From Gammaproteobacteria bacterium (GTDB lineage Bacteria; Pseudomonadota; Gammaproteobacteria; Pseudomonadales; Azotimanducaceae), in assembly GCA_012960535.1 (NCBI GenBank), contig DUBB01000002.1:62001-126000 (forward strand): 64,000 bases of DNA, written 5' to 3'. Both the position numbers and the translations under genes were made by a program. The notes below the pieces were generated by a model. It saw only the letters and a program-made list of their open reading frames with translations, did no database searches and had not been told where the DNA came from. This document shows, piece by piece, positions 1 through 64,000 of the stretch (positions are counted from its first letter, which is position 1; each line of letters opens with the position of its first letter).

Positions 1-759
1 CTAGTATTGGATTCGTTTGGTCATACCACCATCGATGACGACGTTGGTTCCTGTGGTGAAGCCGCCTAGTGGGCTGATCAGCAATGCCGCCTGAGCCGCT
101 ATTTCCTCGGCACTTCCCAATCTACCCAGCGGGATCTGGGCCAGGGTGGAATCATAGAATGCAGTCATATTTGTCTTGATCATGTCCCAGGAGCCACCTT
201 CAATAAATATCGGTCCCGGACTGATGGCGTTGACTCGTACGCCATTTGCGCCCAGTTCCTGGGATAAGGCACCTGAGTAGTTAAGCAGGCCGGCTTTCAT
301 GGCGTTGTAAGGTCCGGCATTCATAAAATGCTCTAAGGCTGCGGTGGTGGAGATCATGACAATGCTGGGGTTGCTGGAATTTGCAAAAAAAGGCTTGCAG
401 GCCTCAACGCCATGGACAGCCGACAGGATGTTGTAATTAAACTGGGATATCCAGCCATCGTCTCCTTTGCCATTAGAACCGCTCACATTAGAAACAAAAG
501 CATCGATTCCACCGAGGGTTTCACCTGCCTGCGCAATCCAGGCAGTAAAGGCGTCGGCGTCAGCGACATCCAGGGCCTCGGCGACAACTTTTACGCCTTT
601 GGCTGAGATGCTTGCCTGAGCCGCTGCGACATCATCTGCGTTGCGCGCGCATAGGGCAATGTTGCAGCCTTCATCGGATAGCGTCTCGGCGATTGCCCGG
701 CCGATACCTTTAGTGCCGCCGGTAATCAGTACATTGTGTCCTTTTAATTGTAAATCCAT
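1..759 (-). CDS. SDR family NAD(P)-dependent oxidoreductase
   Basis: A classical short-chain dehydrogenase of 252 residues. The Rossmann motif TGGTKGIG is at residues 13-20 and the catalytic Tyr151-x3-Lys155 pair lies in the segment PYNAMK. Such enzymes oxidise or reduce a hydroxyl/keto group with NAD(P) in the cytosol; the substrate cannot be read from the sequence. The start ATG at 759 is preceded by the purine-rich AAGGAG-like stretch of the complementary strand, and the stop TAG is the first three bases of the window, so the gene is complete. It is followed upstream, 28 bp away on the same strand, by a second SDR, which suggests co-transcription in a catabolic cluster. Confidence 0.9.
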   Translation of the reverse strand: MDLQLKGHNVLITGGTKGIGRAIAETLSDEGCNIALCARNADDVAAAQASISAKGVKVVAEALDVADADAFTAWIAQAGETLGGIDAFVSNVSGSNGKGDDGWISQFNYNILSAVHGVEACKPFFANSSNPSIVMISTTAALEHFMNAGPYNAMKAGLLNYSGALSQELGANGVRVNAISPGPIFIEGGSWDMIKTNMTAFYDSTLAQIPLGRLGSAEEIAAQAALLISPLGGFTTGTNVVIDGGMTKRIQY

Positions 760-787
760 CAGATACTCCTTTTGTTGTTACTTAAGA

Positions 788-1522
788 TCATGCTTGTCTT
801 ATTACGCCGCCGTCAACCACTAGTCCATGACCAGTAATAAAGGAAGCGTCGTCGGATAGTAAAAAATTAATCGCATTGGCGATATCCTCGGGCCGGCCAA
901 GCCGTTTCAGTGGCGACTTGTTGATCCAGAATTCGCTGAAATTCGGGTCCGAATCAATAACAGGTTGAGTAATTCCAGTAATAATTGCACCAGGCTGTAT
1001 GTAGTTTGCGGTCATACCATACTCGCCCAGCTCTAATGCCAGCGTTTTAGTTAAGCCTGCGATGGCATGTTTGCTACTGGTATAGGCGCCCATCGCTGAG
1101 CCTGCCAGGGTAGACATAACCGAGCCGATGTTAATTATTCGACCGCGCTGACTTGCTTTCATAACGGGAATGGCGGCCTTGCAGAGTTTGAAAACCGCAT
1201 GCAGGTTGACTGTCATAACGCGGTCCCAGACCAGTATATCCATTGTTTCTATGGAAGAACCACCGACCATGCCGGCATTATTGATGAGGAAGTCGATAGC
1301 GCCGAAATGTTCTATTGCCGAAGTTGTAACGATTTCTGCAGCATTGTTGTCGGCAACATCGACAACAATGCTGACAGCATGCTCATGGCTCAGGTCCTCA
1401 TTTGCGTGCTGATCCACGCACAATACGAAAGCGCCTTCTTCTAGCAGGCGTTGGGCGGTCGCCCTGCCAATGCCGCTGGCAGCGCCAGTAACAATGGCTG
1501 TTAGGCCCTGATGTAATCCCAT
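788..1522 (-). CDS. SDR family oxidoreductase
   Basis: A 244-residue short-chain dehydrogenase with TGAASGIG at residues 12-19, NNAG at 81-84, Ser134 and the catalytic Tyr147-x3-Lys151 (YTSSK). It is a typical classical SDR in length and motif order. It is only distantly similar to the SDR just downstream, so the two are probably successive steps or different substrates rather than a recent duplication. The gene is divergent from the CurA-like reductase starting at 1639; the 116-bp gap between them carries an AGTCAGTCA motif that recurs near the TetR gene. The substrate is unknown. Confidence 0.9.
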   Translation of the reverse strand: MGLHQGLTAIVTGAASGIGRATAQRLLEEGAFVLCVDQHANEDLSHEHAVSIVVDVADNNAAEIVTTSAIEHFGAIDFLINNAGMVGGSSIETMDILVWDRVMTVNLHAVFKLCKAAIPVMKASQRGRIINIGSVMSTLAGSAMGAYTSSKHAIAGLTKTLALELGEYGMTANYIQPGAIITGITQPVIDSDPNFSEFWINKSPLKRLGRPEDIANAINFLLSDDASFITGHGLVVDGGVIRQA

Positions 1523-1577
1523 ATAACGTCCGGTTTGTTTTTTTTTGATGGTTGGTTAAGACTAGGGAAGGGAAAAG

Positions 1578-1586
1578 AGTCAGTCA
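1578..1586 (+). promoter_or_regulatory. Candidate regulator half-site AGTCAGTCA
   Basis: The 9-mer AGTCAGTCA lies in the divergent gap between the SDR at 788-1522 and the reductase at 1639. It is followed by AGACTG, so CAGTC-AA-GACTG forms a short palindrome at 1581-1592 or so. The same 9-mer occurs inverted at 3731-3739 upstream of the TetR gene, and a related palindrome sits at 5343-5364. A role as a TetR operator is inference. Confidence 0.3.
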
Positions 1587-1638
1587 AGACTGTTTTTCAG
1601 GAAAGGCAATCAAATCGACGAATTACAGGGGTAAAAAC

Positions 1639-2637
1639 ATGAATAGGCAATTCTTGTTAGCAGCGAGGCCCAGAGGCTGGGTTAAAGAAAGTGATTTTTC
1701 GTACCAGGAAACAGCAATTCCTGTTTGCGATTCGGGGCAGATCCTGGTGCGAACGAAATACATATCTCTCGATCCTTCCATGCGCGGGCAAATGGAAAAT
1801 AGAGCCGATTACGCGGCACCCTTAAACTTAGGTGATGTAATGAGGGCCAGTGGTATTGCTCAGGTAGTCGAGTCTGAACATCCGGATTTTGCAATGGGCG
1901 ATCTGGTTCTGGGCTCTTTCGGTATGCAGGACTATAAGCGCCTGGATCCCCAGGCTCTGGGCGTTAGGAAATTTGCGCCAGGCGAAGACCCGCTTGCGGC
2001 CATTTCAGTTTATGGTGGTACCGGCATGACAGCCTATTTTGGTCTGCTCGAGCTTGGTCAGCCCCGGCAGGGCCAGACGGTTGTGGTGAGTGGTGCCGCT
2101 GGTGCAACCGGCATTATTGCGGCACAGATTGCCAAACTTAAAGGTTGCACAGTGATTGGCCTGGCAGGCAGTGACTTAAAGTGTGCATTTTTGCAGGAGC
2201 TCGGTCTGGACGGGACAATTAATTATAAGACTGAAAATGTAGGAGAAAAACTGACCGAATTATGTCCGTCAGGAATTGACGTTTATTTCGATAACGTCGG
2301 TGGTGAGATTCTTGATCTGTGTTTAGCGCGATTGGCGATGAATGCCCGGGTGGTGATCTGTGGTGGTATCTCTCGATATAACCTGGAGGGCCCCATTCCC
2401 GGCCCGAAGAATTATTTTAACCTGGTCTATCGAAGGGCGCGCATGGAAGGCTTTATTGTGGTGGATTATGTTGATCGGTTTGAAGAAGCTACCGATCAAC
2501 TCAGGCAGTGGGTGGATGATGGCAGCATTCAGTATCAGACATACGTTGTTGATGGTTTTGAAAACCTACCCAGTGCGTTGATTGGCATGTTCAAGGGTGA
2601 AAACCTGGGCAAGACCCTGGTGGCTTGCGATCCCTGA
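1639..2637 (+). CDS. NADP-dependent MDR oxidoreductase, CurA/PTGR-like
   Basis: A zinc-independent medium-chain dehydrogenase/reductase of 332 residues, related to curcumin reductase CurA and prostaglandin reductase. Supporting features are the N-terminal RPRGWVKESDF segment, SLDPSMRGQM, and the nucleotide-binding glycine motif SGAAGATGIIAAQIAKLKG. These enzymes reduce alpha,beta-unsaturated ketones with NADPH. The open frame extends upstream to 1552, but the ATG at 1639 has a good AGGGG ribosome site just upstream and matches family N-termini, so I use that start. It stands between the SDR pair and the TetR regulator and probably belongs to the same catabolic cluster. The substrate is not determinable. 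Confidence 0.9.
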   Translation: MNRQFLLAARPRGWVKESDFSYQETAIPVCDSGQILVRTKYISLDPSMRGQMENRADYAAPLNLGDVMRASGIAQVVESEHPDFAMGDLVLGSFGMQDYKRLDPQALGVRKFAPGEDPLAAISVYGGTGMTAYFGLLELGQPRQGQTVVVSGAAGATGIIAAQIAKLKGCTVIGLAGSDLKCAFLQELGLDGTINYKTENVGEKLTELCPSGIDVYFDNVGGEILDLCLARLAMNARVVICGGISRYNLEGPIPGPKNYFNLVYRRARMEGFIVVDYVDRFEEATDQLRQWVDDGSIQYQTYVVDGFENLPSALIGMFKGENLGKTLVACDP

Positions 2638-2710
2638 AGCTCAGCCCAGTGTCGCTTTTGTTGTACCTGAAGTCGTTCTTCCCAGGATTGCTGTGAACAA
2701 TGTCTAGGCT

Positions 2711-2918
2711 CAGTGTCTATGCTCAGTGTCTCTGCTTAGTATCTGTGCCTAGGATCTGTGCCTAGTATCTGTGCCTAGTATCTGTGCCTAGTATCTGTGC
2801 CTAGGATCTGTGCCTAGTATCTGTGCCTAGTACCTGTGCTTAGTATCTGTGCCTAGTGTCTATGCCTAGTATCTGTGCCTAGTGTCTGTGCCTAGTGTCT
2901 ATGCTTAGTATCTGTGCG
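2711..2918. repeat. 13-bp tandem repeat array, 16 units
   Basis: Sixteen consecutive 13-bp units, consensus TAGTATCTGTGCC, run without interruption from 2711 to 2918. Most variation is at three positions (A/G at position 5, T/G at position 4, G/A at position 9). There are no spacers, so it is not a CRISPR. The array lies between the stop codon of the reductase (2637) and the stop codon of the convergent ThuA-like gene, which starts exactly where the array ends (2919). A further degenerate unit appears to extend into that gene's 3' end. Thirteen is not a multiple of three, and no reading frame crosses the whole array usefully. Confidence 0.95.
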
Positions 2919-3722
2919 CTAGGATTTCTGTGCCCAGGTTATAGCAGCGTTGCTGGCCGTCCAGTGGACCGCGTTTTTCAGCAGCGTAATAAAATTCGGG
3001 TTCTGCCAGGTAACCGGGTCATCACCCGGCTGCAGATAGGTGATTGGGCTGTTCGAGTAACGTTTAACCCATCCGATCAGGTTACTTCCTGGCGGATGTG
3101 ACCAGTCCTGGTTAGAATTCATTTTGCCTTCTTTGACCGCTTTTGCCGCAGAATAAAAATTGTCTGAGGTAAATTCGTAATTACTGCTTAGTAATGGCAC
3201 AACATCCTGTTCAAATACTTCAAACAAATAGAGCTCATCCTGTAATGAAAAGCTTGCTGGTAGGTCTTGCAGGATGGGATGCTCGGGATCAAGGACTTGT
3301 ACGTCATGGGTCACGTGATGTCTATAACCGCTGTCCAGAACTTTTTCCCCCCTCAAAGAATCGGGCAAATAAAGAAATCTTCCGCCGATTATATTTGCGT
3401 ATTCGGGCCAGCCTGGCCAGCCAGCGATAGCATGGTGCAGAAATAACATGCCTTTGCCTGAAGCCAGCAGATCCAGGAACTGGGATTTGAACAGGGTGTC
3501 TGGCTGGGAGAAATCCGGGCCACCTGGTAAAAATTCAATGCCGGGCATGTCATAAAAAACGGCACAGTCAAAATCGGCCATGACATCTTTTCTCAGCAGG
3601 TGCCAGGCGACTGGTTGTTCTACATGGGTGTAATCGACCTCTAGTTGATCAAACAGTTCAAAAAAAGGTTCTCGAGAAAATGGATGTCCTTTGGTAATTA
3701 GAAGAACTCTGGGTATAGTCAT
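2919..3722 (-). CDS. ThuA-like domain protein
   Basis: About 267 residues with the ThuA (trehalose-utilisation-like) class I amidotransferase-like fold. It begins RVLLITKGHPFS and contains GKGMLFLHHAIAGWPGWPEY and an IGGRF segment, followed by a conserved HHVTHDVQVLDPEHPI region. ThuA-like proteins are found with sugar and secondary catabolic genes, but most have no established reaction. I chose ATG at 3722 because the family starts with the first beta strand; a GTG at 3782 would add 20 residues and nearly collide with the divergent TetR start. The C-terminal codons abut the tandem repeat array. The role is unknown. Confidence 0.75.
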   Translation of the reverse strand: MTIPRVLLITKGHPFSREPFFELFDQLEVDYTHVEQPVAWHLLRKDVMADFDCAVFYDMPGIEFLPGGPDFSQPDTLFKSQFLDLLASGKGMLFLHHAIAGWPGWPEYANIIGGRFLYLPDSLRGEKVLDSGYRHHVTHDVQVLDPEHPILQDLPASFSLQDELYLFEVFEQDVVPLLSSNYEFTSDNFYSAAKAVKEGKMNSNQDWSHPPGSNLIGWVKRYSNSPITYLQPGDDPVTWQNPNFITLLKNAVHWTASNAAITWAQKS

Positions 3723-3730
3723 AGTAGAAG

Positions 3731-3739
3731 TGACTGACT
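3731..3739 (-). promoter_or_regulatory. Candidate regulator half-site (AGTCAGTCA, inverted)
   Basis: The strand shown reads TGACTGACT, the exact reverse complement of the 9-mer at 1578-1586. It lies in the 78-bp gap between the divergent ThuA-like gene and the TetR gene, where an autoregulatory operator would be expected. No full palindrome is visible here, so the call is tentative. Confidence 0.3.
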
Positions 3740-3800
3740 TTGTTAACTGCGTTAGTATCTCAGGTTTTAATACAGGTAGCACTGTTGGGTGTCAAGTTCA

Positions 3801-4508
3801 ATGAGTAGAGATATGCAAACAACCGATGGGAAAAAGTCTTGGCAGAAGACTAAAAGTGAAAATACTAAAACGCTGATTTTAGAGGCGACGCTAGATTGTT
3901 TTCTGACGCTTGGATATAACAATACCACGACAGAGAAAGTCGCTTCTAAAGCCGGTGTTTCCAGAGGTGCCATGCTTCACCACTTTCCTCAGAGATCAGA
4001 TTTGATTCACGCTGCAGTTCTATTCCTTCACAAAAAACGCCTGGAGCTGTTTCACGAGCAACTGACCCGGATCAATTTTGATGCCAAGTACAGTCAACTG
4101 GGGGAAGGTATCGATTCTTTCTGGGGACAGCTCAAATCGCCATTATTTACTATCTTCTGTGAGCTGCAATTAGCTGCTCGAACGGATGCTGAATTGAAGT
4201 CTGTACTTGGGCCTGCAACCCTGGAATATCAAAGATCCTGGCACAGTATGGCAGTTGGTATTTTCCCCGATTTTGCATTATCTGAAAAATTTAGGATGGC
4301 GAACCGGATAACTGTTTTTTTGTTGGAAGGCATGGCTATGGATCGTGCAATCGTGGGTGAAGCCAAGAGAGAAGAAATCGCAGAGCAAGTGATAACCTGG
4401 TTGAAATCCGCTTTAAAAGAGATGTTCAGGGATGTAGAAGGTATTGATAGAGAGTCCGCAATAAAAGAAACGCACCAACTTAGTGGTGTCGAAAAAGGGA
4501 AAACGTAA
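3801..4508 (+). CDS. TetR/AcrR family transcriptional regulator
   Basis: A regulator of about 235 residues. The N-terminal helix-turn-helix is clear: TTTEKVASKAGVSRGAMLHHF followed by a basic segment, preceded by ILEATLDCFLTLGYNN. The C-terminal two thirds is the helical ligand-binding domain, which is not conserved enough to name a ligand. I favour the ATG at 3801; an in-frame GTG at 3789 and ATG at 3813 are also possible. The gene ends 2 bp before the ABM gene, so the regulator is probably co-transcribed with the small enzymes that follow. Its position suggests it controls the surrounding SDR/acetoin-type dehydrogenase cluster. Confidence 0.88.
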   Translation: MSRDMQTTDGKKSWQKTKSENTKTLILEATLDCFLTLGYNNTTTEKVASKAGVSRGAMLHHFPQRSDLIHAAVLFLHKKRLELFHEQLTRINFDAKYSQLGEGIDSFWGQLKSPLFTIFCELQLAARTDAELKSVLGPATLEYQRSWHSMAVGIFPDFALSEKFRMANRITVFLLEGMAMDRAIVGEAKREEIAEQVITWLKSALKEMFRDVEGIDRESAIKETHQLSGVEKGKT

Positions 4509-4510
4509 CG

Positions 4511-4867
4511 ATGAAAATAATTATATCCGGTACCGTGGATATCGATCCAGAACAGATGGAAGCGGCGATGGCAGCGGCGAAACCACTCATTGAAGGCGCT
4601 TTAAGTCAGGAGGGAATCCTGGATTATGACTGGTGCCCTGATCCTTTGGTTGCAGGTAGGATTCGTGTTTTTGAGAGGTGGGTTGATACAGCATCCCTGC
4701 AGAATCATTTTAACAACCACTGGTATCAGGATATGCGCGTCGCGCTGGCCCAGTTTGGCATCAAAGGGGCAGATGTCTTGAAATACCGAATTGAACTGGC
4801 GGAGCCGGTTTATGATGAAACCGGGACAGCGCGAGCGGATTTTTTTACGGAGGTGACTGATGGGTAA
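4511..4867 (+). CDS. ABM-superfamily small protein (putative quinol monooxygenase)
   Basis: A 118-residue protein with the antibiotic-biosynthesis-monooxygenase fold pattern: MKIIISGTVDID at the start, a long amphipathic helix (QMEAAMAAAKPLIEGAL), EGILDYDW, and FERWVDTASLQNHF, the segment typical of these dimeric alpha+beta barrels. Members oxidise quinols or phenolics without cofactors, or act as cyclases or heme-degrading enzymes, so the exact reaction is open. It starts 2 bp after the TetR stop and overlaps the next gene by 8 bp, which indicates translational coupling in one operon. Confidence 0.75.
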   Translation: MKIIISGTVDIDPEQMEAAMAAAKPLIEGALSQEGILDYDWCPDPLVAGRIRVFERWVDTASLQNHFNNHWYQDMRVALAQFGIKGADVLKYRIELAEPVYDETGTARADFFTEVTDG

Positions 4868-5309
4868 TACTGTGGAGGATGAATTAGCGATTCGAGAACT
4901 GGTTAGCTTGTACGCTGATGCGGTAAATCGGGTAGATGAGGAGCAGTGGGCTGATACCTGGACTGAAAATGCCGAGTGGTCCTTACCCATGGCAACGGTA
5001 GAAGGTAAGTCCCAGATAGTTGGATTGTGGGTTCAGGCAATGTCGAGTTTTGAATTTGTGGCCCAACTGGTTTATCAGGGTGTTGTTAAAATTGATGGGA
5101 ATAAGGCAACGGGGCGCTGGTATCTTTGCGAACATCTCCGCTCAAAAGGAGACCCTACGGGTCGATTTAATATTGGCACCTATAACGATGCATATCTAAA
5201 AAAAGATGGTCGGTGGCGCTTTTCCAGTCGCCAGTATCACGTGCTTTACAATGACGAAGGCAAGGGAGATATGTCGGGTACAGTGATTCCTTTGCCCGCT
5301 GATCATTAA
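4860..5309 (+). CDS. SnoaL-like / NTF2-fold protein
   Basis: A 149-residue protein of the SnoaL-like (NTF2-fold) group. The sequence opens with DELAIRELVSLYADAVNRVD, followed by WADTWTENAEWSLP and a late GRWRFSSRQYHVLY strand, a pattern found in ketosteroid-isomerase-like and ring-hydroxylating-beta-like proteins. These small proteins act as isomerases, cyclases, dehydratases or hydrolases on polycyclic or aromatic substrates. It overlaps the ABM gene by 8 bp and ends the TetR-ABM-SnoaL operon; a palindrome with a following T run lies 34 bp past its stop. The substrate is unknown. Confidence 0.75.
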   Translation: MGNTVEDELAIRELVSLYADAVNRVDEEQWADTWTENAEWSLPMATVEGKSQIVGLWVQAMSSFEFVAQLVYQGVVKIDGNKATGRWYLCEHLRSKGDPTGRFNIGTYNDAYLKKDGRWRFSSRQYHVLYNDEGKGDMSGTVIPLPADH

Positions 5310-5342
5310 GCTGATCATAGAGTCAGTTGGTCACTCGCCGTT

Positions 5343-5364
5343 AAACAGTCAATGTTGACTGTTT
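5343..5364. promoter_or_regulatory. Perfect 10-bp inverted repeat, terminator or operator
   Basis: AAACAGTCAA-TG-TTGACTGTTT is a perfect 10-bp inverted repeat followed by further T residues. It is 34 bp after the SnoaL-like stop, so it could end that transcript. The two-base centre is tight for a terminator hairpin, however, and the core CAGTCAATGTTGACTG resembles the AGTCAGTCA motifs near 1578 and 3731. It could equally be an operator for the downstream acoA-type operon. The remaining DNA between 5310 and 5578 shows no credible gene. Confidence 0.5.
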
Positions 5365-5578
5365 TTAACGTTTGGCGCATGATCCGATTGATTAGGATCC
5401 AAAGGTTTGCGGTGTTGTCATTGGTCATCCCGGCAGCTGAACACGCCAGCAGAGAGTCGGGATGCAGACCGGCGAGGGGAAGGTTTTTTGCGGTTAGATG
5501 GGATTGTCAGTGGGCATTTTCAGAGAATCAGCAATGCATGACAAATTATTGATTCAGTAAGAGAAACGGGAAAAAATT

Positions 5579-6565
5579 GTGGCAAAAAAAATATCTAATA
5601 AGATTCTCAAGGAACTTCATTTACGCATGGTTCGTATCCGTCGGTTTGAGGAAGAAGCCGGCAAGATGATGGAAAATGGCAAGATACCGGGTGCGTTGCA
5701 TCTTTATGTGGGTCAGGAAGCGGTTGCCTCAGGTGTAATGCAACACCTTTCAGTAAAGGATCAGATCACCAGCACGCATAGAGGGCATGGTCATTTAATT
5801 GCTAAAGGTGGTGAGTTTTCGAAAATGTTTGCTGAACTCTATGGAAAGGCAACGGGATATTGTCGGGGTAAGGGCGGCAGTATGCATATTTCAAATATGG
5901 AGCTGGGTATGCTCGGCGCCAATGGGATTGTCGGTGGTGGCCCACCCATCGCCATGGGGGCCGCATTTTCAAATAAATTCAGGAAGACGAAACAGGTCGC
6001 GGTGGCTTTTTTTGGTGATGGTGCTTCTAATGAGGGTAGTTTTCATGAGGCAGCGAATATGGCTGCCGTGTTTAAATTGCCGTGTTTGTTTGTTTGTGAA
6101 AATAACGGTTATGGAGAATATACCCCGCAGGCAAATCATCAGGCCGTGGTCGATGTGGCTGATAGAGCAGCTGGTTATGGCATGCCTGGTATTGTGGTCG
6201 ATGGAATGGATGTTATTGCTGTTTATGAAGCGGTTGAAGCAGCGCTAAAAAGAGCCCGTGCAGGCGAGGGCCCGACCCTAATTGAATGTAAGACCTATCG
6301 GTTTTACGACCATGTAGGGGTTCGTGGTATGGGTTTGACCTACCGGACTGATGAAGAATTGGAGACCTGGAAAAAACGGGATGCGATTATTGCATTTGAA
6401 GCTCGCCTGCTTGAGCTCGGTGTTGTTACACAGAAAAGTATCGATGCTATCTATGCAGGCGTCAATGCGGAAATTGAAGAAGCCATTCAGTTCGCCGAAG
6501 ATTCCCCCTTTCCCGAGGCGCATGAATTGTTAGAGGATGTATACAGTGTGAGGACAGAAGCATGA
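5579..6565 (+). CDS. acoA: Thiamine-diphosphate dehydrogenase E1 alpha (acetoin dehydrogenase type)
   Basis: A 328-residue E1 alpha subunit. The ThDP/Mg motif is visible as GDGASNEGSFHEAANMA continuing to CENNGYG; the HRGHGH and RGKGGSMH segments are also typical. With E1 beta it decarboxylates a 2-oxo acid or cleaves acetoin and passes the acyl group to the E2 lipoyl arm. The start is GTG at 5579 after a GGGA-type site. It overlaps E1 beta by 4 bp (ATGA). The presence of acoX in the operon favours an acetoin-like dehydrogenase over a branched-chain oxo-acid one, but the actual substrate may differ because the E2 and the P450 partner are unusual. Confidence 0.88.
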   Translation: MAKKISNKILKELHLRMVRIRRFEEEAGKMMENGKIPGALHLYVGQEAVASGVMQHLSVKDQITSTHRGHGHLIAKGGEFSKMFAELYGKATGYCRGKGGSMHISNMELGMLGANGIVGGGPPIAMGAAFSNKFRKTKQVAVAFFGDGASNEGSFHEAANMAAVFKLPCLFVCENNGYGEYTPQANHQAVVDVADRAAGYGMPGIVVDGMDVIAVYEAVEAALKRARAGEGPTLIECKTYRFYDHVGVRGMGLTYRTDEELETWKKRDAIIAFEARLLELGVVTQKSIDAIYAGVNAEIEEAIQFAEDSPFPEAHELLEDVYSVRTEA

Positions 6566-7563
6566 GCCAGGCGAAGGAGCATCAACCAAGGAAACTTCCC
6601 TATGTGGCGGCGATCACTGAAGGCGTAAGACAGGTATTGATAGAACAGGACAATGCCTTCGTTGCAGGTGAAGACGTAGGTCGTGCAGGCAGTGTGTTCG
6701 GCTATTACCAGGGGCTGTTTGATGAGTTTGGCCCTGACCGAATCGTAGATACGCCGATTAGTGAGAAAGGCATTATTGGCCTGGGTGTAGGGGCGTCAGC
6801 AACCGGGTGCAGGCCCATTCTGGATTTGATGTTCATGGACTTTATTGGCGAGTGTATGGATGAAATCGCCAATCAGATGGCCAAGATGCGCTTCATGTTC
6901 GGAGGGGGTGCCACTTTACCCGTAACGGTACTTACCATGGCGGGTGCTGGGGTTAATCTTGCGGCGCAGCACTCACAGAGTCTTGAGGCCTGGTTGGCTC
7001 ATTTGCCGGGGGTTAAAGTGGTTATGCCATCAAATGCCTACGATGCGAAAGGCTTGATCATTGCCGCTGCAAGGGATGATAACCCGGTGTTTGTTGTCCT
7101 TAATAAGCTGAGTCTTGCGCTCCAGGCGGAAGTACCCGAAGAAATGTATGAAGTGCCTATAGGCAAGGCTAACATCATTAGAGAAGGTAAAGACCTGACC
7201 ATCCTTGCGATAGGCAGGATGGTACACGAGGCAGTGGCAGCGGTTGCGCCGTTAAAGGAACTGGGTATTGATGCTGAGGTCATCGATGTGCGCAGCATAC
7301 AACCGTTTGATAGTGATACTGCTATTGCGTCTTTGCGCAAAACCCACCGAGGCCTGGTTGTACATGAGGCCGTCCGGTTTGGTGGTTTTGGGGGAGAAAT
7401 TGTAGCCCAGCTGCAAGAACAGGCCTTTGATTATCTTGATGCGCCCATCGCCAGAGTCGGTGCGCCATTTTCCCCAGTCCCGTTTAGTCCGGCGCTGGAG
7501 AAAATCTATATTCCCAATGCAGACTCTATTGTTGCGGAAGTTCGAAAAACGCTTGGAATGTAA
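6562..7563 (+). CDS. acoB: Thiamine-diphosphate dehydrogenase E1 beta
   Basis: A 333-residue E1 beta subunit with the transketolase pyrimidine domain (AGEDVGRAGSVFGYYQGL, DTPISEKGIIGLGVGAS) and the C-terminal transketolase domain (LVVHEAVRFGGFGGEI). Glu in the VDTPISE segment is the family's ThDP-activating residue. It forms an alpha2beta2 E1 with the preceding gene, with which it overlaps by 4 bp. Only 3 bp separate its stop from the acoX start, so the operon is tightly coupled. Length and domain content are normal. Confidence 0.88.
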   Translation: MSQAKEHQPRKLPYVAAITEGVRQVLIEQDNAFVAGEDVGRAGSVFGYYQGLFDEFGPDRIVDTPISEKGIIGLGVGASATGCRPILDLMFMDFIGECMDEIANQMAKMRFMFGGGATLPVTVLTMAGAGVNLAAQHSQSLEAWLAHLPGVKVVMPSNAYDAKGLIIAAARDDNPVFVVLNKLSLALQAEVPEEMYEVPIGKANIIREGKDLTILAIGRMVHEAVAAVAPLKELGIDAEVIDVRSIQPFDSDTAIASLRKTHRGLVVHEAVRFGGFGGEIVAQLQEQAFDYLDAPIARVGAPFSPVPFSPALEKIYIPNADSIVAEVRKTLGM

Positions 7564-7566
7564 AGC

Positions 7567-8550
7567 GTGCTGACCATTGGCATTGTGGCCAATCCATCTT
7601 CTGGAAAGGATATACGCCGATTAATCGGCAAGGCGTCGGTATTTGATAATCGTGAGAAGCAGGCAATTGTCCGGCGCGCTGTCGTTGGTGCCGTTAATGC
7701 CGGTGCTCAGAGTATTGCTTTTATGGATGATTCTCACTCGATAGCCAGCAGTGCCTTGTCCGAATTGAGCTTTGGTAAAGGGGTTCGATTACACAATATA
7801 GCCTGTCCCAGATCGGCGACTGCCTTTGATACTGTTAAGGCCGCCCAGCAAATGAGCGAACTCCCTTGTGCTGCAGTTCTGGTCCTGGGCGGTGATGGAA
7901 CAAGCCGCGCATTTGTCAAAGGGTGGAGAGATGCAACGCTGCTATCGCTTTCTACCGGAACCAATAATGTATTCCCTGTAATATGTGAGGCGACGGTCGC
8001 TGGCAGTGTTCTGGGATTGCTGGCGAGCGAGGCATTGCCGCTGGATGAAGTTACCGCGCAAACGAAAATTATTGATGTACGAATAGAAAATGAAGCCGAT
8101 GACGTTGCGTTGATTGATGCGGTTTTTACTTCTGATTCTTTTATCGGATCAAGGGCATTACTGGATGCCGATGTTCTGGTTCAGGCAGTATTGAGTCGAG
8201 CAGATCCGATGGCCGTTGGCATGACCAGTCTGGGCGGGCTTGTTGAGTCGATTGACGAGCAGGATGAGGCTGGGCTGCATATGGTATTTGGCCCAGGTGG
8301 TAGGGTAGTCAGTGCCCCTATTGCTCCAGGGCTGTTTGCTGATGTTGAGGTGAAATCAATTCAGCGAATTGATTATGCCAGCCCTGTCGAGTTCACAGGA
8401 CCTGCCATACTGGCCCTGGACGGCGAACGCGAAAGAGTCATAGGAGCAGGGCAGAAAGTGGAGCTGGTGCTGAGCAGAACAGGACCAAAAGTAGTCGATA
8501 TTAAGAAGGCCATGCATTTGGCAGCTAAACGTGGTTTGTTCATTCAATAA
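7567..8550 (+). CDS. acoX: AcoX-like protein of the ATP-NAD kinase fold
   Basis: A 327-residue protein of the NAD-kinase/diacylglycerol-kinase-like fold: IGIVANPSSGKDIR at the start, the nucleotide-binding LGGDGTSR motif near residue 102, and LSTGTNNVFP shortly after. AcoX proteins are encoded in acetoin dehydrogenase operons of Ralstonia and Pseudomonas; their role is not settled, although the fold suggests phosphorylation of a small molecule or nucleotide. The GTG start at 7567 is 3 bp past the E1 beta stop. The presence of this gene is the main reason to call the operon acetoin-type. Confidence 0.8.
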   Translation: MLTIGIVANPSSGKDIRRLIGKASVFDNREKQAIVRRAVVGAVNAGAQSIAFMDDSHSIASSALSELSFGKGVRLHNIACPRSATAFDTVKAAQQMSELPCAAVLVLGGDGTSRAFVKGWRDATLLSLSTGTNNVFPVICEATVAGSVLGLLASEALPLDEVTAQTKIIDVRIENEADDVALIDAVFTSDSFIGSRALLDADVLVQAVLSRADPMAVGMTSLGGLVESIDEQDEAGLHMVFGPGGRVVSAPIAPGLFADVEVKSIQRIDYASPVEFTGPAILALDGERERVIGAGQKVELVLSRTGPKVVDIKKAMHLAAKRGLFIQ

Positions 8551-8562
8551 AAGGGGACCGAT

Positions 8563-9891
8563 GTGCCTAAGGAAATTTATTTGGTAAAAGTAGGCATGAC
8601 CATGACCGAAGGGATGGTTTCAGAGTGGTTTATTGCAGATGGCGCCGAAGTAATAAAGGGGGAGCTTCTTTATGCCCTTGAGACTGAAAAGATAAACCTT
8701 GATGTGGATGCCGATGCCTCCGGTACTGTCCGTCACAGCGTCGAAACCGGTATTAACCTTGCACCAGGTGATGTGGTTGGCTATATCTATGAAGCTGGAG
8801 AGGCTATCCCTGAGACATCATTGACTATTGCAGTGACCGAGCCTGCAGTGAGTATTGAAGCGGCACCGGACGCTCAAGTGAAGCCCTCAGCGCCTTCGGT
8901 TGCTGCAGTTTCTGGACGGCTGAAATCATCGCCCGCGGCCAGGCGTCTGGCCGGAGAGTTGAAGGTTGATATCACTGCGTTAACTGGTACAGGGCCGGCA
9001 GGTCGAATCGTTGAGGCAGATGTTCTCCTGGCCTCATCCGGACCTGGGCCGGTTAAAGCTTCCCCGCTAGCGCGCAGGCTTGCCGAGCAAAGAGGTATTG
9101 ATCTGAGCACGGTCAGGGGTTCGGGTCCCGGTGGGCGCATCGTGCAGGCAGACCTTGACGGTTTGGAGAGTCGACCTGCCAGCAAGGCGGCAGGAACTGC
9201 AGGCTCTACTGCGCAAGTGATTCCCATGAAAGGCATGCGTAAAACCATCGCTGAGCGTATGCAGCAGAGTCTGCAGAACAGTGCCCAGCTGTCAATGGAT
9301 ATGCTTGCAGGCATGGATGACGCGGTGTCCATGCGAACGCAGCTGTTAAAAGAATGGGAAGGTGAGGCCAGGCCTACCTATACCGATTTTGTCGTTAAAG
9401 CCACAGCGAAAGCTTTACGGCTTCATCCGCAGATGAATAGTGTATTTGCTCCCACCGGAATTACTTTACTTGATGAAATCCATATCGGGATTGCCGTTGC
9501 CGTTGCCGAGGGGCTGCTGGTGCCGGTTATTCGTAACGCAGATCAGTTAAGCCTGAAAGAAATTGCCGTGGAAAGCGCCCGGCTGGCAAGCAGTGCCAGA
9601 GAGGGGTCATTAGGCCTGGACGACTATGCTGGTGGTACCTTTACGCTGTCTGCTCTGGGCATGTATGGCGTGGATTCATTTACACCGATCATCAATCAGC
9701 CCCAGTCAGGTATTCTGGGTATTAACAGAATATTTGACGGTCTGACCTGGGACCAGGACAGACCTATTAAAACCAAGCAGATGAACCTGTCATTGACCTG
9801 GGACCACCGGGTTATCGACGGTGCTCCTGCAGCAGAGTTTCTGGCTACGGTGGTTGAACTCATCTCTCAACCCTACAGGCTTCTGGTATGA
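8563..9891 (+). CDS. acoC: Dihydrolipoamide acyltransferase E2 with two E3-binding domains
   Basis: A 442-residue E2 core. The N-terminal lipoyl domain has its lipoylated lysine at residue 43 (ALETEKINLDV). Two consecutive peripheral-subunit-binding domains follow: SSPAARRLAGELKVD..GPAGRIVEAD near 125-160 and ASPLARRLAEQRGID..GPGGRIVQAD near 165-200. The C-terminal catalytic domain ends with His415 and Asp419 in DHRVIDG. One binding domain is the rule, so the duplication is unusual. The GTG start at 8563 follows AAAAGGGG. The gene overlaps the E3 gene by 4 bp. Confidence 0.9.
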   Translation: MPKEIYLVKVGMTMTEGMVSEWFIADGAEVIKGELLYALETEKINLDVDADASGTVRHSVETGINLAPGDVVGYIYEAGEAIPETSLTIAVTEPAVSIEAAPDAQVKPSAPSVAAVSGRLKSSPAARRLAGELKVDITALTGTGPAGRIVEADVLLASSGPGPVKASPLARRLAEQRGIDLSTVRGSGPGGRIVQADLDGLESRPASKAAGTAGSTAQVIPMKGMRKTIAERMQQSLQNSAQLSMDMLAGMDDAVSMRTQLLKEWEGEARPTYTDFVVKATAKALRLHPQMNSVFAPTGITLLDEIHIGIAVAVAEGLLVPVIRNADQLSLKEIAVESARLASSAREGSLGLDDYAGGTFTLSALGMYGVDSFTPIINQPQSGILGINRIFDGLTWDQDRPIKTKQMNLSLTWDHRVIDGAPAAEFLATVVELISQPYRLLV

Positions 9892-11243
9892 ACGAATTTG
9901 ACCTGATGGTGATTGGCGGGGGCCCCGGGGGTTATGCGGCCGCTATTCGGGCATCCCAGTTAGGATTGAGCGTAGCCTTAGCAGAAAAAGAGGCATTGGG
10001 TGGTACCTGTCTGAACTGGGGTTGCATTCCAACTAAATCTTTACTCCATTCTGCTGAATTGTTACGGAATCTAGGCCATGCTGCGCAACTGGGAATCAAT
10101 CTTGGTGAGGTCCATTTTGACCTGAGTGTGATGGTCAGTGAATCCAGGCGTGCGGCGGAAAAGCTAAGCCAGGGTATTCAGCATTTAATGAAAAAAAATA
10201 ACGTAAGGATATTCGCTGGAGACGCGGTGATAAGCTCACCCGGTCTGGTTCGAGTCGGTGAGGCGGAAATTCTTGCAGATAATATAATTGTTGCTACTGG
10301 GGCAAGCCCGCGGCGCCTTGGTGCGATTGAACCTGATGGAAAACTGATTTGGGGAGCCAGAGAAGCGATGACGCCAGGTTTTCTACCTGAAAGGCTGCTC
10401 ATTGTCGGTGCCGGCGCGATTGGCGTTGAATTTGCCAGCTTTTACGCTGCCTTAAATTCAAAAGTGACCCTGCTGGAAGTGGCCGCTCAAATACTGCCAG
10501 TAGAAGATTCAGAAATAGCCGAATTGGCAGCAACAGCTTTTAGAGCACAGGGTATTGAGATCCTGACTGGTTGCTCACTGGAGAACCTCGAGTCCAGTGA
10601 GACGGTGACAGCACTAATTGACGGTGAAGCCAGAGAGTTTGATGCGGTCATACTATCAGTGGGTGTTCAGGCCAATCTTTCCGGCGCAGGCGTAGATAAA
10701 CTGGGCCTAGAACTGATAGATGGCTTTATCGCCGTGAATGAGGTTCAGCAGACCAATTTACCGGGTATTTATGCCATAGGGGATGTGACCGGAGCCCCGT
10801 GCCTGGCCCATAAGGCGACGCATGAAGCTATGATTGCGGCTGAGAAAATAGCAGGTCTCCAGCCCCAGCCTATTCAGAAAAAGCGTATACCTGGATGTAC
10901 CTATAGCTACCCTCAGATAGCCAGTATTGGCCTGAAAGAAGCTGACCTTAGGGGTAGACCTTTTAAGGTTGGCCGTTTTCCGCTGTATGCCAATGGCAAG
11001 GCCGTAGTCTCTCATCAGACTGATGGCCTGGTTAAAACTTTATTTGATGCTGAATCCGGCGAACTCCTGGGGGCGCACCTAATCGGCGAGGGTGTTACCG
11101 AACTGATTCATGGTTTTGCCATAGCGATCGGTCTCGAAGCCACTGAAGAATCGTTAATACAGACTATATTTCCTCATCCCACTGTATCTGAGGCAATGCA
11201 TGAGTCTGTGTTAAATGCTTTTGGGAGAACACTGCACCTCTGA
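9888..11243 (+). CDS. lpdA: Dihydrolipoyl dehydrogenase (E3)
   Basis: A 451-residue flavoprotein that reoxidises dihydrolipoamide on E2 and reduces NAD. Visible are the FAD-binding GGGPGGYAAAIRA, the redox disulfide Cys41/Cys46 in GGTCLNWGCIPTKS, the NAD-binding VGAGAIGVEFASFY, the second FAD motif AIGDVTG and the catalytic HPTVSE (His430, Glu435). It overlaps the E2 gene by 4 bp and is the operon-specific E3. The doubled E3-binding domain on E2 may be an adaptation to this partner. Length is normal. Confidence 0.93.
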   Translation: MNEFDLMVIGGGPGGYAAAIRASQLGLSVALAEKEALGGTCLNWGCIPTKSLLHSAELLRNLGHAAQLGINLGEVHFDLSVMVSESRRAAEKLSQGIQHLMKKNNVRIFAGDAVISSPGLVRVGEAEILADNIIVATGASPRRLGAIEPDGKLIWGAREAMTPGFLPERLLIVGAGAIGVEFASFYAALNSKVTLLEVAAQILPVEDSEIAELAATAFRAQGIEILTGCSLENLESSETVTALIDGEAREFDAVILSVGVQANLSGAGVDKLGLELIDGFIAVNEVQQTNLPGIYAIGDVTGAPCLAHKATHEAMIAAEKIAGLQPQPIQKKRIPGCTYSYPQIASIGLKEADLRGRPFKVGRFPLYANGKAVVSHQTDGLVKTLFDAESGELLGAHLIGEGVTELIHGFAIAIGLEATEESLIQTIFPHPTVSEAMHESVLNAFGRTLHL

Positions 11244-11255
11244 GGAGTCTCGGTT

Positions 11256-12512
11256 ATGGATCTATTTAGTATTGAAAATCTGTTGAACCCCTATCCCGTT
11301 TATAAACAGATGCGTGATGGCGAGGATCCAGTCTATTTTGATGAGACAATGAATCTGCATATCGTTACTCGATATGATCTACTTCGGGAAGTCCTCAAGC
11401 GAAGCAATGATTTTTCAAGTAAATTTGATGCCTTTATGGCGAACACCCGGCAGGTGGCCCTGGCAAGGCTGAGCAGTTCGGTGCGGGTTGAGTTAGCCAG
11501 AATCTCCGAGGGCCTGATCGATACCCCGCCGACCATGCTGACCCTGGATGAACCCGAACACAGCCAGTACAGGAACCTGGTGGCCAAGTTGTTTACGGGC
11601 TCGCAGATCAGGAAGTCCGAAGCAGGTGTGCGCAAGGTGATTGATGCCAGGTTAGCTGATTTGTGTGCGGTGACGCAGGGTGATTTTATGTCGATCTTCG
11701 CCTATCCGGTGCCGCTGGAAATCATCGCAGAAAGGTTGGGTATCCCGGTACAGGACCGACAATTCTTCTATGAGGCTGCAACAGCCGCCGCTGCGGCACT
11801 CAAGATGAGTGCTGTCGACGATGATGAAATGTTGCATAGAGCTGAGCTGGCGGTAGGTCTGCAGAAGCTCCTGATTCGAATTATCGAACGCAGACGCCAA
11901 CAACCTGAAGAGGACATGATTACCCTGCTGGCAATCAGCCGACTGGAGGTTGAAGACAGGCTGCTCAGTCACGGTGAAGCCCTGAGTGTGCTGGGGCAGT
12001 TCCTGGTAGCCGGTCATGAGACGACCACATCGAGTTTTGGCTGGGCAATGCTGCAACTTTGTCGCCGACCTGAGTTGCAAGCGCATATTCGGGATGATGA
12101 AAAGGCCATAAAAGTATTTGTTGAGGAAGCCCTGCGCCTGGAAGCACCTGTTCAGGGGTTGCCCAGGCTAGTGACCAGGGACACCCAATTAGACGGCTAT
12201 GTCCTTAAACAGGGCGACATGATCATGCTTCGGTTTGGTTCTGCTAATCGAGATGAAAGGCAGTTTGAAAACCCGGATGAAATAGATCTAAACAGAGAAA
12301 AAGCAGGCCTACAGATGTCTTTCGGCAGTGGTCCGCATCATTGTATTGGGGCACCATTGGCTCGACAGGAATTGAACATAGGGTTTATGGAAATCATGAA
12401 GCGTATAGAGGCTATTGTGCTCGACCCTGGTCAGCCAGAACCAATCGCAGAGCCGAGTTTCATTCTACGAGGGCTATCCAGGCTACCCATCGCATTTCGT
12501 CATCGGTCCTGA
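11256..12512 (+). CDS. Cytochrome P450
   Basis: A soluble bacterial P450 of 418 residues with no membrane anchor. The oxygen-activating I-helix reads AGHETTTSSFGWA, the K-helix ExxR is in EEALRLEAP, and the heme-thiolate loop FGSGPHHCIGAPLAR places the ligand at Cys363. It starts 12 bp after the E3 stop with a GGAG site (GAGGAGTCTCGG), so it is the last gene of the acetoin-type operon. No ferredoxin or ferredoxin reductase gene is nearby, so its redox partners must come from elsewhere. Its position suggests it hydroxylates the operon's substrate or a precursor of it; this is inference. Confidence 0.92.
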   Translation: MDLFSIENLLNPYPVYKQMRDGEDPVYFDETMNLHIVTRYDLLREVLKRSNDFSSKFDAFMANTRQVALARLSSSVRVELARISEGLIDTPPTMLTLDEPEHSQYRNLVAKLFTGSQIRKSEAGVRKVIDARLADLCAVTQGDFMSIFAYPVPLEIIAERLGIPVQDRQFFYEAATAAAAALKMSAVDDDEMLHRAELAVGLQKLLIRIIERRRQQPEEDMITLLAISRLEVEDRLLSHGEALSVLGQFLVAGHETTTSSFGWAMLQLCRRPELQAHIRDDEKAIKVFVEEALRLEAPVQGLPRLVTRDTQLDGYVLKQGDMIMLRFGSANRDERQFENPDEIDLNREKAGLQMSFGSGPHHCIGAPLARQELNIGFMEIMKRIEAIVLDPGQPEPIAEPSFILRGLSRLPIAFRHRS

Positions 12513-12559
12513 AACGGGTGCAATAGCATTCCTGTTATCCCAGGATTTGGGCATCACCA

Positions 12560-12587
12560 GGCGTTTCCTGCTATCGCAGGAAACGCC
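12560..12587. terminator. Perfect 12-bp hairpin with TATC loop
   Basis: GGCGTTTCCTGC-TATC-GCAGGAAACGCC is a perfect 12-bp stem with a 4-base loop. It lies between the P450 stop (12512) and the stop of the convergent DUF1330 gene (12602), where a bidirectional terminator is expected. Neither side has a strong T run, so it may act as a transcript-end stabiliser or need Rho. Confidence 0.55.
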
Positions 12588-12601
12588 GTTGAGCCTGATC
12601 T

Positions 12602-12898
12602 TTAGCCTATATTCATGCTTTGTGATATGACTGAAAAACCAGCTGTTGCTGCCAGCCGTTTGCCCACCACTGCCTGGTATTCACTGGAGTTATACCAGGT
12701 TTTAGCCGCATCAGTAGATTCGAAGCGGATGACGACTGTCTGGGGTCCTGGTGGGGTGCCTTCCATTGTCTCTGCTGCCGAATCAAAGGCGACTAGTTCA
12801 CCGCCATACTGTTGTAGGGTTGGGCCTGCGCCTGCACTGTATTCACGATAAAGGTCTGCATCGTTGACTTGGTATTGGGCTATAAAAAAAGCAGCCAT
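12602..12898 (-). CDS. DUF1330 family protein
   Basis: A 98-residue protein with the DUF1330 dimeric ferredoxin-like pattern: AFFIAQYQVNDADLYREY at the start, a central GGELVAFD strand, TVVIRFESTDAAKTWYNSSEYQ and an LAATAGFSVI strand near the end. The family has no established function, although members occur beside catabolic SDR and acyl-CoA genes. The start ATG at 12898 has a GGAGA site upstream. It lies downstream of the DHRS1-like SDR gene on the same strand with a 45-bp gap and may be the last gene of that operon. Confidence 0.8.
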   Translation of the reverse strand: MAAFFIAQYQVNDADLYREYSAGAGPTLQQYGGELVAFDSAAETMEGTPPGPQTVVIRFESTDAAKTWYNSSEYQAVVGKRLAATAGFSVISQSMNIG

Positions 12899-12943
12899 GG
12901 GTTTCTCCTTATTTAGGGTTAAGTTAGGGGTTAAATTCTGGTG

Positions 12944-13759
12944 TTAAGTTTGCCGATTGTTATAAATGGGTGAAAGATTTCCGTGTTCGTCTTTTATACC
13001 AAATTCCTGGCTGAGATCCTCCACCCATTGAATTGATCCTGAGCGCTGCATCAGGTCTTCGCTTAGGGCAAGTGCAGGAATGGTTCTACCTACGCCCAGG
13101 GGGGTTTGTGATTTTGATAGATCAATGCCGTTGGCGGTTGCGTGAGCCAGGATAAATTCGGTCGCGACCGAACCGGGATAGAGCGAAATTGCGGCAATTT
13201 CTTTTTCTTTGAGCTCGATTGCCATATCCGCTGTAAGACGGTCCAACCCTGCTTTACCAGCGCCGTAGGAGGAAGAAAAGTGGTAAGAAAGTCCGCCGGG
13301 TGAAGACACGTTGACTATCAGGCCGCCGGGTCCTGCTGCAAACAGGAGTGGTGCGGCGTGCCAACTGGCGACATAATGCGCCCTGAGCCCGATGCCAACC
13401 TGGTCATCCCATATTTGTATGGGGTGATCCCAGAAACCGCCACCCCATGCTGGTGGGCTGGGAATCTTGTAGACGTTATTGACCAGAATATCAATTTTAC
13501 CTTGCTCAGATTTAACCTGTTCGAAGAAATCTGCTATCTGCTGATCCTGACTATGATCTACTCTGACACCATGACCAACGCCGCCAGCGGCATTAATTGC
13601 CTGGATACTGGTTTCTATGGTGAGCTCGCCTTGACCTGTAGTGCGCCCGGTAACGTAGACGGTTGCACCTTGTTCAGCCAGGGCAATAGCACAGCCCTTG
13701 CCGATACCTCGCGTGGCACCGGTTACCACACAGATTTTACCTTTTAGACTGTAGCTCAA
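12944..13759 (-). CDS. SDR oxidoreductase, DHRS1-like
   Basis: A 271-residue short-chain dehydrogenase. TGATRGIG is at residues 13-20, and Tyr165-x3-Lys169 is in SSYGAGKAG. The segment WDDQVGIGLRAHYVASWHAAPL and the SSPGGLSYHFSSSYG active-site loop resemble the DHRS1 group rather than fatty-acid reductases. DHRS1-type enzymes reduce carbonyls such as steroids and prostanoid-like ketones, but the bacterial substrate is unknown. It lies between DUF1330 and the acyl-CoA dehydrogenase pair, 28 bp from the latter, so it is probably part of the same acyl-CoA degradation operon. Confidence 0.85.
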   Translation of the reverse strand: MSYSLKGKICVVTGATRGIGKGCAIALAEQGATVYVTGRTTGQGELTIETSIQAINAAGGVGHGVRVDHSQDQQIADFFEQVKSEQGKIDILVNNVYKIPSPPAWGGGFWDHPIQIWDDQVGIGLRAHYVASWHAAPLLFAAGPGGLIVNVSSPGGLSYHFSSSYGAGKAGLDRLTADMAIELKEKEIAAISLYPGSVATEFILAHATANGIDLSKSQTPLGVGRTIPALALSEDLMQRSGSIQWVEDLSQEFGIKDEHGNLSPIYNNRQT

Positions 13760-13787
13760 AAAGATTCTCCCTTCTGGTTTGTAGGAA

Positions 13788-14915
13788 CTAGATTAATTCT
13801 GCCAGTTTTTTGCGTTGCCATGTACCATCACCAAAAAGAAACTGGCTGTGAATCTGTCTTTTATGGTAGATCTGAATATCTGCTTCCCAGGTAAATCCGA
13901 TCCCTCCATGCAGTTGCGTGGATCGTTGCGATGAGAGGCTGGCTGTATCGGATGCGTTGGATTTCGCTAAGTGAGCGCATCGCAGGGCATCCTCTTTATC
14001 GTAATCGAACGCGCACGCGGCGTTATAAACCAGCGATCTTGTTTCGTCAGTCTGGATCATCATATCAACTATAGGGTGCTTGACTGCCTGAAAGAAACCA
14101 ATGGGGCGATCAAACTGTTGTCTCACTTTAGCGTACTCTGCTGTGGTCTGTAGCTGCCATTCAGCGGCGCCAGCAATATCAGCCGCCGCCAGGGTAAGTA
14201 AAGCGGGAAGCGCCGCCTGCAGACAATGCTCACCCTTGCCGGGCTCACATAATGTTTCTGCGCGGGCTTGATGGAATACCAGATGCGCCTGATCACGGGT
14301 TAGATCTACAATTCGATCCGGGTGCAGGCTAACGCCCGGTTGATTGCTGGCGACCCTGAAAAGGCCTACGCCATTGTCCGAGGCAGCAGCGACAATGAAA
14401 TGATCTAGTTTCTGGGCATCGGTCACGTACCAGGCGGTGCCAGTGAGGGTGCCATCTGCAAAAGTAACATCGGTTGAGTCAGTTTCCAGAGATCCTTGTT
14501 CGCCATGGATAGCCAAGCCGGCACTCTCACCTGCGGCAATGTCGGTTAGCAATTGATCAGCGGCGGAGGACTTTATTTCTCTCAGCAGGAAACACGCTTG
14601 TAAAGTCGCTGACAAAGGTGTTGATAGTGCAAACTGACCAATTTCTTCAGCCAGGGCAACGGCAGCGACTAAGCCCATGCCTATACCGCCATTGTCTTCA
14701 GGAACGGCAACAGCGTGCCATCCTAATTCAACCATTTGCTGCCAGGTTTCTTCGTCGTAAAAGCCCGTTCTGATGGAGCCATGATAGGGGTCTTCGGTTC
14801 CTTCCAGACTTGGCCTGAGCATATTGATGGGTTTTTTGTCTGTTAGAAATCTTGCAAAAGTCTCCTTCAGCATGCTGATATCTTCGCTGAATCCAAAATC
14901 CTTTGGCTGGCTCAT
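13788..14915 (-). CDS. Acyl-CoA dehydrogenase family protein (short, noncanonical active site)
   Basis: A 375-residue acyl-CoA dehydrogenase-like protein. It has the N-terminal helical domain, a beta domain, and the C-terminal helices with STQLHGGIGFTWEADIQIYHKR. Where many family members have the catalytic YEG-Glu loop it reads IYHKRQIHS, so that glutamate is not seen here. It is 18 bp downstream of a second, longer acyl-CoA dehydrogenase. Adjacent unequal pairs of this kind are known as alpha2beta2 heterotetramers in steroid side-chain catabolism, with only one subunit carrying the full active site. That comparison is inference. Confidence 0.88.
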   Translation of the reverse strand: MSQPKDFGFSEDISMLKETFARFLTDKKPINMLRPSLEGTEDPYHGSIRTGFYDEETWQQMVELGWHAVAVPEDNGGIGMGLVAAVALAEEIGQFALSTPLSATLQACFLLREIKSSAADQLLTDIAAGESAGLAIHGEQGSLETDSTDVTFADGTLTGTAWYVTDAQKLDHFIVAAASDNGVGLFRVASNQPGVSLHPDRIVDLTRDQAHLVFHQARAETLCEPGKGEHCLQAALPALLTLAAADIAGAAEWQLQTTAEYAKVRQQFDRPIGFFQAVKHPIVDMMIQTDETRSLVYNAACAFDYDKEDALRCAHLAKSNASDTASLSSQRSTQLHGGIGFTWEADIQIYHKRQIHSQFLFGDGTWQRKKLAELI

Positions 14916-14933
14916 GTTACCCGTCCTGATAAA

Positions 14934-16139
14934 TTATTTTGTTTTTGGCATGCCGAGAATTCTTTCGCCTAGAATGTTACGTTGAATTTCACTACTTCCC
15001 CCGGATATTGTGCCGGTGTAAGTATTCATGTAACCCAGAGCCCACTTGCCATCGTCAGCGGCGTTTTCATCACGGGTGTAAAGGCTTGACTTCAATCCTA
15101 GTACGCCCAAGGCCAGGTGATGTAGTTCTTGAGAGATTTCACTGCCGGTCACTTTGCCCTGTAACGGGATGCGCATAGCGCCTCCGTTGAGGGCTTTAAC
15201 CTTTGATCTACGTGCATTTTGAATGGCTGCCTCTGTTCGTTCATACATTTTGATCAAGCGGTCCCGCCAGATAGGATCATCCCAAACCGATTGACCATTG
15301 CGGATAGTTCCCTTAGCCAGATCAATGACCTGCTGCATAACGAGCTTGGGTGACTCACCAGCGACAGCGCCAACACCAACACCGGCCCCGCGTTCGTTGG
15401 TCAAGGTTGACATGGCAACTTTCCAGCCAGCACCTATTTCATCGACTCGGAGGTGGTCGCCTATTTCGACCTGGTCCAGGAAAACCTCGTTAAAGCCGGA
15501 TTCACCCGTCATTTTGTGGATTGGGTTTACGGTGATGCCGGGATGGTCCATGGGTGCGAGGAAGTAGGTAATGCCGCCATATTTATTTTGCTTGTCATTC
15601 CTGGCAAGTAATAACATCCATTGGGCAAAATGACCCAGGCTTGTCCAGACTTTACTGCCATTGATAACCCAGAGATCGCCTTGTTTCTCAGCGCTGGTCT
15701 GTAAAGACGCCAGATCTGACCCAGCACCGGGTTCACTGAAACCCTGGCACCAGATGTGTTCTGCTGTAAAAATGGGTGGCAGGAATGTTTTCTTCTGTTC
15801 TTCTGAACCGTGCGCCAACAGTGTTGGTACTGTCATACCCAGGCCAATCCAATTGATGAAGTAAGGTACTTTTGCTCTACGAACTTCTGCGCTGGCTATT
15901 TGCTGTAATCCGGTATGACCGTGGCCGCCGTATTCTTTAGGCAGATCCGTTGCGATCAGTTCCGCTTCGTAGCACTTCGCCTGCCAGTCACACAGGTAAA
16001 TTCTGTGATCTTCATCAACGACTTCATATGCAGCCTGAGGCAGCGGGGTTTTAGTCGGTTCTGGTCGGTTTTCTATCAGCCAGCGCCGGCAAAATTCCTG
16101 AAATTCTTGTTGTTCGTTATTCAATCTGGATTCCGACAT
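14934..16139 (-). CDS. Acyl-CoA dehydrogenase
   Basis: A 401-residue FAD-dependent acyl-CoA dehydrogenase. It shows WCQGFSEPGAGSDLASLQT (the flavin/substrate loop), GSKVWTSLGHFAQWMLLLAR, GITYFLAPMD and the C-terminal TISGGSSEIQRNILGERILG. This is the GGSSEIQRN variant in which the catalytic base may lie elsewhere. It introduces the 2,3 double bond into an acyl-CoA and passes electrons to ETF. It precedes the shorter acyl-CoA dehydrogenase by 18 bp and follows mmsB on the transcript by 68 bp. A branched short-chain substrate such as isobutyryl-CoA fits the neighbours but is not shown. Confidence 0.9.
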   Translation of the reverse strand: MSESRLNNEQQEFQEFCRRWLIENRPEPTKTPLPQAAYEVVDEDHRIYLCDWQAKCYEAELIATDLPKEYGGHGHTGLQQIASAEVRRAKVPYFINWIGLGMTVPTLLAHGSEEQKKTFLPPIFTAEHIWCQGFSEPGAGSDLASLQTSAEKQGDLWVINGSKVWTSLGHFAQWMLLLARNDKQNKYGGITYFLAPMDHPGITVNPIHKMTGESGFNEVFLDQVEIGDHLRVDEIGAGWKVAMSTLTNERGAGVGVGAVAGESPKLVMQQVIDLAKGTIRNGQSVWDDPIWRDRLIKMYERTEAAIQNARRSKVKALNGGAMRIPLQGKVTGSEISQELHHLALGVLGLKSSLYTRDENAADDGKWALGYMNTYTGTISGGSSEIQRNILGERILGMPKTK

Positions 16140-16207
16140 GACGGTTCCTGTTTTAGTGATTGCCTAGCAAATGTTTAGGGTATGCCTGTGCTTAACCAGA
16201 ACGCCAG

Positions 16208-17095
16208 TCACCGGGTTGTAAATAGCTGTTGAATGCTGGAAAAGTCTTTACCACCGGCACCTTTGCTGCCATGCAGGCGGTATAGGTTGCGTGCCAGGGC
16301 ACCCAGAGGTATAGAGGAGTCTGTTGCTAACGCAGATTCCATTGCCAGGCCTAAATCCTTGATCATGAGGTCAACCAGGAACCCCCCTTGGTAGTCATTG
16401 CCTGCTGGCACGTTGTCCATAACCCCTGGGTAAGGGTTATACACTTCAAGCGCCCAGTTGCCGCCTGAGCTTTTTCGCATAATCTCAGATAAAACCTTAG
16501 CATCCAGGCCGTTATTAACGCCTAGCTGCAGAGCCTCAGCTGTACCCGTCATAAGCACAGAGAGTAACATATTGTTGCAGATCTTAGCGACCTGTCCGGC
16601 ACCAGCAGCGCCGGCGTGGAAAATGTTATTGCCCATTATTTCCAGTATTGGCCTGACCTTTTCAAGGTCGGCTTCGGTCCCGCCGACGATAAAGGTGAGT
16701 GAGCCGGCAACAGCACCGCCGACGCCGCCGGACACCGGGGCATCGAGCATGGCAATTCCCAGGGCTTGCGCTGCAGTTGAGACCTTGTTCGAGCTTGCCG
16801 GCGAGATGGTGCTACAGTCAATTACTATGCTCGAGGTATCGATCAAGGGCATGATGCCTTCATCACCTAAATAAAGAGATTCCACATGCTGTGAGGCGGG
16901 TAACATGGAAATAACCAGGTCCGCTCCGCAGAGAACTTCAGCAGCACTTTTACAGGCGATGCCACCCTGCTCTGAAATACTTTCTACCAATGATGGCACG
17001 ATGTCATAGACTGCGACCTCGTGCTGGGCTTTGAGGAGGTTGCTTGCCATGGGCCCACCCATATTGCCAAGCCCGATAAAACCGATTTTTTTCAT
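16208..17095 (-). CDS. mmsB: 3-hydroxyisobutyrate dehydrogenase
   Basis: A 295-residue beta-hydroxyacid dehydrogenase. The NAD-binding GFIGLGNMGGPMASNL is at the N-terminus, DAPVSGGVGGA forms the substrate loop, and GAAGAGQVAKICNN carries the catalytic lysine. It oxidises 3-hydroxyisobutyrate to methylmalonate semialdehyde, the step before MmsA in valine degradation. The gene sits between the hydroxyisobutyryl-CoA hydrolase gene (18 bp away) and the acyl-CoA dehydrogenases, the order expected of a valine operon. Length and motifs are normal. Confidence 0.93.
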   Translation of the reverse strand: MKKIGFIGLGNMGGPMASNLLKAQHEVAVYDIVPSLVESISEQGGIACKSAAEVLCGADLVISMLPASQHVESLYLGDEGIMPLIDTSSIVIDCSTISPASSNKVSTAAQALGIAMLDAPVSGGVGGAVAGSLTFIVGGTEADLEKVRPILEIMGNNIFHAGAAGAGQVAKICNNMLLSVLMTGTAEALQLGVNNGLDAKVLSEIMRKSSGGNWALEVYNPYPGVMDNVPAGNDYQGGFLVDLMIKDLGLAMESALATDSSIPLGALARNLYRLHGSKGAGGKDFSSIQQLFTTR

Positions 17096-17113
17096 AGTGG
17101 TCAGTCTCTTGAA

Positions 17114-18229
17114 TTACTCAGTCAGATTGTCCAGGGGATGTGCTACCCAGGGCGAATAAAAATGGTGTTCGATGTGAGCACGCGGTACTTGCCCATATGG
17201 ATAAGACCATTTCGGTTTCAGGTCTTTTTCAATGAGCAGGGCTCTTACGCCTTCCTGAAAATCACTGTGACGGCTACAGTTTACGGCGATGGTTAATTCC
17301 ATCTTGAACATCTCTTTCATGGTCATGCTGGCTGCTCTCTGAAACTGTTCGATGATAATGGCAGCCGTAGTGGGTGAGCCATTTAGAAAGCTGGTTTTAG
17401 CACGGGTCAACCATTTATCTTCAGGCCAGTCTGCCATGGCGTCGATCAATGCCAGATTCGGGTCCGTCGTACTGAGTACCCTGTTCATGGTGTTGCGGAT
17501 AAGCTGGCGGTGTTTGTCTAGCTGCGATTCGGGGAATGGTTCTCTGATTTCACTGAATTTCTTTAGGATAACCTCGATTTGCCCGCTAATGTCGCTCTGC
17601 CATTGAACTTGTGCCAGCTGCTTTAAAAATTCGGATTTTAAATTGTGGTTAATTAAATGGGTAATCATACCAACCAGTATCCCATCATTACCGTTTAGAT
17701 TGGCGCCTGTTAAGGCAATAAAGTGGCTCCAGGCCGGATCCATGTTATTGAAAGTCCAGGTCGCACCCGCATCGGGGAAAAGGCCAATAGTGATTTCAGG
17801 CATGGCGATACGAGTGGTTTGGGTGGCAAGACGATACTGGCAGGCAGACAGTATGCCAAGCCCACCCCCCATAACAATGCCATGGCCCCAGGCAATGGTT
17901 GGCTTGGGAAAGTTGTGCAGGGCGTAGTCCAGCCGGTATTCGCGCTCGAAGAAGGTATCACAGTAAGGCGATGGTCCGCCCGCATGCGCTTTCATATCAT
18001 GGTACATGGTTTGGATATCGCCGCCTGCAGAGAATGCTTTGTCTGAGGCCGAATCGAATAGGATAAACAGGATTTTATGCTGCTTTCGCCAGATTTCTAA
18101 CTGGTCACTGAGTAAATCAATCATTTCCAGATTTAGGCTGTTCAGCGTGGCTTCTGAATTCAGGGTGGCAACACCGGCATAATAACCGTCTGAAAGAGCA
18201 AGTTCTGAGAATAAGACAGGCGTTGTCAT
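17114..18229 (-). CDS. 3-hydroxyisobutyryl-CoA hydrolase (crotonase fold)
   Basis: A 371-residue crotonase-superfamily protein of the longer HIBCH type. It shows AFSAGGDIQTMYHDM, the GHGIVMGGGLGI oxyanion loop, and PEITIGLFPDAGATW with the catalytic glutamate, followed by the extra C-terminal helical region typical of the hydrolase. It releases 3-hydroxyisobutyrate from its CoA ester in valine catabolism. It directly abuts the enoyl-CoA hydratase gene: the TAA of one is followed at once by the ATG of the other, so they are translationally coupled. Confidence 0.9.
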   Translation of the reverse strand: MTTPVLFSELALSDGYYAGVATLNSEATLNSLNLEMIDLLSDQLEIWRKQHKILFILFDSASDKAFSAGGDIQTMYHDMKAHAGGPSPYCDTFFEREYRLDYALHNFPKPTIAWGHGIVMGGGLGILSACQYRLATQTTRIAMPEITIGLFPDAGATWTFNNMDPAWSHFIALTGANLNGNDGILVGMITHLINHNLKSEFLKQLAQVQWQSDISGQIEVILKKFSEIREPFPESQLDKHRQLIRNTMNRVLSTTDPNLALIDAMADWPEDKWLTRAKTSFLNGSPTTAAIIIEQFQRAASMTMKEMFKMELTIAVNCSRHSDFQEGVRALLIEKDLKPKWSYPYGQVPRAHIEHHFYSPWVAHPLDNLTE

Positions 18230-19006
18230 TTAAGCATTTTTCCAGACTGGTTTGCGTTTTTCGAGGAAGGCAGTGACCCCTTCCTTCTGATCGGCTGTTG
18301 AGAAAAGGCCGACAAATTCATCTCGTTCTAAGGGTAGAGCAGATTCTAGATTACCCGTTCTGGCTGCCATAATAAGGCGTTTACAGGCAGATATACTGGT
18401 AGGACTCTGATGCCTGGTCTTTTCTGCCAGCTGCAGGGCTTTGTTCAAGCTTTGGCCTTTATCTACCACCTCTTCAACGAGGCCGATATTGAGTGCCATA
18501 TCAGCACTGACTCGCTCGCCGCAGAGAATGATTCTCTTGGCCCAGCCCTCGCCTACCAGCCAGGGGAGGTGCTGCGTGCCCAGTCCACATGGCAGTAGAC
18601 CCACTGTGGCCTCGGGTAATGCCATTACAGCATGCTGCTCGGCAATGCGTATGTCACAGGCCAGGGCGCACTCCAGGCCTCCACCCATGGCATAGCCATT
18701 TATTGCTGCAATGGATACACCACGAAAATGCGTCAGTGCCTGGAAGGCGCCGTGAAATTTGTCAGCCATGAGCCTGGCATGATCAGCATCGCCATCAGCA
18801 AATAAATTCAGATCAGCGCCTGCTGAGAAAAATCTGTCCCCCTTTCCAGTAATCACCAGGCTGTAGCAGTTGGGGTCTTTGTTCAAATGGCCAATGAGTT
18901 CCTCAAGGGCTGCCAGATTATCCTCATCCCAGGTATTGGCCGAAGGATTGTCTATGGTGAGCAGGGCGGTTGCCCCCTTCATTTCAAACCGCAGTTTATC
19001 GGTCAT
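18230..19006 (-). CDS. Enoyl-CoA hydratase
   Basis: A crotonase of about 258 residues. GYAMGGGLECALACD and ALPEATVGLLP place both hydratase glutamates (first in GGLE, second in LPE), so hydration of a 2-enoyl-CoA, here probably methacrylyl-CoA, is likely. I start it at ATG 19006, which has a GGAGA site 6 bases upstream and gives MTDKLRFEMKG; the frame is open to 19045 but that longer start has no support. The gene lies between mmsA and the hydroxyisobutyryl-CoA hydrolase gene, as expected for valine degradation. Confidence 0.9.
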   Translation of the reverse strand: MTDKLRFEMKGATALLTIDNPSANTWDEDNLAALEELIGHLNKDPNCYSLVITGKGDRFFSAGADLNLFADGDADHARLMADKFHGAFQALTHFRGVSIAAINGYAMGGGLECALACDIRIAEQHAVMALPEATVGLLPCGLGTQHLPWLVGEGWAKRIILCGERVSADMALNIGLVEEVVDKGQSLNKALQLAEKTRHQSPTSISACKRLIMAARTGNLESALPLERDEFVGLFSTADQKEGVTAFLEKRKPVWKNA

Positions 19007-19221
19007 ACGATCTCCGTCCGTGAATTCCTTCAACACCGGCTGCAACCAAAAATGCCCAGAAAGGGCGAGTTTCAGTATTTTTAGCAGGTGCTAGCAAGAA
19101 TGTTCCAGACACAGGTATCTGGAATATAAGGTTCTGGCAGATGTTCCTGCCGCACCCTGGACCTGCAGTTGACTGATTCTTTCTGATAGCGAGTTGCAGG
19201 TCGCTGGCGCCATTAACCATA

Positions 19222-20715
19222 TTACTTCAGATCGATAGTCATATTAGCCGAAGCAACAGAATCACTTGAGAACCAGCGAGCGGTAATGGTTTTAGTCTCA
19301 GTATAGAATCGGATGGCCTGCTTCCCATAAACATGATGATCACCATAAAATGAGTTTTTCCATCCTGTAAACGAGAAGAATGGCAGCGGCACTGGTATGG
19401 GAATGTTTATGCCGACCTGTCCGACTTCAATTTCACTCTGGAATTTTCGAGCAGCGCCACCAGAGGAGGTGAATAGTGAAGTGCCGTTGCCATAGGGATT
19501 GGCATTAATGAGGGAGATAGCTTCTTCCAGAGTGTCTGCATTTACAGCAACCAAAACAGGTCCAAAAATCTCATCTGTGTAAATAGTCATTTTGGGTGTG
19601 ACATCGCTAAATAAAGTGGGTCCGACCCAGTTACCCTGAGGCAGGCCGTCTACTGAACAATCGCTGCCATCGAGCAGGCAATTGGCCCCTTCCTGTTTGC
19701 CTTTTTCAATATAATCAAGAATCCTGGCTTTTGCCTGTGGGCTGATCTGTGGGCCATAACCGGCGCCATTGTCATCCCAGGCGCCTGGTCTGACCTCGGA
19801 CATGGCTTTAGCAACGTCGGGTATCCATTGTTGAGCGCTGCCTACAAACAGGGCAACCGAAATCGCCATGCATCTCTGCCCGGCAGCACCCACAGACGAT
19901 CCCACCAGTGAATTGATGGCCTGGTCTTTATCAGCATCTGGCATGATCACCATATGGTTTTTTGCACCGGTCAGGCACTGTACCCGCTTGAGGCTGTCTG
20001 TACCCGTGCGATAGACGTGTTGTCCTACTGCCACAGAACCCACAAAAGAGATTGCTTTGGTATCTGGGTGCGTGATGAGAGCGTTAACCTGATCTTTACC
20101 ACCATGGATAAGCTGCAATAGATTTTCAGGAAAACCACATTCGTAGAATAATTCTACCAGGCGGTTGGGCGTCATTGGATCCTGTTCTGACGGCTTCAAA
20201 ATGAAGGTGTTACCGCAGGCAATGGCCATTGGGAACATCCACAGGGGAATCATGGCTGGAAAATTGAAAGGGGTTATACCCACACAGACGCCAAGGGGTT
20301 GGATCAAACTATAGGTATCGATACCCCGGGCAACGTTTTCGGAGGTTTCTCCCATCATCATTGCAGGGACATTACAGGCCTGTTCCGCAACTTCTATGCC
20401 TCTCCATACATCGCCCTGGGCATCAGCAAATGTTTTACCCGTCTCCTGGGAAAGAATTTCTGCGATTTCATCCTGCTTCTCTTTGAGCAGCATCTGATAC
20501 TTCATCATCAGCCTGGCTCGTTCTGGTGCGGGTACGCTGCGCCACTGGACAAAGGCTGTCTTGGCCGCTGCGACGGCCTCGTTTATTTCATCAGTTGTGG
20601 CGAAGGGTGCTTCAACTAGGATGTCCTGGGTAGCAGGATTGAGTACCGGGAAAGTGTCAGGTCCGTGTCCAGATCGGAACTCGCCATTAATATAGAGATC
20701 TAAAACCTTAGCCAT
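19222..20715 (-). CDS. mmsA: Methylmalonate-semialdehyde dehydrogenase (CoA-acylating)
   Basis: A 497-residue aldehyde dehydrogenase of the MMSDH group. The catalytic cysteine is in [11 protein letters not shown]. The [10 protein letters not shown] segment has Asn where ordinary aldehyde dehydrogenases carry the general-base Glu, a hallmark of CoA-acylating members. It converts methylmalonate semialdehyde to propionyl-CoA in valine (and thymine) breakdown. It is the first gene of the minus-strand run (215 bp from the enoyl-CoA hydratase start), and the 390-bp gap upstream should contain the operon promoter. Confidence 0.95.
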
Positions 20716-21105
20716 AATGTTATTCCTTGACTGTTGATGACACTGTTCATAGAGCAGATTGATCCTGCATTTTAATAAAGGTCAGGTGGCAGTGATAGTG
20801 CTAATGACTTCATGTGATAACAAATTGTTAGTGGAAGTTATTACACCTCAAAGGGTGATTAAACGCCAGACAGTTGCATCTATTGTATAGAGCGACGCAG
20901 GAGGTGTGGCTTCATTGGTTAGCGAGCCTGATATAACACACGCTAAATTGTCCCGATTGCTTTGTTGTTAACCTGCGTCTACTGGTTATCGTTATTTGCC
21001 AGTCTCTGTTTATGCGAAAATCAGGGAACGGTAAATAGCTTTGATTTTTGGGACCAACAGGGTTCGCTCGAAGCGTGTTTGAAGCAGCTAAATGCAAGGC
21101 CGCCT
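20716..21105. promoter_or_regulatory. Intergenic region upstream of mmsA
   Basis: This 390-bp stretch between mmsA and the 21106-21825 crotonase has no convincing gene. It contains a 13-bp palindrome TAACAAATTGTTA at 20818-20830, about 100 bp upstream of the mmsA start, which could be an operator. A looser inverted pair TTAGCG/CGCTAA lies near 20920-20945. No regulator gene is adjacent, so any regulator of this operon is encoded elsewhere. The promoter for mmsA and the terminator of the crotonase gene are presumably both here but cannot be fixed by eye. Confidence 0.45.
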
Positions 21106-21825
21106 TCAGGATGCTGCCGGGCCCACTGACCTAAGCAGATGTGCGGCACCATGAGGCGTGTTGATGGCAGCATTAGACCCAAACAGACGTTCTTTCATCT
21201 TCCCATAAACTTTACGATTCTCGCCCAGCCTGGCCAGGGACTGGGCTTTGCTGACAGCGTTCTCGAGCAGATCTTCCTGGCTGCAGGTGCTGCTGATGAT
21301 GCCAGCTTGAGCAGCTTCAGGCCCAGTCCAGCGTCGCGCTAGCTGGACTGTCTCAAAGAACACGTTAGCCGGTAATTTGTGTTGGAACAGGGCCAGCTCC
21401 GGATCTGGTATGACCATGCCGATTTCAACTTCGTTGGCACAGATAAAGCCTCGGTCCTGTCTCATAAGGCGAACATCATGACACAGTGCCATCATGAATC
21501 CGGCACCAAAGGCATGGCCGTTGATGGCACAGATAGAAGGCAGCGGCAGGGTGATGATTCTACCCATTAATGCCATGAATTCAGAGCCAAAGGCAGCCTT
21601 ATCTCCCCCAGGGTGATCGCCTGAACTGGCCCGCCATTCGAGGTCCAGGCCGTTAGAAAAGAATTTAGGGTCTGATGATGTCGTGACCAGGGCTGCTGGG
21701 CCAACCGATGCCTCTACTTCGTCCAGGGCGGTCGAGATTTCTCGAACGAAAGTGGTATTCCAGCGATTTTCACCGTCATCCATAGTCAGAATGAAGATAG
21801 AATCTCGTTTTTCCAGTTGTATCAT
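21106..21825 (-). CDS. Enoyl-CoA hydratase/isomerase family protein
   Basis: A 239-residue crotonase resembling delta3,delta2-enoyl-CoA isomerases. NGHAFGAGFMMALCHD forms the CoA/oxyanion loop, with an aliphatic residue where hydratases keep the first glutamate, and ANEVEIGMVIP supplies the second glutamate. The single-Glu pattern fits double-bond isomerisation better than hydration. It lies alone on its strand, separated by 390 bp from mmsA, and is divergent from the FBP zinc-finger gene. Substrate assignment is not possible from the sequence alone. Confidence 0.85.
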   Translation of the reverse strand: MIQLEKRDSIFILTMDDGENRWNTTFVREISTALDEVEASVGPAALVTTSSDPKFFSNGLDLEWRASSGDHPGGDKAAFGSEFMALMGRIITLPLPSICAINGHAFGAGFMMALCHDVRLMRQDRGFICANEVEIGMVIPDPELALFQHKLPANVFFETVQLARRWTGPEAAQAGIISSTCSQEDLLENAVSKAQSLARLGENRKVYGKMKERLFGSNAAINTPHGAAHLLRSVGPAAS

Positions 21826-21979
21826 ACGGTTCTCATATTAGCTTGGTTGGCTGTGATAGTATCAGTTACACTGCTGACGTTTTCGGATTGGTGTCCAGCT
21901 TGAGTGATATTTCCTGGGCGTGCAACTGGATCTGATATTTGCTTGATAAAGCCAGGGGTAATTGAGGTAAAATCTGCGG

Positions 21980-22453
21980 ATGGAAGAAATATCAGCGCAT
22001 GCTCTGAAAGGTTGTTTTGATTCTAGCGAAGATGAAATCTGGATTCCTGAGTTGCGTCACATAATATGGCCGAATAGAGATTTTCTTGGCTGGATACATC
22101 CTTCCGGGCATCTGGGTTATGTTGTTCTGGTTTCTCCTCAGGATGGCGGCCTCACCGGGGTGGTGATGCGTCGCTTGCTGCGTTCATCAGCCAGAGTCAG
22201 GCTCGATATGTGTTGTTTGTGTCATCACGTCCATCGGCTTGATGGTACTGCCATGTTCACAGTGACTGAAAAAGGCAGCCAAGGACGCAGAACGATAGCC
22301 AATGTGGTCTGCAAGAACCTGGATTGTAGTTTACGTTTGCGTAATCTGGTGGCGCCGGGTAGTTTGATGGCGGAAACGCTCTATCCTGAAGCAAAGATCT
22401 GGCGATTGCAGAAGACGCTTCATCGATGGCTGGCAAGGGCTAACTATCTATAA
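21980..22453 (+). CDS. FBP-type treble-clef zinc-finger protein
   Basis: A 157-residue protein matching the FBP C-terminal (elongation-factor-G-binding, FusB-like) zinc-finger family. Four cysteines, Cys78-x2-Cys81 and Cys111-x4-Cys116, would bind zinc, flanked by LGWIHPSGHLGYVVL upstream and a C-terminal basic helix. FusB/FusC bind EF-G and rescue it from fusidic acid; most members in Gram-negatives have no tested function and lack the FusB N-terminal helices, as here. Its neighbours (crotonases and an MFS permease) do not suggest a translational role. Confidence 0.75.
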   Translation: MEEISAHALKGCFDSSEDEIWIPELRHIIWPNRDFLGWIHPSGHLGYVVLVSPQDGGLTGVVMRRLLRSSARVRLDMCCLCHHVHRLDGTAMFTVTEKGSQGRRTIANVVCKNLDCSLRLRNLVAPGSLMAETLYPEAKIWRLQKTLHRWLARANYL

Positions 22454-22512
22454 ATCGCGGTTTAGTTTAATAGACGGTTGATAGCCGTTTTCCTCTACCA
22501 GGAGTGGGCTTC

Positions 22513-23799
22513 GTGGCTAATTTTTTAGCTTCCTTTGGAAAGGCACTGCGCCCCCAGGGCACGGTTTTCTTTGGTTGGTACATCGTAGCCTCAGCGGCGG
22601 GACTGCAATTGCTTTCTGGTTTGCTGTGGATGCAGTCCTATGGTGCATACGTGGTGCTGCTGCAGGAAGACTTTGGCTGGAGTAAAACGATGGTAGCCGG
22701 AGCATTTGCTTTGGCTAGAGTGGAAAGTGGGGTGTTAGGGCCCCTTCAGGGTTGGCTGGTTGATCGCTTTGGGCCTAAAATAATCCTTACCATCGGTATA
22801 TTGTTGTTTGGTATCGGGTTCGTCAGCTTTTCTTCCATTAACAGCCTGCTGGGTTTTTATTTGTCGTTTGCACTTATCGCCGTTGGATCCAGTCTTGGTG
22901 GCTTCGCAACGGTGATGGTGTCGATTGTTAATTGGTTCCATCAGCATCGCTCTAAAGCAATTGCAGTGTCCCAGATTGGTTATTCCCTGGGCGGGGTCGC
23001 GGTACCCCTGTTGGTGATTTGCCTGGAAGCTATTGGCTGGCGGATGACGGCTTTTTATTCCGGGCTGGTCGTTTTGTTGGTTGGTCTGCCACTGGCTCAG
23101 CTGGTACGCCATCGTCCTGCAGATTACGGTCAGGTTGCTGATGGTCAGTACGTTGTATCAACAACGGTAACGAGTCAGCTCCAGGGGGTCGATTTCAGCG
23201 CACGACAAGCGATGGCGACTTCTGCCTTTTGGCTCGTCTCGGTGGGCCATGCATCAGCATTGCTGTGCGTATCGGTTGTCATGGTTCATCTTGTTCCGCA
23301 TCTATCACAGGGCTTGGGATTTACCTTAACCGAAGCAGCCCTGGTTGTTGCCTTGCTGACCGGATTTCAGATGTTCGGGCAGATCGTCGGTGGATATCTG
23401 GGTGACCGTTTTAACAAGAGATGGCTCTGTATAGCCTGTATGGTGGTTCATGCGCTGGCATTGCTTGAACTAGCCTATGCCACAGAGGTTAGTGAGGTCA
23501 TCTTGTTTGCGATAATGCATGGTTTAGCCTGGGGCGTGCGGGGCCCTCTCATGGTGGCCATCAGGGCAGATTATTTTGGGCCGAGCGCGTTTGGAACTAT
23601 TATGGGGTTTTCTTCGTTAATATTGATGTTTGGAATGTCCGGCGGCCCCATTATTGCAGGTTATATGGCGGATCTATATGGTGACTATAAAATCGGTTTA
23701 GTAAGCATTGCCTGCGCAGCATTTTTGGGAAGCTTTTGTTTTGTTGCTGCACGAAAACCCGAACTGAGAGATAGAGAGTTGACCCGTCAAGAAGGATAA
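22513..23799 (+). CDS. MFS transporter
   Basis: A major facilitator of about 428 residues with twelve predicted hydrophobic segments. The cytoplasmic loop 2-3 motif reads GWLVDRFGPK and the second-half equivalent GGYLGDRFNKRW. It resembles monocarboxylate/oxalate-formate-type MFS permeases, but no substrate can be assigned. The start is best placed at GTG 22513, 8 bases after an AGGAG site; another in-frame GTG at 22504 overlaps that site. It lies in the same direction as the crotonase at 23868, and the two ends share a 15-bp direct repeat, see the repeat entry. Confidence 0.88.
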   Translation: MANFLASFGKALRPQGTVFFGWYIVASAAGLQLLSGLLWMQSYGAYVVLLQEDFGWSKTMVAGAFALARVESGVLGPLQGWLVDRFGPKIILTIGILLFGIGFVSFSSINSLLGFYLSFALIAVGSSLGGFATVMVSIVNWFHQHRSKAIAVSQIGYSLGGVAVPLLVICLEAIGWRMTAFYSGLVVLLVGLPLAQLVRHRPADYGQVADGQYVVSTTVTSQLQGVDFSARQAMATSAFWLVSVGHASALLCVSVVMVHLVPHLSQGLGFTLTEAALVVALLTGFQMFGQIVGGYLGDRFNKRWLCIACMVVHALALLELAYATEVSEVILFAIMHGLAWGVRGPLMVAIRADYFGPSAFGTIMGFSSLILMFGMSGGPIIAGYMADLYGDYKIGLVSIACAAFLGSFCFVAARKPELRDRELTRQEG

Positions 23800-23868
23800 A
23801 GCAGAACAAAGAATGACGAAGAAGAAAGAATAGAGAATAGAGAATAGAGAATAAAGAAGGATAAAGCA
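23789..23868 (+). repeat. 15-bp direct repeat flanking a heptamer run
   Basis: AAGAAGGATAAAGCA occurs at 23789-23803, where it contains the stop codon of the MFS gene, and again at 23854-23868, where it supplies the ribosome site and first base of the crotonase start. Between them the heptamer GAATAGA is repeated at 23828, 23835 and 23842, with a variant at 23849. The block looks like a slippage product built from a gene-junction ribosome site. Confidence 0.85.
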
Positions 23869-24749
23869 TGGAAGACGATGAACAGGTTGTGCTTTACAAG
23901 GAAAGCGACGGTATTGCGATTATTTCCATTAATCGACCCGGTAAAAAAAATACGCTGACAGAAGCTGTAATACAGGGCATTGCCGAGAGTATTGATCGGG
24001 CAACCAGAAGCCGTGATGTGGCGGCCATTGTTCTCCGTGGTGTGGGCGATACTTTTACTGCGGGTTATGATTTAACCCAGAATGAGCAACGCTTTGATCC
24101 GGCCTTTGGATCTCCGCCAATTGATGCTCGGGAGGGTGCCTGGGATCCAGTCAGGGATTATCGGATGATGGGCAACAATGTGCGCAGGTTCATGAGTATA
24201 TGGGAATGCCCAAAACCCGTCATCGGTGAGATAAGAGGATGGGCGATCGGTGGCGCCACTGATCTGGTGTTGTGTTGCGATTTGCTCTATATGGCGGAAA
24301 ACGCTTTTATTGGTTATGCTCCCAGTCGGATTTACGGGACGCCCACTACCATGATGTGGGTCTATCGACTGGGACTGGAGCATGCTAAACAGTTCTTATT
24401 GACCGGAAAAGCCATCAGTGCTGAAACGGCCTATCGGATTGGCCTGGTCTCAGAAGTTGTGTCGGAGGCTGCGCTTTCAGATCAAGTGGAAGCTGCAGCC
24501 AAGCAGTTTATTAATATTCCGGCGAATCAGCTGGCGTTGAATAAGTTGCTCATTAATCAGGCCTTTGAAAATATGGGTCTGAGAACGACGCAGATGCTGG
24601 GAACTTTCTTTGATGGTATGACTCGACATACCGAAGAAGCTTATCGCTGGGTTGAATCGTTTGAAGAAAAAGGTTTTCGTCAGATAATCAGTGAGCGCGA
24701 TAAGCCATGGCAAGACTACGGTGAAAGAAACCCCGATGAAAAAGAGTAA
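23868..24749 (+). CDS. Crotonase family protein, noncanonical active site
   Basis: A 293-residue crotonase. The N-terminal ALVLRGVGDTFTAGYDL-like segment (actually IVLRGVGDTFTAGYDL) and GEIRGWAIGGATDLVLCCD are recognisable. At the hydratase first-glutamate position the loop reads GGATDLV, and the second (usually PE) reads APSRIYG, so neither canonical Glu is present. It may be an isomerase, decarboxylase or hydrolase of an unusual acyl-CoA. The ATG at 23868 has an AAGGA site in the duplicated leader. Its tandem placement after the MFS permease suggests uptake and degradation of one compound. Confidence 0.85.
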   Translation: MEDDEQVVLYKESDGIAIISINRPGKKNTLTEAVIQGIAESIDRATRSRDVAAIVLRGVGDTFTAGYDLTQNEQRFDPAFGSPPIDAREGAWDPVRDYRMMGNNVRRFMSIWECPKPVIGEIRGWAIGGATDLVLCCDLLYMAENAFIGYAPSRIYGTPTTMMWVYRLGLEHAKQFLLTGKAISAETAYRIGLVSEVVSEAALSDQVEAAAKQFINIPANQLALNKLLINQAFENMGLRTTQMLGTFFDGMTRHTEEAYRWVESFEEKGFRQIISERDKPWQDYGERNPDEKE

Positions 24750-24785
24750 ATACAGGTTCTGCTTGAAGATCGCCCCGGTGGCGCT

Positions 24786-25358
24786 GTGAACACAGGTTTG
24801 TCTCCGTATCTGAAAGCCATGGGGATCGATCGCTGGACGGAGCGCAGTTCTGATCCTCTGGCCGCAGCAGTTATCCCGGCGGCCAAGGTAACCGAGCGGC
24901 CGGATAATACTGAAACCGACAGGTTGGGGGCTTCAGGTCAAACATTTCATATACTGAATTTTCAATCTTTAGCCATGGTTGTGGGTGTTGACCAGAACGA
25001 GCTAGAGGCCCTGCCAGGCGGTCTGCAGAGATTATGCTATGACATCGCCCGTGCCTACAATCTGGCGCCTTCCAGGCCGGTTATTTCTGTGCTGGGCGTT
25101 GCCAGAAATAGTGTGCAAGTTGATTTTACAGATACCCTCAGGCAGCGAATTTCTGAACTGCCCAGACTGGTAATACTGGTTATGGATGGGCGTTCAGGTA
25201 TTGCTGAACATGCAGATAAGGCTCTGGACCTGGTGCATAGTCAGAATGGATACAGTCTGCATATTGATAATGTGGTTGAATTCCAGAACAGTGCAGCAGT
25301 AAAAAGAAAATTCTGGGAGGACCTGACGGTTTTCAGATTAAACCCCAATGGTCGCTAA
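24786..25358 (+). CDS. holD: Putative DNA polymerase III psi subunit (HolD-like)
   Basis: A 190-residue protein I assign to HolD mainly by context and its N-terminus. The sequence YLKAMGIDRWTER corresponds to the chi-binding QLGITQW-type start of E. coli psi, and a later LPGG segment matches LPQG. The gene order with rimI and prfC is the E. coli-type holD-rimI neighbourhood, and holC is at 48262-48684. It is longer than E. coli psi (137 residues), with a low-complexity linker around 25-55. It starts with GTG at 24786 and overlaps rimI by 11 bp. Psi links the clamp loader to chi and SSB. Homology is weak, so the call stays tentative. Confidence 0.55.
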   Translation: MNTGLSPYLKAMGIDRWTERSSDPLAAAVIPAAKVTERPDNTETDRLGASGQTFHILNFQSLAMVVGVDQNELEALPGGLQRLCYDIARAYNLAPSRPVISVLGVARNSVQVDFTDTLRQRISELPRLVILVMDGRSGIAEHADKALDLVHSQNGYSLHIDNVVEFQNSAAVKRKFWEDLTVFRLNPNGR

Positions 25359-25800
25359 TACCGAGTTTAGGGCCATGAAATTAAAAGATCTATCCACTGT
25401 TATGGCTAACGAAAAGGCGGGGTATTCGCAGCCCTGGAGTGAAGGTATTTTCCGCGATTGCCTGAAACAGCATGCAGAATGCTGGTTATTGATTTTACAG
25501 GAAAAAATTGTGGGTCACGGTATCCTGTCGACTGGCGCAGGTGAAGGTCACCTGCTGAATGTTTGTGTGAGCGAGCCGCAACAGGGTAAAGGTCTGGGTC
25601 GAAAACTGACTCTGCACCTGCTTAGCAGGGCAAAGCGACGCGGGCTTAACAGTATTTTTCTGGAAGTCAGGCCATCGAATCGGGTGGCTCGTGCCTTGTA
25701 CGATAGCCTCGGTTTCAACGAAATTGGTCGCCGCAAAGGTTACTATCCTGGAGGAACGGCAAGAGAAGACGCGCTGGTTATGGCGAAAGAGCTGATCTAG
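25348..25800 (+). CDS. rimI: Ribosomal protein S18 alanine N-acetyltransferase RimI
   Basis: A 150-residue GNAT acetyltransferase with the RimI layout: LSTVMANEKAGYSQPWSEGIF near residues 14-34, the CoA loop VSEPQQGKGLGRKLTLHLL and the C-terminal FLEVRPSNRVARALYDSLGF. RimI acetylates the N-terminal alanine of S18. The ATG at 25348 overlaps the holD-like gene by 11 bp, and prfC begins 57 bp after its stop. This neighbourhood is conserved in gammaproteobacteria. Confidence 0.9.
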   Translation: MVANTEFRAMKLKDLSTVMANEKAGYSQPWSEGIFRDCLKQHAECWLLILQEKIVGHGILSTGAGEGHLLNVCVSEPQQGKGLGRKLTLHLLSRAKRRGLNSIFLEVRPSNRVARALYDSLGFNEIGRRKGYYPGGTAREDALVMAKELI

Positions 25801-25857
25801 ACCGACATAATCTTGCTGAGGCCGGTATAATGCAGGCTCCAGAAAGAGACCCCAGAT

Positions 25858-27435
25858 ATGATTGCAAGTGAAGTTGATAGGCGCAGGACTTTTGCTATCA
25901 TATCTCACCCCGATGCCGGTAAGACCACCATCACCGAAAAGCTACTGTTATTAGGTAAGGCCATTCAGTTGGCTGGCACGGTTAAATCCAGGAAATCTGA
26001 TCGTTATGCAACGTCCGATTGGATGGAACTGGAAAAGCAAAGGGGTATTTCTGTGACCACCTCGGTGATGCAGTTTCCCTATGCCGATCATGTCGTGAAT
26101 CTTCTCGATACACCCGGTCACGAAGATTTTTCAGAAGATACCTATAGGACTCTGACAGCAGTCGATTCAGTATTGATGGTAATCGATGGTGCCAAGGGAG
26201 TGGAGGAGAGAACATTAAAGTTAATGGAAGTGTGTCGCTTACGAGACACACCCATACTGACCTTTATTAATAAGCTGGACCGGGAGATACGCGACCCCAT
26301 AGATCTACTGGACGAGGTGGAATCGATTATGAAAATCGATTGTGCTCCAATGACCTGGCCGATAGGGGCTGGAAGCCGGTTTAAGGGTGTTTACCATCTG
26401 TATGAGGACGTTATCTATCCTTATAGGCGGGGGACAGAAGGTCCGGCAGCTGAACATGATCTGATAAGCGGTATTCACAGTGCGGAAGCAGAATCGTTCT
26501 TAGGCGATCAATTGGCAGAACTTCTAGAGGCGATAGAACTGGTACGTGGCGCATCCCATGAATTTGACCAGGAGCGCTACCTGAAGGGCGAATTGACGCC
26601 AGTGTATTTTGGCTCTGCATTGCGTAATTTTGGTGTAATGGAAATGCTGGATGGTTTTGTCGAGATTGCTCCCCCGCCCATCCAGCGAATGACAACTGCT
26701 GAGCCCATTGATCCCAAGGATACAGAGTTCAGCGGCTTTATATTCAAGATTCAGGCGAATATGGACCCGAAGCATAGGGACCGTATGGCGTTCATGCGAA
26801 TTTGTTCGGGAGGTTACCAGCAGGGTATGAAGATGCATCATGTCCGTATAGGCAAAAGTGTTAAAGTCACAGATGCGGTTACCTTCCTTGCCGGGGGGCG
26901 GTCGACAGTTGGAATGGCATATTCCGGTGACATCATAGGATTGCATAATCACGGGACTATTCAGATAGGCGATACTTTTACTTCCGGCAAGAAAATAAAT
27001 TTTATCGGAATTCCTCATTTCGCCCCTGAGCTATTTCGCCGGGTAAAATTGAAAGACCCTCTAAAGAGTAAACAACTCAGGCAGGGTTTAACCCAATTAT
27101 CAGAAGAAGGTGCAACCCAGGTGTTTATGCCCAAAGAATCGAATGACCTGATTCTCGGCGCAGTTGGAATTCTGCAATTTGATGTGGTCGCGTTTCGTTT
27201 AAAGGAAGAGTACAAGGTTGACTGTGGTTATGAACCCGTGAGTGTCAGTACGGCGCGCTGGATTTCCAGTTCTGATACAAAGCGGCTGGCTGAGTTTGAA
27301 AGAAAAGCAGCGGTTAATCTGGCGGTGGATGGCGGCGGCCATCTGACTTACCTGGCGCCCACCCGGGTAAACCTGACTTTAACCGAGGAGCGCTGGCCGG
27401 AGATTGATTTCCGTAGTACCCGGGAAATCAGCTAA
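25858..27435 (+). CDS. prfC: Peptide chain release factor 3
   Basis: A 525-residue translational GTPase. The G1 loop SHPDAGKTT, the G2 region [13 protein letters not shown]3 DTPGHEDF and G4 NKLD are all present, and the length matches RF3 (about 529 residues). RF3 removes RF1/RF2 from the ribosome after termination. The ATG at 25858 follows a GAGACC-type weak site. Unusually, the last few codons (REIS and stop) are part of a 59-bp unit repeated two more times downstream, reaching into the convergent fabY 3' end. The protein itself looks intact. Confidence 0.95.
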
Positions 27436-27597
27436 GTCCTATCTGGAAAGCGGTTGACAGTGTTCAGGACAATAGCACCCGGGAAATCGGCTAAGTCCTA
27501 TCTGGGAAGCGGTTGATAGTGTTCAGGACAATAGCATCCGGGAAATCAGCTAAGTCATATCTGGGAAGCGGTTGATAGCGGTCAGGTCAATTTTTTT
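27421..27597. repeat. 59-bp tandem repeat, three copies, overlapping two gene ends
   Basis: Copies begin at 27421, 27480 and 27539, each with the start CGGGAAATC and sharing GGCTAAGTC/ATATCTGGGAAGCGGTTGA segments with few substitutions. The first copy encodes the last residues and stop of prfC. The third encodes the C-terminal residues and stop of the convergent fabY (stop at 27550-27552). A 59-bp period shifts frame, so the middle copy cannot encode the same peptides. Copy 3 decays after about 27590. Confidence 0.95.
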
Positions 27598-29379
27598 CTC
27601 CTGGCCGGGAATGGATATATGATCCGCTTCGATGGTTAGGTCAGCGCCTTCAACAACACCCAGGCCAAACTGGTAGATGAGTTCAGTATTGCCTGCAATG
27701 GCTTGTTGGTCATAGGCAAGGGTGGCTGCGTGAACGTTCTGGTGCCTGTGCTGATAATCAGCGAACCGCTTATTACCGTATCTCTTTTGTAACATTGATT
27801 TAGTGACGGTAGGAGAGAGAATGGCAGCAGTGGCATTATTGCCGCCGAAACCTTTTGAGTTGATCAGTGTCGCCGCCATTGTTGTGGGGTCAATCTCGGT
27901 ATGTTCCAGGAGAAAATTCAGGTGACTGCTATGCACATCTTCGGCCAGAGAAGGTGTCGTGTTTATGCCTGGAATGATGCCATCTTGCCAAACCCCCAGA
28001 GAAGATGCTATTTGATCACCAGAAGCACAGGCAAGGGAATGTCCGATATAGGCCTTGATGGCCGTAATCGGCCATTTGGACAGGCCATAGACCTTGGCTA
28101 ATTCATTGAATATGTGAGACTCGGTCACCCTGTTCTGTGGTGTGCCGGTACCATGCGCCTGCATGTAAGTGTTCTGCTGTAAGGCTTGAGCGCCCAGCAT
28201 GGATTTAATGGTGCCCATGGCTTTGCCAACGGTAATGTAGTTGCCAATACCCGGTCCTGGAATAGATTTTTTAAAACCATCGGCATTAATGAATACGTCA
28301 GCTACAGAGCCGTAAATGTTAGCGCCCATTTCCATAGCCAGTTCATCATCAAATAAAATCAGGAATTGTGAAGCTTCAGCCAGCGTAAAGCCGCAATTGT
28401 CTCCAAACGGGCGACAAGCCAGTTGATGGTTCAGGGGACCCATCTTGGCCAGGGCATCATCTTCAGCCAGTGCTCCCATGGTTCGATAACCTTCAATTAC
28501 TTCTGGCGTTAAGGGTGCTTCACTGGAGCCTATGATGACTGCTCTGAATTTTCCCGACCTAATGTCCTGGATACCTTGCCTCAGGTTATAGAGAAAAGTT
28601 GCGCAGGCACCAACGTTAGCCCCGGTCGAACCAACACTGCCTATAACATAGGCATTGACAAAATCGGCTGTCATCTGGGCCAGCCCTAACGCACAATTTT
28701 TCGAGCTTACCCGCTTGCCCAGCATGGTTGCCTGCAGCATTGCGCCAGAACCATTGTTATCGAGTTGCCCCATGGCACTACTGGCGTAGACAGAAATCTG
28801 ATCTGCAGGAATTCTGTTTTTCACTTCCTGCCACGGAATACCCAGGGACTGAATCGCATCGGAGGCGCCATAGACTGTGAGCTGTAGTCCGCGGGGATGA
28901 TTTCGACTCTGATAAAGGGATTCGGGATCAAATCCTGTGGGGAGTTGCCCGGCAGAATTTACTTTGGATTGTCTTGCGTCCGGTAACAGAACATCCAGGG
29001 GTTGTTGAGTACTGATCAGGACCCGGCCATTGCCGGCATCTGAGATTTTCCATTCCGGTGAAATTCTGGCAGGCAACTGGCTGCGTTTTATAGTGAATTC
29101 AATCGGCTTGTTTTCAGCGGGGCCCATCTGGGCTGATTTGTTAAGGCGGATGTCTGCTGGATCAAAAAGATTCTTCTCCAGTCTGCGAATAAGCGTGTGC
29201 TGAAGAATGTGGGCCTCATCAAGCGGGCAGTTCATCAGAGATGCCAGCGCTTTCAGCGTATTCTGGGATTTGCTTTGCGGTAATTTATCGAAAACCATAC
29301 GTCGATAAGCGTGGTGACCTGAGCTCCGTCCAGCGGGATTAATACCTCCAAATCCTACAATAACCGGCAGACTTGTCAC
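27550..29379 (-). CDS. fabY: Beta-ketoacyl-ACP synthase FabY type
   Basis: A 609-residue ketoacyl synthase, much longer than FabB/FabF, matching the FabY form known from Pseudomonas aeruginosa as an initiator of fatty-acid synthesis. The N-terminus PVIVGFGGINPAGRSSGHHAYRRMV is typical. The catalytic triad is Cys259 in GANVGACATFLYN, His409 in QAHGTGTP and His447 in AYIGHSLACASG. It condenses acetyl-CoA with malonyl-ACP. The C-terminal codons lie in the third copy of the 59-bp repeat shared with prfC. FabH is presumably absent or redundant elsewhere; that is not visible here. Confidence 0.88.
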   Translation of the reverse strand: MTSLPVIVGFGGINPAGRSSGHHAYRRMVFDKLPQSKSQNTLKALASLMNCPLDEAHILQHTLIRRLEKNLFDPADIRLNKSAQMGPAENKPIEFTIKRSQLPARISPEWKISDAGNGRVLISTQQPLDVLLPDARQSKVNSAGQLPTGFDPESLYQSRNHPRGLQLTVYGASDAIQSLGIPWQEVKNRIPADQISVYASSAMGQLDNNGSGAMLQATMLGKRVSSKNCALGLAQMTADFVNAYVIGSVGSTGANVGACATFLYNLRQGIQDIRSGKFRAVIIGSSEAPLTPEVIEGYRTMGALAEDDALAKMGPLNHQLACRPFGDNCGFTLAEASQFLILFDDELAMEMGANIYGSVADVFINADGFKKSIPGPGIGNYITVGKAMGTIKSMLGAQALQQNTYMQAHGTGTPQNRVTESHIFNELAKVYGLSKWPITAIKAYIGHSLACASGDQIASSLGVWQDGIIPGINTTPSLAEDVHSSHLNFLLEHTEIDPTTMAATLINSKGFGGNNATAAILSPTVTKSMLQKRYGNKRFADYQHRHQNVHAATLAYDQQAIAGNTELIYQFGLGVVEGADLTIEADHISIPGQEKKIDLTAINRFPDMT

Positions 29380-29496
29380 GATGTAATTCCTAGTTGCTTC
29401 AAAAGCAATAAATTGTAGACGGTTCCTTTACCTGAAATCTACACTAACCTGCCGTTTTTCAGAAAACACAGGGCGTTTAGTTGCATTGTCGGGGAT

Positions 29497-30675
29497 CTAA
29501 ACCATCTCAATGGCGATTGCTGTGGCTTCACCGCCGCCGATGCACAGTGCAGCGATTCCACGAGTTTTGTTCAGGCGCTTCAAAGCATACATCAGCGAGA
29601 CGATGATTCGTGATCCTGTGGATCCTATGGGGTGCCCTTGGGCGCAGGCGCCACCGTGAATATTCACTTTTGCCGGGTCAATGCTCAGTTCCTGCTGAGC
29701 CAGCATAGTGACCATGGCGAATGCCTCGTTGATTTCAAACAGGTCCACGTCCTGCTTTTGCCATTCAGCCGCAATAAGAACTTTCTTGATGGCGTCAATG
29801 GGTGCCAGCGTAAATTCTGAAGGATGGCGCGAGTGCGTACTGTGGGCGATGATTTTAGCCATGGGTTTGAGGCCACGTTGCTGCAATGTTTCCTGGTCAA
29901 CCAGGACAAGAGCCGAGGCGCCATCTGATATTGAGCTGGAGTTTGCCGCTGTCACTGTACCATCCGTCTTAAAGGCAGGTCGGAGTTTGGGAATTTTATC
30001 TAAATTTGCTTTTCCGGGCTGTTCGTCACAGCTAATGATGCGTTCACCGCGACGATCTTTAATAGAGACTTCTGCAATTTCAGCATCCAGGGCACCGGTT
30101 TCAATGGCGGTGACTGCTTTTTGCAGTGAGGAGATGGCGAAGTCATCCATGTCTTTTCTGGTGAGTTGATGATCATCAGCCACTTCCTGCGCGAACGCGC
30201 CCATCAGTTTGCCGGTCTTGGCATCTTCCAGGCCGTCAGTGAACATGACATCCTGAATCTCGCCATGGCCCATGCGCATACCATTACGCACTTTTGGTAG
30301 AAGGTAGGGAGCATTGCTCATGCTCTCCATGCCGCCGGCCACCATAATGTTATTAGTGCCTGCCTTTATCAGGTCATGAGCCAGCATAGTGGCTTTCATT
30401 CCTGAGCCGCAGAGTTTGTTGACAGTGGTGGCGCCCACGTTAACGGGAATGCCCGCGTCAATGCCTGCCTGGCGGGCAGGCCCTTGTCTCAAGCCGCTGG
30501 GCAGAACACATCCCATGATGATTTCGTCAATATCCTCTCCGTTGAGACCGGCTCGTTTTACAGCATCTTTTATAGCCACTGAACCGAGTTGGACAGCGGT
30601 GAGCGAGGCAAGGTCTCCTTGCAGGCCGCCCATGGGAGTTCGAGCACCGGCAGCGATGTAGACCTGTTTTGTCAT
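29497..30675 (-). CDS. Acetyl-CoA acetyltransferase (thiolase)
   Basis: A 392-residue biosynthetic/degradative thiolase. Cys89 in VNKLCGSGMKA is the acyl acceptor, His348 in GGACAQGHPIGSTGSR and Cys378 in CIGGGEATAIAI complete the active site. It interconverts two acetyl-CoA with acetoacetyl-CoA, or cleaves short 3-ketoacyl-CoA. It lies 117 bp before fabY on the same strand and is divergent from the MaoC hydratase gene, so these two could act on the same acyl-CoA pool. Length and motifs are normal. Confidence 0.93.
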   Translation of the reverse strand: MTKQVYIAAGARTPMGGLQGDLASLTAVQLGSVAIKDAVKRAGLNGEDIDEIIMGCVLPSGLRQGPARQAGIDAGIPVNVGATTVNKLCGSGMKATMLAHDLIKAGTNNIMVAGGMESMSNAPYLLPKVRNGMRMGHGEIQDVMFTDGLEDAKTGKLMGAFAQEVADDHQLTRKDMDDFAISSLQKAVTAIETGALDAEIAEVSIKDRRGERIISCDEQPGKANLDKIPKLRPAFKTDGTVTAANSSSISDGASALVLVDQETLQQRGLKPMAKIIAHSTHSRHPSEFTLAPIDAIKKVLIAAEWQKQDVDLFEINEAFAMVTMLAQQELSIDPAKVNIHGGACAQGHPIGSTGSRIIVSLMYALKRLNKTRGIAALCIGGGEATAIAIEMV

Positions 30676-30859
30676 ACTGAATTCCTCATTCCGGGTTATT
30701 CATGAAAAGGCAGAACCTGCCTGCGATTCATGTGGTCGCAGACATCCGTCGAGTAGGATAAACCATGCAGCCGGCGCACGCTACTGATCGGTCTTCTGAG
30801 CAAGCAGATTGTGGTAAACTGGAAACATTCAACTCAGCAATTTTCCAGGAGGCCGCACG

Positions 30860-31342
30860 ATGTCCGACTATGCCCAACAAGCCCTTGCAATATTTAAAAC
30901 TATAGAGGGGCAGCAAGAAGGGGTCGGTGACTGGTTTGAAGTAGACCAGGCACGCATTGATTTGTTTGCAGATGCCACCTTAGATCATCAGTTTATTCAT
31001 ATTGATCCAGAGAAATCGGCTCAGTTGTCACCCTACAAGACCACCATAGCACACGGTTTTCTTACTTTATCGTTAATTGTTCATCTGGGAAGCAGTGTGC
31101 CAGTGTTGAAACCCGAAGCCCTCGAAGGTGTTTTTATGGGTGTTAACTATGGGCTTGAAAGAGTTCGTTTTCCGGGTCCGGTGCCTGTTAACTCACGGAT
31201 AAGGGCAAGCCACCGGTTTTTGCTGGCCGAGTTGAAGGCAGAAAATACCATCCAAATAAAAAAAGAAGTGACCATTGAGAGAGAGGGGACCGATAAACCG
31301 GTTTGTGTAGCAGAGGCATTAACTCGGTTGATGTACTCTTGA
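30860..31342 (+). CDS. MaoC family dehydratase
   Basis: A 160-residue hotdog-fold protein of the R-specific enoyl-CoA hydratase group. The hydratase motif is visible as DATLDHQFIHIDPEKSA, with Asp42 and His47 spaced as in known (R)-hydratases, and AHGFLTLSLIVHL forms the central helix. It hydrates 2-enoyl-CoA to (R)-3-hydroxyacyl-CoA, a step of PHA or other acyl metabolism. The ATG at 30860 has a strong AGGAGG site. The next gene, fumarase, starts 26 bp on in the same direction but is not functionally related. Confidence 0.88.
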   Translation: MSDYAQQALAIFKTIEGQQEGVGDWFEVDQARIDLFADATLDHQFIHIDPEKSAQLSPYKTTIAHGFLTLSLIVHLGSSVPVLKPEALEGVFMGVNYGLERVRFPGPVPVNSRIRASHRFLLAELKAENTIQIKKEVTIEREGTDKPVCVAEALTRLMYS

Positions 31343-31367
31343 GTCCGGTTTCTTAGGGGAGATTAAC

Positions 31368-32906
31368 TTGGCCAACCCGTCCGTGACAGTCATTGCAAAG
31401 CTTGATCTCGTTCAGAGTATTCAGGATGCTTTGCAGTACATCTCTTATTACCACCCGCCAGATTTTATCCGTGCGCTGGGCAATGCTTATCAGGCAGAGC
31501 AGTCAGCTGCGGCAAAAGATGCTATGGCTCAGATCTTAGTCAATTCTCGTATGTGTGCAGAGGGAAAGCGACCCATCTGCCAGGACACCGGTATAGTCAA
31601 TGTGTTTATTTCTGTTGGCATGAATGTCCGATTTGAAACTGATATTTCCTTGGAGGATATGATCAATGCCGGTGTAAGAGCTGCTTACCAGTTACCAGAC
31701 AATGTGCTTCGCGCCTCTATCTTGGCTGATCCGGCTGGTCGCAGGATAAACACCCAGGATAATACGCCAGCGGTGATTCATACTGAATTGGTACCTGGAA
31801 ACAAGGTTGAAGTCAGAGTTGCCGCCAAAGGTGGTGGGTCTGAAGCCAAGTCTCGGCTGGCAATGCTGAACCCGGCGGATAGTATTGTTGACTGGGTTGT
31901 CGATACGGTTCCATCAATGGGAGCTGGCTGGTGCCCGCCGGGCATGCTTGGCATTGGCATAGGTGGAACCGCGGAAAAGGCCATGTTAATGGCTAAACGA
32001 TCACTGATGGATAGCATTGACATACAGGACCTGATCGATAGAGGCCCACAGAACCGTCTGGAAGAGTTGAGGTTGGAGATTTTTGAAAAGGTTAACAGTC
32101 TGGGTATTGGAGCACAGGGCCTGGGCGGGTTGACCACTGTTCTTGATGTGAAAATCCTCGATTACCCGACGCATGCTGCTAACCTGCCAGTAGCCATGAT
32201 TCCTAATTGCGCGGCTACTCGGCATGTTCATTTTACTCTTGATGGTAGTGGCGTTGCAGATCTGCCTGTGCCTGACCTGAACGACTGGCCTGATATTACC
32301 TGGGTAGCAGGACCGAATTCCCGACGGGTTGATCTTAATACAGTAACGCGAGCTGAAATTGCTACCTTCAAGCCAGGTGAAACCCTGCTATTGAGAGGCA
32401 AGATGCTGACCGGTCGAGATGCGGCTCATAAGAAGATACGAGATTTGTATGAAGCTGGCCAGTGTCTGCCATCGGGTGTAGACCTCAAGGGTCGCTTTAT
32501 TTATTACGTTGGCCCGGTAGATGCAGTGCCAGGGGAAATTGTTGGCCCGGCAGGACCAACAACTGCTACCAGAATGGACAGTTTTACAGAATTGATGCTG
32601 GCGGAAACAGGGTTGCTAGGCATGATTGGCAAGGCTGAACGTGGCCCTGTCGCCATTGACGCGATAAGGCGACATGGCGCTGTCTATCTTATGGCCGTTG
32701 GCGGTGCTGCTTTTCTGGTATCCAAGGCTATTAAGTCATCACGGGTGGTCGCCTTTCCAGAGTTGGGTATGGAGGCCATCCACGAATTTGAAGTCGAGGA
32801 TATGCCAGTTACTGTGGCGGTCGATTATCTGGGGAATTCGGTTCACTCGACAGGCCCAAAGCAATGGCAGACCAGGATTGGGAAAATACCCTTGAAAGAA
32901 ATCTGA
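31368..32906 (+). CDS. Class I fumarate hydratase
   Basis: A 512-residue iron-sulfur fumarase. The cluster-binding and active-site segments are CAEGKRPICQDTG, GGGSEAKSRLAML, SMGAGWCPPGMLGIGIGG and IPNCAATRHVHF. It interconverts fumarate and malate in the TCA cycle. The start is TTG at 31368, with an AGGGGAG site 8 bases upstream; no ATG is near the family N-terminus, and the next alternative is GTG at 31383. The gene lies 26 bp after the maoC-like stop. The 269 bp that follow to the carboxylase contain no credible gene. Confidence 0.92.
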   Translation: MANPSVTVIAKLDLVQSIQDALQYISYYHPPDFIRALGNAYQAEQSAAAKDAMAQILVNSRMCAEGKRPICQDTGIVNVFISVGMNVRFETDISLEDMINAGVRAAYQLPDNVLRASILADPAGRRINTQDNTPAVIHTELVPGNKVEVRVAAKGGGSEAKSRLAMLNPADSIVDWVVDTVPSMGAGWCPPGMLGIGIGGTAEKAMLMAKRSLMDSIDIQDLIDRGPQNRLEELRLEIFEKVNSLGIGAQGLGGLTTVLDVKILDYPTHAANLPVAMIPNCAATRHVHFTLDGSGVADLPVPDLNDWPDITWVAGPNSRRVDLNTVTRAEIATFKPGETLLLRGKMLTGRDAAHKKIRDLYEAGQCLPSGVDLKGRFIYYVGPVDAVPGEIVGPAGPTTATRMDSFTELMLAETGLLGMIGKAERGPVAIDAIRRHGAVYLMAVGGAAFLVSKAIKSSRVVAFPELGMEAIHEFEVEDMPVTVAVDYLGNSVHSTGPKQWQTRIGKIPLKEI

Positions 32907-33175
32907 CCAGGCTTGCCATTTTATGAAATTGCGTCAGCTCCGGCTCAGGTATTGCAACGTTTGTGGGGAACTGACCGCGCGGTCTATGACAACCATTCAT
33001 TGCATCCGATCAGGTCATACAGTACGCTTGTCTGCTCGATCGAAGCACTACAAACACCGGCTATTGGCGGGTCATTGATTTTAGGCCCGGCAGTGGAACT
33101 AATTGCTGGAAATGGCTGTCGAATCACCCAGTCTAGTCATGCTTTCAAGCTGAAATAACAGGATTTCACAAAGAT

Positions 33176-36100
33176 ATGGCACAGAAGCAAGGATCAATTG
33201 ATCAACTTTATTTGAATGCAGAAACCCTTTCGGAGGATTTTTCGCTGTTTCCAAGAAAAGAGCCTGCTTCGCTTATTAAAGGCTTGTTATCTGAACAGGA
33301 TATCAATATTCAGTTGCAGAAACTCCAGACCATGGAGGTGGATGAATATATAGCAGCCACGGTATTACCTAGCGAGGAGCCAACGCGACCGGGCGCACGG
33401 CAGATCATCGAAGCTTTGGATTTGCCGATTAGTAATGAAGAAAGTATGGGGCCTTATTTTGCCTGTGAGATAGTGTTTTCATTTGATGGAAGAACACGAA
33501 TCATTGGTATAATTGCTCAGGATCGGGCCTATTCCAGCGGCGTCTGGGGGCCGGAGCACCACCAGGCGGCAGCAGATAGAGCGATTGGTTTTGCTATCAG
33601 GTCTTTGCCCATTGTGACTTTAATGGATACGCCAGGTGCGGATCCCTACGAACAGGCTAATGCTGCTAATCAGGCGCATTCAATTTCTCGTTTGATTGCA
33701 GAATTGTGTAATGTTGACGTTCCTACCGTAGGGATAATTCTTGGTCAGGGGTATTCAGGTGGCGCGATTCCCCTTGCCGCCAGCAATTTACTGCTTAGTT
33801 TGCGCACGGGGGTGTTCAATACTATTCATCCGCGCAGCCTGGCAAATCTGGTCAGGCGCTATAATCTGTCCTGGCAGGAATGTGCCAAATTTGTTGGTGT
33901 TTCGTCATTTGAATTATACCGCCAGGGAAATATAGATGGCATTGTTGATTATGATCCCGGTGAAACCGAAAACATTCATAATCTTAGAGAAGTCATTGTT
34001 GCAGCTATTTCTTCCATCGAAGAGGGTGCCCGACAGTTCGTCGGAGAACATCCTGAAATACTGGATCACTATCACAGAAATATTAATCGCTATCTTAACG
34101 TTTCTGAGTATCTTGCCGCCGTCAACGCCAGTTCCAGTTTGAAACTGCGGACGTCACCTACCGAATATCCAAATGTTTTTGGGGTGGCCTATCGGTATCT
34201 GCGCTATCTGGGATTGCGCAGTCGGATTAAAGCAACGACGACGACCCAGTATGGTCGCCTGGCTAGCGTAGAAATCCCGGCTGGAGAGTTGGCCCAGAGA
34301 GTGCACAGAGAAAGGCGAGGCGCCTTTTTAAACTGGCTCCAGGATCCGGATAAGGTGCTATATGACGATAATCTAAATAAGGTATGGAAGAGCTTCGTTG
34401 AAAAGAGAGCACGCCTGGGTGACGACCAGGGTACTTTGAGAAAACTGATTTTTGGAGAACCGGAAAAAAACTTTGAAAAGGCGCGCCAAGAGCTTTGCAT
34501 GGTCGCTGGTTTGCATCTGTTTAACCGTTGGAAGGGTAATGCTAAAGACAACCTGCTAGCGCTGATAGAGCATCTGAACGAATATGAGTCCAGTATTTAT
34601 CTGTTGACGACGCAGGAAATTAAAGACGTAAAACTATTACTTGTGTCGATGTCAGAGTGTGATGAGCCTTTTGTGCGCCACTTGAAATCCCTGTTTAGTT
34701 TTGATGGTCGAAAATTGTTTGATCCGGCTTTCATCGAACAGAAAAAGCCTGATTTTCTCAGCGTTCGACTCGCGTCTGAGCTTAATTTGATTCTCGAAGA
34801 AGCGATTCTATATGATGAACATCGCCTCGCTGGAATCAGCTTTTCACCGCAGACTCAGGCTTTGCTCAAGAACCAGGATTCCGCCAAGTCGATGATCCCT
34901 TTAAATCGTCGGTTGCTGGAAGATTCACTCTGGACACATATCCATAGAACCTCGGGCGAAGGCCGTGAAAATTCGGATCAGGATTTAACGATCCTTGACG
35001 TTCTGTTGGATAAGGATGTCAATGTTCATTTTCTTCAGGAATGCCGTAATCTGGTGGTTTTTTCAGCAACCTATGATGTCCTGCTGAGCGAGTTGGTTGC
35101 CATAGCGCAGGAGGCTCATGATTCACGTCATCTATCCGGAGAGTTGATAGAAAAACTACTGACGCAGGCGGTTTCGCAGGTTGTCCAGATGCCGCTGTTT
35201 GGTGATATTGAGGCAGAACGAGTCAACAATGAATTTGCGATCTGGATTGAACAGCTTGGCCATTACTATGGCGGCAGCACATTTCTCAAAGCAGTGGAAG
35301 AATGGATGAGGGTTGTTCATAAGGACAAATCCGATACGCTTTTCGTGGTTATAAGCCATGTTTTTGAGAAGGTCCTGCCTGATTTCCACAATGCCCGGCG
35401 CCATAGTAGGCCCTTTAACGGTAAGCTTGAACCGGCTCGAATTGGCAGGCGAAAAGACTTCTGGAATCGCCTGACCATTGCCTATCGGGATCTACTGTTT
35501 AATGAGCTGCTGACGCGGGAGAAGCGCTCCAAGAGAACCCGTTTTGAGACACTGCTTGAGCGCTATGTTTCTAATTTTGAGGAAACCAGCGCCCATCTGA
35601 TGTCTGCCAACCCTGTGTCATTTCCAACGTTCAGACCGTCAATCGAAGCTGCCCTGAAGAATGGTATTCGGCCTCATGGTCTGATCACAGGTATTGGCGA
35701 TTTTAATACCACGGAATCGAGCTATAAGGTTGGACTGGTAATGTCTAATATCGATTTTCAGGCAGGCAGTATCGATAATTCGGATTGTGTTCGATTTTGT
35801 AAGCTGCTGGTTGAATGTGCATCGCATCGCCTGCCGGTAGTCTGCTTCATTTCATCCGGAGGCATGCAGACCAAAGAAGGCGCGGCAGCTTTGTTTACCA
35901 TGGCTGTGATTAATGATCGGATTACCCGATTCGTCAGAGACAATGATCTGCCGATCATTATATTCGGTTATGGTGATTGTACTGGAGGTGCTCAGGCTAG
36001 TTTTGTGACCCATCCTTTAGCCCAGACTTATTATTTTTCTGGTTGCAGTATGCCCTTTGCCGGGCAGGCGGTAGTAGAGAGAAATCTTCCGTTTACCTGC

Positions 36101-38095
36101 CTGATGAGTAATTACCTGTCTATGACAGCCGGTGCCATGCAAGGCCTGGTTAAACACCCTTTCGCGACCGAGCTGGAACAGGAATTACGCAAGGTGGATC
36201 CGGCAATACCGGTTCCTGCTGAAACTATCGAAGAAGTTGTGGATCGAATTATGTCTGGCGTGCTAACTGCTGCTGAACCTTCGGTAGATTCTGATGAGCT
36301 TTCTGACCTGGAACTGATAAGACCGGTCGAGAAGGTGCTGATTCATGCAAGGGGTTGCACAGCAGTTAAACTGGTAAGTAAAGCGCTCGAACTGGGCTAC
36401 CACACTGTATTGGTTCAATCGGACCCCGATATGGATTCAGTGGTGGCAGACATGGTAACTGCTGAGGGTGTTGAAGGAACGCTGGTCTGTATTGGCGGTA
36501 ATACTTCCGATGAAAGCTATCTTAATGCGCTTAGCATATTAAAAATTGCTGAAAATGAAGGCGTCGATGCTTTGCACCCCGGGATCGGGTTTCTGTCTGA
36601 ATCGCCTAATTTTGCAGGCCTGGTCAGGCAGAAAGGGATCAATTTCATCGGCCCGAGAGTGTCCAGCATGGAGACCATGGGTAACAAGTCCAATGCAATC
36701 AATACAACGCTGAGTATTAACGTGCCGGTGGTGCCGGGAAGCCATGGCATCGTTGAATCGTCTGAACTTGCTGCAGAAATTGCAGAACAGGTAGGTTATC
36801 CAATTCTACTGAAAGCGGTTCATGGTGGGGGTGGCAAAGGTATCGTAAAGGTCGAACGCCCGGAGAATCTGCACCAGCTCTTTCACCAGGTAACAACGGA
36901 AGCCAAAAATGCTTTTGGTAATGGCGATATTTATATTGAAAAATGCGTGACCTCGCTCCGCCATATTGAGGCACAGATCCTGCGGGATACCCATGGTAAT
37001 ACCTGTGTTATTGGTATCAGAGACTGTAGTGTGCAACGAAATAACCAAAAGCTAATGGAAGAATCGGGCTCAACATTGTTATCTGAAACCCTTCGTAGCG
37101 AGGTGCTGGAAAGCGCCGCCAGGATTGCAGATGCAGTGGACTATATAGGAGCCGGTACAGTCGAGTTTATCTATGATGTGCCCAGTGATGCTATTTACTT
37201 TATGGAGATGAACACTCGATTACAGGTAGAACATCCGGTAACAGAAGCGGTTACCGGGGTTGATATTGTCAAGCAGCAGTTTGCCATTGCTTCAGGCGCA
37301 TCGCTGGAGGCTATCGAATATGAAGAGTCGGGTTACGCGCTGGAGGTGAGGATTAATGCGGAAAAAGCCGCTGTAGGAGCAGATGGCTCGGTGACTTTCA
37401 TTCCCACTCCCGGCTTGATGACCGTGTGTGAGCTCCCTGAGCAGGAAGATATTGAACTTATCTCTATGGCCGGAGAGGGTAAAACCGTATCCCCCTTTTA
37501 TGACAGTTTAATTGTACAGATTATCGCCCATGGGGCTGATCGCGACGATACCGTGGCGAAAATGCTAGCTTATCTCGACAGGATTAAGATCAATGGCATT
37601 AGCACCAATATCAGTCTTATAAAGCGAGTACTTAAAGACGAGGTATTTCTATCCGGGGACTATGACACGACATTCTTGGCTAACTTTCTGGAGCGAACCG
37701 ATGTGCCTTCGCTCATCGAGGATATTGAAAGAGTCTCGGGGTCCTCCGCAGATGTCATCGATCTTGATATGTTACGAATTGAAAACAGCCAGGAACTCAA
37801 GGTCCTTTCACCCTCCACCGGTGTTTTCTTCAGAACGCCATCTCCCTCAGAGCCTGAGTATGTCAGTGTAGGCGACCAGGTTACCGTGGAGGATACTTTG
37901 TGTGTTCTGGAAGCCATGAAAATGTTTACTTCCTGTAGCTTGAATAGTTTCTCAAGTAGTCAGGGTGAGCTTTACCCAAGTTTGACTCAATACAGGGTGA
38001 ATAGAATTAATGTCAGCAATGGCCAGCAGGTAAATGAAGGAGATCTGCTGTTCGTGATCCAGCCAGTTGAAGCTGAGTCAGTCGCCAGTTTGTAG
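33176..38095 (+). CDS. Four-domain fused biotin-dependent acyl-CoA carboxylase
   Basis: A 1639-residue protein with every acetyl-CoA-carboxylase-type activity in one chain. Residues about 60-290 resemble the AccA carboxyltransferase half (DTPGA at 151-155, GQGYSGGA at 190-197). About 330-830 is a helical linker. About 840-1040 resembles the AccD half (SSGGMQTKEG from 893, GDCTGGAQ from 933), with no zinc-finger cysteines. Biotin carboxylase runs from about 1053 (GGGGKG 1217-1222, EMNTR 1344-1348, RDCSVQRNNQK). The carrier domain has biotin Lys1582 in EAMKM. The order alpha-beta-BC-BCCP is reversed relative to eukaryotic ACC. The substrate (acetyl-, propionyl- or long acyl-CoA) is not determinable. 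Confidence 0.85.
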   Translation: MAQKQGSIDQLYLNAETLSEDFSLFPRKEPASLIKGLLSEQDINIQLQKLQTMEVDEYIAATVLPSEEPTRPGARQIIEALDLPISNEESMGPYFACEIVFSFDGRTRIIGIIAQDRAYSSGVWGPEHHQAAADRAIGFAIRSLPIVTLMDTPGADPYEQANAANQAHSISRLIAELCNVDVPTVGIILGQGYSGGAIPLAASNLLLSLRTGVFNTIHPRSLANLVRRYNLSWQECAKFVGVSSFELYRQGNIDGIVDYDPGETENIHNLREVIVAAISSIEEGARQFVGEHPEILDHYHRNINRYLNVSEYLAAVNASSSLKLRTSPTEYPNVFGVAYRYLRYLGLRSRIKATTTTQYGRLASVEIPAGELAQRVHRERRGAFLNWLQDPDKVLYDDNLNKVWKSFVEKRARLGDDQGTLRKLIFGEPEKNFEKARQELCMVAGLHLFNRWKGNAKDNLLALIEHLNEYESSIYLLTTQEIKDVKLLLVSMSECDEPFVRHLKSLFSFDGRKLFDPAFIEQKKPDFLSVRLASELNLILEEAILYDEHRLAGISFSPQTQALLKNQDSAKSMIPLNRRLLEDSLWTHIHRTSGEGRENSDQDLTILDVLLDKDVNVHFLQECRNLVVFSATYDVLLSELVAIAQEAHDSRHLSGELIEKLLTQAVSQVVQMPLFGDIEAERVNNEFAIWIEQLGHYYGGSTFLKAVEEWMRVVHKDKSDTLFVVISHVFEKVLPDFHNARRHSRPFNGKLEPARIGRRKDFWNRLTIAYRDLLFNELLTREKRSKRTRFETLLERYVSNFEETSAHLMSANPVSFPTFRPSIEAALKNGIRPHGLITGIGDFNTTESSYKVGLVMSNIDFQAGSIDNSDCVRFCKLLVECASHRLPVVCFISSGGMQTKEGAAALFTMAVINDRITRFVRDNDLPIIIFGYGDCTGGAQASFVTHPLAQTYYFSGCSMPFAGQAVVERNLPFTCLMSNYLSMTAGAMQGLVKHPFATELEQELRKVDPAIPVPAETIEEVVDRIMSGVLTAAEPSVDSDELSDLELIRPVEKVLIHARGCTAVKLVSKALELGYHTVLVQSDPDMDSVVADMVTAEGVEGTLVCIGGNTSDESYLNALSILKIAENEGVDALHPGIGFLSESPNFAGLVRQKGINFIGPRVSSMETMGNKSNAINTTLSINVPVVPGSHGIVESSELAAEIAEQVGYPILLKAVHGGGGKGIVKVERPENLHQLFHQVTTEAKNAFGNGDIYIEKCVTSLRHIEAQILRDTHGNTCVIGIRDCSVQRNNQKLMEESGSTLLSETLRSEVLESAARIADAVDYIGAGTVEFIYDVPSDAIYFMEMNTRLQVEHPVTEAVTGVDIVKQQFAIASGASLEAIEYEESGYALEVRINAEKAAVGADGSVTFIPTPGLMTVCELPEQEDIELISMAGEGKTVSPFYDSLIVQIIAHGADRDDTVAKMLAYLDRIKINGISTNISLIKRVLKDEVFLSGDYDTTFLANFLERTDVPSLIEDIERVSGSSADVIDLDMLRIENSQELKVLSPSTGVFFRTPSPSEPEYVSVGDQVTVEDTLCVLEAMKMFTSCSLNSFSSSQGELYPSLTQYRVNRINVSNGQQVNEGDLLFVIQPVEAESVASL

Positions 38096-38223
38096 CCGCA
38101 GAAATGGGTAAGCCCTGGGTTGCTTAAACTGAGCGTTTGCTAAACCGAATCAGACCCTGCTGCTGGTTGCACATCGCTGGGGCGCGATAGTCGTTGCGAT
38201 AGGCACTCAAAGAGGCCGAGCTT

Positions 38224-39078
38224 GTGGTTGAAAACCTTGAAACTTTGCTGGCGTTGTCACGTGCTGGCACGATGATAGAAGCCAGTACAGAGCTGCGTAT
38301 ATCCCAGTCGGCGGTCAGTAAACGGATAGCGGCTTTGGAAAAATACTATGATCGCAAACTGATTCAAAAAAAAGGCAGGCGGGTGGAATTGACCCGGCAC
38401 GGCCAGAAGCTGGTGGACAAGATATCGCCCGTGCTCTCTGAGTTGAGAGATCTTTTTTTAGAGGATATCTCAGCTTCACGGGGCGAGCTTTTGATTGGTG
38501 TCTCTGATGCCATTTTATCGTCCTGGGGGGCGAGGGCCTTTTACGACGTCAAATTGTCAATGCCTGATGTCCAGTTCATTTTTCATGCGCATAGAACATC
38601 GGTCGTGCTTGACAGAATTCGTTCCGGGGAGTTCATGTTAGGGATATGTACGGGGCTGGATTCTCATGACACTGATCTGCAATCTGAGATACTGACTTAT
38701 GAAGCAATGGTGATTATCCCATCTGCTCTGGAAAGTATTCCCTGGCCATCGAAGAAGGCATTGCCAGTAATAAGTATAGAGGATCATTCGGGCGCTTGGC
38801 GGTCTTTTGGTGACGATGTCGCGCGCCTGAATATCAGGCGGGAGGTTGCCCTGGAATCTTTCTTTTCAGTCGCCCAGATGGCCATCGCTGGTTTTGGCCA
38901 TGCCCTGGTGCCAATTGGGGTTGCCCAGACCCTGGGTGTTGCAGATGCGTGCCTGATCAATCTGGGAGACCAGGGCCTGAACCGACCTGTCAGGTTTGTT
39001 GCCAGAAAATCCACCTATTCATTACCTGTGGTGGCAAATTTTTATAAAGCTTTAAGTGATTATCTTAAGGCTCAGTGA
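38224..39078 (+). CDS. LysR family transcriptional regulator
   Basis: A 284-residue LysR regulator. The N-terminal winged helix-turn-helix is visible in LETLLALSRAGTMIEASTELRISQSAVSKRIAALEKYY, and the periplasmic-binding-like effector domain follows from about residue 85. The GTG start at 38224 is preceded by AGAGG. It follows the fused carboxylase gene by 128 bp in the same direction, so it could regulate that gene, although LysR genes are more often divergent from their targets. Downstream it is convergent with pilU, with a 9-bp gap. No operator could be identified with confidence. Confidence 0.88.
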   Translation: MVENLETLLALSRAGTMIEASTELRISQSAVSKRIAALEKYYDRKLIQKKGRRVELTRHGQKLVDKISPVLSELRDLFLEDISASRGELLIGVSDAILSSWGARAFYDVKLSMPDVQFIFHAHRTSVVLDRIRSGEFMLGICTGLDSHDTDLQSEILTYEAMVIIPSALESIPWPSKKALPVISIEDHSGAWRSFGDDVARLNIRREVALESFFSVAQMAIAGFGHALVPIGVAQTLGVADACLINLGDQGLNRPVRFVARKSTYSLPVVANFYKALSDYLKAQ

Positions 39079-39087
39079 CCTTGATGC

Positions 39088-40320
39088 TCATTGGTTTTCG
39101 TCAATATCAACCAGAGATAAGTCATCCAGCCCAGGTGTGGTAGTCTCTGCGATAGAAGGTGCTGGTTCGGCAGTGACTTCCTGCGAAGCGGGCTGGGTGT
39201 CTTCCGCATTGTCGCTGGTTTTTTCAGCTTTCTCTTCAGGTTTCGCCTGGGGATTTTCATCGAGGGTGATTTTTAATCGAAGATTATTTCTGGAATCGGC
39301 ATTCTTCAGGGCTTCTTCCAGGTTGATCTTGCCCGCTTTGTAGAGTTTGTAGAGCGCCATGTCAAAAGTTTGCATACCTTGTTCTTCTGATTTTTCCATC
39401 AGTTCCTTGAGTTCGCTGACTTTGCCTTTGGCTATGAGGTCTGCGGCTCTGGGTGTGCCGATAAGAATTTCAATCGCTGCGGCTCGCTTTCCATCCACGG
39501 TGGGTATCAATCGTTGTGAAATGATTGCCCGCATGTTCAGAGAAAGATCCAGAAGCAGTTGCGCGTGTCGTTCTTTCGGAAAGAAGTTAATGATTCTGTC
39601 CATGGCCTGATTGGCACTATTGGCATGCAATGTCGAAACGCACAGGTGGCCCGTCTCAGCAAAGGCCAATGCATGTTCCATGGTTTCCCTATGCCGTACC
39701 TCGCCTATAAGAATGACATCTGGAGCCTGCCTTAGAGTGTTGGCCAGGGCATCTTCAAAGGAGTCGGTATCCGAGCCCACTTCTCGCTGATTTACGATAC
39801 AACCCTTGTGATTGTGGGTAAATTCTACAGGGTCTTCAATGGTGATAATGTGACCCTGGGTATTTTCATTCCGGTAGTCGATAAGGGCGGCCAGAGAAGT
39901 TGATTTACCTGAACCGGTGCCACCCACGAATAAAACCAAGCCTCGCTTTTGCATAATCAGTTGTGCCAGCACAGGCGGTAAGCCAAGGTCCTTGTAGTTC
40001 GGCAGGTCCGTTCCCAGGCGACGGATCACCATGGACACCTGATTACGTTGTTTGAATATGTTGATGCGGTATCGGCCCAGCCCAGACCGGGATATGGCAA
40101 GGTTCATCTCCGGCGTGTGGCTGAATTGCTCTATTTGATCTGCATTCATAATGGTATTGGCCAGATCTTCAATTTCTCCCGGCAGCATCGGTATTTCTGA
40201 AAGTTTTTTCATCGTGCCAAAAAATTTTGCACTGGGCGGGGCTCCGGTTGAATAATAGAGGTCGGAGCCTTCTTCTTCGACGAGCATCTTAAGGCAATCT
40301 TCAAAGCTGATCTGCGACAT
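39088..40320 (-). CDS. pilU: Type IV pilus retraction ATPase PilU
   Basis: A 410-residue PilT/PilU ATPase. Walker A is GGTGSGKSTSLAAL, the Asp box is HIITIEDPVEF, Walker B is PDVILIGEVRHRETM and the His box is HLCVSTLHANSANQAMDRI. The extended C-terminal tail (Pro/Glu/Ala-rich, residues about 355-410) and the absence of pilT next door make PilU more likely than PilT. It powers twitching together with PilT at the inner membrane. The gene lies 59 bp downstream of the GntR-PurM gene on the same strand and convergent with the LysR gene. Confidence 0.88.
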   Translation of the reverse strand: MSQISFEDCLKMLVEEEGSDLYYSTGAPPSAKFFGTMKKLSEIPMLPGEIEDLANTIMNADQIEQFSHTPEMNLAISRSGLGRYRINIFKQRNQVSMVIRRLGTDLPNYKDLGLPPVLAQLIMQKRGLVLFVGGTGSGKSTSLAALIDYRNENTQGHIITIEDPVEFTHNHKGCIVNQREVGSDTDSFEDALANTLRQAPDVILIGEVRHRETMEHALAFAETGHLCVSTLHANSANQAMDRIINFFPKERHAQLLLDLSLNMRAIISQRLIPTVDGKRAAAIEILIGTPRAADLIAKGKVSELKELMEKSEEQGMQTFDMALYKLYKAGKINLEEALKNADSRNNLRLKITLDENPQAKPEEKAEKTSDNAEDTQPASQEVTAEPAPSIAETTTPGLDDLSLVDIDENQ

Positions 40321-40379
40321 AATTTTATCCTCTTGACGGCAGGCGTACCCGGTCGCCTGGCTAGGCCTACCGGATGTAT

Positions 40380-41819
40380 TTAGGGATATTGAATAGTCTT
40401 GCCCAGATGGTCAACTAAACTTAGATGGTTTTCCCTGGCAGCTTCGGTATGACCAATTTGCTGAGCGTTGATACCAAAGGCAGTTGCCACATCTATTACT
40501 TCCTGAACCCTTCGGTGCGGTACATACAGTTCCATGCGATGGCCCATGTTGAATACTTTATACATCTCTTTCATGGTAGTACCAGAGGCTGTCTGGATAG
40601 CATTGAAAACCGCTGGTACGGACATGAGATTATTCTTAACAAAGTGGATGCCCTTGCCAAAGCGTAGACATTTAGTCTGAGCGCCGCCCGAACAGTGCAC
40701 AATGGCGTTAATTTCACGCTTCATCAGATTGAGCAGCTCCAGAATTACTGGCGCGTAGCTGCGGGTGGGGCTCAGCAGCGCCTGCCCTACAGTCTGTTCG
40801 GAACCGGATAAAGCATGATCGAGCTTATACGGGCCACAGTAAGTGAGGTTTTTTGGCAGGCTTGAGTCGTATGATTCGGGGTAGGTCTCAGCGTAGTAAT
40901 GACTCAACATGTCGTGTCTGGCGCTGGTTAAACCATTACTGCCAATGCCACTGTTTTCAGATTGCTCATAGGATGAGCGTCCCGAGGATGCCAGGCCGAC
41001 AATCGCTAGATCCGGTATAATTCGGTTCTCGATGATATCTGATTTACGGACAATACTGACAGCACAGGAATCCACCACCACGGTACCTGTCAGATCGCCT
41101 ACATCGGCAGTTTCGCCACCGCCTGGATAAATCTGGACGCCCTGATCACGAAGTTGCTGCATGAACTTTTCGCCGCCCTCTATAAGCGCCTTGATAACTT
41201 CGCCTGGGCAATTTGATGCATGCCGATTGATCGTGTTGGACAGGAGAATTCGCCCAGTCGCACCAATACAGAGAAGGTCATCAAGGTTCATGACAATGCT
41301 ATCCTGTGCAATTCCTTCAAAGACGCTGGCATCGCCGCTTTCCTTATATTCAAGATAGGCGATGACTGATTTGGTGCCGCTGCCGTCAGCATGGATAATA
41401 TTGCATTTAGCTGGATCACCACTGAGATAATCCTCAGTAATTTTGCAGAATGCGCCAGGGAAAAGACCAGGATCAAGCTTGTCGACCACCGAGTGCACCT
41501 CAGTTTTTTCTGCACTCACGCCTCTGGCCTGGTAGCGGTTGGATGCGGGTGAACTTTCCTGGGTTTCTAAATGATTTGGGGTCATGGTTTTGCTTACCTT
41601 GTATCCGGATCTATCTTTGGCTTCGATCAGTCCGCTGGATTCCAGTGATTTCAGGGCTTTTACGATAGTGTTACTGGCTAAGCCAGCACTGGCAGCCAGT
41701 TTCCTGATGCTGGGCAGGGCTTCTCCGGGTTTAAGTGCGCCGGTGTTGATAGCAAAATGGATCTGGTCAGCCACCTGCTGGTAGATTGGACTACTCGATT
41801 CATTGTCAATTGTTATCAT
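40380..41819 (-). CDS. GntR DNA-binding domain fused to PurM-type AIR synthase
   Basis: A single 479-residue protein. Residues 1-78 form a YtrA/GntR-type winged helix (PIYQQVADQIHFAI, GEALPSIRKLAASAGL, TIVKALKSLESSGLI). After a short linker, residues 94-479 match a complete phosphoribosylformylglycinamidine cyclo-ligase of the longer, Bacteroidetes-like type: RYQARGVSAEK, HADGSGTKS (Asp145, Lys150), GGGETADVGD (233-242), SPTRSYAPV, HCSGGAQTK and FNMGHRMELYVP. I read this as an AIR synthase that doubles as a DNA-binding regulator, or one adapted to sensing. It is divergent from hisH-hisF across the palindrome at 41834-41853. Normal PurM has no DNA-binding domain. One frame spans the whole fusion without a break. 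Confidence 0.9.
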   Translation of the reverse strand: MITIDNESSSPIYQQVADQIHFAINTGALKPGEALPSIRKLAASAGLASNTIVKALKSLESSGLIEAKDRSGYKVSKTMTPNHLETQESSPASNRYQARGVSAEKTEVHSVVDKLDPGLFPGAFCKITEDYLSGDPAKCNIIHADGSGTKSVIAYLEYKESGDASVFEGIAQDSIVMNLDDLLCIGATGRILLSNTINRHASNCPGEVIKALIEGGEKFMQQLRDQGVQIYPGGGETADVGDLTGTVVVDSCAVSIVRKSDIIENRIIPDLAIVGLASSGRSSYEQSENSGIGSNGLTSARHDMLSHYYAETYPESYDSSLPKNLTYCGPYKLDHALSGSEQTVGQALLSPTRSYAPVILELLNLMKREINAIVHCSGGAQTKCLRFGKGIHFVKNNLMSVPAVFNAIQTASGTTMKEMYKVFNMGHRMELYVPHRRVQEVIDVATAFGINAQQIGHTEAARENHLSLVDHLGKTIQYP

Positions 41820-41833
41820 AATAACGCTCTATT

Positions 41834-41853
41834 TGTATCATAGGTATGATACA
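41834..41853. promoter_or_regulatory. Palindromic operator TGTATCAT-AGGT-ATGATACA
   Basis: A perfect 8+4+8 inverted repeat in the 84-bp gap between the GntR-PurM fusion and hisH, only 15 bp from the fusion start. The arms contain TATGAT on both strands, at 41845-41850 and, inverted, 41837-41842, which could be -10 elements for each direction. This is the layout expected of a GntR-family autoregulatory site controlling both transcripts. Binding by the fusion protein is inference. Confidence 0.7.
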
Positions 41854-41903
41854 GATTTATAAAGATGAATCAAACTGCCGATTGAGCTAAAACATCCTTT
41901 ATA

Positions 41904-42566
41904 ATGCACGCCTTTAAGAGAAATGATGCCTTGAAAACGTCCTCAGCCACAATAGTTGATTATGATGCAGGTAATATCCGTAGTGTACAGCGTGCCTGTG
42001 CTGCGGTTGGTATCGACGCCAGAGTATCATCAAGCCCAGAGGCGCTATTAACCGCCGACAGATTAATATTCCCCGGTGTGGGCACTGCCGAATCTGCAAT
42101 GCAGATATTAAGGCAACGTGGGCTTGATGAGGCGCTGCTGCAGTTCTTTGATACAGGTAAACCCTTGCTTGGTATCTGTCTTGGTCTGCAAGTGGTGCTG
42201 GACCGGACAGAAGAAGGACAGGAGACTTGTCTTGGCATTGTTCAGGGTGACTGTCTCAAGTTTCAGTTTGCCGATCCCCAGTTTAAAGTGCCGCAGATTG
42301 GCTGGAATCAGGTTGAGTTGAAGAACGCCCATCCGATGCTGCGCAATATCAGTACTGGAGACGAGTTCTATTTTGTGCATTCGTACTATGCTCGACCCAC
42401 CAATCAAGAAAATGTTCTTGCTGAGACGACTTTTGGCGATATTGCCTTTGCCAGTATTATCGGTAAGCAGAACCTGTTTGCTACCCAGTTCCACCTGGAG
42501 AAGAGTGGTCGCCTGGGTTTGGCACTTCTGTCTTCTTTCGCCAGTTGGGATGGTGCAGCATGTTGA
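41904..42566 (+). CDS. hisH: Imidazole glycerol phosphate synthase, glutamine amidotransferase subunit HisH
   Basis: A class I glutamine amidotransferase of up to 220 residues. It has TIVDYDAGNIRSVQ at the start, the oxyanion FPGVGTAESAM, the nucleophile Cys92 in LLGICLGLQ and His197/Glu199 in ATQFHLEKSG (usually FHPEKS). HisH supplies ammonia to HisF. ATG 41904 is part of a possible TATAAT box (41900-41905); TTG at 41931, 9 bases after AAGAGA, would give 211 residues and may be the true start. It overlaps hisF by 7 bp. HisA and the rest of the his operon are absent. Confidence 0.88.
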   Translation: MHAFKRNDALKTSSATIVDYDAGNIRSVQRACAAVGIDARVSSSPEALLTADRLIFPGVGTAESAMQILRQRGLDEALLQFFDTGKPLLGICLGLQVVLDRTEEGQETCLGIVQGDCLKFQFADPQFKVPQIGWNQVELKNAHPMLRNISTGDEFYFVHSYYARPTNQENVLAETTFGDIAFASIIGKQNLFATQFHLEKSGRLGLALLSSFASWDGAAC

Positions 42567-43339
42567 CTAAACGAGTGGTGGCTTGTCTTGATGTCCGTGA
42601 CGGGAATCTAGCGAAGAGTATCCGCTTTGTCGATACACAGAATATTGGTGATCCGGTGAGTAAAGCCAAAGAATATTATGATGATGGGCTTGACGAGTTG
42701 GTTTTTTACGACATTACCGCGTCGAGTGATCATCGAAGTATCATGCTGGATGTTGTTGAGGCGGTTGCAGGTCAGATATTTATTCCTTTTTCAGTCGGTG
42801 GCGGCGTACGCAATGTTGACGATGCAAGCCGTCTGCTCTGGGCAGGCGCGGAGAAGGTGAATGTAAATTCGGCTGCAGTGGTTAGACCGGAGCTGATTTC
42901 AGAATGTGCAAAGGCAATTGGAGTCCAAAATACGGTTCTGTCAATGGATGTTAAACGGGTCACCGTGAACAGCACCTGCCCGAGTGGTTTTGAGGTGGTA
43001 ATAAACGGCGGACGCACAGCCATGGGGCTGGACGCAATCCAATGGGCCAAGCAGGGCGCTATGTTGGGCGCGGGCGAATTGGTCGTTAATTCCATTGATG
43101 CCGATGGTACCAGGCAAGGCTACGATATAGATTTAACCCGGCAGATTGCTGAGGCTGTGCCGGTGCCTATTGTTGCCTCGGGTGGGGCAGGCCAGCCTGA
43201 GCATCTTGTTGAGGTATTGACAGAGGGTAAGGCTGATGCGGCGCTGGTGGCTTCGATGGTCCATTATGGAGATTACACGGTGAGTGGTTTAAAAGCCTAT
43301 TTACACCAGCAGGGAGTGAAAGTCCGGCTGCGATATTAA
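42560..43339 (+). CDS. hisF: Imidazole glycerol phosphate synthase cyclase subunit HisF
   Basis: A 259-residue (beta/alpha)8 barrel that turns PRFAR plus ammonia into IGP and AICAR. From ATG 42560 the catalytic Asp11 (ACLDVRDG) and Asp130 (LSMDVKR) fall at exactly the family positions, and Lys19 is kept. The usual VVKG around Lys19 reads LAKS, however. ELVFYDITAS, VGGGVRN, SIDADGTRQGYD and VASGGAG are all typical. The ATG overlaps the hisH stop by 7 bp; an in-frame TTG at 42545 is less likely. The pair forms a HisHF complex. Confidence 0.92.
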   Translation: MLTKRVVACLDVRDGNLAKSIRFVDTQNIGDPVSKAKEYYDDGLDELVFYDITASSDHRSIMLDVVEAVAGQIFIPFSVGGGVRNVDDASRLLWAGAEKVNVNSAAVVRPELISECAKAIGVQNTVLSMDVKRVTVNSTCPSGFEVVINGGRTAMGLDAIQWAKQGAMLGAGELVVNSIDADGTRQGYDIDLTRQIAEAVPVPIVASGGAGQPEHLVEVLTEGKADAALVASMVHYGDYTVSGLKAYLHQQGVKVRLRY

Positions 43340-43355
43340 TTAGGAGGAAAGCAAC

Positions 43356-43553
43356 TTGAATAGCAAAACCGAGGATCTGGAAATCAGAATTGCCTTTCAG
43401 GAAGATCTGCTCACCAAGCTTGACCAGGCGGTCGGTGAGCAGCAACAACAGTTGTTGAAATTACAAGCTCAGATTGGTCTGATAGTCGAACATATTAAGT
43501 CACTGGATAGTGGTGATGCCAGGTCTGACAATGAACCACCTCCCCACTATTAG
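43356..43553 (+). CDS. slyX: SlyX family protein
   Basis: A 65-residue coiled-coil protein. IRIAFQEDLLTKLDQAV followed by QQQQLLKLQAQIGLI is a heptad-rich helix, and the C-terminus PPPHY is the family signature. SlyX is widespread in gammaproteobacteria and its function is not established. It starts with TTG at 43356, 7 bases after a perfect AGGAGG, 16 bp after the hisF stop. The gene may be read from the hisHF promoter. Confidence 0.85.
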   Translation: MNSKTEDLEIRIAFQEDLLTKLDQAVGEQQQQLLKLQAQIGLIVEHIKSLDSGDARSDNEPPPHY

Positions 43554-43624
43554 GTTAGATAAACTGATGCGGGGCAATTCCTGGGATTGTACGGTGTTGC
43601 TGATTATAAAAAAGGATCAATTTC

Positions 43625-44596
43625 ATGAAGGCGATAACAGTAGGTGAAGATAGTAGTTTGGATTGGAGCAACTTTCCTGACCCTGAATTAAAGCAGGGGG
43701 AAGTTCTCATAGAGGTCTCTGCTTCGGCTATCAATCGTGCTGATTTGATGCAGCGACGTGGCCTGTATCCTCCGCCCGCTGGCGCATCTCCCATCCTTGG
43801 GTTGGAATGTTCAGGGATTGTTACACAGGTTTCAGAAACAGTTGATCGCTTTAAGGAAGGGGACCCTGTCTGTGCCTTGTTAGCTGGTGGCGGATACGCG
43901 CAGAAAGTTGCGGTTGATCAGGGTAGCGTCCTACCTGTGCCTGCTGGGCTAACCCTGCTTGAGGCAGCTTCACTCCCGGAAGTCTATGCAACAGCCTGGT
44001 TGAATCTGTTTATCGAGGCGGGTCTCAGGCCTGGAGAAAAAGTGATTTTGCATGCCGGCGCCAGCGGCGTTGGTACCGCCGCGATTCAGCTGTGCAAGGC
44101 TTTTGGATCGCCGAGTTTTGTCACTGCAGGTAGTGAGGAAAAACTTGATTTCTGTCGGAGTCTTGGCGCGACTGATGGATTTAATCGTCATGACGGATCG
44201 TTTCTACAAGCAGCCAAGGCATTTTCCGGAGCGGTTGGGGCTGATGTTGTTCTTGACCCGGTAGGGGGAGCCTATCTTGAAGATAATCTCAATGTCTTGG
44301 GTTTGTACGGGCGGCTGGTGCTGATTGGCCTTATGGGGGGCAGTAACAGGGAAATCAACCTCGGTCAATTAATGGTGAAGCGGTTGCGAGTCATTGGTTC
44401 AACGCTACGGGCAAGAAGTCTGATGGAAAAAGCTGCAATCATAAAAGATCTACAGGAACAGGTCTGGCCTAAAATCGCAGAAGGTGAGATAAGGCCCGTT
44501 ATTGATAAGGTCTTCCCCATGCAAGCCGCGGCTGAGGCCCAGGATTGGGTGGCTACCGACCAAACTATCGGTAAAGTTGTACTGACGAATAGTTGA
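43625..44596 (+). CDS. NAD(P)H-quinone oxidoreductase (PIG3/QOR-like)
   Basis: A 323-residue zinc-independent medium-chain reductase. ASAINRADLMQRRGLYPPPAG is the quinone oxidoreductase/TP53I3-type signature; the nucleotide loop reads HAGASGVGTAAIQL and the YATAWLNLF segment is also conserved. It reduces quinones or enones with NADPH. ATG at 43625 is about 70 bp after slyX in the same direction. It ends opposite the cspA-like gene, with a small hairpin between their stops. Confidence 0.9.
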   Translation: MKAITVGEDSSLDWSNFPDPELKQGEVLIEVSASAINRADLMQRRGLYPPPAGASPILGLECSGIVTQVSETVDRFKEGDPVCALLAGGGYAQKVAVDQGSVLPVPAGLTLLEAASLPEVYATAWLNLFIEAGLRPGEKVILHAGASGVGTAAIQLCKAFGSPSFVTAGSEEKLDFCRSLGATDGFNRHDGSFLQAAKAFSGAVGADVVLDPVGGAYLEDNLNVLGLYGRLVLIGLMGGSNREINLGQLMVKRLRVIGSTLRARSLMEKAAIIKDLQEQVWPKIAEGEIRPVIDKVFPMQAAAEAQDWVATDQTIGKVVLTNS

Positions 44597-44650
44597 ACCC
44601 ACACGCTAGCCTTACCAGCGATGGGTACCCCTAAATTTTTGAGAATTGAG

Positions 44651-44670
44651 CCCGGTGCGATAGCACCTGG
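44651..44670. terminator. Candidate hairpin with GATA loop
   Basis: CCCGGTGC-GATA-GCACCTGG forms an 8-bp stem with one mismatch between the convergent quinone oxidoreductase and cold-shock genes. Read on the minus strand the core is GGTGC-TATC-GCACC, similar in loop and closing pair to the hairpin at 12560-12587. No strong T run follows, so termination efficiency is uncertain. Confidence 0.4.
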
Positions 44671-44676
44671 AGGGGG

Positions 44677-44889
44677 TTAATCCACCTCGGCTACATCCTC
44701 TGCTTGAAAGCCTTTGTCCGTTTCAGAAATCACGAACTCGACTTTAGCGCCTTGTTTAAGAGTGCGAAAACCTTCGCCTCTGATTGAGCGAAAATGGACA
44801 AAAACATCCTCTCCAGATTCTCGCTCAATAAAGCCAAAACCTTTTGAATCGTTGAACCACTTTACCGTCCCCATTTGTCTATCAGACAT
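44677..44889 (-). CDS. Cold-shock domain protein
   Basis: A 70-residue cold-shock protein with both RNA-binding motifs: KGFGFI and VFVHF, in the order [20 protein letters not shown] then [10 protein letters not shown]. These small OB-fold proteins bind single-stranded RNA and DNA as chaperones. The frame is open to 44946, but ATG at 44889 with an AGAGG site and the family start [12 protein letters not shown] is clearly correct. It is transcribed in the same direction as valS but downstream of it by about 130 bp, so it probably has its own promoter. Confidence 0.95.
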
Positions 44890-45017
44890 GCCAGTACCTC
44901 TTATTATTGCTCTAGCTTTAGTTAAAACTAGCTTGCCACAGGTCATTAAGACATATGATGGAGGACATGTACAGGCGATTTTCCCAGGGGTTGCTGCTAT
45001 TTAATTGGGGCTAGCGG

Positions 45018-47780
45018 TCACAGATCATTGATTTTGTTTCGTTGCAGGGTCAGTTCATTTAGAGCCTGTTCGAAATCAGCTAGTTTCAATTTTTCTTTCT
45101 CGACAACATCTGCAGGGGCTTTATTGGTGAAATTCTGATTCGCCAGTTTGCCTGAACTTCTTTTAATTTCGTCTGCCAGTCGATCCAGTTTTTTGGCCAG
45201 TCTCTGCAATTCTGCATTTTTGTCGATCAGATTTTCCAACGGCACCAGCAATTGCATTTCACCGATTAACTGGGTATTTGCGATAGGAAGTGTGTCTTCC
45301 GAATTGAGCCAGGTGAGGGATTCGGGTCTGGCAATTGCAGTCAGCAGTTCTGTGTAGGAATCCAGGCGTCGTCGGTCTTCAGCGGAGCCTTTATAAAAAA
45401 TCAGAGGGATCGGTCGGGCAGGTGAAATGTCCATCTCACCACGGGTATTGCGAACGGCGCCAATAACCTGTTTCAGCCAGTCTATATCATCGGTTACCTG
45501 TCTGCTGGGCGGCGTATCCTCCTTGGGTCCGGCGACTGGGTAGGGGGCAAGCATGATGGTTTGATGCTGTCTCATTTGAGCTGGAATTTTCTGCCATATT
45601 CCTTCGGTGATAAACGGCATGAAGGGGTGAGTGAGCCTCAAAATCTGTTCCAACGTGGTCAGGAGTTGAACTCGGGTGCCGGTTTTTTGCTCAGCGGAAG
45701 TTCTGTCTGATAGCAGCGTTGCTTTACAGAGCTCTATATACCAATCGCAGAATTCATCCCAAATAAATTCATATATTGCTTTTGCCGCCAGATCAAATCG
45801 ATAGGTATCCATGGCCAGGTTAACTGCACGGCTGGTTTTGTCGAAAGTGATTTGGATCCACTGGTCAGCAATAGAATCATGCCTGGCGCCACTGAGGTCA
45901 TGGTCATCGGTGTTCATGAATACGAAATTCGCAGCATTCCACAGTTTGTTGCAGAAGTTTCGGTAGCCTTCGACTCTTTTCAGGTCAAAGCGCATGGACT
46001 GGGTGCGGGTTGCAATGGCGTAGAACGTGAAGCGAAGCGCATCTGTACCATAAGCATCGATTCCTTCTGGGAATTCTTTGCGGGTGGACTTCTCTATTTT
46101 CTCTCGCACTCTCTGCTGCAGAAGATTGTTGGTACGTTTTGAAACCAGTTGCTCAGCGGATATGCCATCGATGATATCCATGGGATCCAGTCCATTGCCT
46201 TTGGATTTGGACATTTTCTGTCCTTCCGAATCTACAACCAAGCCGTGGATATAGACTTTTTTGAAGGGAACTTCTTCCATGAATCTGAGCGACATCATGA
46301 TCATTCTTGAAACCCAGAACGAGATGATGTCATGACCTGTGACCATGATGTCGGTGGAATGGAAAGTGTCAAGGTCTTTGGTCTGATCAGGCCAGCCGAG
46401 GGTGGAAAAAGTCCAGAGAGCAGAGGAGAACCAGGTATCCAGCACATCTTCATCCTGGGATAATTCAACCTCCGGTGCCAATCCAGCGGATTCTCTGACT
46501 GCCTGTTCATCGGTACCGACAAAAATATTTCCGTCGGTGTCATACCAGGCGGGAATCCTATGCCCCCACCATTGCTGCCTTGAAATGCACCAGTCGCGAA
46601 TATCTCGCATCCAGGCAAAGTAGATGTTTTCTGCCTGCTTTGGAATAAATTCAATTTTCCCGGATTCAACAGCCTCAATTGCCGGCTTGGCAAGCGGTTC
46701 AATCTTTACGAACCATTGATCACTTAACAGTGGTTCAACGGGAACCCCAGATTTCTCTCCTCTGGGAACCATCATCTTGTGATCTTCGGTCTTTTCAAGC
46801 AGGTTGAGGTCCTGCATGCTTTCTATGATGGCTTTTCGGGCTTCATATCGATCCATCCCGGCATAGGGCTCGGGGGTATGATTATTCAAGGACGCATCGG
46901 TGTTCATGATATTGATCATTGGCAACTGATGCCGTTGACCCACTTCATAGTCGTTGAAATCATGAGCGGGTGTGATTTTCACACAGCCACTACCAAAATC
47001 CTGGTCAACGTAGTGATCAGCAATGATGGGGATAACACGATTGACCAATGGCAGCATGATATTCTTACCGATAAGATGCTGGTAGCGCTTATCGTCTGGA
47101 TGTACTGCCACAGCAGTATCGCCAAGCATGGTTTCTGGTCGTGTTGTGGCAACCACCAGATATTGGTCAGGTTCTTTTTCTAGCGGATATCTGAAATGCC
47201 AGAGGTGGCCGCTCTCTTCCTCAGCGATGACCTCCAGATCAGAAATGGATGTTTCCAGGATGGGGTCCCAGTTAACCAGTCGTTTGCCCCGGTAGATCAG
47301 GCCATCTCGATACAGGCGTATGAAAACCTCTAAAACTGCTCGGGACAAGCCTTCATCGAGAGTGAATCGTTCTGTTTCCCAGTTAAGAGAGGCACCCATG
47401 CGTCGCAGTTGAGTTGAGATAGTTCCTTCTGATTCTGATTTCCATTGCCAGGCTCTGTCGATGAAAGCGTCGCGTCCGATATCCATCGGTTTTAACTTTT
47501 CTCTTGCCAGTTGTTCGCTGACAATTAGCTGGGTAGAGATTCCTGCATGGTCTGTGCCCATCTGCCAGAGTGTTTTGTCCCCCAGCATACGTCGTCGTCT
47601 GATGATTGAATCGACCAGACTGTGTTGAAAAGCGTGCCCCATATGCAGTGTGCCAGTGACATTAGGCGGTGGTATTGCGATAGAAAAAGCGGTGCCGTCA
47701 CCTTGTGGAGCAAAGTAACCAGCCGCCTCCCAGCGTGCGTACCAGGTGCCTTCAACAGTTTTTGGATCGTACTTTTCCAT
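45018..47780 (-). CDS. valS: Valyl-tRNA synthetase
   Basis: A class I synthetase of about 920 residues. The HIGH signature appears as PPPNVTGTLHMGHAF and KMSKS as QKMSKSKGNGLDPMD. The CP1 editing domain includes TTRPETMLGDTAV, and a C-terminal coiled coil (NLIDKNAELQRLAKKLDRL) is present. It charges valine to its tRNA. I use ATG 47780, which aligns MEKYDP with family N-termini; ATG 47789 and TTG 47798 are in frame and no ribosome site is decisive. It lies in the conserved pepA-holC-small gene-valS order, with a 38-bp gap to the gene before. Confidence 0.96.
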   Translation of the reverse strand: MEKYDPKTVEGTWYARWEAAGYFAPQGDGTAFSIAIPPPNVTGTLHMGHAFQHSLVDSIIRRRRMLGDKTLWQMGTDHAGISTQLIVSEQLAREKLKPMDIGRDAFIDRAWQWKSESEGTISTQLRRMGASLNWETERFTLDEGLSRAVLEVFIRLYRDGLIYRGKRLVNWDPILETSISDLEVIAEEESGHLWHFRYPLEKEPDQYLVVATTRPETMLGDTAVAVHPDDKRYQHLIGKNIMLPLVNRVIPIIADHYVDQDFGSGCVKITPAHDFNDYEVGQRHQLPMINIMNTDASLNNHTPEPYAGMDRYEARKAIIESMQDLNLLEKTEDHKMMVPRGEKSGVPVEPLLSDQWFVKIEPLAKPAIEAVESGKIEFIPKQAENIYFAWMRDIRDWCISRQQWWGHRIPAWYDTDGNIFVGTDEQAVRESAGLAPEVELSQDEDVLDTWFSSALWTFSTLGWPDQTKDLDTFHSTDIMVTGHDIISFWVSRMIMMSLRFMEEVPFKKVYIHGLVVDSEGQKMSKSKGNGLDPMDIIDGISAEQLVSKRTNNLLQQRVREKIEKSTRKEFPEGIDAYGTDALRFTFYAIATRTQSMRFDLKRVEGYRNFCNKLWNAANFVFMNTDDHDLSGARHDSIADQWIQITFDKTSRAVNLAMDTYRFDLAAKAIYEFIWDEFCDWYIELCKATLLSDRTSAEQKTGTRVQLLTTLEQILRLTHPFMPFITEGIWQKIPAQMRQHQTIMLAPYPVAGPKEDTPPSRQVTDDIDWLKQVIGAVRNTRGEMDISPARPIPLIFYKGSAEDRRRLDSYTELLTAIARPESLTWLNSEDTLPIANTQLIGEMQLLVPLENLIDKNAELQRLAKKLDRLADEIKRSSGKLANQNFTNKAPADVVEKEKLKLADFEQALNELTLQRNKINDL

Positions 47781-47818
47781 GAGGGTCATAATTATCAAAT
47801 GTGCGAGTATACACGCGC

Positions 47819-48265
47819 TTAGTACTTATCGTCGTCTTTTGCAGAGAATTCTGATGTATCCGAGTCGGATAGAAGGGCTGACAAGTCCTCTAGTTGTCCT
47901 ATAAGGTCTTCATTTAGTTTACAGACGACAGATCTCGCGTATTGATCAACCAGCTGGTTGATCGTATTTTCTATAGCTTCTCCATCTTGCTGGTCGATTT
48001 GGATGGTGTTGTAGACATCCGAAAATAGATCCAGTGTATCCGGATCATAATCAGGGTCTTCAGAAGACATTTTGGGGATTGGCTGTTTCTGCGTCGCATT
48101 TTTAAGTTGCCTGCCCTTTAGCTTTCCCGTGGTCGCTGTTGTCTGGGTGCCACCACTATGCTGGACCAGTAAATCTACCACATCCTTAAGCAGAAGGATC
48201 TGTGAGGGTTGCTTCTTGCCTGTGTTGTTTATTAGGTTTTCATCGCGGTCTTCACTGTTGGTCAT
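47819..48265 (-). CDS. Uncharacterised protein between holC and valS
   Basis: A 148-residue acidic protein I do not recognise by sequence. It is polar, with a basic/threonine-rich central patch (GGTQTTATTGKLKGRQLK) and a low-complexity acidic C-terminus (SDSDTSEFSAKDDDKY); a helical region lies near residues 85-125. A small hypothetical gene occupies the same position between holC and valS in Pseudomonas genomes, so it may be a fast-evolving ortholog. It overlaps holC by 4 bp and reads through toward valS 38 bp away. There is no signal peptide or membrane segment. The function is unknown. Confidence 0.7.
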   Translation of the reverse strand: MTNSEDRDENLINNTGKKQPSQILLLKDVVDLLVQHSGGTQTTATTGKLKGRQLKNATQKQPIPKMSSEDPDYDPDTLDLFSDVYNTIQIDQQDGEAIENTINQLVDQYARSVVCKLNEDLIGQLEDLSALLSDSDTSEFSAKDDDKY

Positions 48266-48684
48266 TGGGCCGCCATCTTATGGTACTTCAAAGGATATCC
48301 ACGTTCCTGGTAAAAGCGAAAATTGGTTCTAGCCTGATCTCGACTGGACTCTGACCTGGGTACGATTTCTGCGACACGCTCGAATCGGCTGAAAAAGTCT
48401 GGAACCTGACTGGCCATGTTGACAAGTACATCCTGGTGCTCTTCGGGTTCTGGATGACAGCCAATTTTTATAGGCGCTTCGATCTTGTCTGTATAGCGGC
48501 AGTGTGGAATGAATCGTTCTGGACGAAAGGTCCAGAGTAAATCGTCCAGCGTGCTGGAGTCCTGTTCATTCTGTGTGTGGATATAAATCTGGTGACCTTT
48601 CCTGTATACCTTGTCGATAAGCCGGCAGGTAAAGAACATGGGGTCTTCGTCTGATTCAATTTGATAGAAATCAACCCGGGTCAA
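48262..48684 (-). CDS. holC: DNA polymerase III chi subunit
   Basis: A 140-residue HolC, with RVDFYQIESD at the N-terminus, MFFTCRLIDKVYRKGHQIYI and TLDDLLWTFRPERFIPH, the typical chi signature. Chi links the clamp loader (via psi) to SSB. The start is TTG at 48684, which overlaps the pepA stop (TTGA) and has an AGGAGG site 10 bases upstream within pepA; the frame is open to 48804 but the extra 40 residues are not chi-like. A candidate psi gene is at 24786-25358. The stop overlaps the small gene before valS by 4 bp. Confidence 0.9.
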   Translation of the reverse strand: MTRVDFYQIESDEDPMFFTCRLIDKVYRKGHQIYIHTQNEQDSSTLDDLLWTFRPERFIPHCRYTDKIEAPIKIGCHPEPEEHQDVLVNMASQVPDFFSRFERVAEIVPRSESSRDQARTNFRFYQERGYPLKYHKMAAQ

Positions 48685-50186
48685 GACTTTTTGCCCTCCT
48701 GGGCAAGAAGGTACTGTGTCAGAAGGCCGACTGGTCTGCCCGTTGAACCTTTCTTCATTCCGGCCCATTTGAACCCTGTTCCAGCGATATCCAGATGCGC
48801 CCAACGATATTTTTTGGCAAATCGAGCCAGGAAACAGGCTGCAGTTATGCTGCCAGCTTCGCGGCCACCAATGTTCTGCATGTCTGCAAAAGCGCTATTG
48901 ATCTGGCTTTGGTAGTCCTCCCAGATGGGTAGGCGCCAGGCTCGATCATGGCTCAAATTGCCGGCGTCAATAACTTCTTGCGCCAAGTCGTCATCGTTTG
49001 CAAATACGGCGGTCGCGTGACTGCCCAAGGCTATAACACAGGCGCCAGTCAAGGTGGCGATATCAATTACCGAAGCGGGATTGAATTTGTCAGCATAAGT
49101 GAGAGCATCACATAGAACCAGCCGTCCTTCAGCATCCGTATTCAGTATTTCGACGGTTTGGCCAGACATCGTCTTGACTATATCACCCGGTTTTGAGGCA
49201 TTTCCTGACGGCATATTTTCTGCTGCTGCCATGATACCAACTACGTTTATTTCCGGATTCAGCTCTGCAATGGCCTGCATGGTTCCAAAAACGCTGGCGG
49301 CGCCACACATATCGTAGATCATCTCCCACATACCGGATCCGGGTTTCAGACTAATGCCACCGGTATCGAAAGTGATGCCTTTGCCAATAATAACGTGAGG
49401 TTTTTGTCGGGGATTGCCGCCGCGATAGTGCATGGTGATCATTTTACCGGGTTCAACGCTCCCCTTACTAACGGAAAGGAAGGCACCCATACCCAGTTTT
49501 TCCATTTGTTTTTCATTTAGAACCTGGGTTTTCACAGACGGATAATCTTTCGCCAGTTGCCTGGCTGCATCGGCCAGGAAGGATGGCGTACATACATTAG
49601 AGGGGGCATTACCAAGATCTTTTGCAGCACGCTTGCCTATGCTGAGAGCAGTTCCCTGTTGCATGCCCTTTTTGCAGGCAGTCAGATGCTCTCTACTGGC
49701 GTACAAGTCGACCTGTGCAAGTTTGAGTTGGCGGTCAGCAGCAGGTTTGGTACCTTTCATGGTCAGATACTGGTAGGTTGCATCCTCAAACTGTTCAACG
49801 GTTTTCATTGCAACCCAGGCAAGATCTCGTCCTTCTACTTCAGTATCGGTCAAGCAGTACAAGACTTTCCTGGCATTTAAGCCTTTCAGCTGAGCAATTG
49901 CTGCCGTGGCGATCGCCAGATAGCTTTCAGGCTTCATGGGTTCTGTTTTACCCAGGCCAACCAGTAGAATTCGGGGTGCTCTGATTCCATCCAGGTCCTG
50001 TAAGAGCATCGTTTGGGCCTTTTTGCCTTTAAAATCCTGGCGCTTGATAACAGCCTGGATTCGACCCTGGGTCGCTGTGTTTACTGCCTCAGCCGCAGCA
50101 GATAGTGAACCATCCTGGTAGATTCCTACAATGAGAGCCTGAACTCTGCTTTTAGTTATCTGTGCGCTTGAAGTGGCGTACCGCAT
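48681..50186 (-). CDS. pepA: Leucyl aminopeptidase PepA
   Basis: A 501-residue M17 aminopeptidase. The metal-binding segments are GKGITFDTGGISLKPG and NTDAEGRLVLCDAL, with the catalytic Lys and Arg in those loops; the N-terminal macro-like domain is also present. PepA removes N-terminal residues from peptides and in E. coli also binds DNA. It is divergent from lptF by 82 bp, the same arrangement as in E. coli and Pseudomonas. Length is normal. Confidence 0.95.
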   Translation of the reverse strand: MRYATSSAQITKSRVQALIVGIYQDGSLSAAAEAVNTATQGRIQAVIKRQDFKGKKAQTMLLQDLDGIRAPRILLVGLGKTEPMKPESYLAIATAAIAQLKGLNARKVLYCLTDTEVEGRDLAWVAMKTVEQFEDATYQYLTMKGTKPAADRQLKLAQVDLYASREHLTACKKGMQQGTALSIGKRAAKDLGNAPSNVCTPSFLADAARQLAKDYPSVKTQVLNEKQMEKLGMGAFLSVSKGSVEPGKMITMHYRGGNPRQKPHVIIGKGITFDTGGISLKPGSGMWEMIYDMCGAASVFGTMQAIAELNPEINVVGIMAAAENMPSGNASKPGDIVKTMSGQTVEILNTDAEGRLVLCDALTYADKFNPASVIDIATLTGACVIALGSHATAVFANDDDLAQEVIDAGNLSHDRAWRLPIWEDYQSQINSAFADMQNIGGREAGSITAACFLARFAKKYRWAHLDIAGTGFKWAGMKKGSTGRPVGLLTQYLLAQEGKKS

Positions 50187-50268
50187 GAATATCCTCGCAA
50201 TGATTTAAGACAATGACATGATACAACGATTATACTCGTTTGGATAAAGTAACTGTTGAACTTAAGCC

Positions 50269-51402
50269 ATGATCTTATTTCGTTATTTCTGCAGGGAAGT
50301 GTTCTCCTCCATGGCGGTGATCACTTTTGTTGTGCTGGTGATCGCCGTAGGATCTCGGTTTAGTAATTATCTGGCAGATGCGGCAGCCGGCCGGGTCAGC
50401 AGGGAAATTGTCTGGTTGCTTCTGATGTATCGTTTACCGGGTATCTTTGAATTAATCCTGCCGGTTAGTTTTTTCCTGGCGATTATGCTGGCCTATGGTC
50501 GTTTGTACGCTGACAGCGAGATGATGGTTCTCAAAAGCAGTGGTTTTGGCGAGAGGCGAATTCTTGGTTATACATTAATCCAGGCCTTGCTGGTGATGCT
50601 GTTAACCGGGATGGTGTCGCTATGGCTGAAACCGCTGGGAGAGCAGGGTATGGATGTGTTGAGAGCGGGGCAGAAAACGCTGACGGAGTTTGATATGTTA
50701 TCCGCAGGACGTTTTCAGATGCTGGATTCCGGGCGAAGGGTAACCTACGTTGAGGATATTCTGGATAATCAGGAATTGGCCGAAATATTCATATCGGAGA
50801 AGCAGAGAAGCGAATCTGGCAATGAATTCAAGACGGTTACCATGATAGCAGCCAGTGGCGAGACGAGCATCGATGCAAAGGGTAATCGTTTTTTGATATT
50901 GAAAGACGGCCGTCGCTATGGTTTTGCTTTTGATAGTCCGGAATTTCAGGTGATTGAATACGAAGAATTCGGTCAGTTGCTTGAAAAGGAAATAGCAGAA
51001 GATCGAACGCTGTCGCCACGTTCAAGCCTCACCGAAAATTTGTTGAGATCCTGGTATGCCGGGATTCTCAGCAGGCAGGAAAGCGCAGAACTACAGTGGC
51101 GTATTGCCCTGATAATTCTGATTCCGATACTGGTGTTGATAGCGGTACCTTTAAGCCGGGTAGATCCCAGAGAAGGCCGTTTTGCCAGGTTTGTTCCTGG
51201 CATGGTGCTTTGTTTTGTTTACCTGCTATCTCTTTCGTCCAGCCGTTCAGCCATCGGAGACGGTTGGTTAGAACCGCTTCCTGGCTTGTTTCTGGTGCAT
51301 TTGCCGTTTCTTGTTATTGCTTTGACTTTGTTTTTCTGGCAGGAAATCCTGCTTTTTATTGTTGAGTTCCGGCAGGGTCGAGAGGTGATCGATGATCGGT
51401 AG
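50269..51402 (+). CDS. lptF: LPS export permease LptF
   Basis: A 377-residue YjgP/YjgQ-family inner-membrane protein. Three transmembrane helices lie near the N-terminus (about 15-35, 55-80, 98-122) and three near the C-terminus (about 275-360), with a periplasmic beta-jellyroll domain between. RPLAFG-like motifs are present as DPREGRFARFVPGM. LptF forms the LPS-extracting ABC transporter with LptG and LptB. It overlaps lptG by 11 bp. The divergent pepA neighbour is conserved. Confidence 0.93.
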   Translation: MILFRYFCREVFSSMAVITFVVLVIAVGSRFSNYLADAAAGRVSREIVWLLLMYRLPGIFELILPVSFFLAIMLAYGRLYADSEMMVLKSSGFGERRILGYTLIQALLVMLLTGMVSLWLKPLGEQGMDVLRAGQKTLTEFDMLSAGRFQMLDSGRRVTYVEDILDNQELAEIFISEKQRSESGNEFKTVTMIAASGETSIDAKGNRFLILKDGRRYGFAFDSPEFQVIEYEEFGQLLEKEIAEDRTLSPRSSLTENLLRSWYAGILSRQESAELQWRIALIILIPILVLIAVPLSRVDPREGRFARFVPGMVLCFVYLLSLSSSRSAIGDGWLEPLPGLFLVHLPFLVIALTLFFWQEILLFIVEFRQGREVIDDR

Positions 51403-52468
51403 AATTGACCGCTATATAGCAGAGACTGTGCTGATTGCGATTATGCTCGCCGCATTGGGCCTGGTTTCTCTGTTAGCCTTATTTACAGCCATCGAGCAGA
51501 TCGATGACTTGAAGAACAGTTATACGGTATTGGCCGTGTTTCGCTTTGTTCTATTGAGCCTGCCACGATTATTCTATGAAACGTTGCCTTTCGCTGTGCT
51601 CATAGGTGGTCTGGCGGGCCTGGGAAGTCTGGCAGGCACCAGTCAGCTGGTGGTGATGCGAGCTGCAGGTATTTCGATCTGGAGAATTGTCAGGAGTGTT
51701 GTCCAGGTAGCCGTTATGATCGCTGTGTTTGGCCTGGTTGTGGGAGAGTATCTGCTGCCCGAAGCTGAACGGCTGGCTCGTTTGGGCCGAGAAAGTGCTT
51801 TAGCAGATGGCAGAGATATAACGCCTCAAAATGGCATCTGGTTACGAGAAGAATTTTCTTATATGCATATTGAGCAGTTGCAGGGTCGTTCCATTATTGG
51901 CTTGAAATGGTTTTATTTTGATGAAAATCGACAGCTGACCAGGGCCAAGGCAGCGTCCAGCGCTGTCTTTCATGAAGTCTTAGAGGGTGATGACTACTGG
52001 ATTCTGGAAGACGTTACCGAAACGACATTTTCAGACTTACAGGGGCGTTCCTTAGTAATGCCGTCTCAGCAGTGGATGACATCATTGACACCCACTCGAC
52101 TGAGCAATGAAATACTCGTGCAACCGGAGAGAATGTCGATGGCGGCTCTGCTTGAAAAAATTGCTTTTCTTGATGAGCAGAGTCTGGATGCCAGGGTGTT
52201 TAAGTTGGGGTTCTGGGAAAAGGCCCTGCAGCCGGTCGTCATAGTGAGTTTACTGCTGATAGCGATTTCTTTTGTATTCGGTCCGCTTCGACAGTCTTCG
52301 ATGAGTTTCCGTATTTTTACCGGTTTATTGTTTGGCGTTACCCTGAAATTCGTACAGGACCTGCTGGTGCCGGCGAGCCTGGTTTATGATTTTCATCCCT
52401 TCCTGGCTATCATATTACCAGTAATAATTTGCACAGGCATAGCCAGCATACAATTGCACCGGGTTTAG
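51392..52468 (+). CDS. lptG: LPS export permease LptG
   Basis: A 358-residue partner of LptF with the same topology: an N-terminal trio of membrane helices (IAETVLIAIMLAALGLVSLLA first), a periplasmic domain of about 170 residues, and a C-terminal trio. It starts within the 3' end of lptF (11-bp overlap), so the two are made in equal amounts. It ends 13 bp before the convergent RDD gene, with no obvious hairpin between. Length and layout are normal. Confidence 0.93.
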   Translation: MIGRIDRYIAETVLIAIMLAALGLVSLLALFTAIEQIDDLKNSYTVLAVFRFVLLSLPRLFYETLPFAVLIGGLAGLGSLAGTSQLVVMRAAGISIWRIVRSVVQVAVMIAVFGLVVGEYLLPEAERLARLGRESALADGRDITPQNGIWLREEFSYMHIEQLQGRSIIGLKWFYFDENRQLTRAKAASSAVFHEVLEGDDYWILEDVTETTFSDLQGRSLVMPSQQWMTSLTPTRLSNEILVQPERMSMAALLEKIAFLDEQSLDARVFKLGFWEKALQPVVIVSLLLIAISFVFGPLRQSSMSFRIFTGLLFGVTLKFVQDLLVPASLVYDFHPFLAIILPVIICTGIASIQLHRV

Positions 52469-52481
52469 TGAAATGTGAACT

Positions 52482-52931
52482 TTATTTGATTTTAGGCAGG
52501 TGTACTACTCGTGTGTTGGTGGCCAGGTCATGTAGCATAAGCTTGTCCGGGTTAACCAGGCTCCATAAGAATCCGAGACCCAGAGAGCATACCGACAGGG
52601 TTGCAAAAAAATACCTGATACAGGCGGTTTTCAATGAAACTGACTGGCCCTGCTCAGTGATCAGCTGAATTCTCCAGACCTGCATGCCAAGTGTCTGACC
52701 TCGCTTACACCAGAAATAGATGTAAAACCCGCCCAGTTCCAAATATAGAAATAGCTGGAAGGCAAGCCCTTGCAGTGCCTCACCCTCTGTCACCAGGGCG
52801 ATAAGCAGGATGCTGCTGATCATCCAGATCGCGATGATGAGGAAGCCATCGTAAACCAGGGCAGCTATTCTTCTGGCTAAATGAGCGTTCGCGTTGTCAA
52901 TGATCGGCTTAACGGAAGGTGAGCTAGTCAC
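52482..52931 (-). CDS. RDD family membrane protein
   Basis: A 149-residue protein with three hydrophobic segments and the RDD signature near the N-terminus, LARRIAALVYDGFLIIAIW, where Arg and Asp lie in the first membrane helix. A later GQTLGMQVWRIQLI segment is also typical. RDD proteins are of mostly unknown function; some affect sodium tolerance. It is 4 bp downstream of the thioesterase gene on the same strand and convergent with lptG. Confidence 0.88.
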   Translation of the reverse strand: MTSSPSVKPIIDNANAHLARRIAALVYDGFLIIAIWMISSILLIALVTEGEALQGLAFQLFLYLELGGFYIYFWCKRGQTLGMQVWRIQLITEQGQSVSLKTACIRYFFATLSVCSLGLGFLWSLVNPDKLMLHDLATNTRVVHLPKIK

Positions 52932-52935
52932 AAGA

Positions 52936-53337
52936 TTATTTTTGGATCATGAAGCTGGCATCGCATTCTGCTATCAGCGTATTAGTTGAGATTAAGCGCA
53001 TTTCTGCTGAGAGCATGGCCAGCGGGCCTCTTTGTCTGGTGCGCCAGCTCCGCACCGAAACGCCCTCTCCGGTGGGAAGAGAAGTCTTAAAACGAATATC
53101 GCACTTCGCTGTAACGGCCTTCATTCCCCGCAAATAAAGCCAGTTGGCCATGACATCATCCAGCACGCTAAAAATAATACCGCCGTGTGTAATGCCGTCG
53201 TAACCACAGTGCAACTCACCGGGGGTAAAAGTGCTGACACATTCGTCGTCCTGTAACCGGAACTTCAGCTTTAGCCCGCTGGCATTGCCGGGCCCGCACA
53301 CAAAACAGCGGTTGGCATCACTCCTTATTGAATCCAT
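52936..53337 (-). CDS. Hotdog-fold thioesterase (PaaI/THEM4-like)
   Basis: A 133-residue hotdog protein. The N-terminal NRCFVCGPGNASGLKLKF is characteristic of the THEM4-like group, and HCGYDGITHGGIIFSVLDDVMANWL forms the central helix that carries the catalytic acid. Such enzymes hydrolyse acyl-CoAs. It ends 4 bp before the RDD gene on the same strand, which suggests a two-gene transcript. The substrate is unknown. Confidence 0.85.
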   Translation of the reverse strand: MDSIRSDANRCFVCGPGNASGLKLKFRLQDDECVSTFTPGELHCGYDGITHGGIIFSVLDDVMANWLYLRGMKAVTAKCDIRFKTSLPTGEGVSVRSWRTRQRGPLAMLSAEMRLISTNTLIAECDASFMIQK

Positions 53338-53471
53338 TGTGTTCAGGCTCCGTTATTACATTTTGGTGGTTGGGTCCTACCAAGCAGCGGAAAACCCTTA
53401 AAAAGATAAAGCTTTTCAGACGGAATTCCTAACCCAGGGCGAGCATACATTATGACGCTGTTATATTTTAT

Positions 53472-54257
53472 TTATGTTTTGATTTGTGGGTTGTTGCTGG
53501 CTGTCCTGGCTTCTTTTAATTCCTTTCTGGCCAGTCTGCTCAAAAAAGCAATATCGGCACCGAGGCTGACAAAATTAAAACCCAGGGCCAGATAGCGCAG
53601 GGAGTATTCCAACGAAAGGGTATGGATGCCAGCTGCCACGCCGTTTTTTTGACAGGCTGCCAGTATTTTTTTTACGGCAACCAGATGTTCGGGGTGGCTG
53701 TTGTCTCCGGTCGGGGCCATATTCAGGGCATAGGCTAGATCCGACGGTCCAATATAAGCTGCATTTACACCCGGTGTTGACAGGATATCGTCTAGGTTTT
53801 CCAACGCTTCAGCAGTTTCAATCATTACGATACAAGCCATGTGCTCATTGGCCTCCTGGATGTATCCGGGGCCGCCATATAGAGCTGCACGGATAGGACC
53901 AAGAGAGCGCATGCCTTCGGGTGGATAGCGGCAAGCTGCCACTGCGCGCTCTGCTTCTTCCCGATTATTGACAAGCGGGACAATAACACCATAGGCACCC
54001 GCATCAAGAACTTTCATTATTTCATAGGGTTCATTCCAGGGAACTCTAACAAAAGGCAGGGTCGAGGTTGTTGAAATGGCCGGTAGAATCCGTTTGATGT
54101 CATTAAAATCCAACAGGCCATGCTGCATATCCAGGCATAACCAGTCGAAACCAATATGAGCCATGGTCTCAGCGCTATGGATTGAATCAATTGATAACCA
54201 GCCACCAATCGTCTGCTTATTTTCACGCCAGGCATTAAGAACATGGTTTTCTCTCAC
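53472..54257 (-). CDS. HpcH/HpaI family class II aldolase
   Basis: A 261-residue metal-dependent aldolase of the HpcH/HpaI group. WLSIDSIHSAETMAHIGFDWLCLDMQHG starts the barrel; the metal ligand Glu is in CIVMIETAEALENL and Asp in YIGPSDLAYAL. The family cleaves 4-hydroxy-2-oxo acids into pyruvate and an aldehyde. No sugar-acid or aromatic meta-pathway genes adjoin it, so the physiological substrate is open. It lies 41 bp downstream of the plsC-like gene on the same strand. Confidence 0.88.
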   Translation of the reverse strand: MRENHVLNAWRENKQTIGGWLSIDSIHSAETMAHIGFDWLCLDMQHGLLDFNDIKRILPAISTTSTLPFVRVPWNEPYEIMKVLDAGAYGVIVPLVNNREEAERAVAACRYPPEGMRSLGPIRAALYGGPGYIQEANEHMACIVMIETAEALENLDDILSTPGVNAAYIGPSDLAYALNMAPTGDNSHPEHLVAVKKILAACQKNGVAAGIHTLSLEYSLRYLALGFNFVSLGADIAFLSRLARKELKEARTASNNPQIKT

Positions 54258-54298
54258 TAGGATCTCCTGTTAATTTAGATGGGCAGGTAATAATTACA

Positions 54299-55024
54299 TT
54301 ATGGATGAGTCAATGCATTGACTATTTGTTGTCTGACGTGATCTTTGAGGTCATCCAGGTCAGTAAGGGTCAGTAGGTTGGTGGCTATGGGCTGATGAAT
54401 CTGCATGCTGACTTGGCCCGGTTTCCAGTCCACAGTTCCGTTTGGAACCAGTTTGCCGGTATCGTGAAGACTAACGGGTAAAATGGGTAGTCCCAGTTCG
54501 ATGGCTAACCTGAAGGCACCCTTTTTGAAAGGCAAGACATCGTTATCATCTGATCGTGTGCCTTCAGGAAAAAACACAATCGACATGCCGTTTTTTATTT
54601 TTTGTGATGCTCGATTAATACTGGAGATGGCCGATTGAGGGTTAGAGCGATCGATCAGGATGTGCCCCATAGCTTTGCAGGCAGCGCCCAGTATAGGTAT
54701 TGCTCCCAATTCCTTTTTCATGACCCATTTGAATTCCACTGGGGAAAAACCATAGACAAGATAAATGTCAATCAAGCTCTGATGGTTGGCTGCAATGACA
54801 TAGGATTGGCCAGGCTGGACGTTGCTCCTGCCGGTCACGGTTGCTTTGATTAGACAGCAGCGAAGATTGATTCGGGCCCATCGTGTTGCCAGGGTTCTGG
54901 ATCCGAAATCAGCCAGGCCAATAAAGGATAGCAGGATTAAAATGGAGCCGGCTAACGAAGTCGTCACTATCAGGACAGGATAAATGGCGAACCATTTGTA
55001 ACAATTTGAAATAGCTTGAATCAT
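54299..55024 (-). CDS. 1-acyl-sn-glycerol-3-phosphate acyltransferase (PlsC-like)
   Basis: A 241-residue acyltransferase. The first motif NHQSLID gives the His-x4-Asp pair; the others include KELGAIPILGAACKAMGHILIDRS and the FPEGTRS box. An N-terminal hydrophobic segment (about 15-38) anchors it to the membrane. It transfers an acyl chain to lysophosphatidic acid in phospholipid synthesis. The gene could be a second PlsC-type enzyme rather than the main one, which cannot be decided here. Confidence 0.88.
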   Translation of the reverse strand: MIQAISNCYKWFAIYPVLIVTTSLAGSILILLSFIGLADFGSRTLATRWARINLRCCLIKATVTGRSNVQPGQSYVIAANHQSLIDIYLVYGFSPVEFKWVMKKELGAIPILGAACKAMGHILIDRSNPQSAISSINRASQKIKNGMSIVFFPEGTRSDDNDVLPFKKGAFRLAIELGLPILPVSLHDTGKLVPNGTVDWKPGQVSMQIHQPIATNLLTLTDLDDLKDHVRQQIVNALTHP

Positions 55025-55072
55025 ATCTCGGACCCTACCAGTATGTCGGCAACATTGTCGAAGATCTGTTCT

Positions 55073-55936
55073 TCAAGGCTGCGTCGTGCCCGCAGCAACC
55101 GGTATTTCTCCGGCTACCGTGGTTCTCAGCATTTCCCTGCGATGACCTTTGTAATCGGATGTGGCGCAGTGTTGGGTACATCGGTTATCCCACATGGCAA
55201 GCGTTCCCGGCTGCCATGACAGCCGCGAGGTGAGAGAAGGATTAACAGCCAGTTGATTCAGGTAATCCAGTAATGGTTTGCTTTCTGCTTCGGTCATAGC
55301 TTCAAAACGTATCGAATAGGTTGGGTTAATCCACAGTGCATTTTGCCCGGTTACCGGGTGTTGTCGAACCACTGGATGGATCTGTTCAACAGGCTGCTGT
55401 TTATCATAGTGTATTTCCATATTCTCCAGATGGTCGCCAAGGGTGCTGTCAGGGCCGTATGATCGTATGGCACTGTGAACACAGTTCAGGCCTGATAGTT
55501 TGCGTTTCATCCCGGGTGATAGAGTTTCATAGGCTTTGTATAGATTGCTGTAGAGGGTATCACCACCCACGGGTGGAGTATCCACCGCATACAGTAGGGT
55601 TCTGCTAGGAGGGCGGGCCTGGAAGGTGAAATCAGTATGCCAGCCGGCACCAAAACTACGGCCAGATTTCTCATTGGCCTCCTTGATAATGGGAACCACG
55701 TCGGGCCAGTCGCTCAAGCCAGTCAGATAAGGGGTTTCGCCGACGCCACCAAGACGTTCGGTCAAGGCGTACAGGGAGGCCGGACATAGGCTTTGTCCTC
55801 GGATGGCAATAACCAGATACTCGTGGAAGGCCTGTTCAAGCAGTTCAAAATCCGTGTCGCTGATATCACTAACATCGATTCCAGTTACTTCGGCGCCCAG
55901 GCTGCCGGAGATCGGATTTATGGATAACTTTGCCAT
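55073..55936 (-). CDS. TauD/TfdA family 2-oxoglutarate dioxygenase
   Basis: A 287-residue Fe(II)/2-oxoglutarate dioxygenase. The iron triad can be placed: HTDFTF (His-x-Asp) and the distal His in MWDNRCTQHCATSDY; the following Arg in HRREMLRTTVAG binds 2-oxoglutarate. Members oxidise sulfonates, aryloxyacetates and carnitine-like compounds. No taurine transporter or sulfonate gene lies near, so the substrate is unknown. The gene is 48 bp upstream of the plsC-like gene, with the next gene on the other side a pseudogene. Confidence 0.9.
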   Translation of the reverse strand: MAKLSINPISGSLGAEVTGIDVSDISDTDFELLEQAFHEYLVIAIRGQSLCPASLYALTERLGGVGETPYLTGLSDWPDVVPIIKEANEKSGRSFGAGWHTDFTFQARPPSRTLLYAVDTPPVGGDTLYSNLYKAYETLSPGMKRKLSGLNCVHSAIRSYGPDSTLGDHLENMEIHYDKQQPVEQIHPVVRQHPVTGQNALWINPTYSIRFEAMTEAESKPLLDYLNQLAVNPSLTSRLSWQPGTLAMWDNRCTQHCATSDYKGHRREMLRTTVAGEIPVAAGTTQP

Positions 55937-56154
55937 GGGAGATCTATTACTAAGTAGGTTTTAGTCATACTGAAGTATAAGTTGGTGGTTGTGGTTTAGG
56001 GAAGGTCTAATTAGAGGTCGACTTCTCCATAAAAGGGGCGCCAGTTTCTTTATAATCAAGGTCCAACGGCAGTCATAAGGATCACGGATAAGTTGAATTT
56101 GGCTCACCCAGATATTCTGCAGGTGCCTGCAAGGCTCAAGCAAAATGGAACCGC

Positions 56155-56473
56155 GTGATACTTAATTTATTCATTGATCGGCCACGCCGTATATTAAATC
56201 AAGGTAGCGCCGTACTTTTTGTGATAGATCTGCGTCGCGAAGTATTGGGTAACTGTGCCCTGAGTGACCAGGTCAGTGAGTTATCGAAAATGACATTGTT
56301 GAAACTTAGGGCCTCGGCCTGGGTCACGGGCTCGCTGAGGTAATTTCCAAGAGGCACAGACATCAGGGTGCCAGGGTGCTCTGCCCGGAATCGAACTGGC
56401 GATTGATACTGCAATGCAGTTATATAGTGAATTGGGTTTCACAGAGAAACCTTTTCCGGATCATGCTGAATAG
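56155..56473 (+). pseudogene. Decayed GNAT acetyltransferase
   Basis: Three frames together spell a GNAT N-acetyltransferase. One frame gives GSAVLFVIDLRREVLGNCALSDQVSELSKMTLLK up to a stop near 56341. A second frame then gives AEVISKRHRHQGARVL (the acetyl-CoA loop). A third gives ELAIDTAMQLYSELGF and FPDHAE with a stop at 56471-56473, the usual C-terminal helix and strand. At least two frameshifts therefore separate recognisable blocks. The rest of the 715-bp gap (55937-56154 and 56474-56651) shows no credible gene, though the remnant may extend a little upstream. Confidence 0.7.
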
Positions 56474-56651
56474 GGTCGAGTATATGTTTATACGGAGCGG
56501 GCTCTTTAAGGTGTTCTTTCTCATGACAGTGTTGCTGAGTTACTTTTCAAGGCAACCAGTCAGTCAGCGTAGGCCTCCGGGCTTTTGTCCTGGAGTTTGT
56601 TTACGTTAAAATGATTGAATTCCATCATCCGCAGACTAACAGGAGAGTTTC

Positions 56652-57014
56652 TTGGCACAGGCTAAATCGATCTTTTCAAAGATTATTGACAACGATATAC
56701 CAACCGAAAAAATTTATGAGGATGATCTGGCGATAGTCATCAAAGATATCCAGCCGCAGGCGCCCACCCACATCCTCATCATACCCAAGGAGCCTATTGC
56801 CCGGCTGGTGGATGCAACCGAGGATCATGCTGCACTGCTGGGACATTTGCTTCTGCTGGCCGGTAAGGTCACTAAAATGCTCGGTATAGATGACGCTTTT
56901 CGTCTGGTGATAAACAATGGTGAGGCGGCTGGGCAGACGGTTTTTCATTTGCATCTGCATATTCTCGCGAATAAATCCTTTGCGGAAACGGGACTCGGAA
57001 AGGAGTTCAGTTAG
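56652..57014 (+). CDS. HIT family (HINT-like) protein
   Basis: A 120-residue histidine-triad hydrolase. FSKIIDNDIPTEKIYEDD is the family start, HILIIPKEPIARL follows, and FHLHLHILA gives the triad. HINT proteins hydrolyse nucleoside phosphoramidates. The TTG start at 56652 follows AGGAG closely. It is 18 bp upstream of the GMC oxidoreductase gene on the same strand, although no functional link is known. Confidence 0.9.
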   Translation: MAQAKSIFSKIIDNDIPTEKIYEDDLAIVIKDIQPQAPTHILIIPKEPIARLVDATEDHAALLGHLLLLAGKVTKMLGIDDAFRLVINNGEAAGQTVFHLHLHILANKSFAETGLGKEFS

Positions 57015-57032
57015 GTGGGAAAGGCCAAGTAG

Positions 57033-58649
57033 ATGAGTCTGGAAGTAGATTACATTGTGGTTGGTGCCGGTTCGGCAGGCTGTGTCATGGCAAGACGGCT
57101 GGCTGAGCACCATTCTGTGCTGTTACTTGAGGCTGGTTCGAAAGCCTGGGGCTGGGATTTTCGCTTGCATATGCCGGCTGCCCTTTCGGAGGTGCTTGCC
57201 ACTGATCGATACAACTGGTTCTACCACTCAGAGCCTGAGCCGCATCTTAATCAAAGACGCCTGTATTGCCCGCGAGGCAAAGTGCTGGGTGGATCTTCAG
57301 CAATTAATGGCATGATTTTTGTTCGTGGTCATCGACAAGATTATCAGCGCTGGGCTGAACAAACGGGTTTAGCGGGATGGTCTTATCAGGATTGTTTGCC
57401 TTTTTTCAAGAAGTCGGAATCAATTGGCGGCCAGGACTTAGATTATAGAGGTGATTCGGGGCCGCTGAAAATCAGTCGTGGGAGCATTTCGAATCCATTG
57501 TATAAGGCGTGGTTAACCGCCGGGGTGGAGATGGGTCAAGGTCGAACAGATGATTTCAATGGTGTTCAACAGGAAGGCTTCGGTCTGTTTGATCGCACCA
57601 TCTTCAAAGGCAAGAGGCAAAGTACAGCCATCGCTTACCTGAGCAATGCAAAGATCAACAGCCGGCACCATCAGAATCAGGCAGGGGTCTCTATCATGAC
57701 TCGGGCAATGGTTCAGGAAGTTCTTTTTGATCAGGATCAGGCTGTGGGGGTCAAGATTAAAAGAGCAGGTGACATAGTGCAGGCCCGGGCGAGGAAGGAG
57801 GTTTTGCTTTGTGGAGGTGCTATTAACAGTCCGCAGTTACTCATGCTATCGGGAATTGGCCAGGCAGATGAACTGCGCAGGCAGGCCATTGATTGTCGCG
57901 TTGAGTCGCCGGGTGTTGGCAAAAACCTCCAGGATCATCTAGAGGTCTACGTTCAATACAGCCTAAAGAAGCCGGTCTCACTCTACCCGGTTACCAGATG
58001 GTATCGAAAGCCGTGGGTGGGTCTGCAATGGTACCTGAACCAGTCAGGGCCGGCGGCGAGTAACCATTTTCATACCGGTGCTTTTTTGCGTAGTGGGCTT
58101 GATCAGGGTTATCCTGATTTACAGTTTCATTTTTTGCCGATTGCTATGGACTATGATGGCAAGAATCAGTTTCAAGGCCATGGCCTTCAGGTTCATGTGG
58201 GGCCGATGAAACCAACCAGCAGAGGCTCGGTGTCACTTCGTTCGGATAATCCGCACGACTCGCCCAGCATCCAATTTAATTATCACGCAACGGAGCAAGA
58301 CAGATCAGTGATGTTCAGGGGAATCAACCTGGCACGGGACATTATGGCTCAGCCGGCATTTGAGCCTTATGTTGATCGGGAAATCCGACCTGGACCAGGG
58401 CAGGATGATCTGGATGCTTTTGTCAGACAGTTTGCAGAAAGTGCTTACCACCCGAGTGGCACCTGTCGCATGGGTGACGATGCCATGGCAGTGGTCGACC
58501 CGTCGGGCCGAGTCAGGGGCGTTAGCGGTTTACGCATTGTTGATGCTTCGATCATGCCCGAAATAACCAACGGTAATTTAAATGCTGTGGTGATCATGAT
58601 GGCTGAGAAGATCAGCCATGAGATTCTAAAAAGTGAAATATCGGGGTAA
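57033..58649 (+). CDS. GMC family oxidoreductase (choline-dehydrogenase-like)
   Basis: A 538-residue flavoprotein. The N-terminal FAD motif is IVVGAGSAGCVMARRL, the first GMC signature is GKVLGGSSAINGMIFVRGH, and the C-terminal His and Asn are in SAYHPSGTCRMG and EITNGNLNAVVIMMAEK. It oxidises a primary alcohol. No betaine-aldehyde dehydrogenase or BetI gene is near, so choline is only one of several possible substrates. Length is normal for the family. Confidence 0.92.
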   Translation: MSLEVDYIVVGAGSAGCVMARRLAEHHSVLLLEAGSKAWGWDFRLHMPAALSEVLATDRYNWFYHSEPEPHLNQRRLYCPRGKVLGGSSAINGMIFVRGHRQDYQRWAEQTGLAGWSYQDCLPFFKKSESIGGQDLDYRGDSGPLKISRGSISNPLYKAWLTAGVEMGQGRTDDFNGVQQEGFGLFDRTIFKGKRQSTAIAYLSNAKINSRHHQNQAGVSIMTRAMVQEVLFDQDQAVGVKIKRAGDIVQARARKEVLLCGGAINSPQLLMLSGIGQADELRRQAIDCRVESPGVGKNLQDHLEVYVQYSLKKPVSLYPVTRWYRKPWVGLQWYLNQSGPAASNHFHTGAFLRSGLDQGYPDLQFHFLPIAMDYDGKNQFQGHGLQVHVGPMKPTSRGSVSLRSDNPHDSPSIQFNYHATEQDRSVMFRGINLARDIMAQPAFEPYVDREIRPGPGQDDLDAFVRQFAESAYHPSGTCRMGDDAMAVVDPSGRVRGVSGLRIVDASIMPEITNGNLNAVVIMMAEKISHEILKSEISG

Positions 58650-58681
58650 AGTAATGGCAATCAACCTGTGTAGATGAGCTA

Positions 58682-59689
58682 ATGCCGGAATTTCCAGATA
58701 TGCTGTTTTTAAAGCCCCTTATTCCTATGCTGGTTACCCTGGGCACATCAGTTCTGGTGCTGTGGCTATGGAATCATTTTTTCATTAAGCGTAAGCGAAA
58801 TAGTTCGGACAATTCCAAGTTTGCCTATCAGTTAGTACAGTTTGTACTGGCGGTGAGTCTGTTGATATCAGTCATTATAGCGAGCCCCCTTGCTGAGGGA
58901 ACACGTAATCAGGTGCTGGCATTAATTGGTATCGTTATATCGGGTGTGATTGCATTTTCATCGACTGTTTTCGTAACGAATTTTATGGCTGCAGTCATGT
59001 TACGTGTAACCAAACCCTTCAGGGTTGGTGATTTTATTACCGTTGCGGGCTATATAGGAAAAGTTTCAGAGAAAGGTTTATTCGATACAGAAATACAATC
59101 CGAAAACCGAGAACTCATTGCAATTCCCAATGCCACTTTCCTGAGTAACCCGGTGGTTGTTTCGCAGAGCTCGGGTAGTATTGTTTACACCACGCTTTCT
59201 CTGGGCTACGAGGTGTCGCATAGTTACGTCAGGCCCTTGATGCTGCAGGCCGCTGAACAGTCAGGTTTAACCGATCCTTTCGTTCATATCACGCTATTGG
59301 GGGATTTTGCTGTGACTTACAAGGTGAGTGGTTTACTCAATGACGTACAATTGATTCTTACAGCAAAATCTCGGTTAAACCAGAATCTCCTGGATGTGCT
59401 GCACCTGGCGGGGATCGAAATAGTATCTCCCAGCGTGGCTCGGCACATCCAGCAGAATGAAAGCACCCGCCTCATCCCTGGCAGATTCCCCGTGCACAAG
59501 GATGAGAACCTGGTTCAGGCAGAAGAGATTGTGTTTGACAAGGCCATTGAAGCAAAGGAGCTGATGGCTGCCCGGAAATTAATCCTTAGGCGCCTGGATG
59601 AGAAAAGACAGGAAAAGTCTGGTGATGCTGAAATACTGGAGGCAGAACTGGAATTAATTGAGGATCAACTGGCAGCACTGCAGACCTAG
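58682..59689 (+). CDS. MscS-like mechanosensitive channel protein
   Basis: A 335-residue membrane protein. Three hydrophobic segments occur within the first 115 residues (about 10-28, 52-72, 82-112), followed by the MscS beta domain with FRVGDFITVAGYIGKVSEKGLFDTEI and the conserved IPNATFLSNPV. The C-terminal tail is coiled-coil-like (AEEIVFDKAIEAKELMAARKL). It probably acts as a small-conductance osmotic release channel. It lies between the GMC oxidoreductase gene and the copper ATPase gene on the same strand. Confidence 0.9.
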   Translation: MPEFPDMLFLKPLIPMLVTLGTSVLVLWLWNHFFIKRKRNSSDNSKFAYQLVQFVLAVSLLISVIIASPLAEGTRNQVLALIGIVISGVIAFSSTVFVTNFMAAVMLRVTKPFRVGDFITVAGYIGKVSEKGLFDTEIQSENRELIAIPNATFLSNPVVVSQSSGSIVYTTLSLGYEVSHSYVRPLMLQAAEQSGLTDPFVHITLLGDFAVTYKVSGLLNDVQLILTAKSRLNQNLLDVLHLAGIEIVSPSVARHIQQNESTRLIPGRFPVHKDENLVQAEEIVFDKAIEAKELMAARKLILRRLDEKRQEKSGDAEILEAELELIEDQLAALQT

Positions 59690-59737
59690 TCGAGTTTTAA
59701 GTAGGCTGGGATAGACATTATTTGTAGCGAGGTTTTA

Positions 59738-62173
59738 ATGAGTTCAACAGAGATACTGCTTCCAGTATTTGGCATGAGTTGCCACAACTGTGAACGAAAG
59801 GTAGAGGCCAGCATAGACCAGCTTCCAGGGGTGTCGTGGAGTAAGGCAGACCATACAGAAAACAGCCTTTGTGTCAAAGGCGCAGTATCCGTTGATGCCT
59901 TGCAGCAGCAGATCCTTGATCTGGGTTACCAGTTAACGCCGGAGGTAGCAGCAAGGATTGATCCCGAGCAGTCGGTCTCTTCCTATAGCGATGTCCCTGG
60001 CTTTAATTTAGACGTCAGCGGTATGAGTTGTGCCAGTTGCGTGCGGTCGGTTGAACGCGCCTTGATGGCATCTCCCGACGTGGTTCAGGCAGTGGTTAAT
60101 TATGCGGGAGGGACAGCCTTTGTGAGGAGCCACGGAGGCCTGCAAAGTTTGCTGGACGCGTTGGCTGATGCCGGATATCCAGGGCGACCACACAGCGACG
60201 ACCTAGATGAACAGGAACGCAGGATAAAGTCAGATTTTTCAGCAGCGGTGTTCAGGTCAGGCCTGGCGCTGGCGGCCGGCATCGTTTTCATGGTGGATAT
60301 GGTTATTCCGATTCTTCCATCCCTTGCTAATAAGCCGTCATGGCTGCTGATCTCTGCGCTGGTACTGATCGTTATTGGGGTCAGTGGTGGCCATTTTTAT
60401 CGTGGTGCTCTGAATTCACTGAAGCACGGCACCAGCACCATGGATACTTTGATCTCGCTAGGTACCAGTAGTGCCTGGCTGTATTCTACCGCTGTGATTG
60501 TGGCAGCGGACTGGTTTCCCTCAGCAGCACGATTACACTACTTTGAATCTGCTCTTTTCATTATTGGTTTTGTAAACCTGGGCAAGGCTTTTGAGCAGAA
60601 TGCTCGAGGTAAAGCCTCGCTTGCAGTGAGCCAGTTGCTGCGTCTCCAGCCTGCCATAGCCCATCGGCTTCTGGCTTCCGGTGAAATCGAAACGGTAGAC
60701 TGCAAAAGGGTATCGCCGGGTGACACGCTACGGGTAACGGCAGGTGAGTCGATTCCCCTGGATGGCCTGGTTGTTTCCGGTGGGGCGGAAATTAACCTTG
60801 CCATGTTGACTGGGGAATTTGCCCTTAAACCGGTTGGCAGGGGTGATCGTGTGACCGGTGGCTCGATGCTGGAAGCAGGCTCGGTCGATGTCTGCGTGGA
60901 CCGGACTGGCGCGCAGACCACGTTAGCTAAAATGATTGAGCTTGTCAGGCAGGCGCAGAATAGCAAGCCGCCGATGGCTCGGCTGGTAGATGAAATAGCG
61001 GCCTGGTTCGTGCCGGTAGTAGTTGGCCTTGCCGGTATGACCGTTGTAATCTGGTGGCAGTTCGCTACGCCTGAACTGTTGCCGTATGCCTTCATTAACG
61101 CTATCAGCGTTCTGATTATTGCCTGTCCCTGTGCCCTGGGCTTAGCTATCCCGATGTCGATTATGGTGGGCGTTGGTCGTGCCGCCAAGTCGGGAATACT
61201 GCTTCAGGACAGTTCAGCACTGCAGGTTGCAGGCAAGATCGATACGGTCGTGTTGGATAAGACGGGTACACTCACCCAGGGAGTCCCTGTGGTACAGAGT
61301 GTTCACTATGAGCAAGGCTTCGGCGCGGAAGATTTGGCCGATTGTCATGCCCTGTCGACCCATTCCCATCATCCTTTGGCCAAGGCAGTTAGCCGATACT
61401 GCCTGCAGGCAGGGTTAGCCGCAGTTGCAGTCGATGACGTGGAGTCAGTAGTCGGCCGCGGTATTAGCGGCTTGCGCGGTTCAACTCAGGTCGCCATGGG
61501 GAGTTTGCTTTTTTTGCGGGAGTTGGGCATGCAGCTGTCGCAAGGACTACCAGAGAGTGTGAATGGGCCCGTAGTCTACTGGGGAAGTGAAGGCAAAATA
61601 AAAGGTGTTTTTCATTTGCAAGATGAGTTGCGTGTGTCGAGCAAGTCTGTGGTTGCCGGCCTCCAGTCCAGGGGTTTACAGGTCATTATGCTAACCGGTG
61701 ACCATGAGGTCGCGGCCCGGCGCATTGCCGCCGAAGTACGCCTGGATGTTTTTCACGCTGCAATGACCCCGCAGGACAAGTTTTCTTTTATTCAGACATT
61801 ACAGGCCCAAGGGAAAAAAGTTGCCATGGTCGGTGACGGGATAAATGATGCTGCGGCTTTGTCAGTGGCAGATGTCAGCTTTGCCATGGGCCAGGGCACT
61901 GATGTTTCTATACAGGCTGCAGATGTAACTTTGTTGAATAATAATCTGGACGGCGTAATACAACTGCACCAGTTGTCTACACAGGTCGTAAAAAACATGT
62001 GGCAGAACCTTAGTCTTGCTTTTGGCTATAATATTTTGTTGATACCCATCGCTGCCGGAGCGCTTTTCCCGGTTTTTGGAATATTGATTGATCCAGCTTT
62101 AGCGGGTTTTGCGATGGCGATTTCTTCAGTCTCAGTGGTTTTAAATGCCCTCCGCTTGAGCCGGTCAACCTGA
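59738..62173 (+). CDS. copA: Copper-exporting P1B-type ATPase
   Basis: An 811-residue heavy-metal ATPase. Two N-terminal metal-binding domains carry FGMSCHNCERKV and VSGMSCASCVRSV. The membrane CPC site is Cys463-Pro-Cys465, the phosphorylated Asp507 is in LDKTGTLTQG, HSHHPLAKAV gives the P1B His-Pro pair and MVGDGINDAAAL the hinge. CPC and these HMA domains indicate Cu(I) efflux. No CueR-type regulator gene adjoins it. It is convergent with tcuB across an 86-bp gap that shows no clear hairpin. Confidence 0.94.
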   Translation: MSSTEILLPVFGMSCHNCERKVEASIDQLPGVSWSKADHTENSLCVKGAVSVDALQQQILDLGYQLTPEVAARIDPEQSVSSYSDVPGFNLDVSGMSCASCVRSVERALMASPDVVQAVVNYAGGTAFVRSHGGLQSLLDALADAGYPGRPHSDDLDEQERRIKSDFSAAVFRSGLALAAGIVFMVDMVIPILPSLANKPSWLLISALVLIVIGVSGGHFYRGALNSLKHGTSTMDTLISLGTSSAWLYSTAVIVAADWFPSAARLHYFESALFIIGFVNLGKAFEQNARGKASLAVSQLLRLQPAIAHRLLASGEIETVDCKRVSPGDTLRVTAGESIPLDGLVVSGGAEINLAMLTGEFALKPVGRGDRVTGGSMLEAGSVDVCVDRTGAQTTLAKMIELVRQAQNSKPPMARLVDEIAAWFVPVVVGLAGMTVVIWWQFATPELLPYAFINAISVLIIACPCALGLAIPMSIMVGVGRAAKSGILLQDSSALQVAGKIDTVVLDKTGTLTQGVPVVQSVHYEQGFGAEDLADCHALSTHSHHPLAKAVSRYCLQAGLAAVAVDDVESVVGRGISGLRGSTQVAMGSLLFLRELGMQLSQGLPESVNGPVVYWGSEGKIKGVFHLQDELRVSSKSVVAGLQSRGLQVIMLTGDHEVAARRIAAEVRLDVFHAAMTPQDKFSFIQTLQAQGKKVAMVGDGINDAAALSVADVSFAMGQGTDVSIQAADVTLLNNNLDGVIQLHQLSTQVVKNMWQNLSLAFGYNILLIPIAAGALFPVFGILIDPALAGFAMAISSVSVVLNALRLSRST

Positions 62174-62259
62174 TCTAAAGGCTTTGGCTTAGGTTGAAGC
62201 ACTTGTGTTAAAGATCTTGTTTTAAAGGGGGCAAGCTTAAAGACAATGGCCGACAGCAA

Positions 62260-63402
62260 TCATTCGGAACCTGCCGGATCGCCTACAGCGTCCTCGGTTT
62301 CGGCGTAAAACAGGATCAGGGAGAGCATTCTGAACAGGCCGTGCACCATTTTGCTGTAGGGCATGGTGATAAAAAATCCGAAGACAAAGCCTAGATGCAC
62401 GAGCAGTAATGCCGGCATGGCGTTAGTCTCCCTTAGCACCAGCAAAAGCAGGCCTGATAAGGCAATCAGCCACAAACTAGTGGTCAGTGTCAGGTCCAAC
62501 TGCAATTGACCCATCTGCATGGCGCGGCGCTGATTAAATTTAAGGTAAATGAAACCACTGGTGCCTGACAGTAACATGAGCCCACCGAGGGTCCCGATTA
62601 AAACGGGGATGCTCTGGTATGGGTAGGGTGCGGTAATGCCCAGCAGGTAGTGATAAGCAGTTGCTGTGCAGGTCGAGACAAAACACAGTAGAAATCCCCA
62701 CAGGGTCAGCTGATGTGAATACCGCTTCCATGGTGATGGTCCCTCGCTGTCACCGGGGCATCCAACTTGGTTATGTTTGGACAGATGAGTCAGGTTCAAA
62801 CCGGCTCGAACGGCTTTGTTCAGTGCCGCCAGGCTAAAGGACGGGGTTGCCTTATCGGTGATGGCTTGCCAATAACGGCGCATACCCAGAACGAGGGCAA
62901 TGCTGGCGCAAGCGAATGTCAGGCCAGCAAAGGCGACCATGACGGAATGACTGATGATGCTGTAGAAATTCCCGGAATCCGTGGTTTCATCGATGCTGAC
63001 TGATGCGTTACTCAGGTACATGAGCAGGGCCAGGCATAGCCCGGTAATGAGACTTAGCCAGGTTGGATTGTTCTGGAAGAGTTTGCCTGCCCGCTGTGGC
63101 CAGGCGTAACGAGCATAATTTTCTGCCCGTAGCAGGCTCAATGCTTTGGGCACATCGATGCCAAATTCGTGGGGTGGTGCATACTGACAGGCCTGATAGC
63201 AGGCGCCACACTGGTGACAGAGATTCGCCAGATAATCCAGGTCCGGATTATCGAAAACCCTGCGGTAAGTGATCGCCTTAAAGACGGGACAGTAGCCTTC
63301 ACAGTATCTGCAGGCATTGCAGACGGTTAGCGTCCTGTCAGCTTCTACTGAAGGATCGACACTGGAAACGTCGATATTTAGTAGATTTTCAATCTTGTTC
63401 AT
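62260..63402 (-). CDS. tcuB: Tricarballylate-utilisation iron-sulfur membrane protein TcuB
   Basis: A 380-residue protein of the CitB/TcuB family. The N-terminal half has two ferredoxin-like cysteine clusters, CNACRYCEGYCPVFKA and CHQCGACYQACQYAPP, for 4Fe-4S centres. The rest has about six membrane helices (about 115-375). TcuB reoxidises the FAD of TcuA by passing electrons to the quinone pool. It lies 96 bp downstream of tcuA on the same strand. The TcuC transporter gene and TcuR regulator are not in the window but may be just beyond the right edge. Confidence 0.9.
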   Translation of the reverse strand: MNKIENLLNIDVSSVDPSVEADRTLTVCNACRYCEGYCPVFKAITYRRVFDNPDLDYLANLCHQCGACYQACQYAPPHEFGIDVPKALSLLRAENYARYAWPQRAGKLFQNNPTWLSLITGLCLALLMYLSNASVSIDETTDSGNFYSIISHSVMVAFAGLTFACASIALVLGMRRYWQAITDKATPSFSLAALNKAVRAGLNLTHLSKHNQVGCPGDSEGPSPWKRYSHQLTLWGFLLCFVSTCTATAYHYLLGITAPYPYQSIPVLIGTLGGLMLLSGTSGFIYLKFNQRRAMQMGQLQLDLTLTTSLWLIALSGLLLLVLRETNAMPALLLVHLGFVFGFFITMPYSKMVHGLFRMLSLILFYAETEDAVGDPAGSE

Positions 63403-63498
63403 AGGCTGGTTCCCGGGTCCTGAACAGGCATTTGCTACCGGCGAGGTTTTGCACTGGTCTTGGGCAGCCTTCTGGGCTCAACCCATGATCGGCGCCGG

Positions 63499-64000
63499 TT
63501 ACAGGCATGCTGCGGCCTCCCGGCCGGCAATTCGCCCGAATACGCCGCCGATAGTCATGCCGGTGCCAGCGCAATAGCCCTGGCCTAAGATATTGCCGGC
63601 CATAATTTCACCGGCTGCAAAAATGTTTGGAAATGGTTTGCCAGATTGGCCAATTGCATTGGCAGTTGAGTTAACCTCAAGCCCCAGGTAAGTAAAAGTA
63701 ATGCCTGGTTTCAGCGGGAAGGCAATGTACGGTGGTGTGTCCAGGGGTAGCGCCCAGTTACTCTTGCGGGGTTCAATGTTCTGGGTGGCGAGGCCGTCCA
63801 GCGTTTTTGCCTGAAACTCGCCGCTGCAGGTGCTGTGATTAAAATGATTGATGGTTGCTTGTAAAGCAAACGGATCAATGTCCAGCAGGCCAGCCAGCGT
63901 TTTTATATCATTGGCAACAATCGGTGGATACACGGAAGGCATGTAAAGGCCGACGGTCTTGCTGTCTAGAATGGCAAAGGCGATCTGTTCGGGTTGCTGG
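63499..64000 (-). CDS. tcuA: FAD-dependent tricarballylate dehydrogenase TcuA (5' end off window)
   Basis: The C-terminal part of a flavoprotein dehydrogenase, open to the window edge. The frame continues through 64000 without a start (the last visible in-window residues read QQPEQIAFAILDS), so the gene is truncated by the window, not by mutation. LEVNSTANAIG and the FAD-binding AGEIMAGNILGQGYCAGTGMTIGGVFGRIAGREAA identify the fumarate reductase/succinate dehydrogenase flavoprotein fold. With the adjacent tcuB this makes TcuA, which oxidises tricarballylate to cis-aconitate. The N-terminal FAD motif is not in the window. Confidence 0.88.
   Translation of the reverse strand, partial: QQPEQIAFAILDSKTVGLYMPSVYPPIVANDIKTLAGLLDIDPFALQATINHFNHSTCSGEFQAKTLDGLATQNIEPRKSNWALPLDTPPYIAFPLKPGITFTYLGLEVNSTANAIGQSGKPFPNIFAAGEIMAGNILGQGYCAGTGMTIGGVFGRIAGREAAACL

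Follow-up and report, generated by a model that had tools for sequence, protein, structure and literature searches.

The window analysed here, a stretch of 64,000 nucleotides from a gammaproteobacterial genome (contig DUBB01000002.1 of assembly GCA_012960535.1), encodes on its reverse strand a 479-amino-acid protein (40380..41819) in which a GntR-type DNA-binding domain is joined to the AIR synthase PurM. No AIR synthase besides this fusion was found in the genome, an operator precedes its own gene, and across its relatives the operator and the GntR domain are present together and lost together. We consider it likely, with good confidence, that GntR-PurM, as the sole PurM, is a single-target, autoregulated trigger enzyme with its operator at its own start, and, as far as our searches reach, this autoregulator is a real, conserved and apparently undescribed form of trigger enzyme. 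Only a few enzymes regulate their own genes; in this case enzyme, sensor and operator would make up a single portable unit, of which natural losses exist within a single genus, and the question of whether occupancy of a housekeeping enzyme is read as transcription is reduced to one protein and one 22-bp site.

The fusion is a single unbroken open reading frame. Its GntR winged-helix domain (residues 13-75; 41595..41783, reverse strand) exceeds the Pfam gathering cut-off for GntR (PF00392; E 4e-15, 55.6 bits versus 27), and a linker at about residues 76-93 (41541..41594, reverse strand), delimited by the structure model and the alignment, leads into a PurM part of the Bacteroidota type (residues 94-479; 40383..41540, reverse strand), delimited by Pfam, PDB matches and the alignment, with both AIRS (residues 138-254) and AIRS_C (residues 316-464) above their gathering cut-offs. 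The preliminary description of this DNA, which had read the frame as an unbroken GntR domain plus a complete Bacteroidetes-like PurM and had proposed a search for these three domains, is thus borne out by Pfam and PDB matches alike. Across 30 aligned fusions, R39, T51 and R70 of the GntR domain are kept in all 30 and N50 in 29, residues that we take to contact DNA, so that the N-terminal part belongs to the GntR family by both PF00392 and its conserved winged-helix residues. The linker, measured from V75 to R95, varies from 6 to 20 residues in the same fusions, the commonest length being 6 (9/30). The remainder has the AIRS and AIRS_C domains, full length and conserved motifs of an AIR synthase, with DGxGTK, GGETAD, GSNGLxSARH and NMGHR, among others, common to fused and unfused PurM in a 36-row alignment. 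It scores 99.5 bits against the NCBIfam equivalog TIGR00878, below the cut-off of 236; this model need not admit every PurM, because it matched in 14/14 control genomes and exceeded its cut-off in 13, and the Bacteroidota-type PurM is a divergent branch of PurM.

An AlphaFold2 model of the fusion, built from 36 aligned sequences, reached a mean pLDDT of 88.4, with residues 80-90, in the linker, as the only segment below 50. The best PDB matches of the fusion are two Bacteroidota PurM structures, 3mdo from Parabacteroides (query residues 93-473; 51-52% identity, TM 0.97-0.98 by target length in Foldseek) and 3kiz from Cytophaga (92-461; 48% identity, TM 0.96-0.97 by target length), and the PurM part is distant from E. 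coli PurM (22-23% identity, Foldseek). Unlike the fusion, 3mdo and 3kiz have no GntR domain, as judged from the match beginning at query residue 92-93, near the N-terminus of those chains, and the Bacteroidota and Verrucomicrobiota relatives that we found likewise have neither a GntR domain nor a clear operator. For the GntR part, the best PDB matches are 6sbs and 4ham.

The predicted operator, CTGTATCATACCTATGATACAA on the reverse strand (41833..41854), ends 13 nt ahead of the fusion start codon. As the preliminary description had noted, the intergenic region holds a perfect palindrome (41834-41853), with 9-bp arms around a 2-nt centre; in front of fusion genes generally it is a 22-bp palindrome, CTGTATcAT-N5-TgATACAG, and the motif common to fusion upstreams is CTGTATcATnnnnnTgATACAG. 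Among 53 distinct fusion upstreams (identical ones merged), 52 score at least 13/18 irrespective of neighbouring genes, a result partly built in because these upstreams also supplied the consensus, and in these 52 sites TG at positions 2-3 and TACA at positions 18-21 are invariant. Controls came from shuffles, unfused loci and losses, with rows that share ancestry and do not count as independent: shuffled sequences scored 13 or more in 14/2650 and 12/1200 trials, and among 24 unfused PurM upstreams a single one (L109) reached 13 and none went higher. The weakest operator, at L030, has one poor half and scores only 13, a value that shuffles also reach.

Support for the proposed tie between operator and GntR domain comes from unfused loci, from the losses and from phyla far removed. 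The operator is kept in gammaproteobacterial, Myxococcota, Acidobacteriota and Planctomycetota loci with unrelated flanking genes, and in the planctomycetotal locus (L071) the palindrome is altered yet still symmetrical (CTGTACCCTccacAGGGTACAG), both arms having changed in step, while the wing of the protein reads SRQAY in place of DRSGY. The sole exception among the 53 upstreams, L036 in genome G088, has no operator, and its GntR part is decayed, with PF00392 at 15.1 bits versus the cut-off of 27 and with K, T, V and E in place of R39, N50, T51 and R70. Nor was an operator present in the three genomes of the same genus whose PurM has no GntR domain (G022, G071 and G087).

Searches for further sites returned one operator per genome, at the fusion's own promoter, at the thresholds used, which is the pattern of a single-target autoregulator. 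In the 4.24-Mb genome of the window, the palindrome has a single match with fewer than three mismatches. A scan of 32 genomes with this PurM at no more than one mismatch, a setting that weaker sites would escape, recovered the own-promoter site in 19 and gave 10 additional places (12 strand hits), the reversed control giving 4 hits; nine of these places lie inside open reading frames and one between convergent ones, so that no second promoter site was seen. We therefore rejected a wider purine regulon, as none of the 10 extra places in the 32 genomes precedes a gene. One near-match (L174) sits behind a gene that by eye resembles a purine nucleoside phosphorylase.

Mechanistically, PurM is a dimer, and the PurM dimer would hold two winged helices in register on one palindrome, allowing the GntR domain to bind the predicted site at 41833-41854 in front of its own start codon. 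Such binding would presumably shut off transcription of the fusion, repression being favoured over activation, and FGAM plus ATP (or AIR/ADP) in the active site may weaken it, so that more enzyme would be made when substrate piles up. The preliminary description had suggested an enzyme-repressor logic like that of PutA, and the fusion together with its operator-like palindrome supports such logic. We tentatively propose, as a plausible idea that stops somewhat short of probable, that the fusion represents a new, metabolite-reading class of trigger enzyme in which the AIR synthase is itself the sensor that sets the capacity of the purine pathway, leaving its operator when FGAM and ATP fill the active site, within a self-contained unit that spreads between phyla and replaces the host purM. 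A special case of the autoregulatory reading, lacking its ligand step, is autorepression at a fixed set-point, in which the GntR part does no more than keep the amount of enzyme constant, no metabolite is read and PurM simply supplies the dimer; a fixed autorepressor of this kind would leave the same sequence traces, and we regard it as a serious possibility, if not quite a probable one. It is consistent with the finding of no further promoter site in the genomes searched, and with a linker that the model shows as disordered and whose length ranges from 6 to 20 residues, which does not favour tight coupling of the domains. Against it, though not decisively, the GntR domain is kept over several phyla on an enzyme of central metabolism, and a linker of just 6 residues, the most frequent length, would allow coupling between the domains. 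The operator may also have a side effect on the genes that lie divergently across from it.

These genes are hisH (41904..42566, forward strand; TIGR01855 above cut-off) and hisF (42560..43339, forward strand; TIGR00735 above cut-off), both of which we judge to lie outside the regulatory unit. By eye, the open reading frame list of 34000-50000 holds no other his gene, in agreement with the preliminary description, which had reported the pair without hisA or other his genes. Its 84-bp gap between the fusion and hisH holds if hisH starts at ATG 41904; the start is probably TTG 41931 instead, because TATAAT at 41900..41905 (forward strand) is a probable -10 box of the hisHF promoter, seen on the hisH strand in 21/23 family loci with, in most cases, a GC-rich stretch after it; the gap would then be about 111 bp. 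That the fusion senses a purine intermediate and controls this divergent pair, so tying the AICAR that HisF releases to AIR synthesis, was the main proposal of the preliminary description, and we now find it improbable. A single operator does lie between both genes, and hisH adjoins the fusion in 25 of the 43 loci that hold the N-terminal part (hisF in 24, as L047 ends before hisF), so that the recurrence of the fusion beside hisHF, which the preliminary description had proposed to look for, was found in that share of the loci. The other 18, however, carry the operator, at scores of at least 14/18, with neither hisH nor hisF beside the fusion (tblastn; 0.4-8 kb of the upstream side covered). 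The position of the operator also argues against such control: it sits near the start of the fusion, and between its centre and the hisH -10 box downstream there are 47-104 bp (21 of 23 loci; about 56 bp in the window), a variable distance and a poor place for repression. When the GntR domain and the operator are lost, in G022, G071 and G087, hisHF persist in place with their TATAAT (by eye).

That hisHF stand apart from the remaining his genes characterises the family and does not depend on the fusion, because fusion-free relatives show it too: hisF was found in 23/24 such genomes, with hisH adjoining in 23/23 and a qor-like gene in 20, and neither hisA nor hisB occurs in the 23/23 hisHF loci (2.0-3.8 kb), which likewise speaks against a hisHF-controlling role. 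The single hisA line obtained at L159, with 25% identity, comes from hisF. In the genome of the window, hisB-hisA are on another contig and hisH and hisF are the only copies found, both being ordinary enzymes by NCBIfam. A Pfam scan of 20 flanking proteins from 12 fused loci without hisHF included a GST, a SAM methyltransferase, an M20 peptidase, an ABC transporter and TsaD, with 5/20 giving no Pfam match, and contained no purine-related protein, so that a conserved partner gene in lineages without hisHF was rejected. A carboxypeptidase-regulatory-like domain recurs in the flanks of two close relatives only.

Elsewhere in the genome of the window, AIRS profile matches occur at three places: the fusion, ThiL and a SelD fusion. 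The second is ThiL, truncated where its contig stops, with nusB and lumazine synthase as neighbours, and the third is SelD fused to an oxidoreductase; both were rejected as a second PurM. Since the genome is 93.6% complete, absence of a second PurM is not absolute. The separate purM/purN and hisBHAF genes that the preliminary description had wished to see checked were found in part, with purN present and hisBA elsewhere; no second purM was detected, and hisHF are single copies. Among 80 of the 100 sampled family genomes, canonical PurM (TIGR00878) exceeded its cut-off in 0/32 with the PurM type of the window, whereas it did so in 45/48 without it (the other three have neither), so that the type of the window has, as a rule, replaced ordinary PurM. 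Among 19 further fusion genomes, 16 have no canonical PurM above cut-off, and three (G387, G388 and G391), whose bins may be mixed, have both.

As the sole PurM copy found, the fusion probably converts FGAM and ATP to AIR, a role for which this support is indirect. The converse, that the PurM part is dead or a repurposed effector and the protein a regulator only, appears very unlikely. GntR factors with enzyme-like effectors do exist, such as those of the MocR type (PMC5320631); against this stand the lack of a canonical PurM above cut-off in the 32 family genomes, the presence of PurL and PurN in the genome of the window, and the motif residues that the fusion has in common with unfused Bacteroidota enzymes.

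The PurM type of the window is present in 32/100 sampled family genomes and includes the N-terminal part in 29, one of which is G088 with its decayed GntR part; the remaining three are G022, G071 and G087, of one genus, whose PurM has no N-terminal GntR part and no PF00392 match. Absence of the fusion from all related genomes, which the preliminary description had set out beforehand as evidence against itself, is thus not what these 29 genomes show. In a second collection of 66 loci, which overlaps the family sample as many assemblies are identical, 43 have the N-terminal part, 21 do not and 2 are cut by contig ends. Fused records include Gammaproteobacteria, five Myxococcota, one Acidobacteriota and one Planctomycetota, with taxon names as in the records, many of which are bins and one of which, labelled Klebsiella pneumoniae, is doubtful. 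Samples of the class and order gave 1/274 and 3/244 genomes with the fusion, all of them from the family of the window and none from outside it. A frameshift or assembly artefact joining two separate genes is vanishingly improbable and was rejected, as the same architecture recurs, at 55-97% identity, in many assemblies of the family and of several phyla.

In a quick tree of 77 PurM parts, midpoint-rooted and with several weakly supported deep branches, the fused forms fall together with Verrucomicrobiota PurM in one group, separate from Bacteroidota. The mixed phyla among the fused forms suggest horizontal spread, and G022, G071 and G087 most likely lost the GntR domain, because they fall inside a 36-row group that is otherwise all fused (support 91). 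One row of the tree (L088) is called unfused merely since its contig starts inside the gene.

By sequence and model, the fusion is a trigger enzyme, with a metabolic enzyme and a DNA-binding domain in one protein as in PutA, BirA and NadR. What sets it apart from these three is that its enzyme is an AIR synthase of de novo purine synthesis, that its DNA-binding domain is of the GntR type, and that no further copy of the enzyme was found in the cell. The closest parallel is PutA, which is described as binding nowhere but the region that separates its gene from the divergently oriented putP (PMC8249747); the single predicted site of the fusion is likewise at its own promoter. Full-text searches of the open-licence literature returned no description of a GntR-PurM protein or of a self-regulating enzyme of de novo purine synthesis, and novelty in print is therefore provisional, as subscription journals are mostly missing from it.

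Among GntR regulators, those of the YtrA subfamily have long palindromic operators with GT and AC far from the centre, a short two-helix C-terminal part, and mostly reside in operons with ABC transporters (as described in PMC4494728); the operator of the fusion shares this shape, whereas its C-terminal part is PurM in place of the two-helix domain. MocR-type regulators such as PdxR and GabR likewise combine a GntR winged helix with an enzyme-fold domain, in their case an aminotransferase-like sensory one (PMC5320631), whereas the enzyme fold of the fusion is PurM, with motifs apparently intact. We rejected the operator as a known MocR motif, as neither half-site string appears in the main text of that paper. 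By NCBIfam, the best match of the fusion N-terminus is PdxR, at 69.6 bits against a cut-off of 320.

Upstream of hisHF, the hisH-hisF pair divergent from the gene encoding the GntR-PurM fusion, the promoter region (41900-41920, + strand in the window) and its counterparts at the family loci retain the probable -10 box TATAAT in 21 of 23 loci, and in the loci that carry it the box is mostly followed by a GC-rich stretch, often GCGCGCTC. GC-rich discriminators after the -10 box are linked with stringent control.

At L110 (9029-10432) the GntR part of the fusion is decayed and the operator is absent, while the PurM domains still match, which makes this gene a natural intermediate of GntR domain loss. 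In a Planctomycetota fusion (L071, 5981-7390), the predicted upstream operator (CTGTACCCTccacAGGGTACAG) and the wing of the winged helix are altered together, a co-change that offers a lead toward protein-DNA contact mapping.

Searches for Bacteroidota-type PurM and canonical PurM (TIGR00878) found neither type in three family genomes (G020, G039 and G041); either these bins are incomplete or a different enzyme is used.

Elsewhere in the window's genome (contig C42; L106, 5645-7870), a pyridine-nucleotide oxidoreductase is fused to a SelD-like protein, an architecture already described in NCBIfam as TIGR04369, although the match falls under that model's cut-off. Within the window, a 1639-aa ORF (33176-38095, + strand) unites carboxyltransferase, biotin carboxylase and biotin-carrier domains in one chain, according to domain and profile matches, and adjoins a LysR gene (38224-39078) that shows 71-97% identity in those family loci where it was found.
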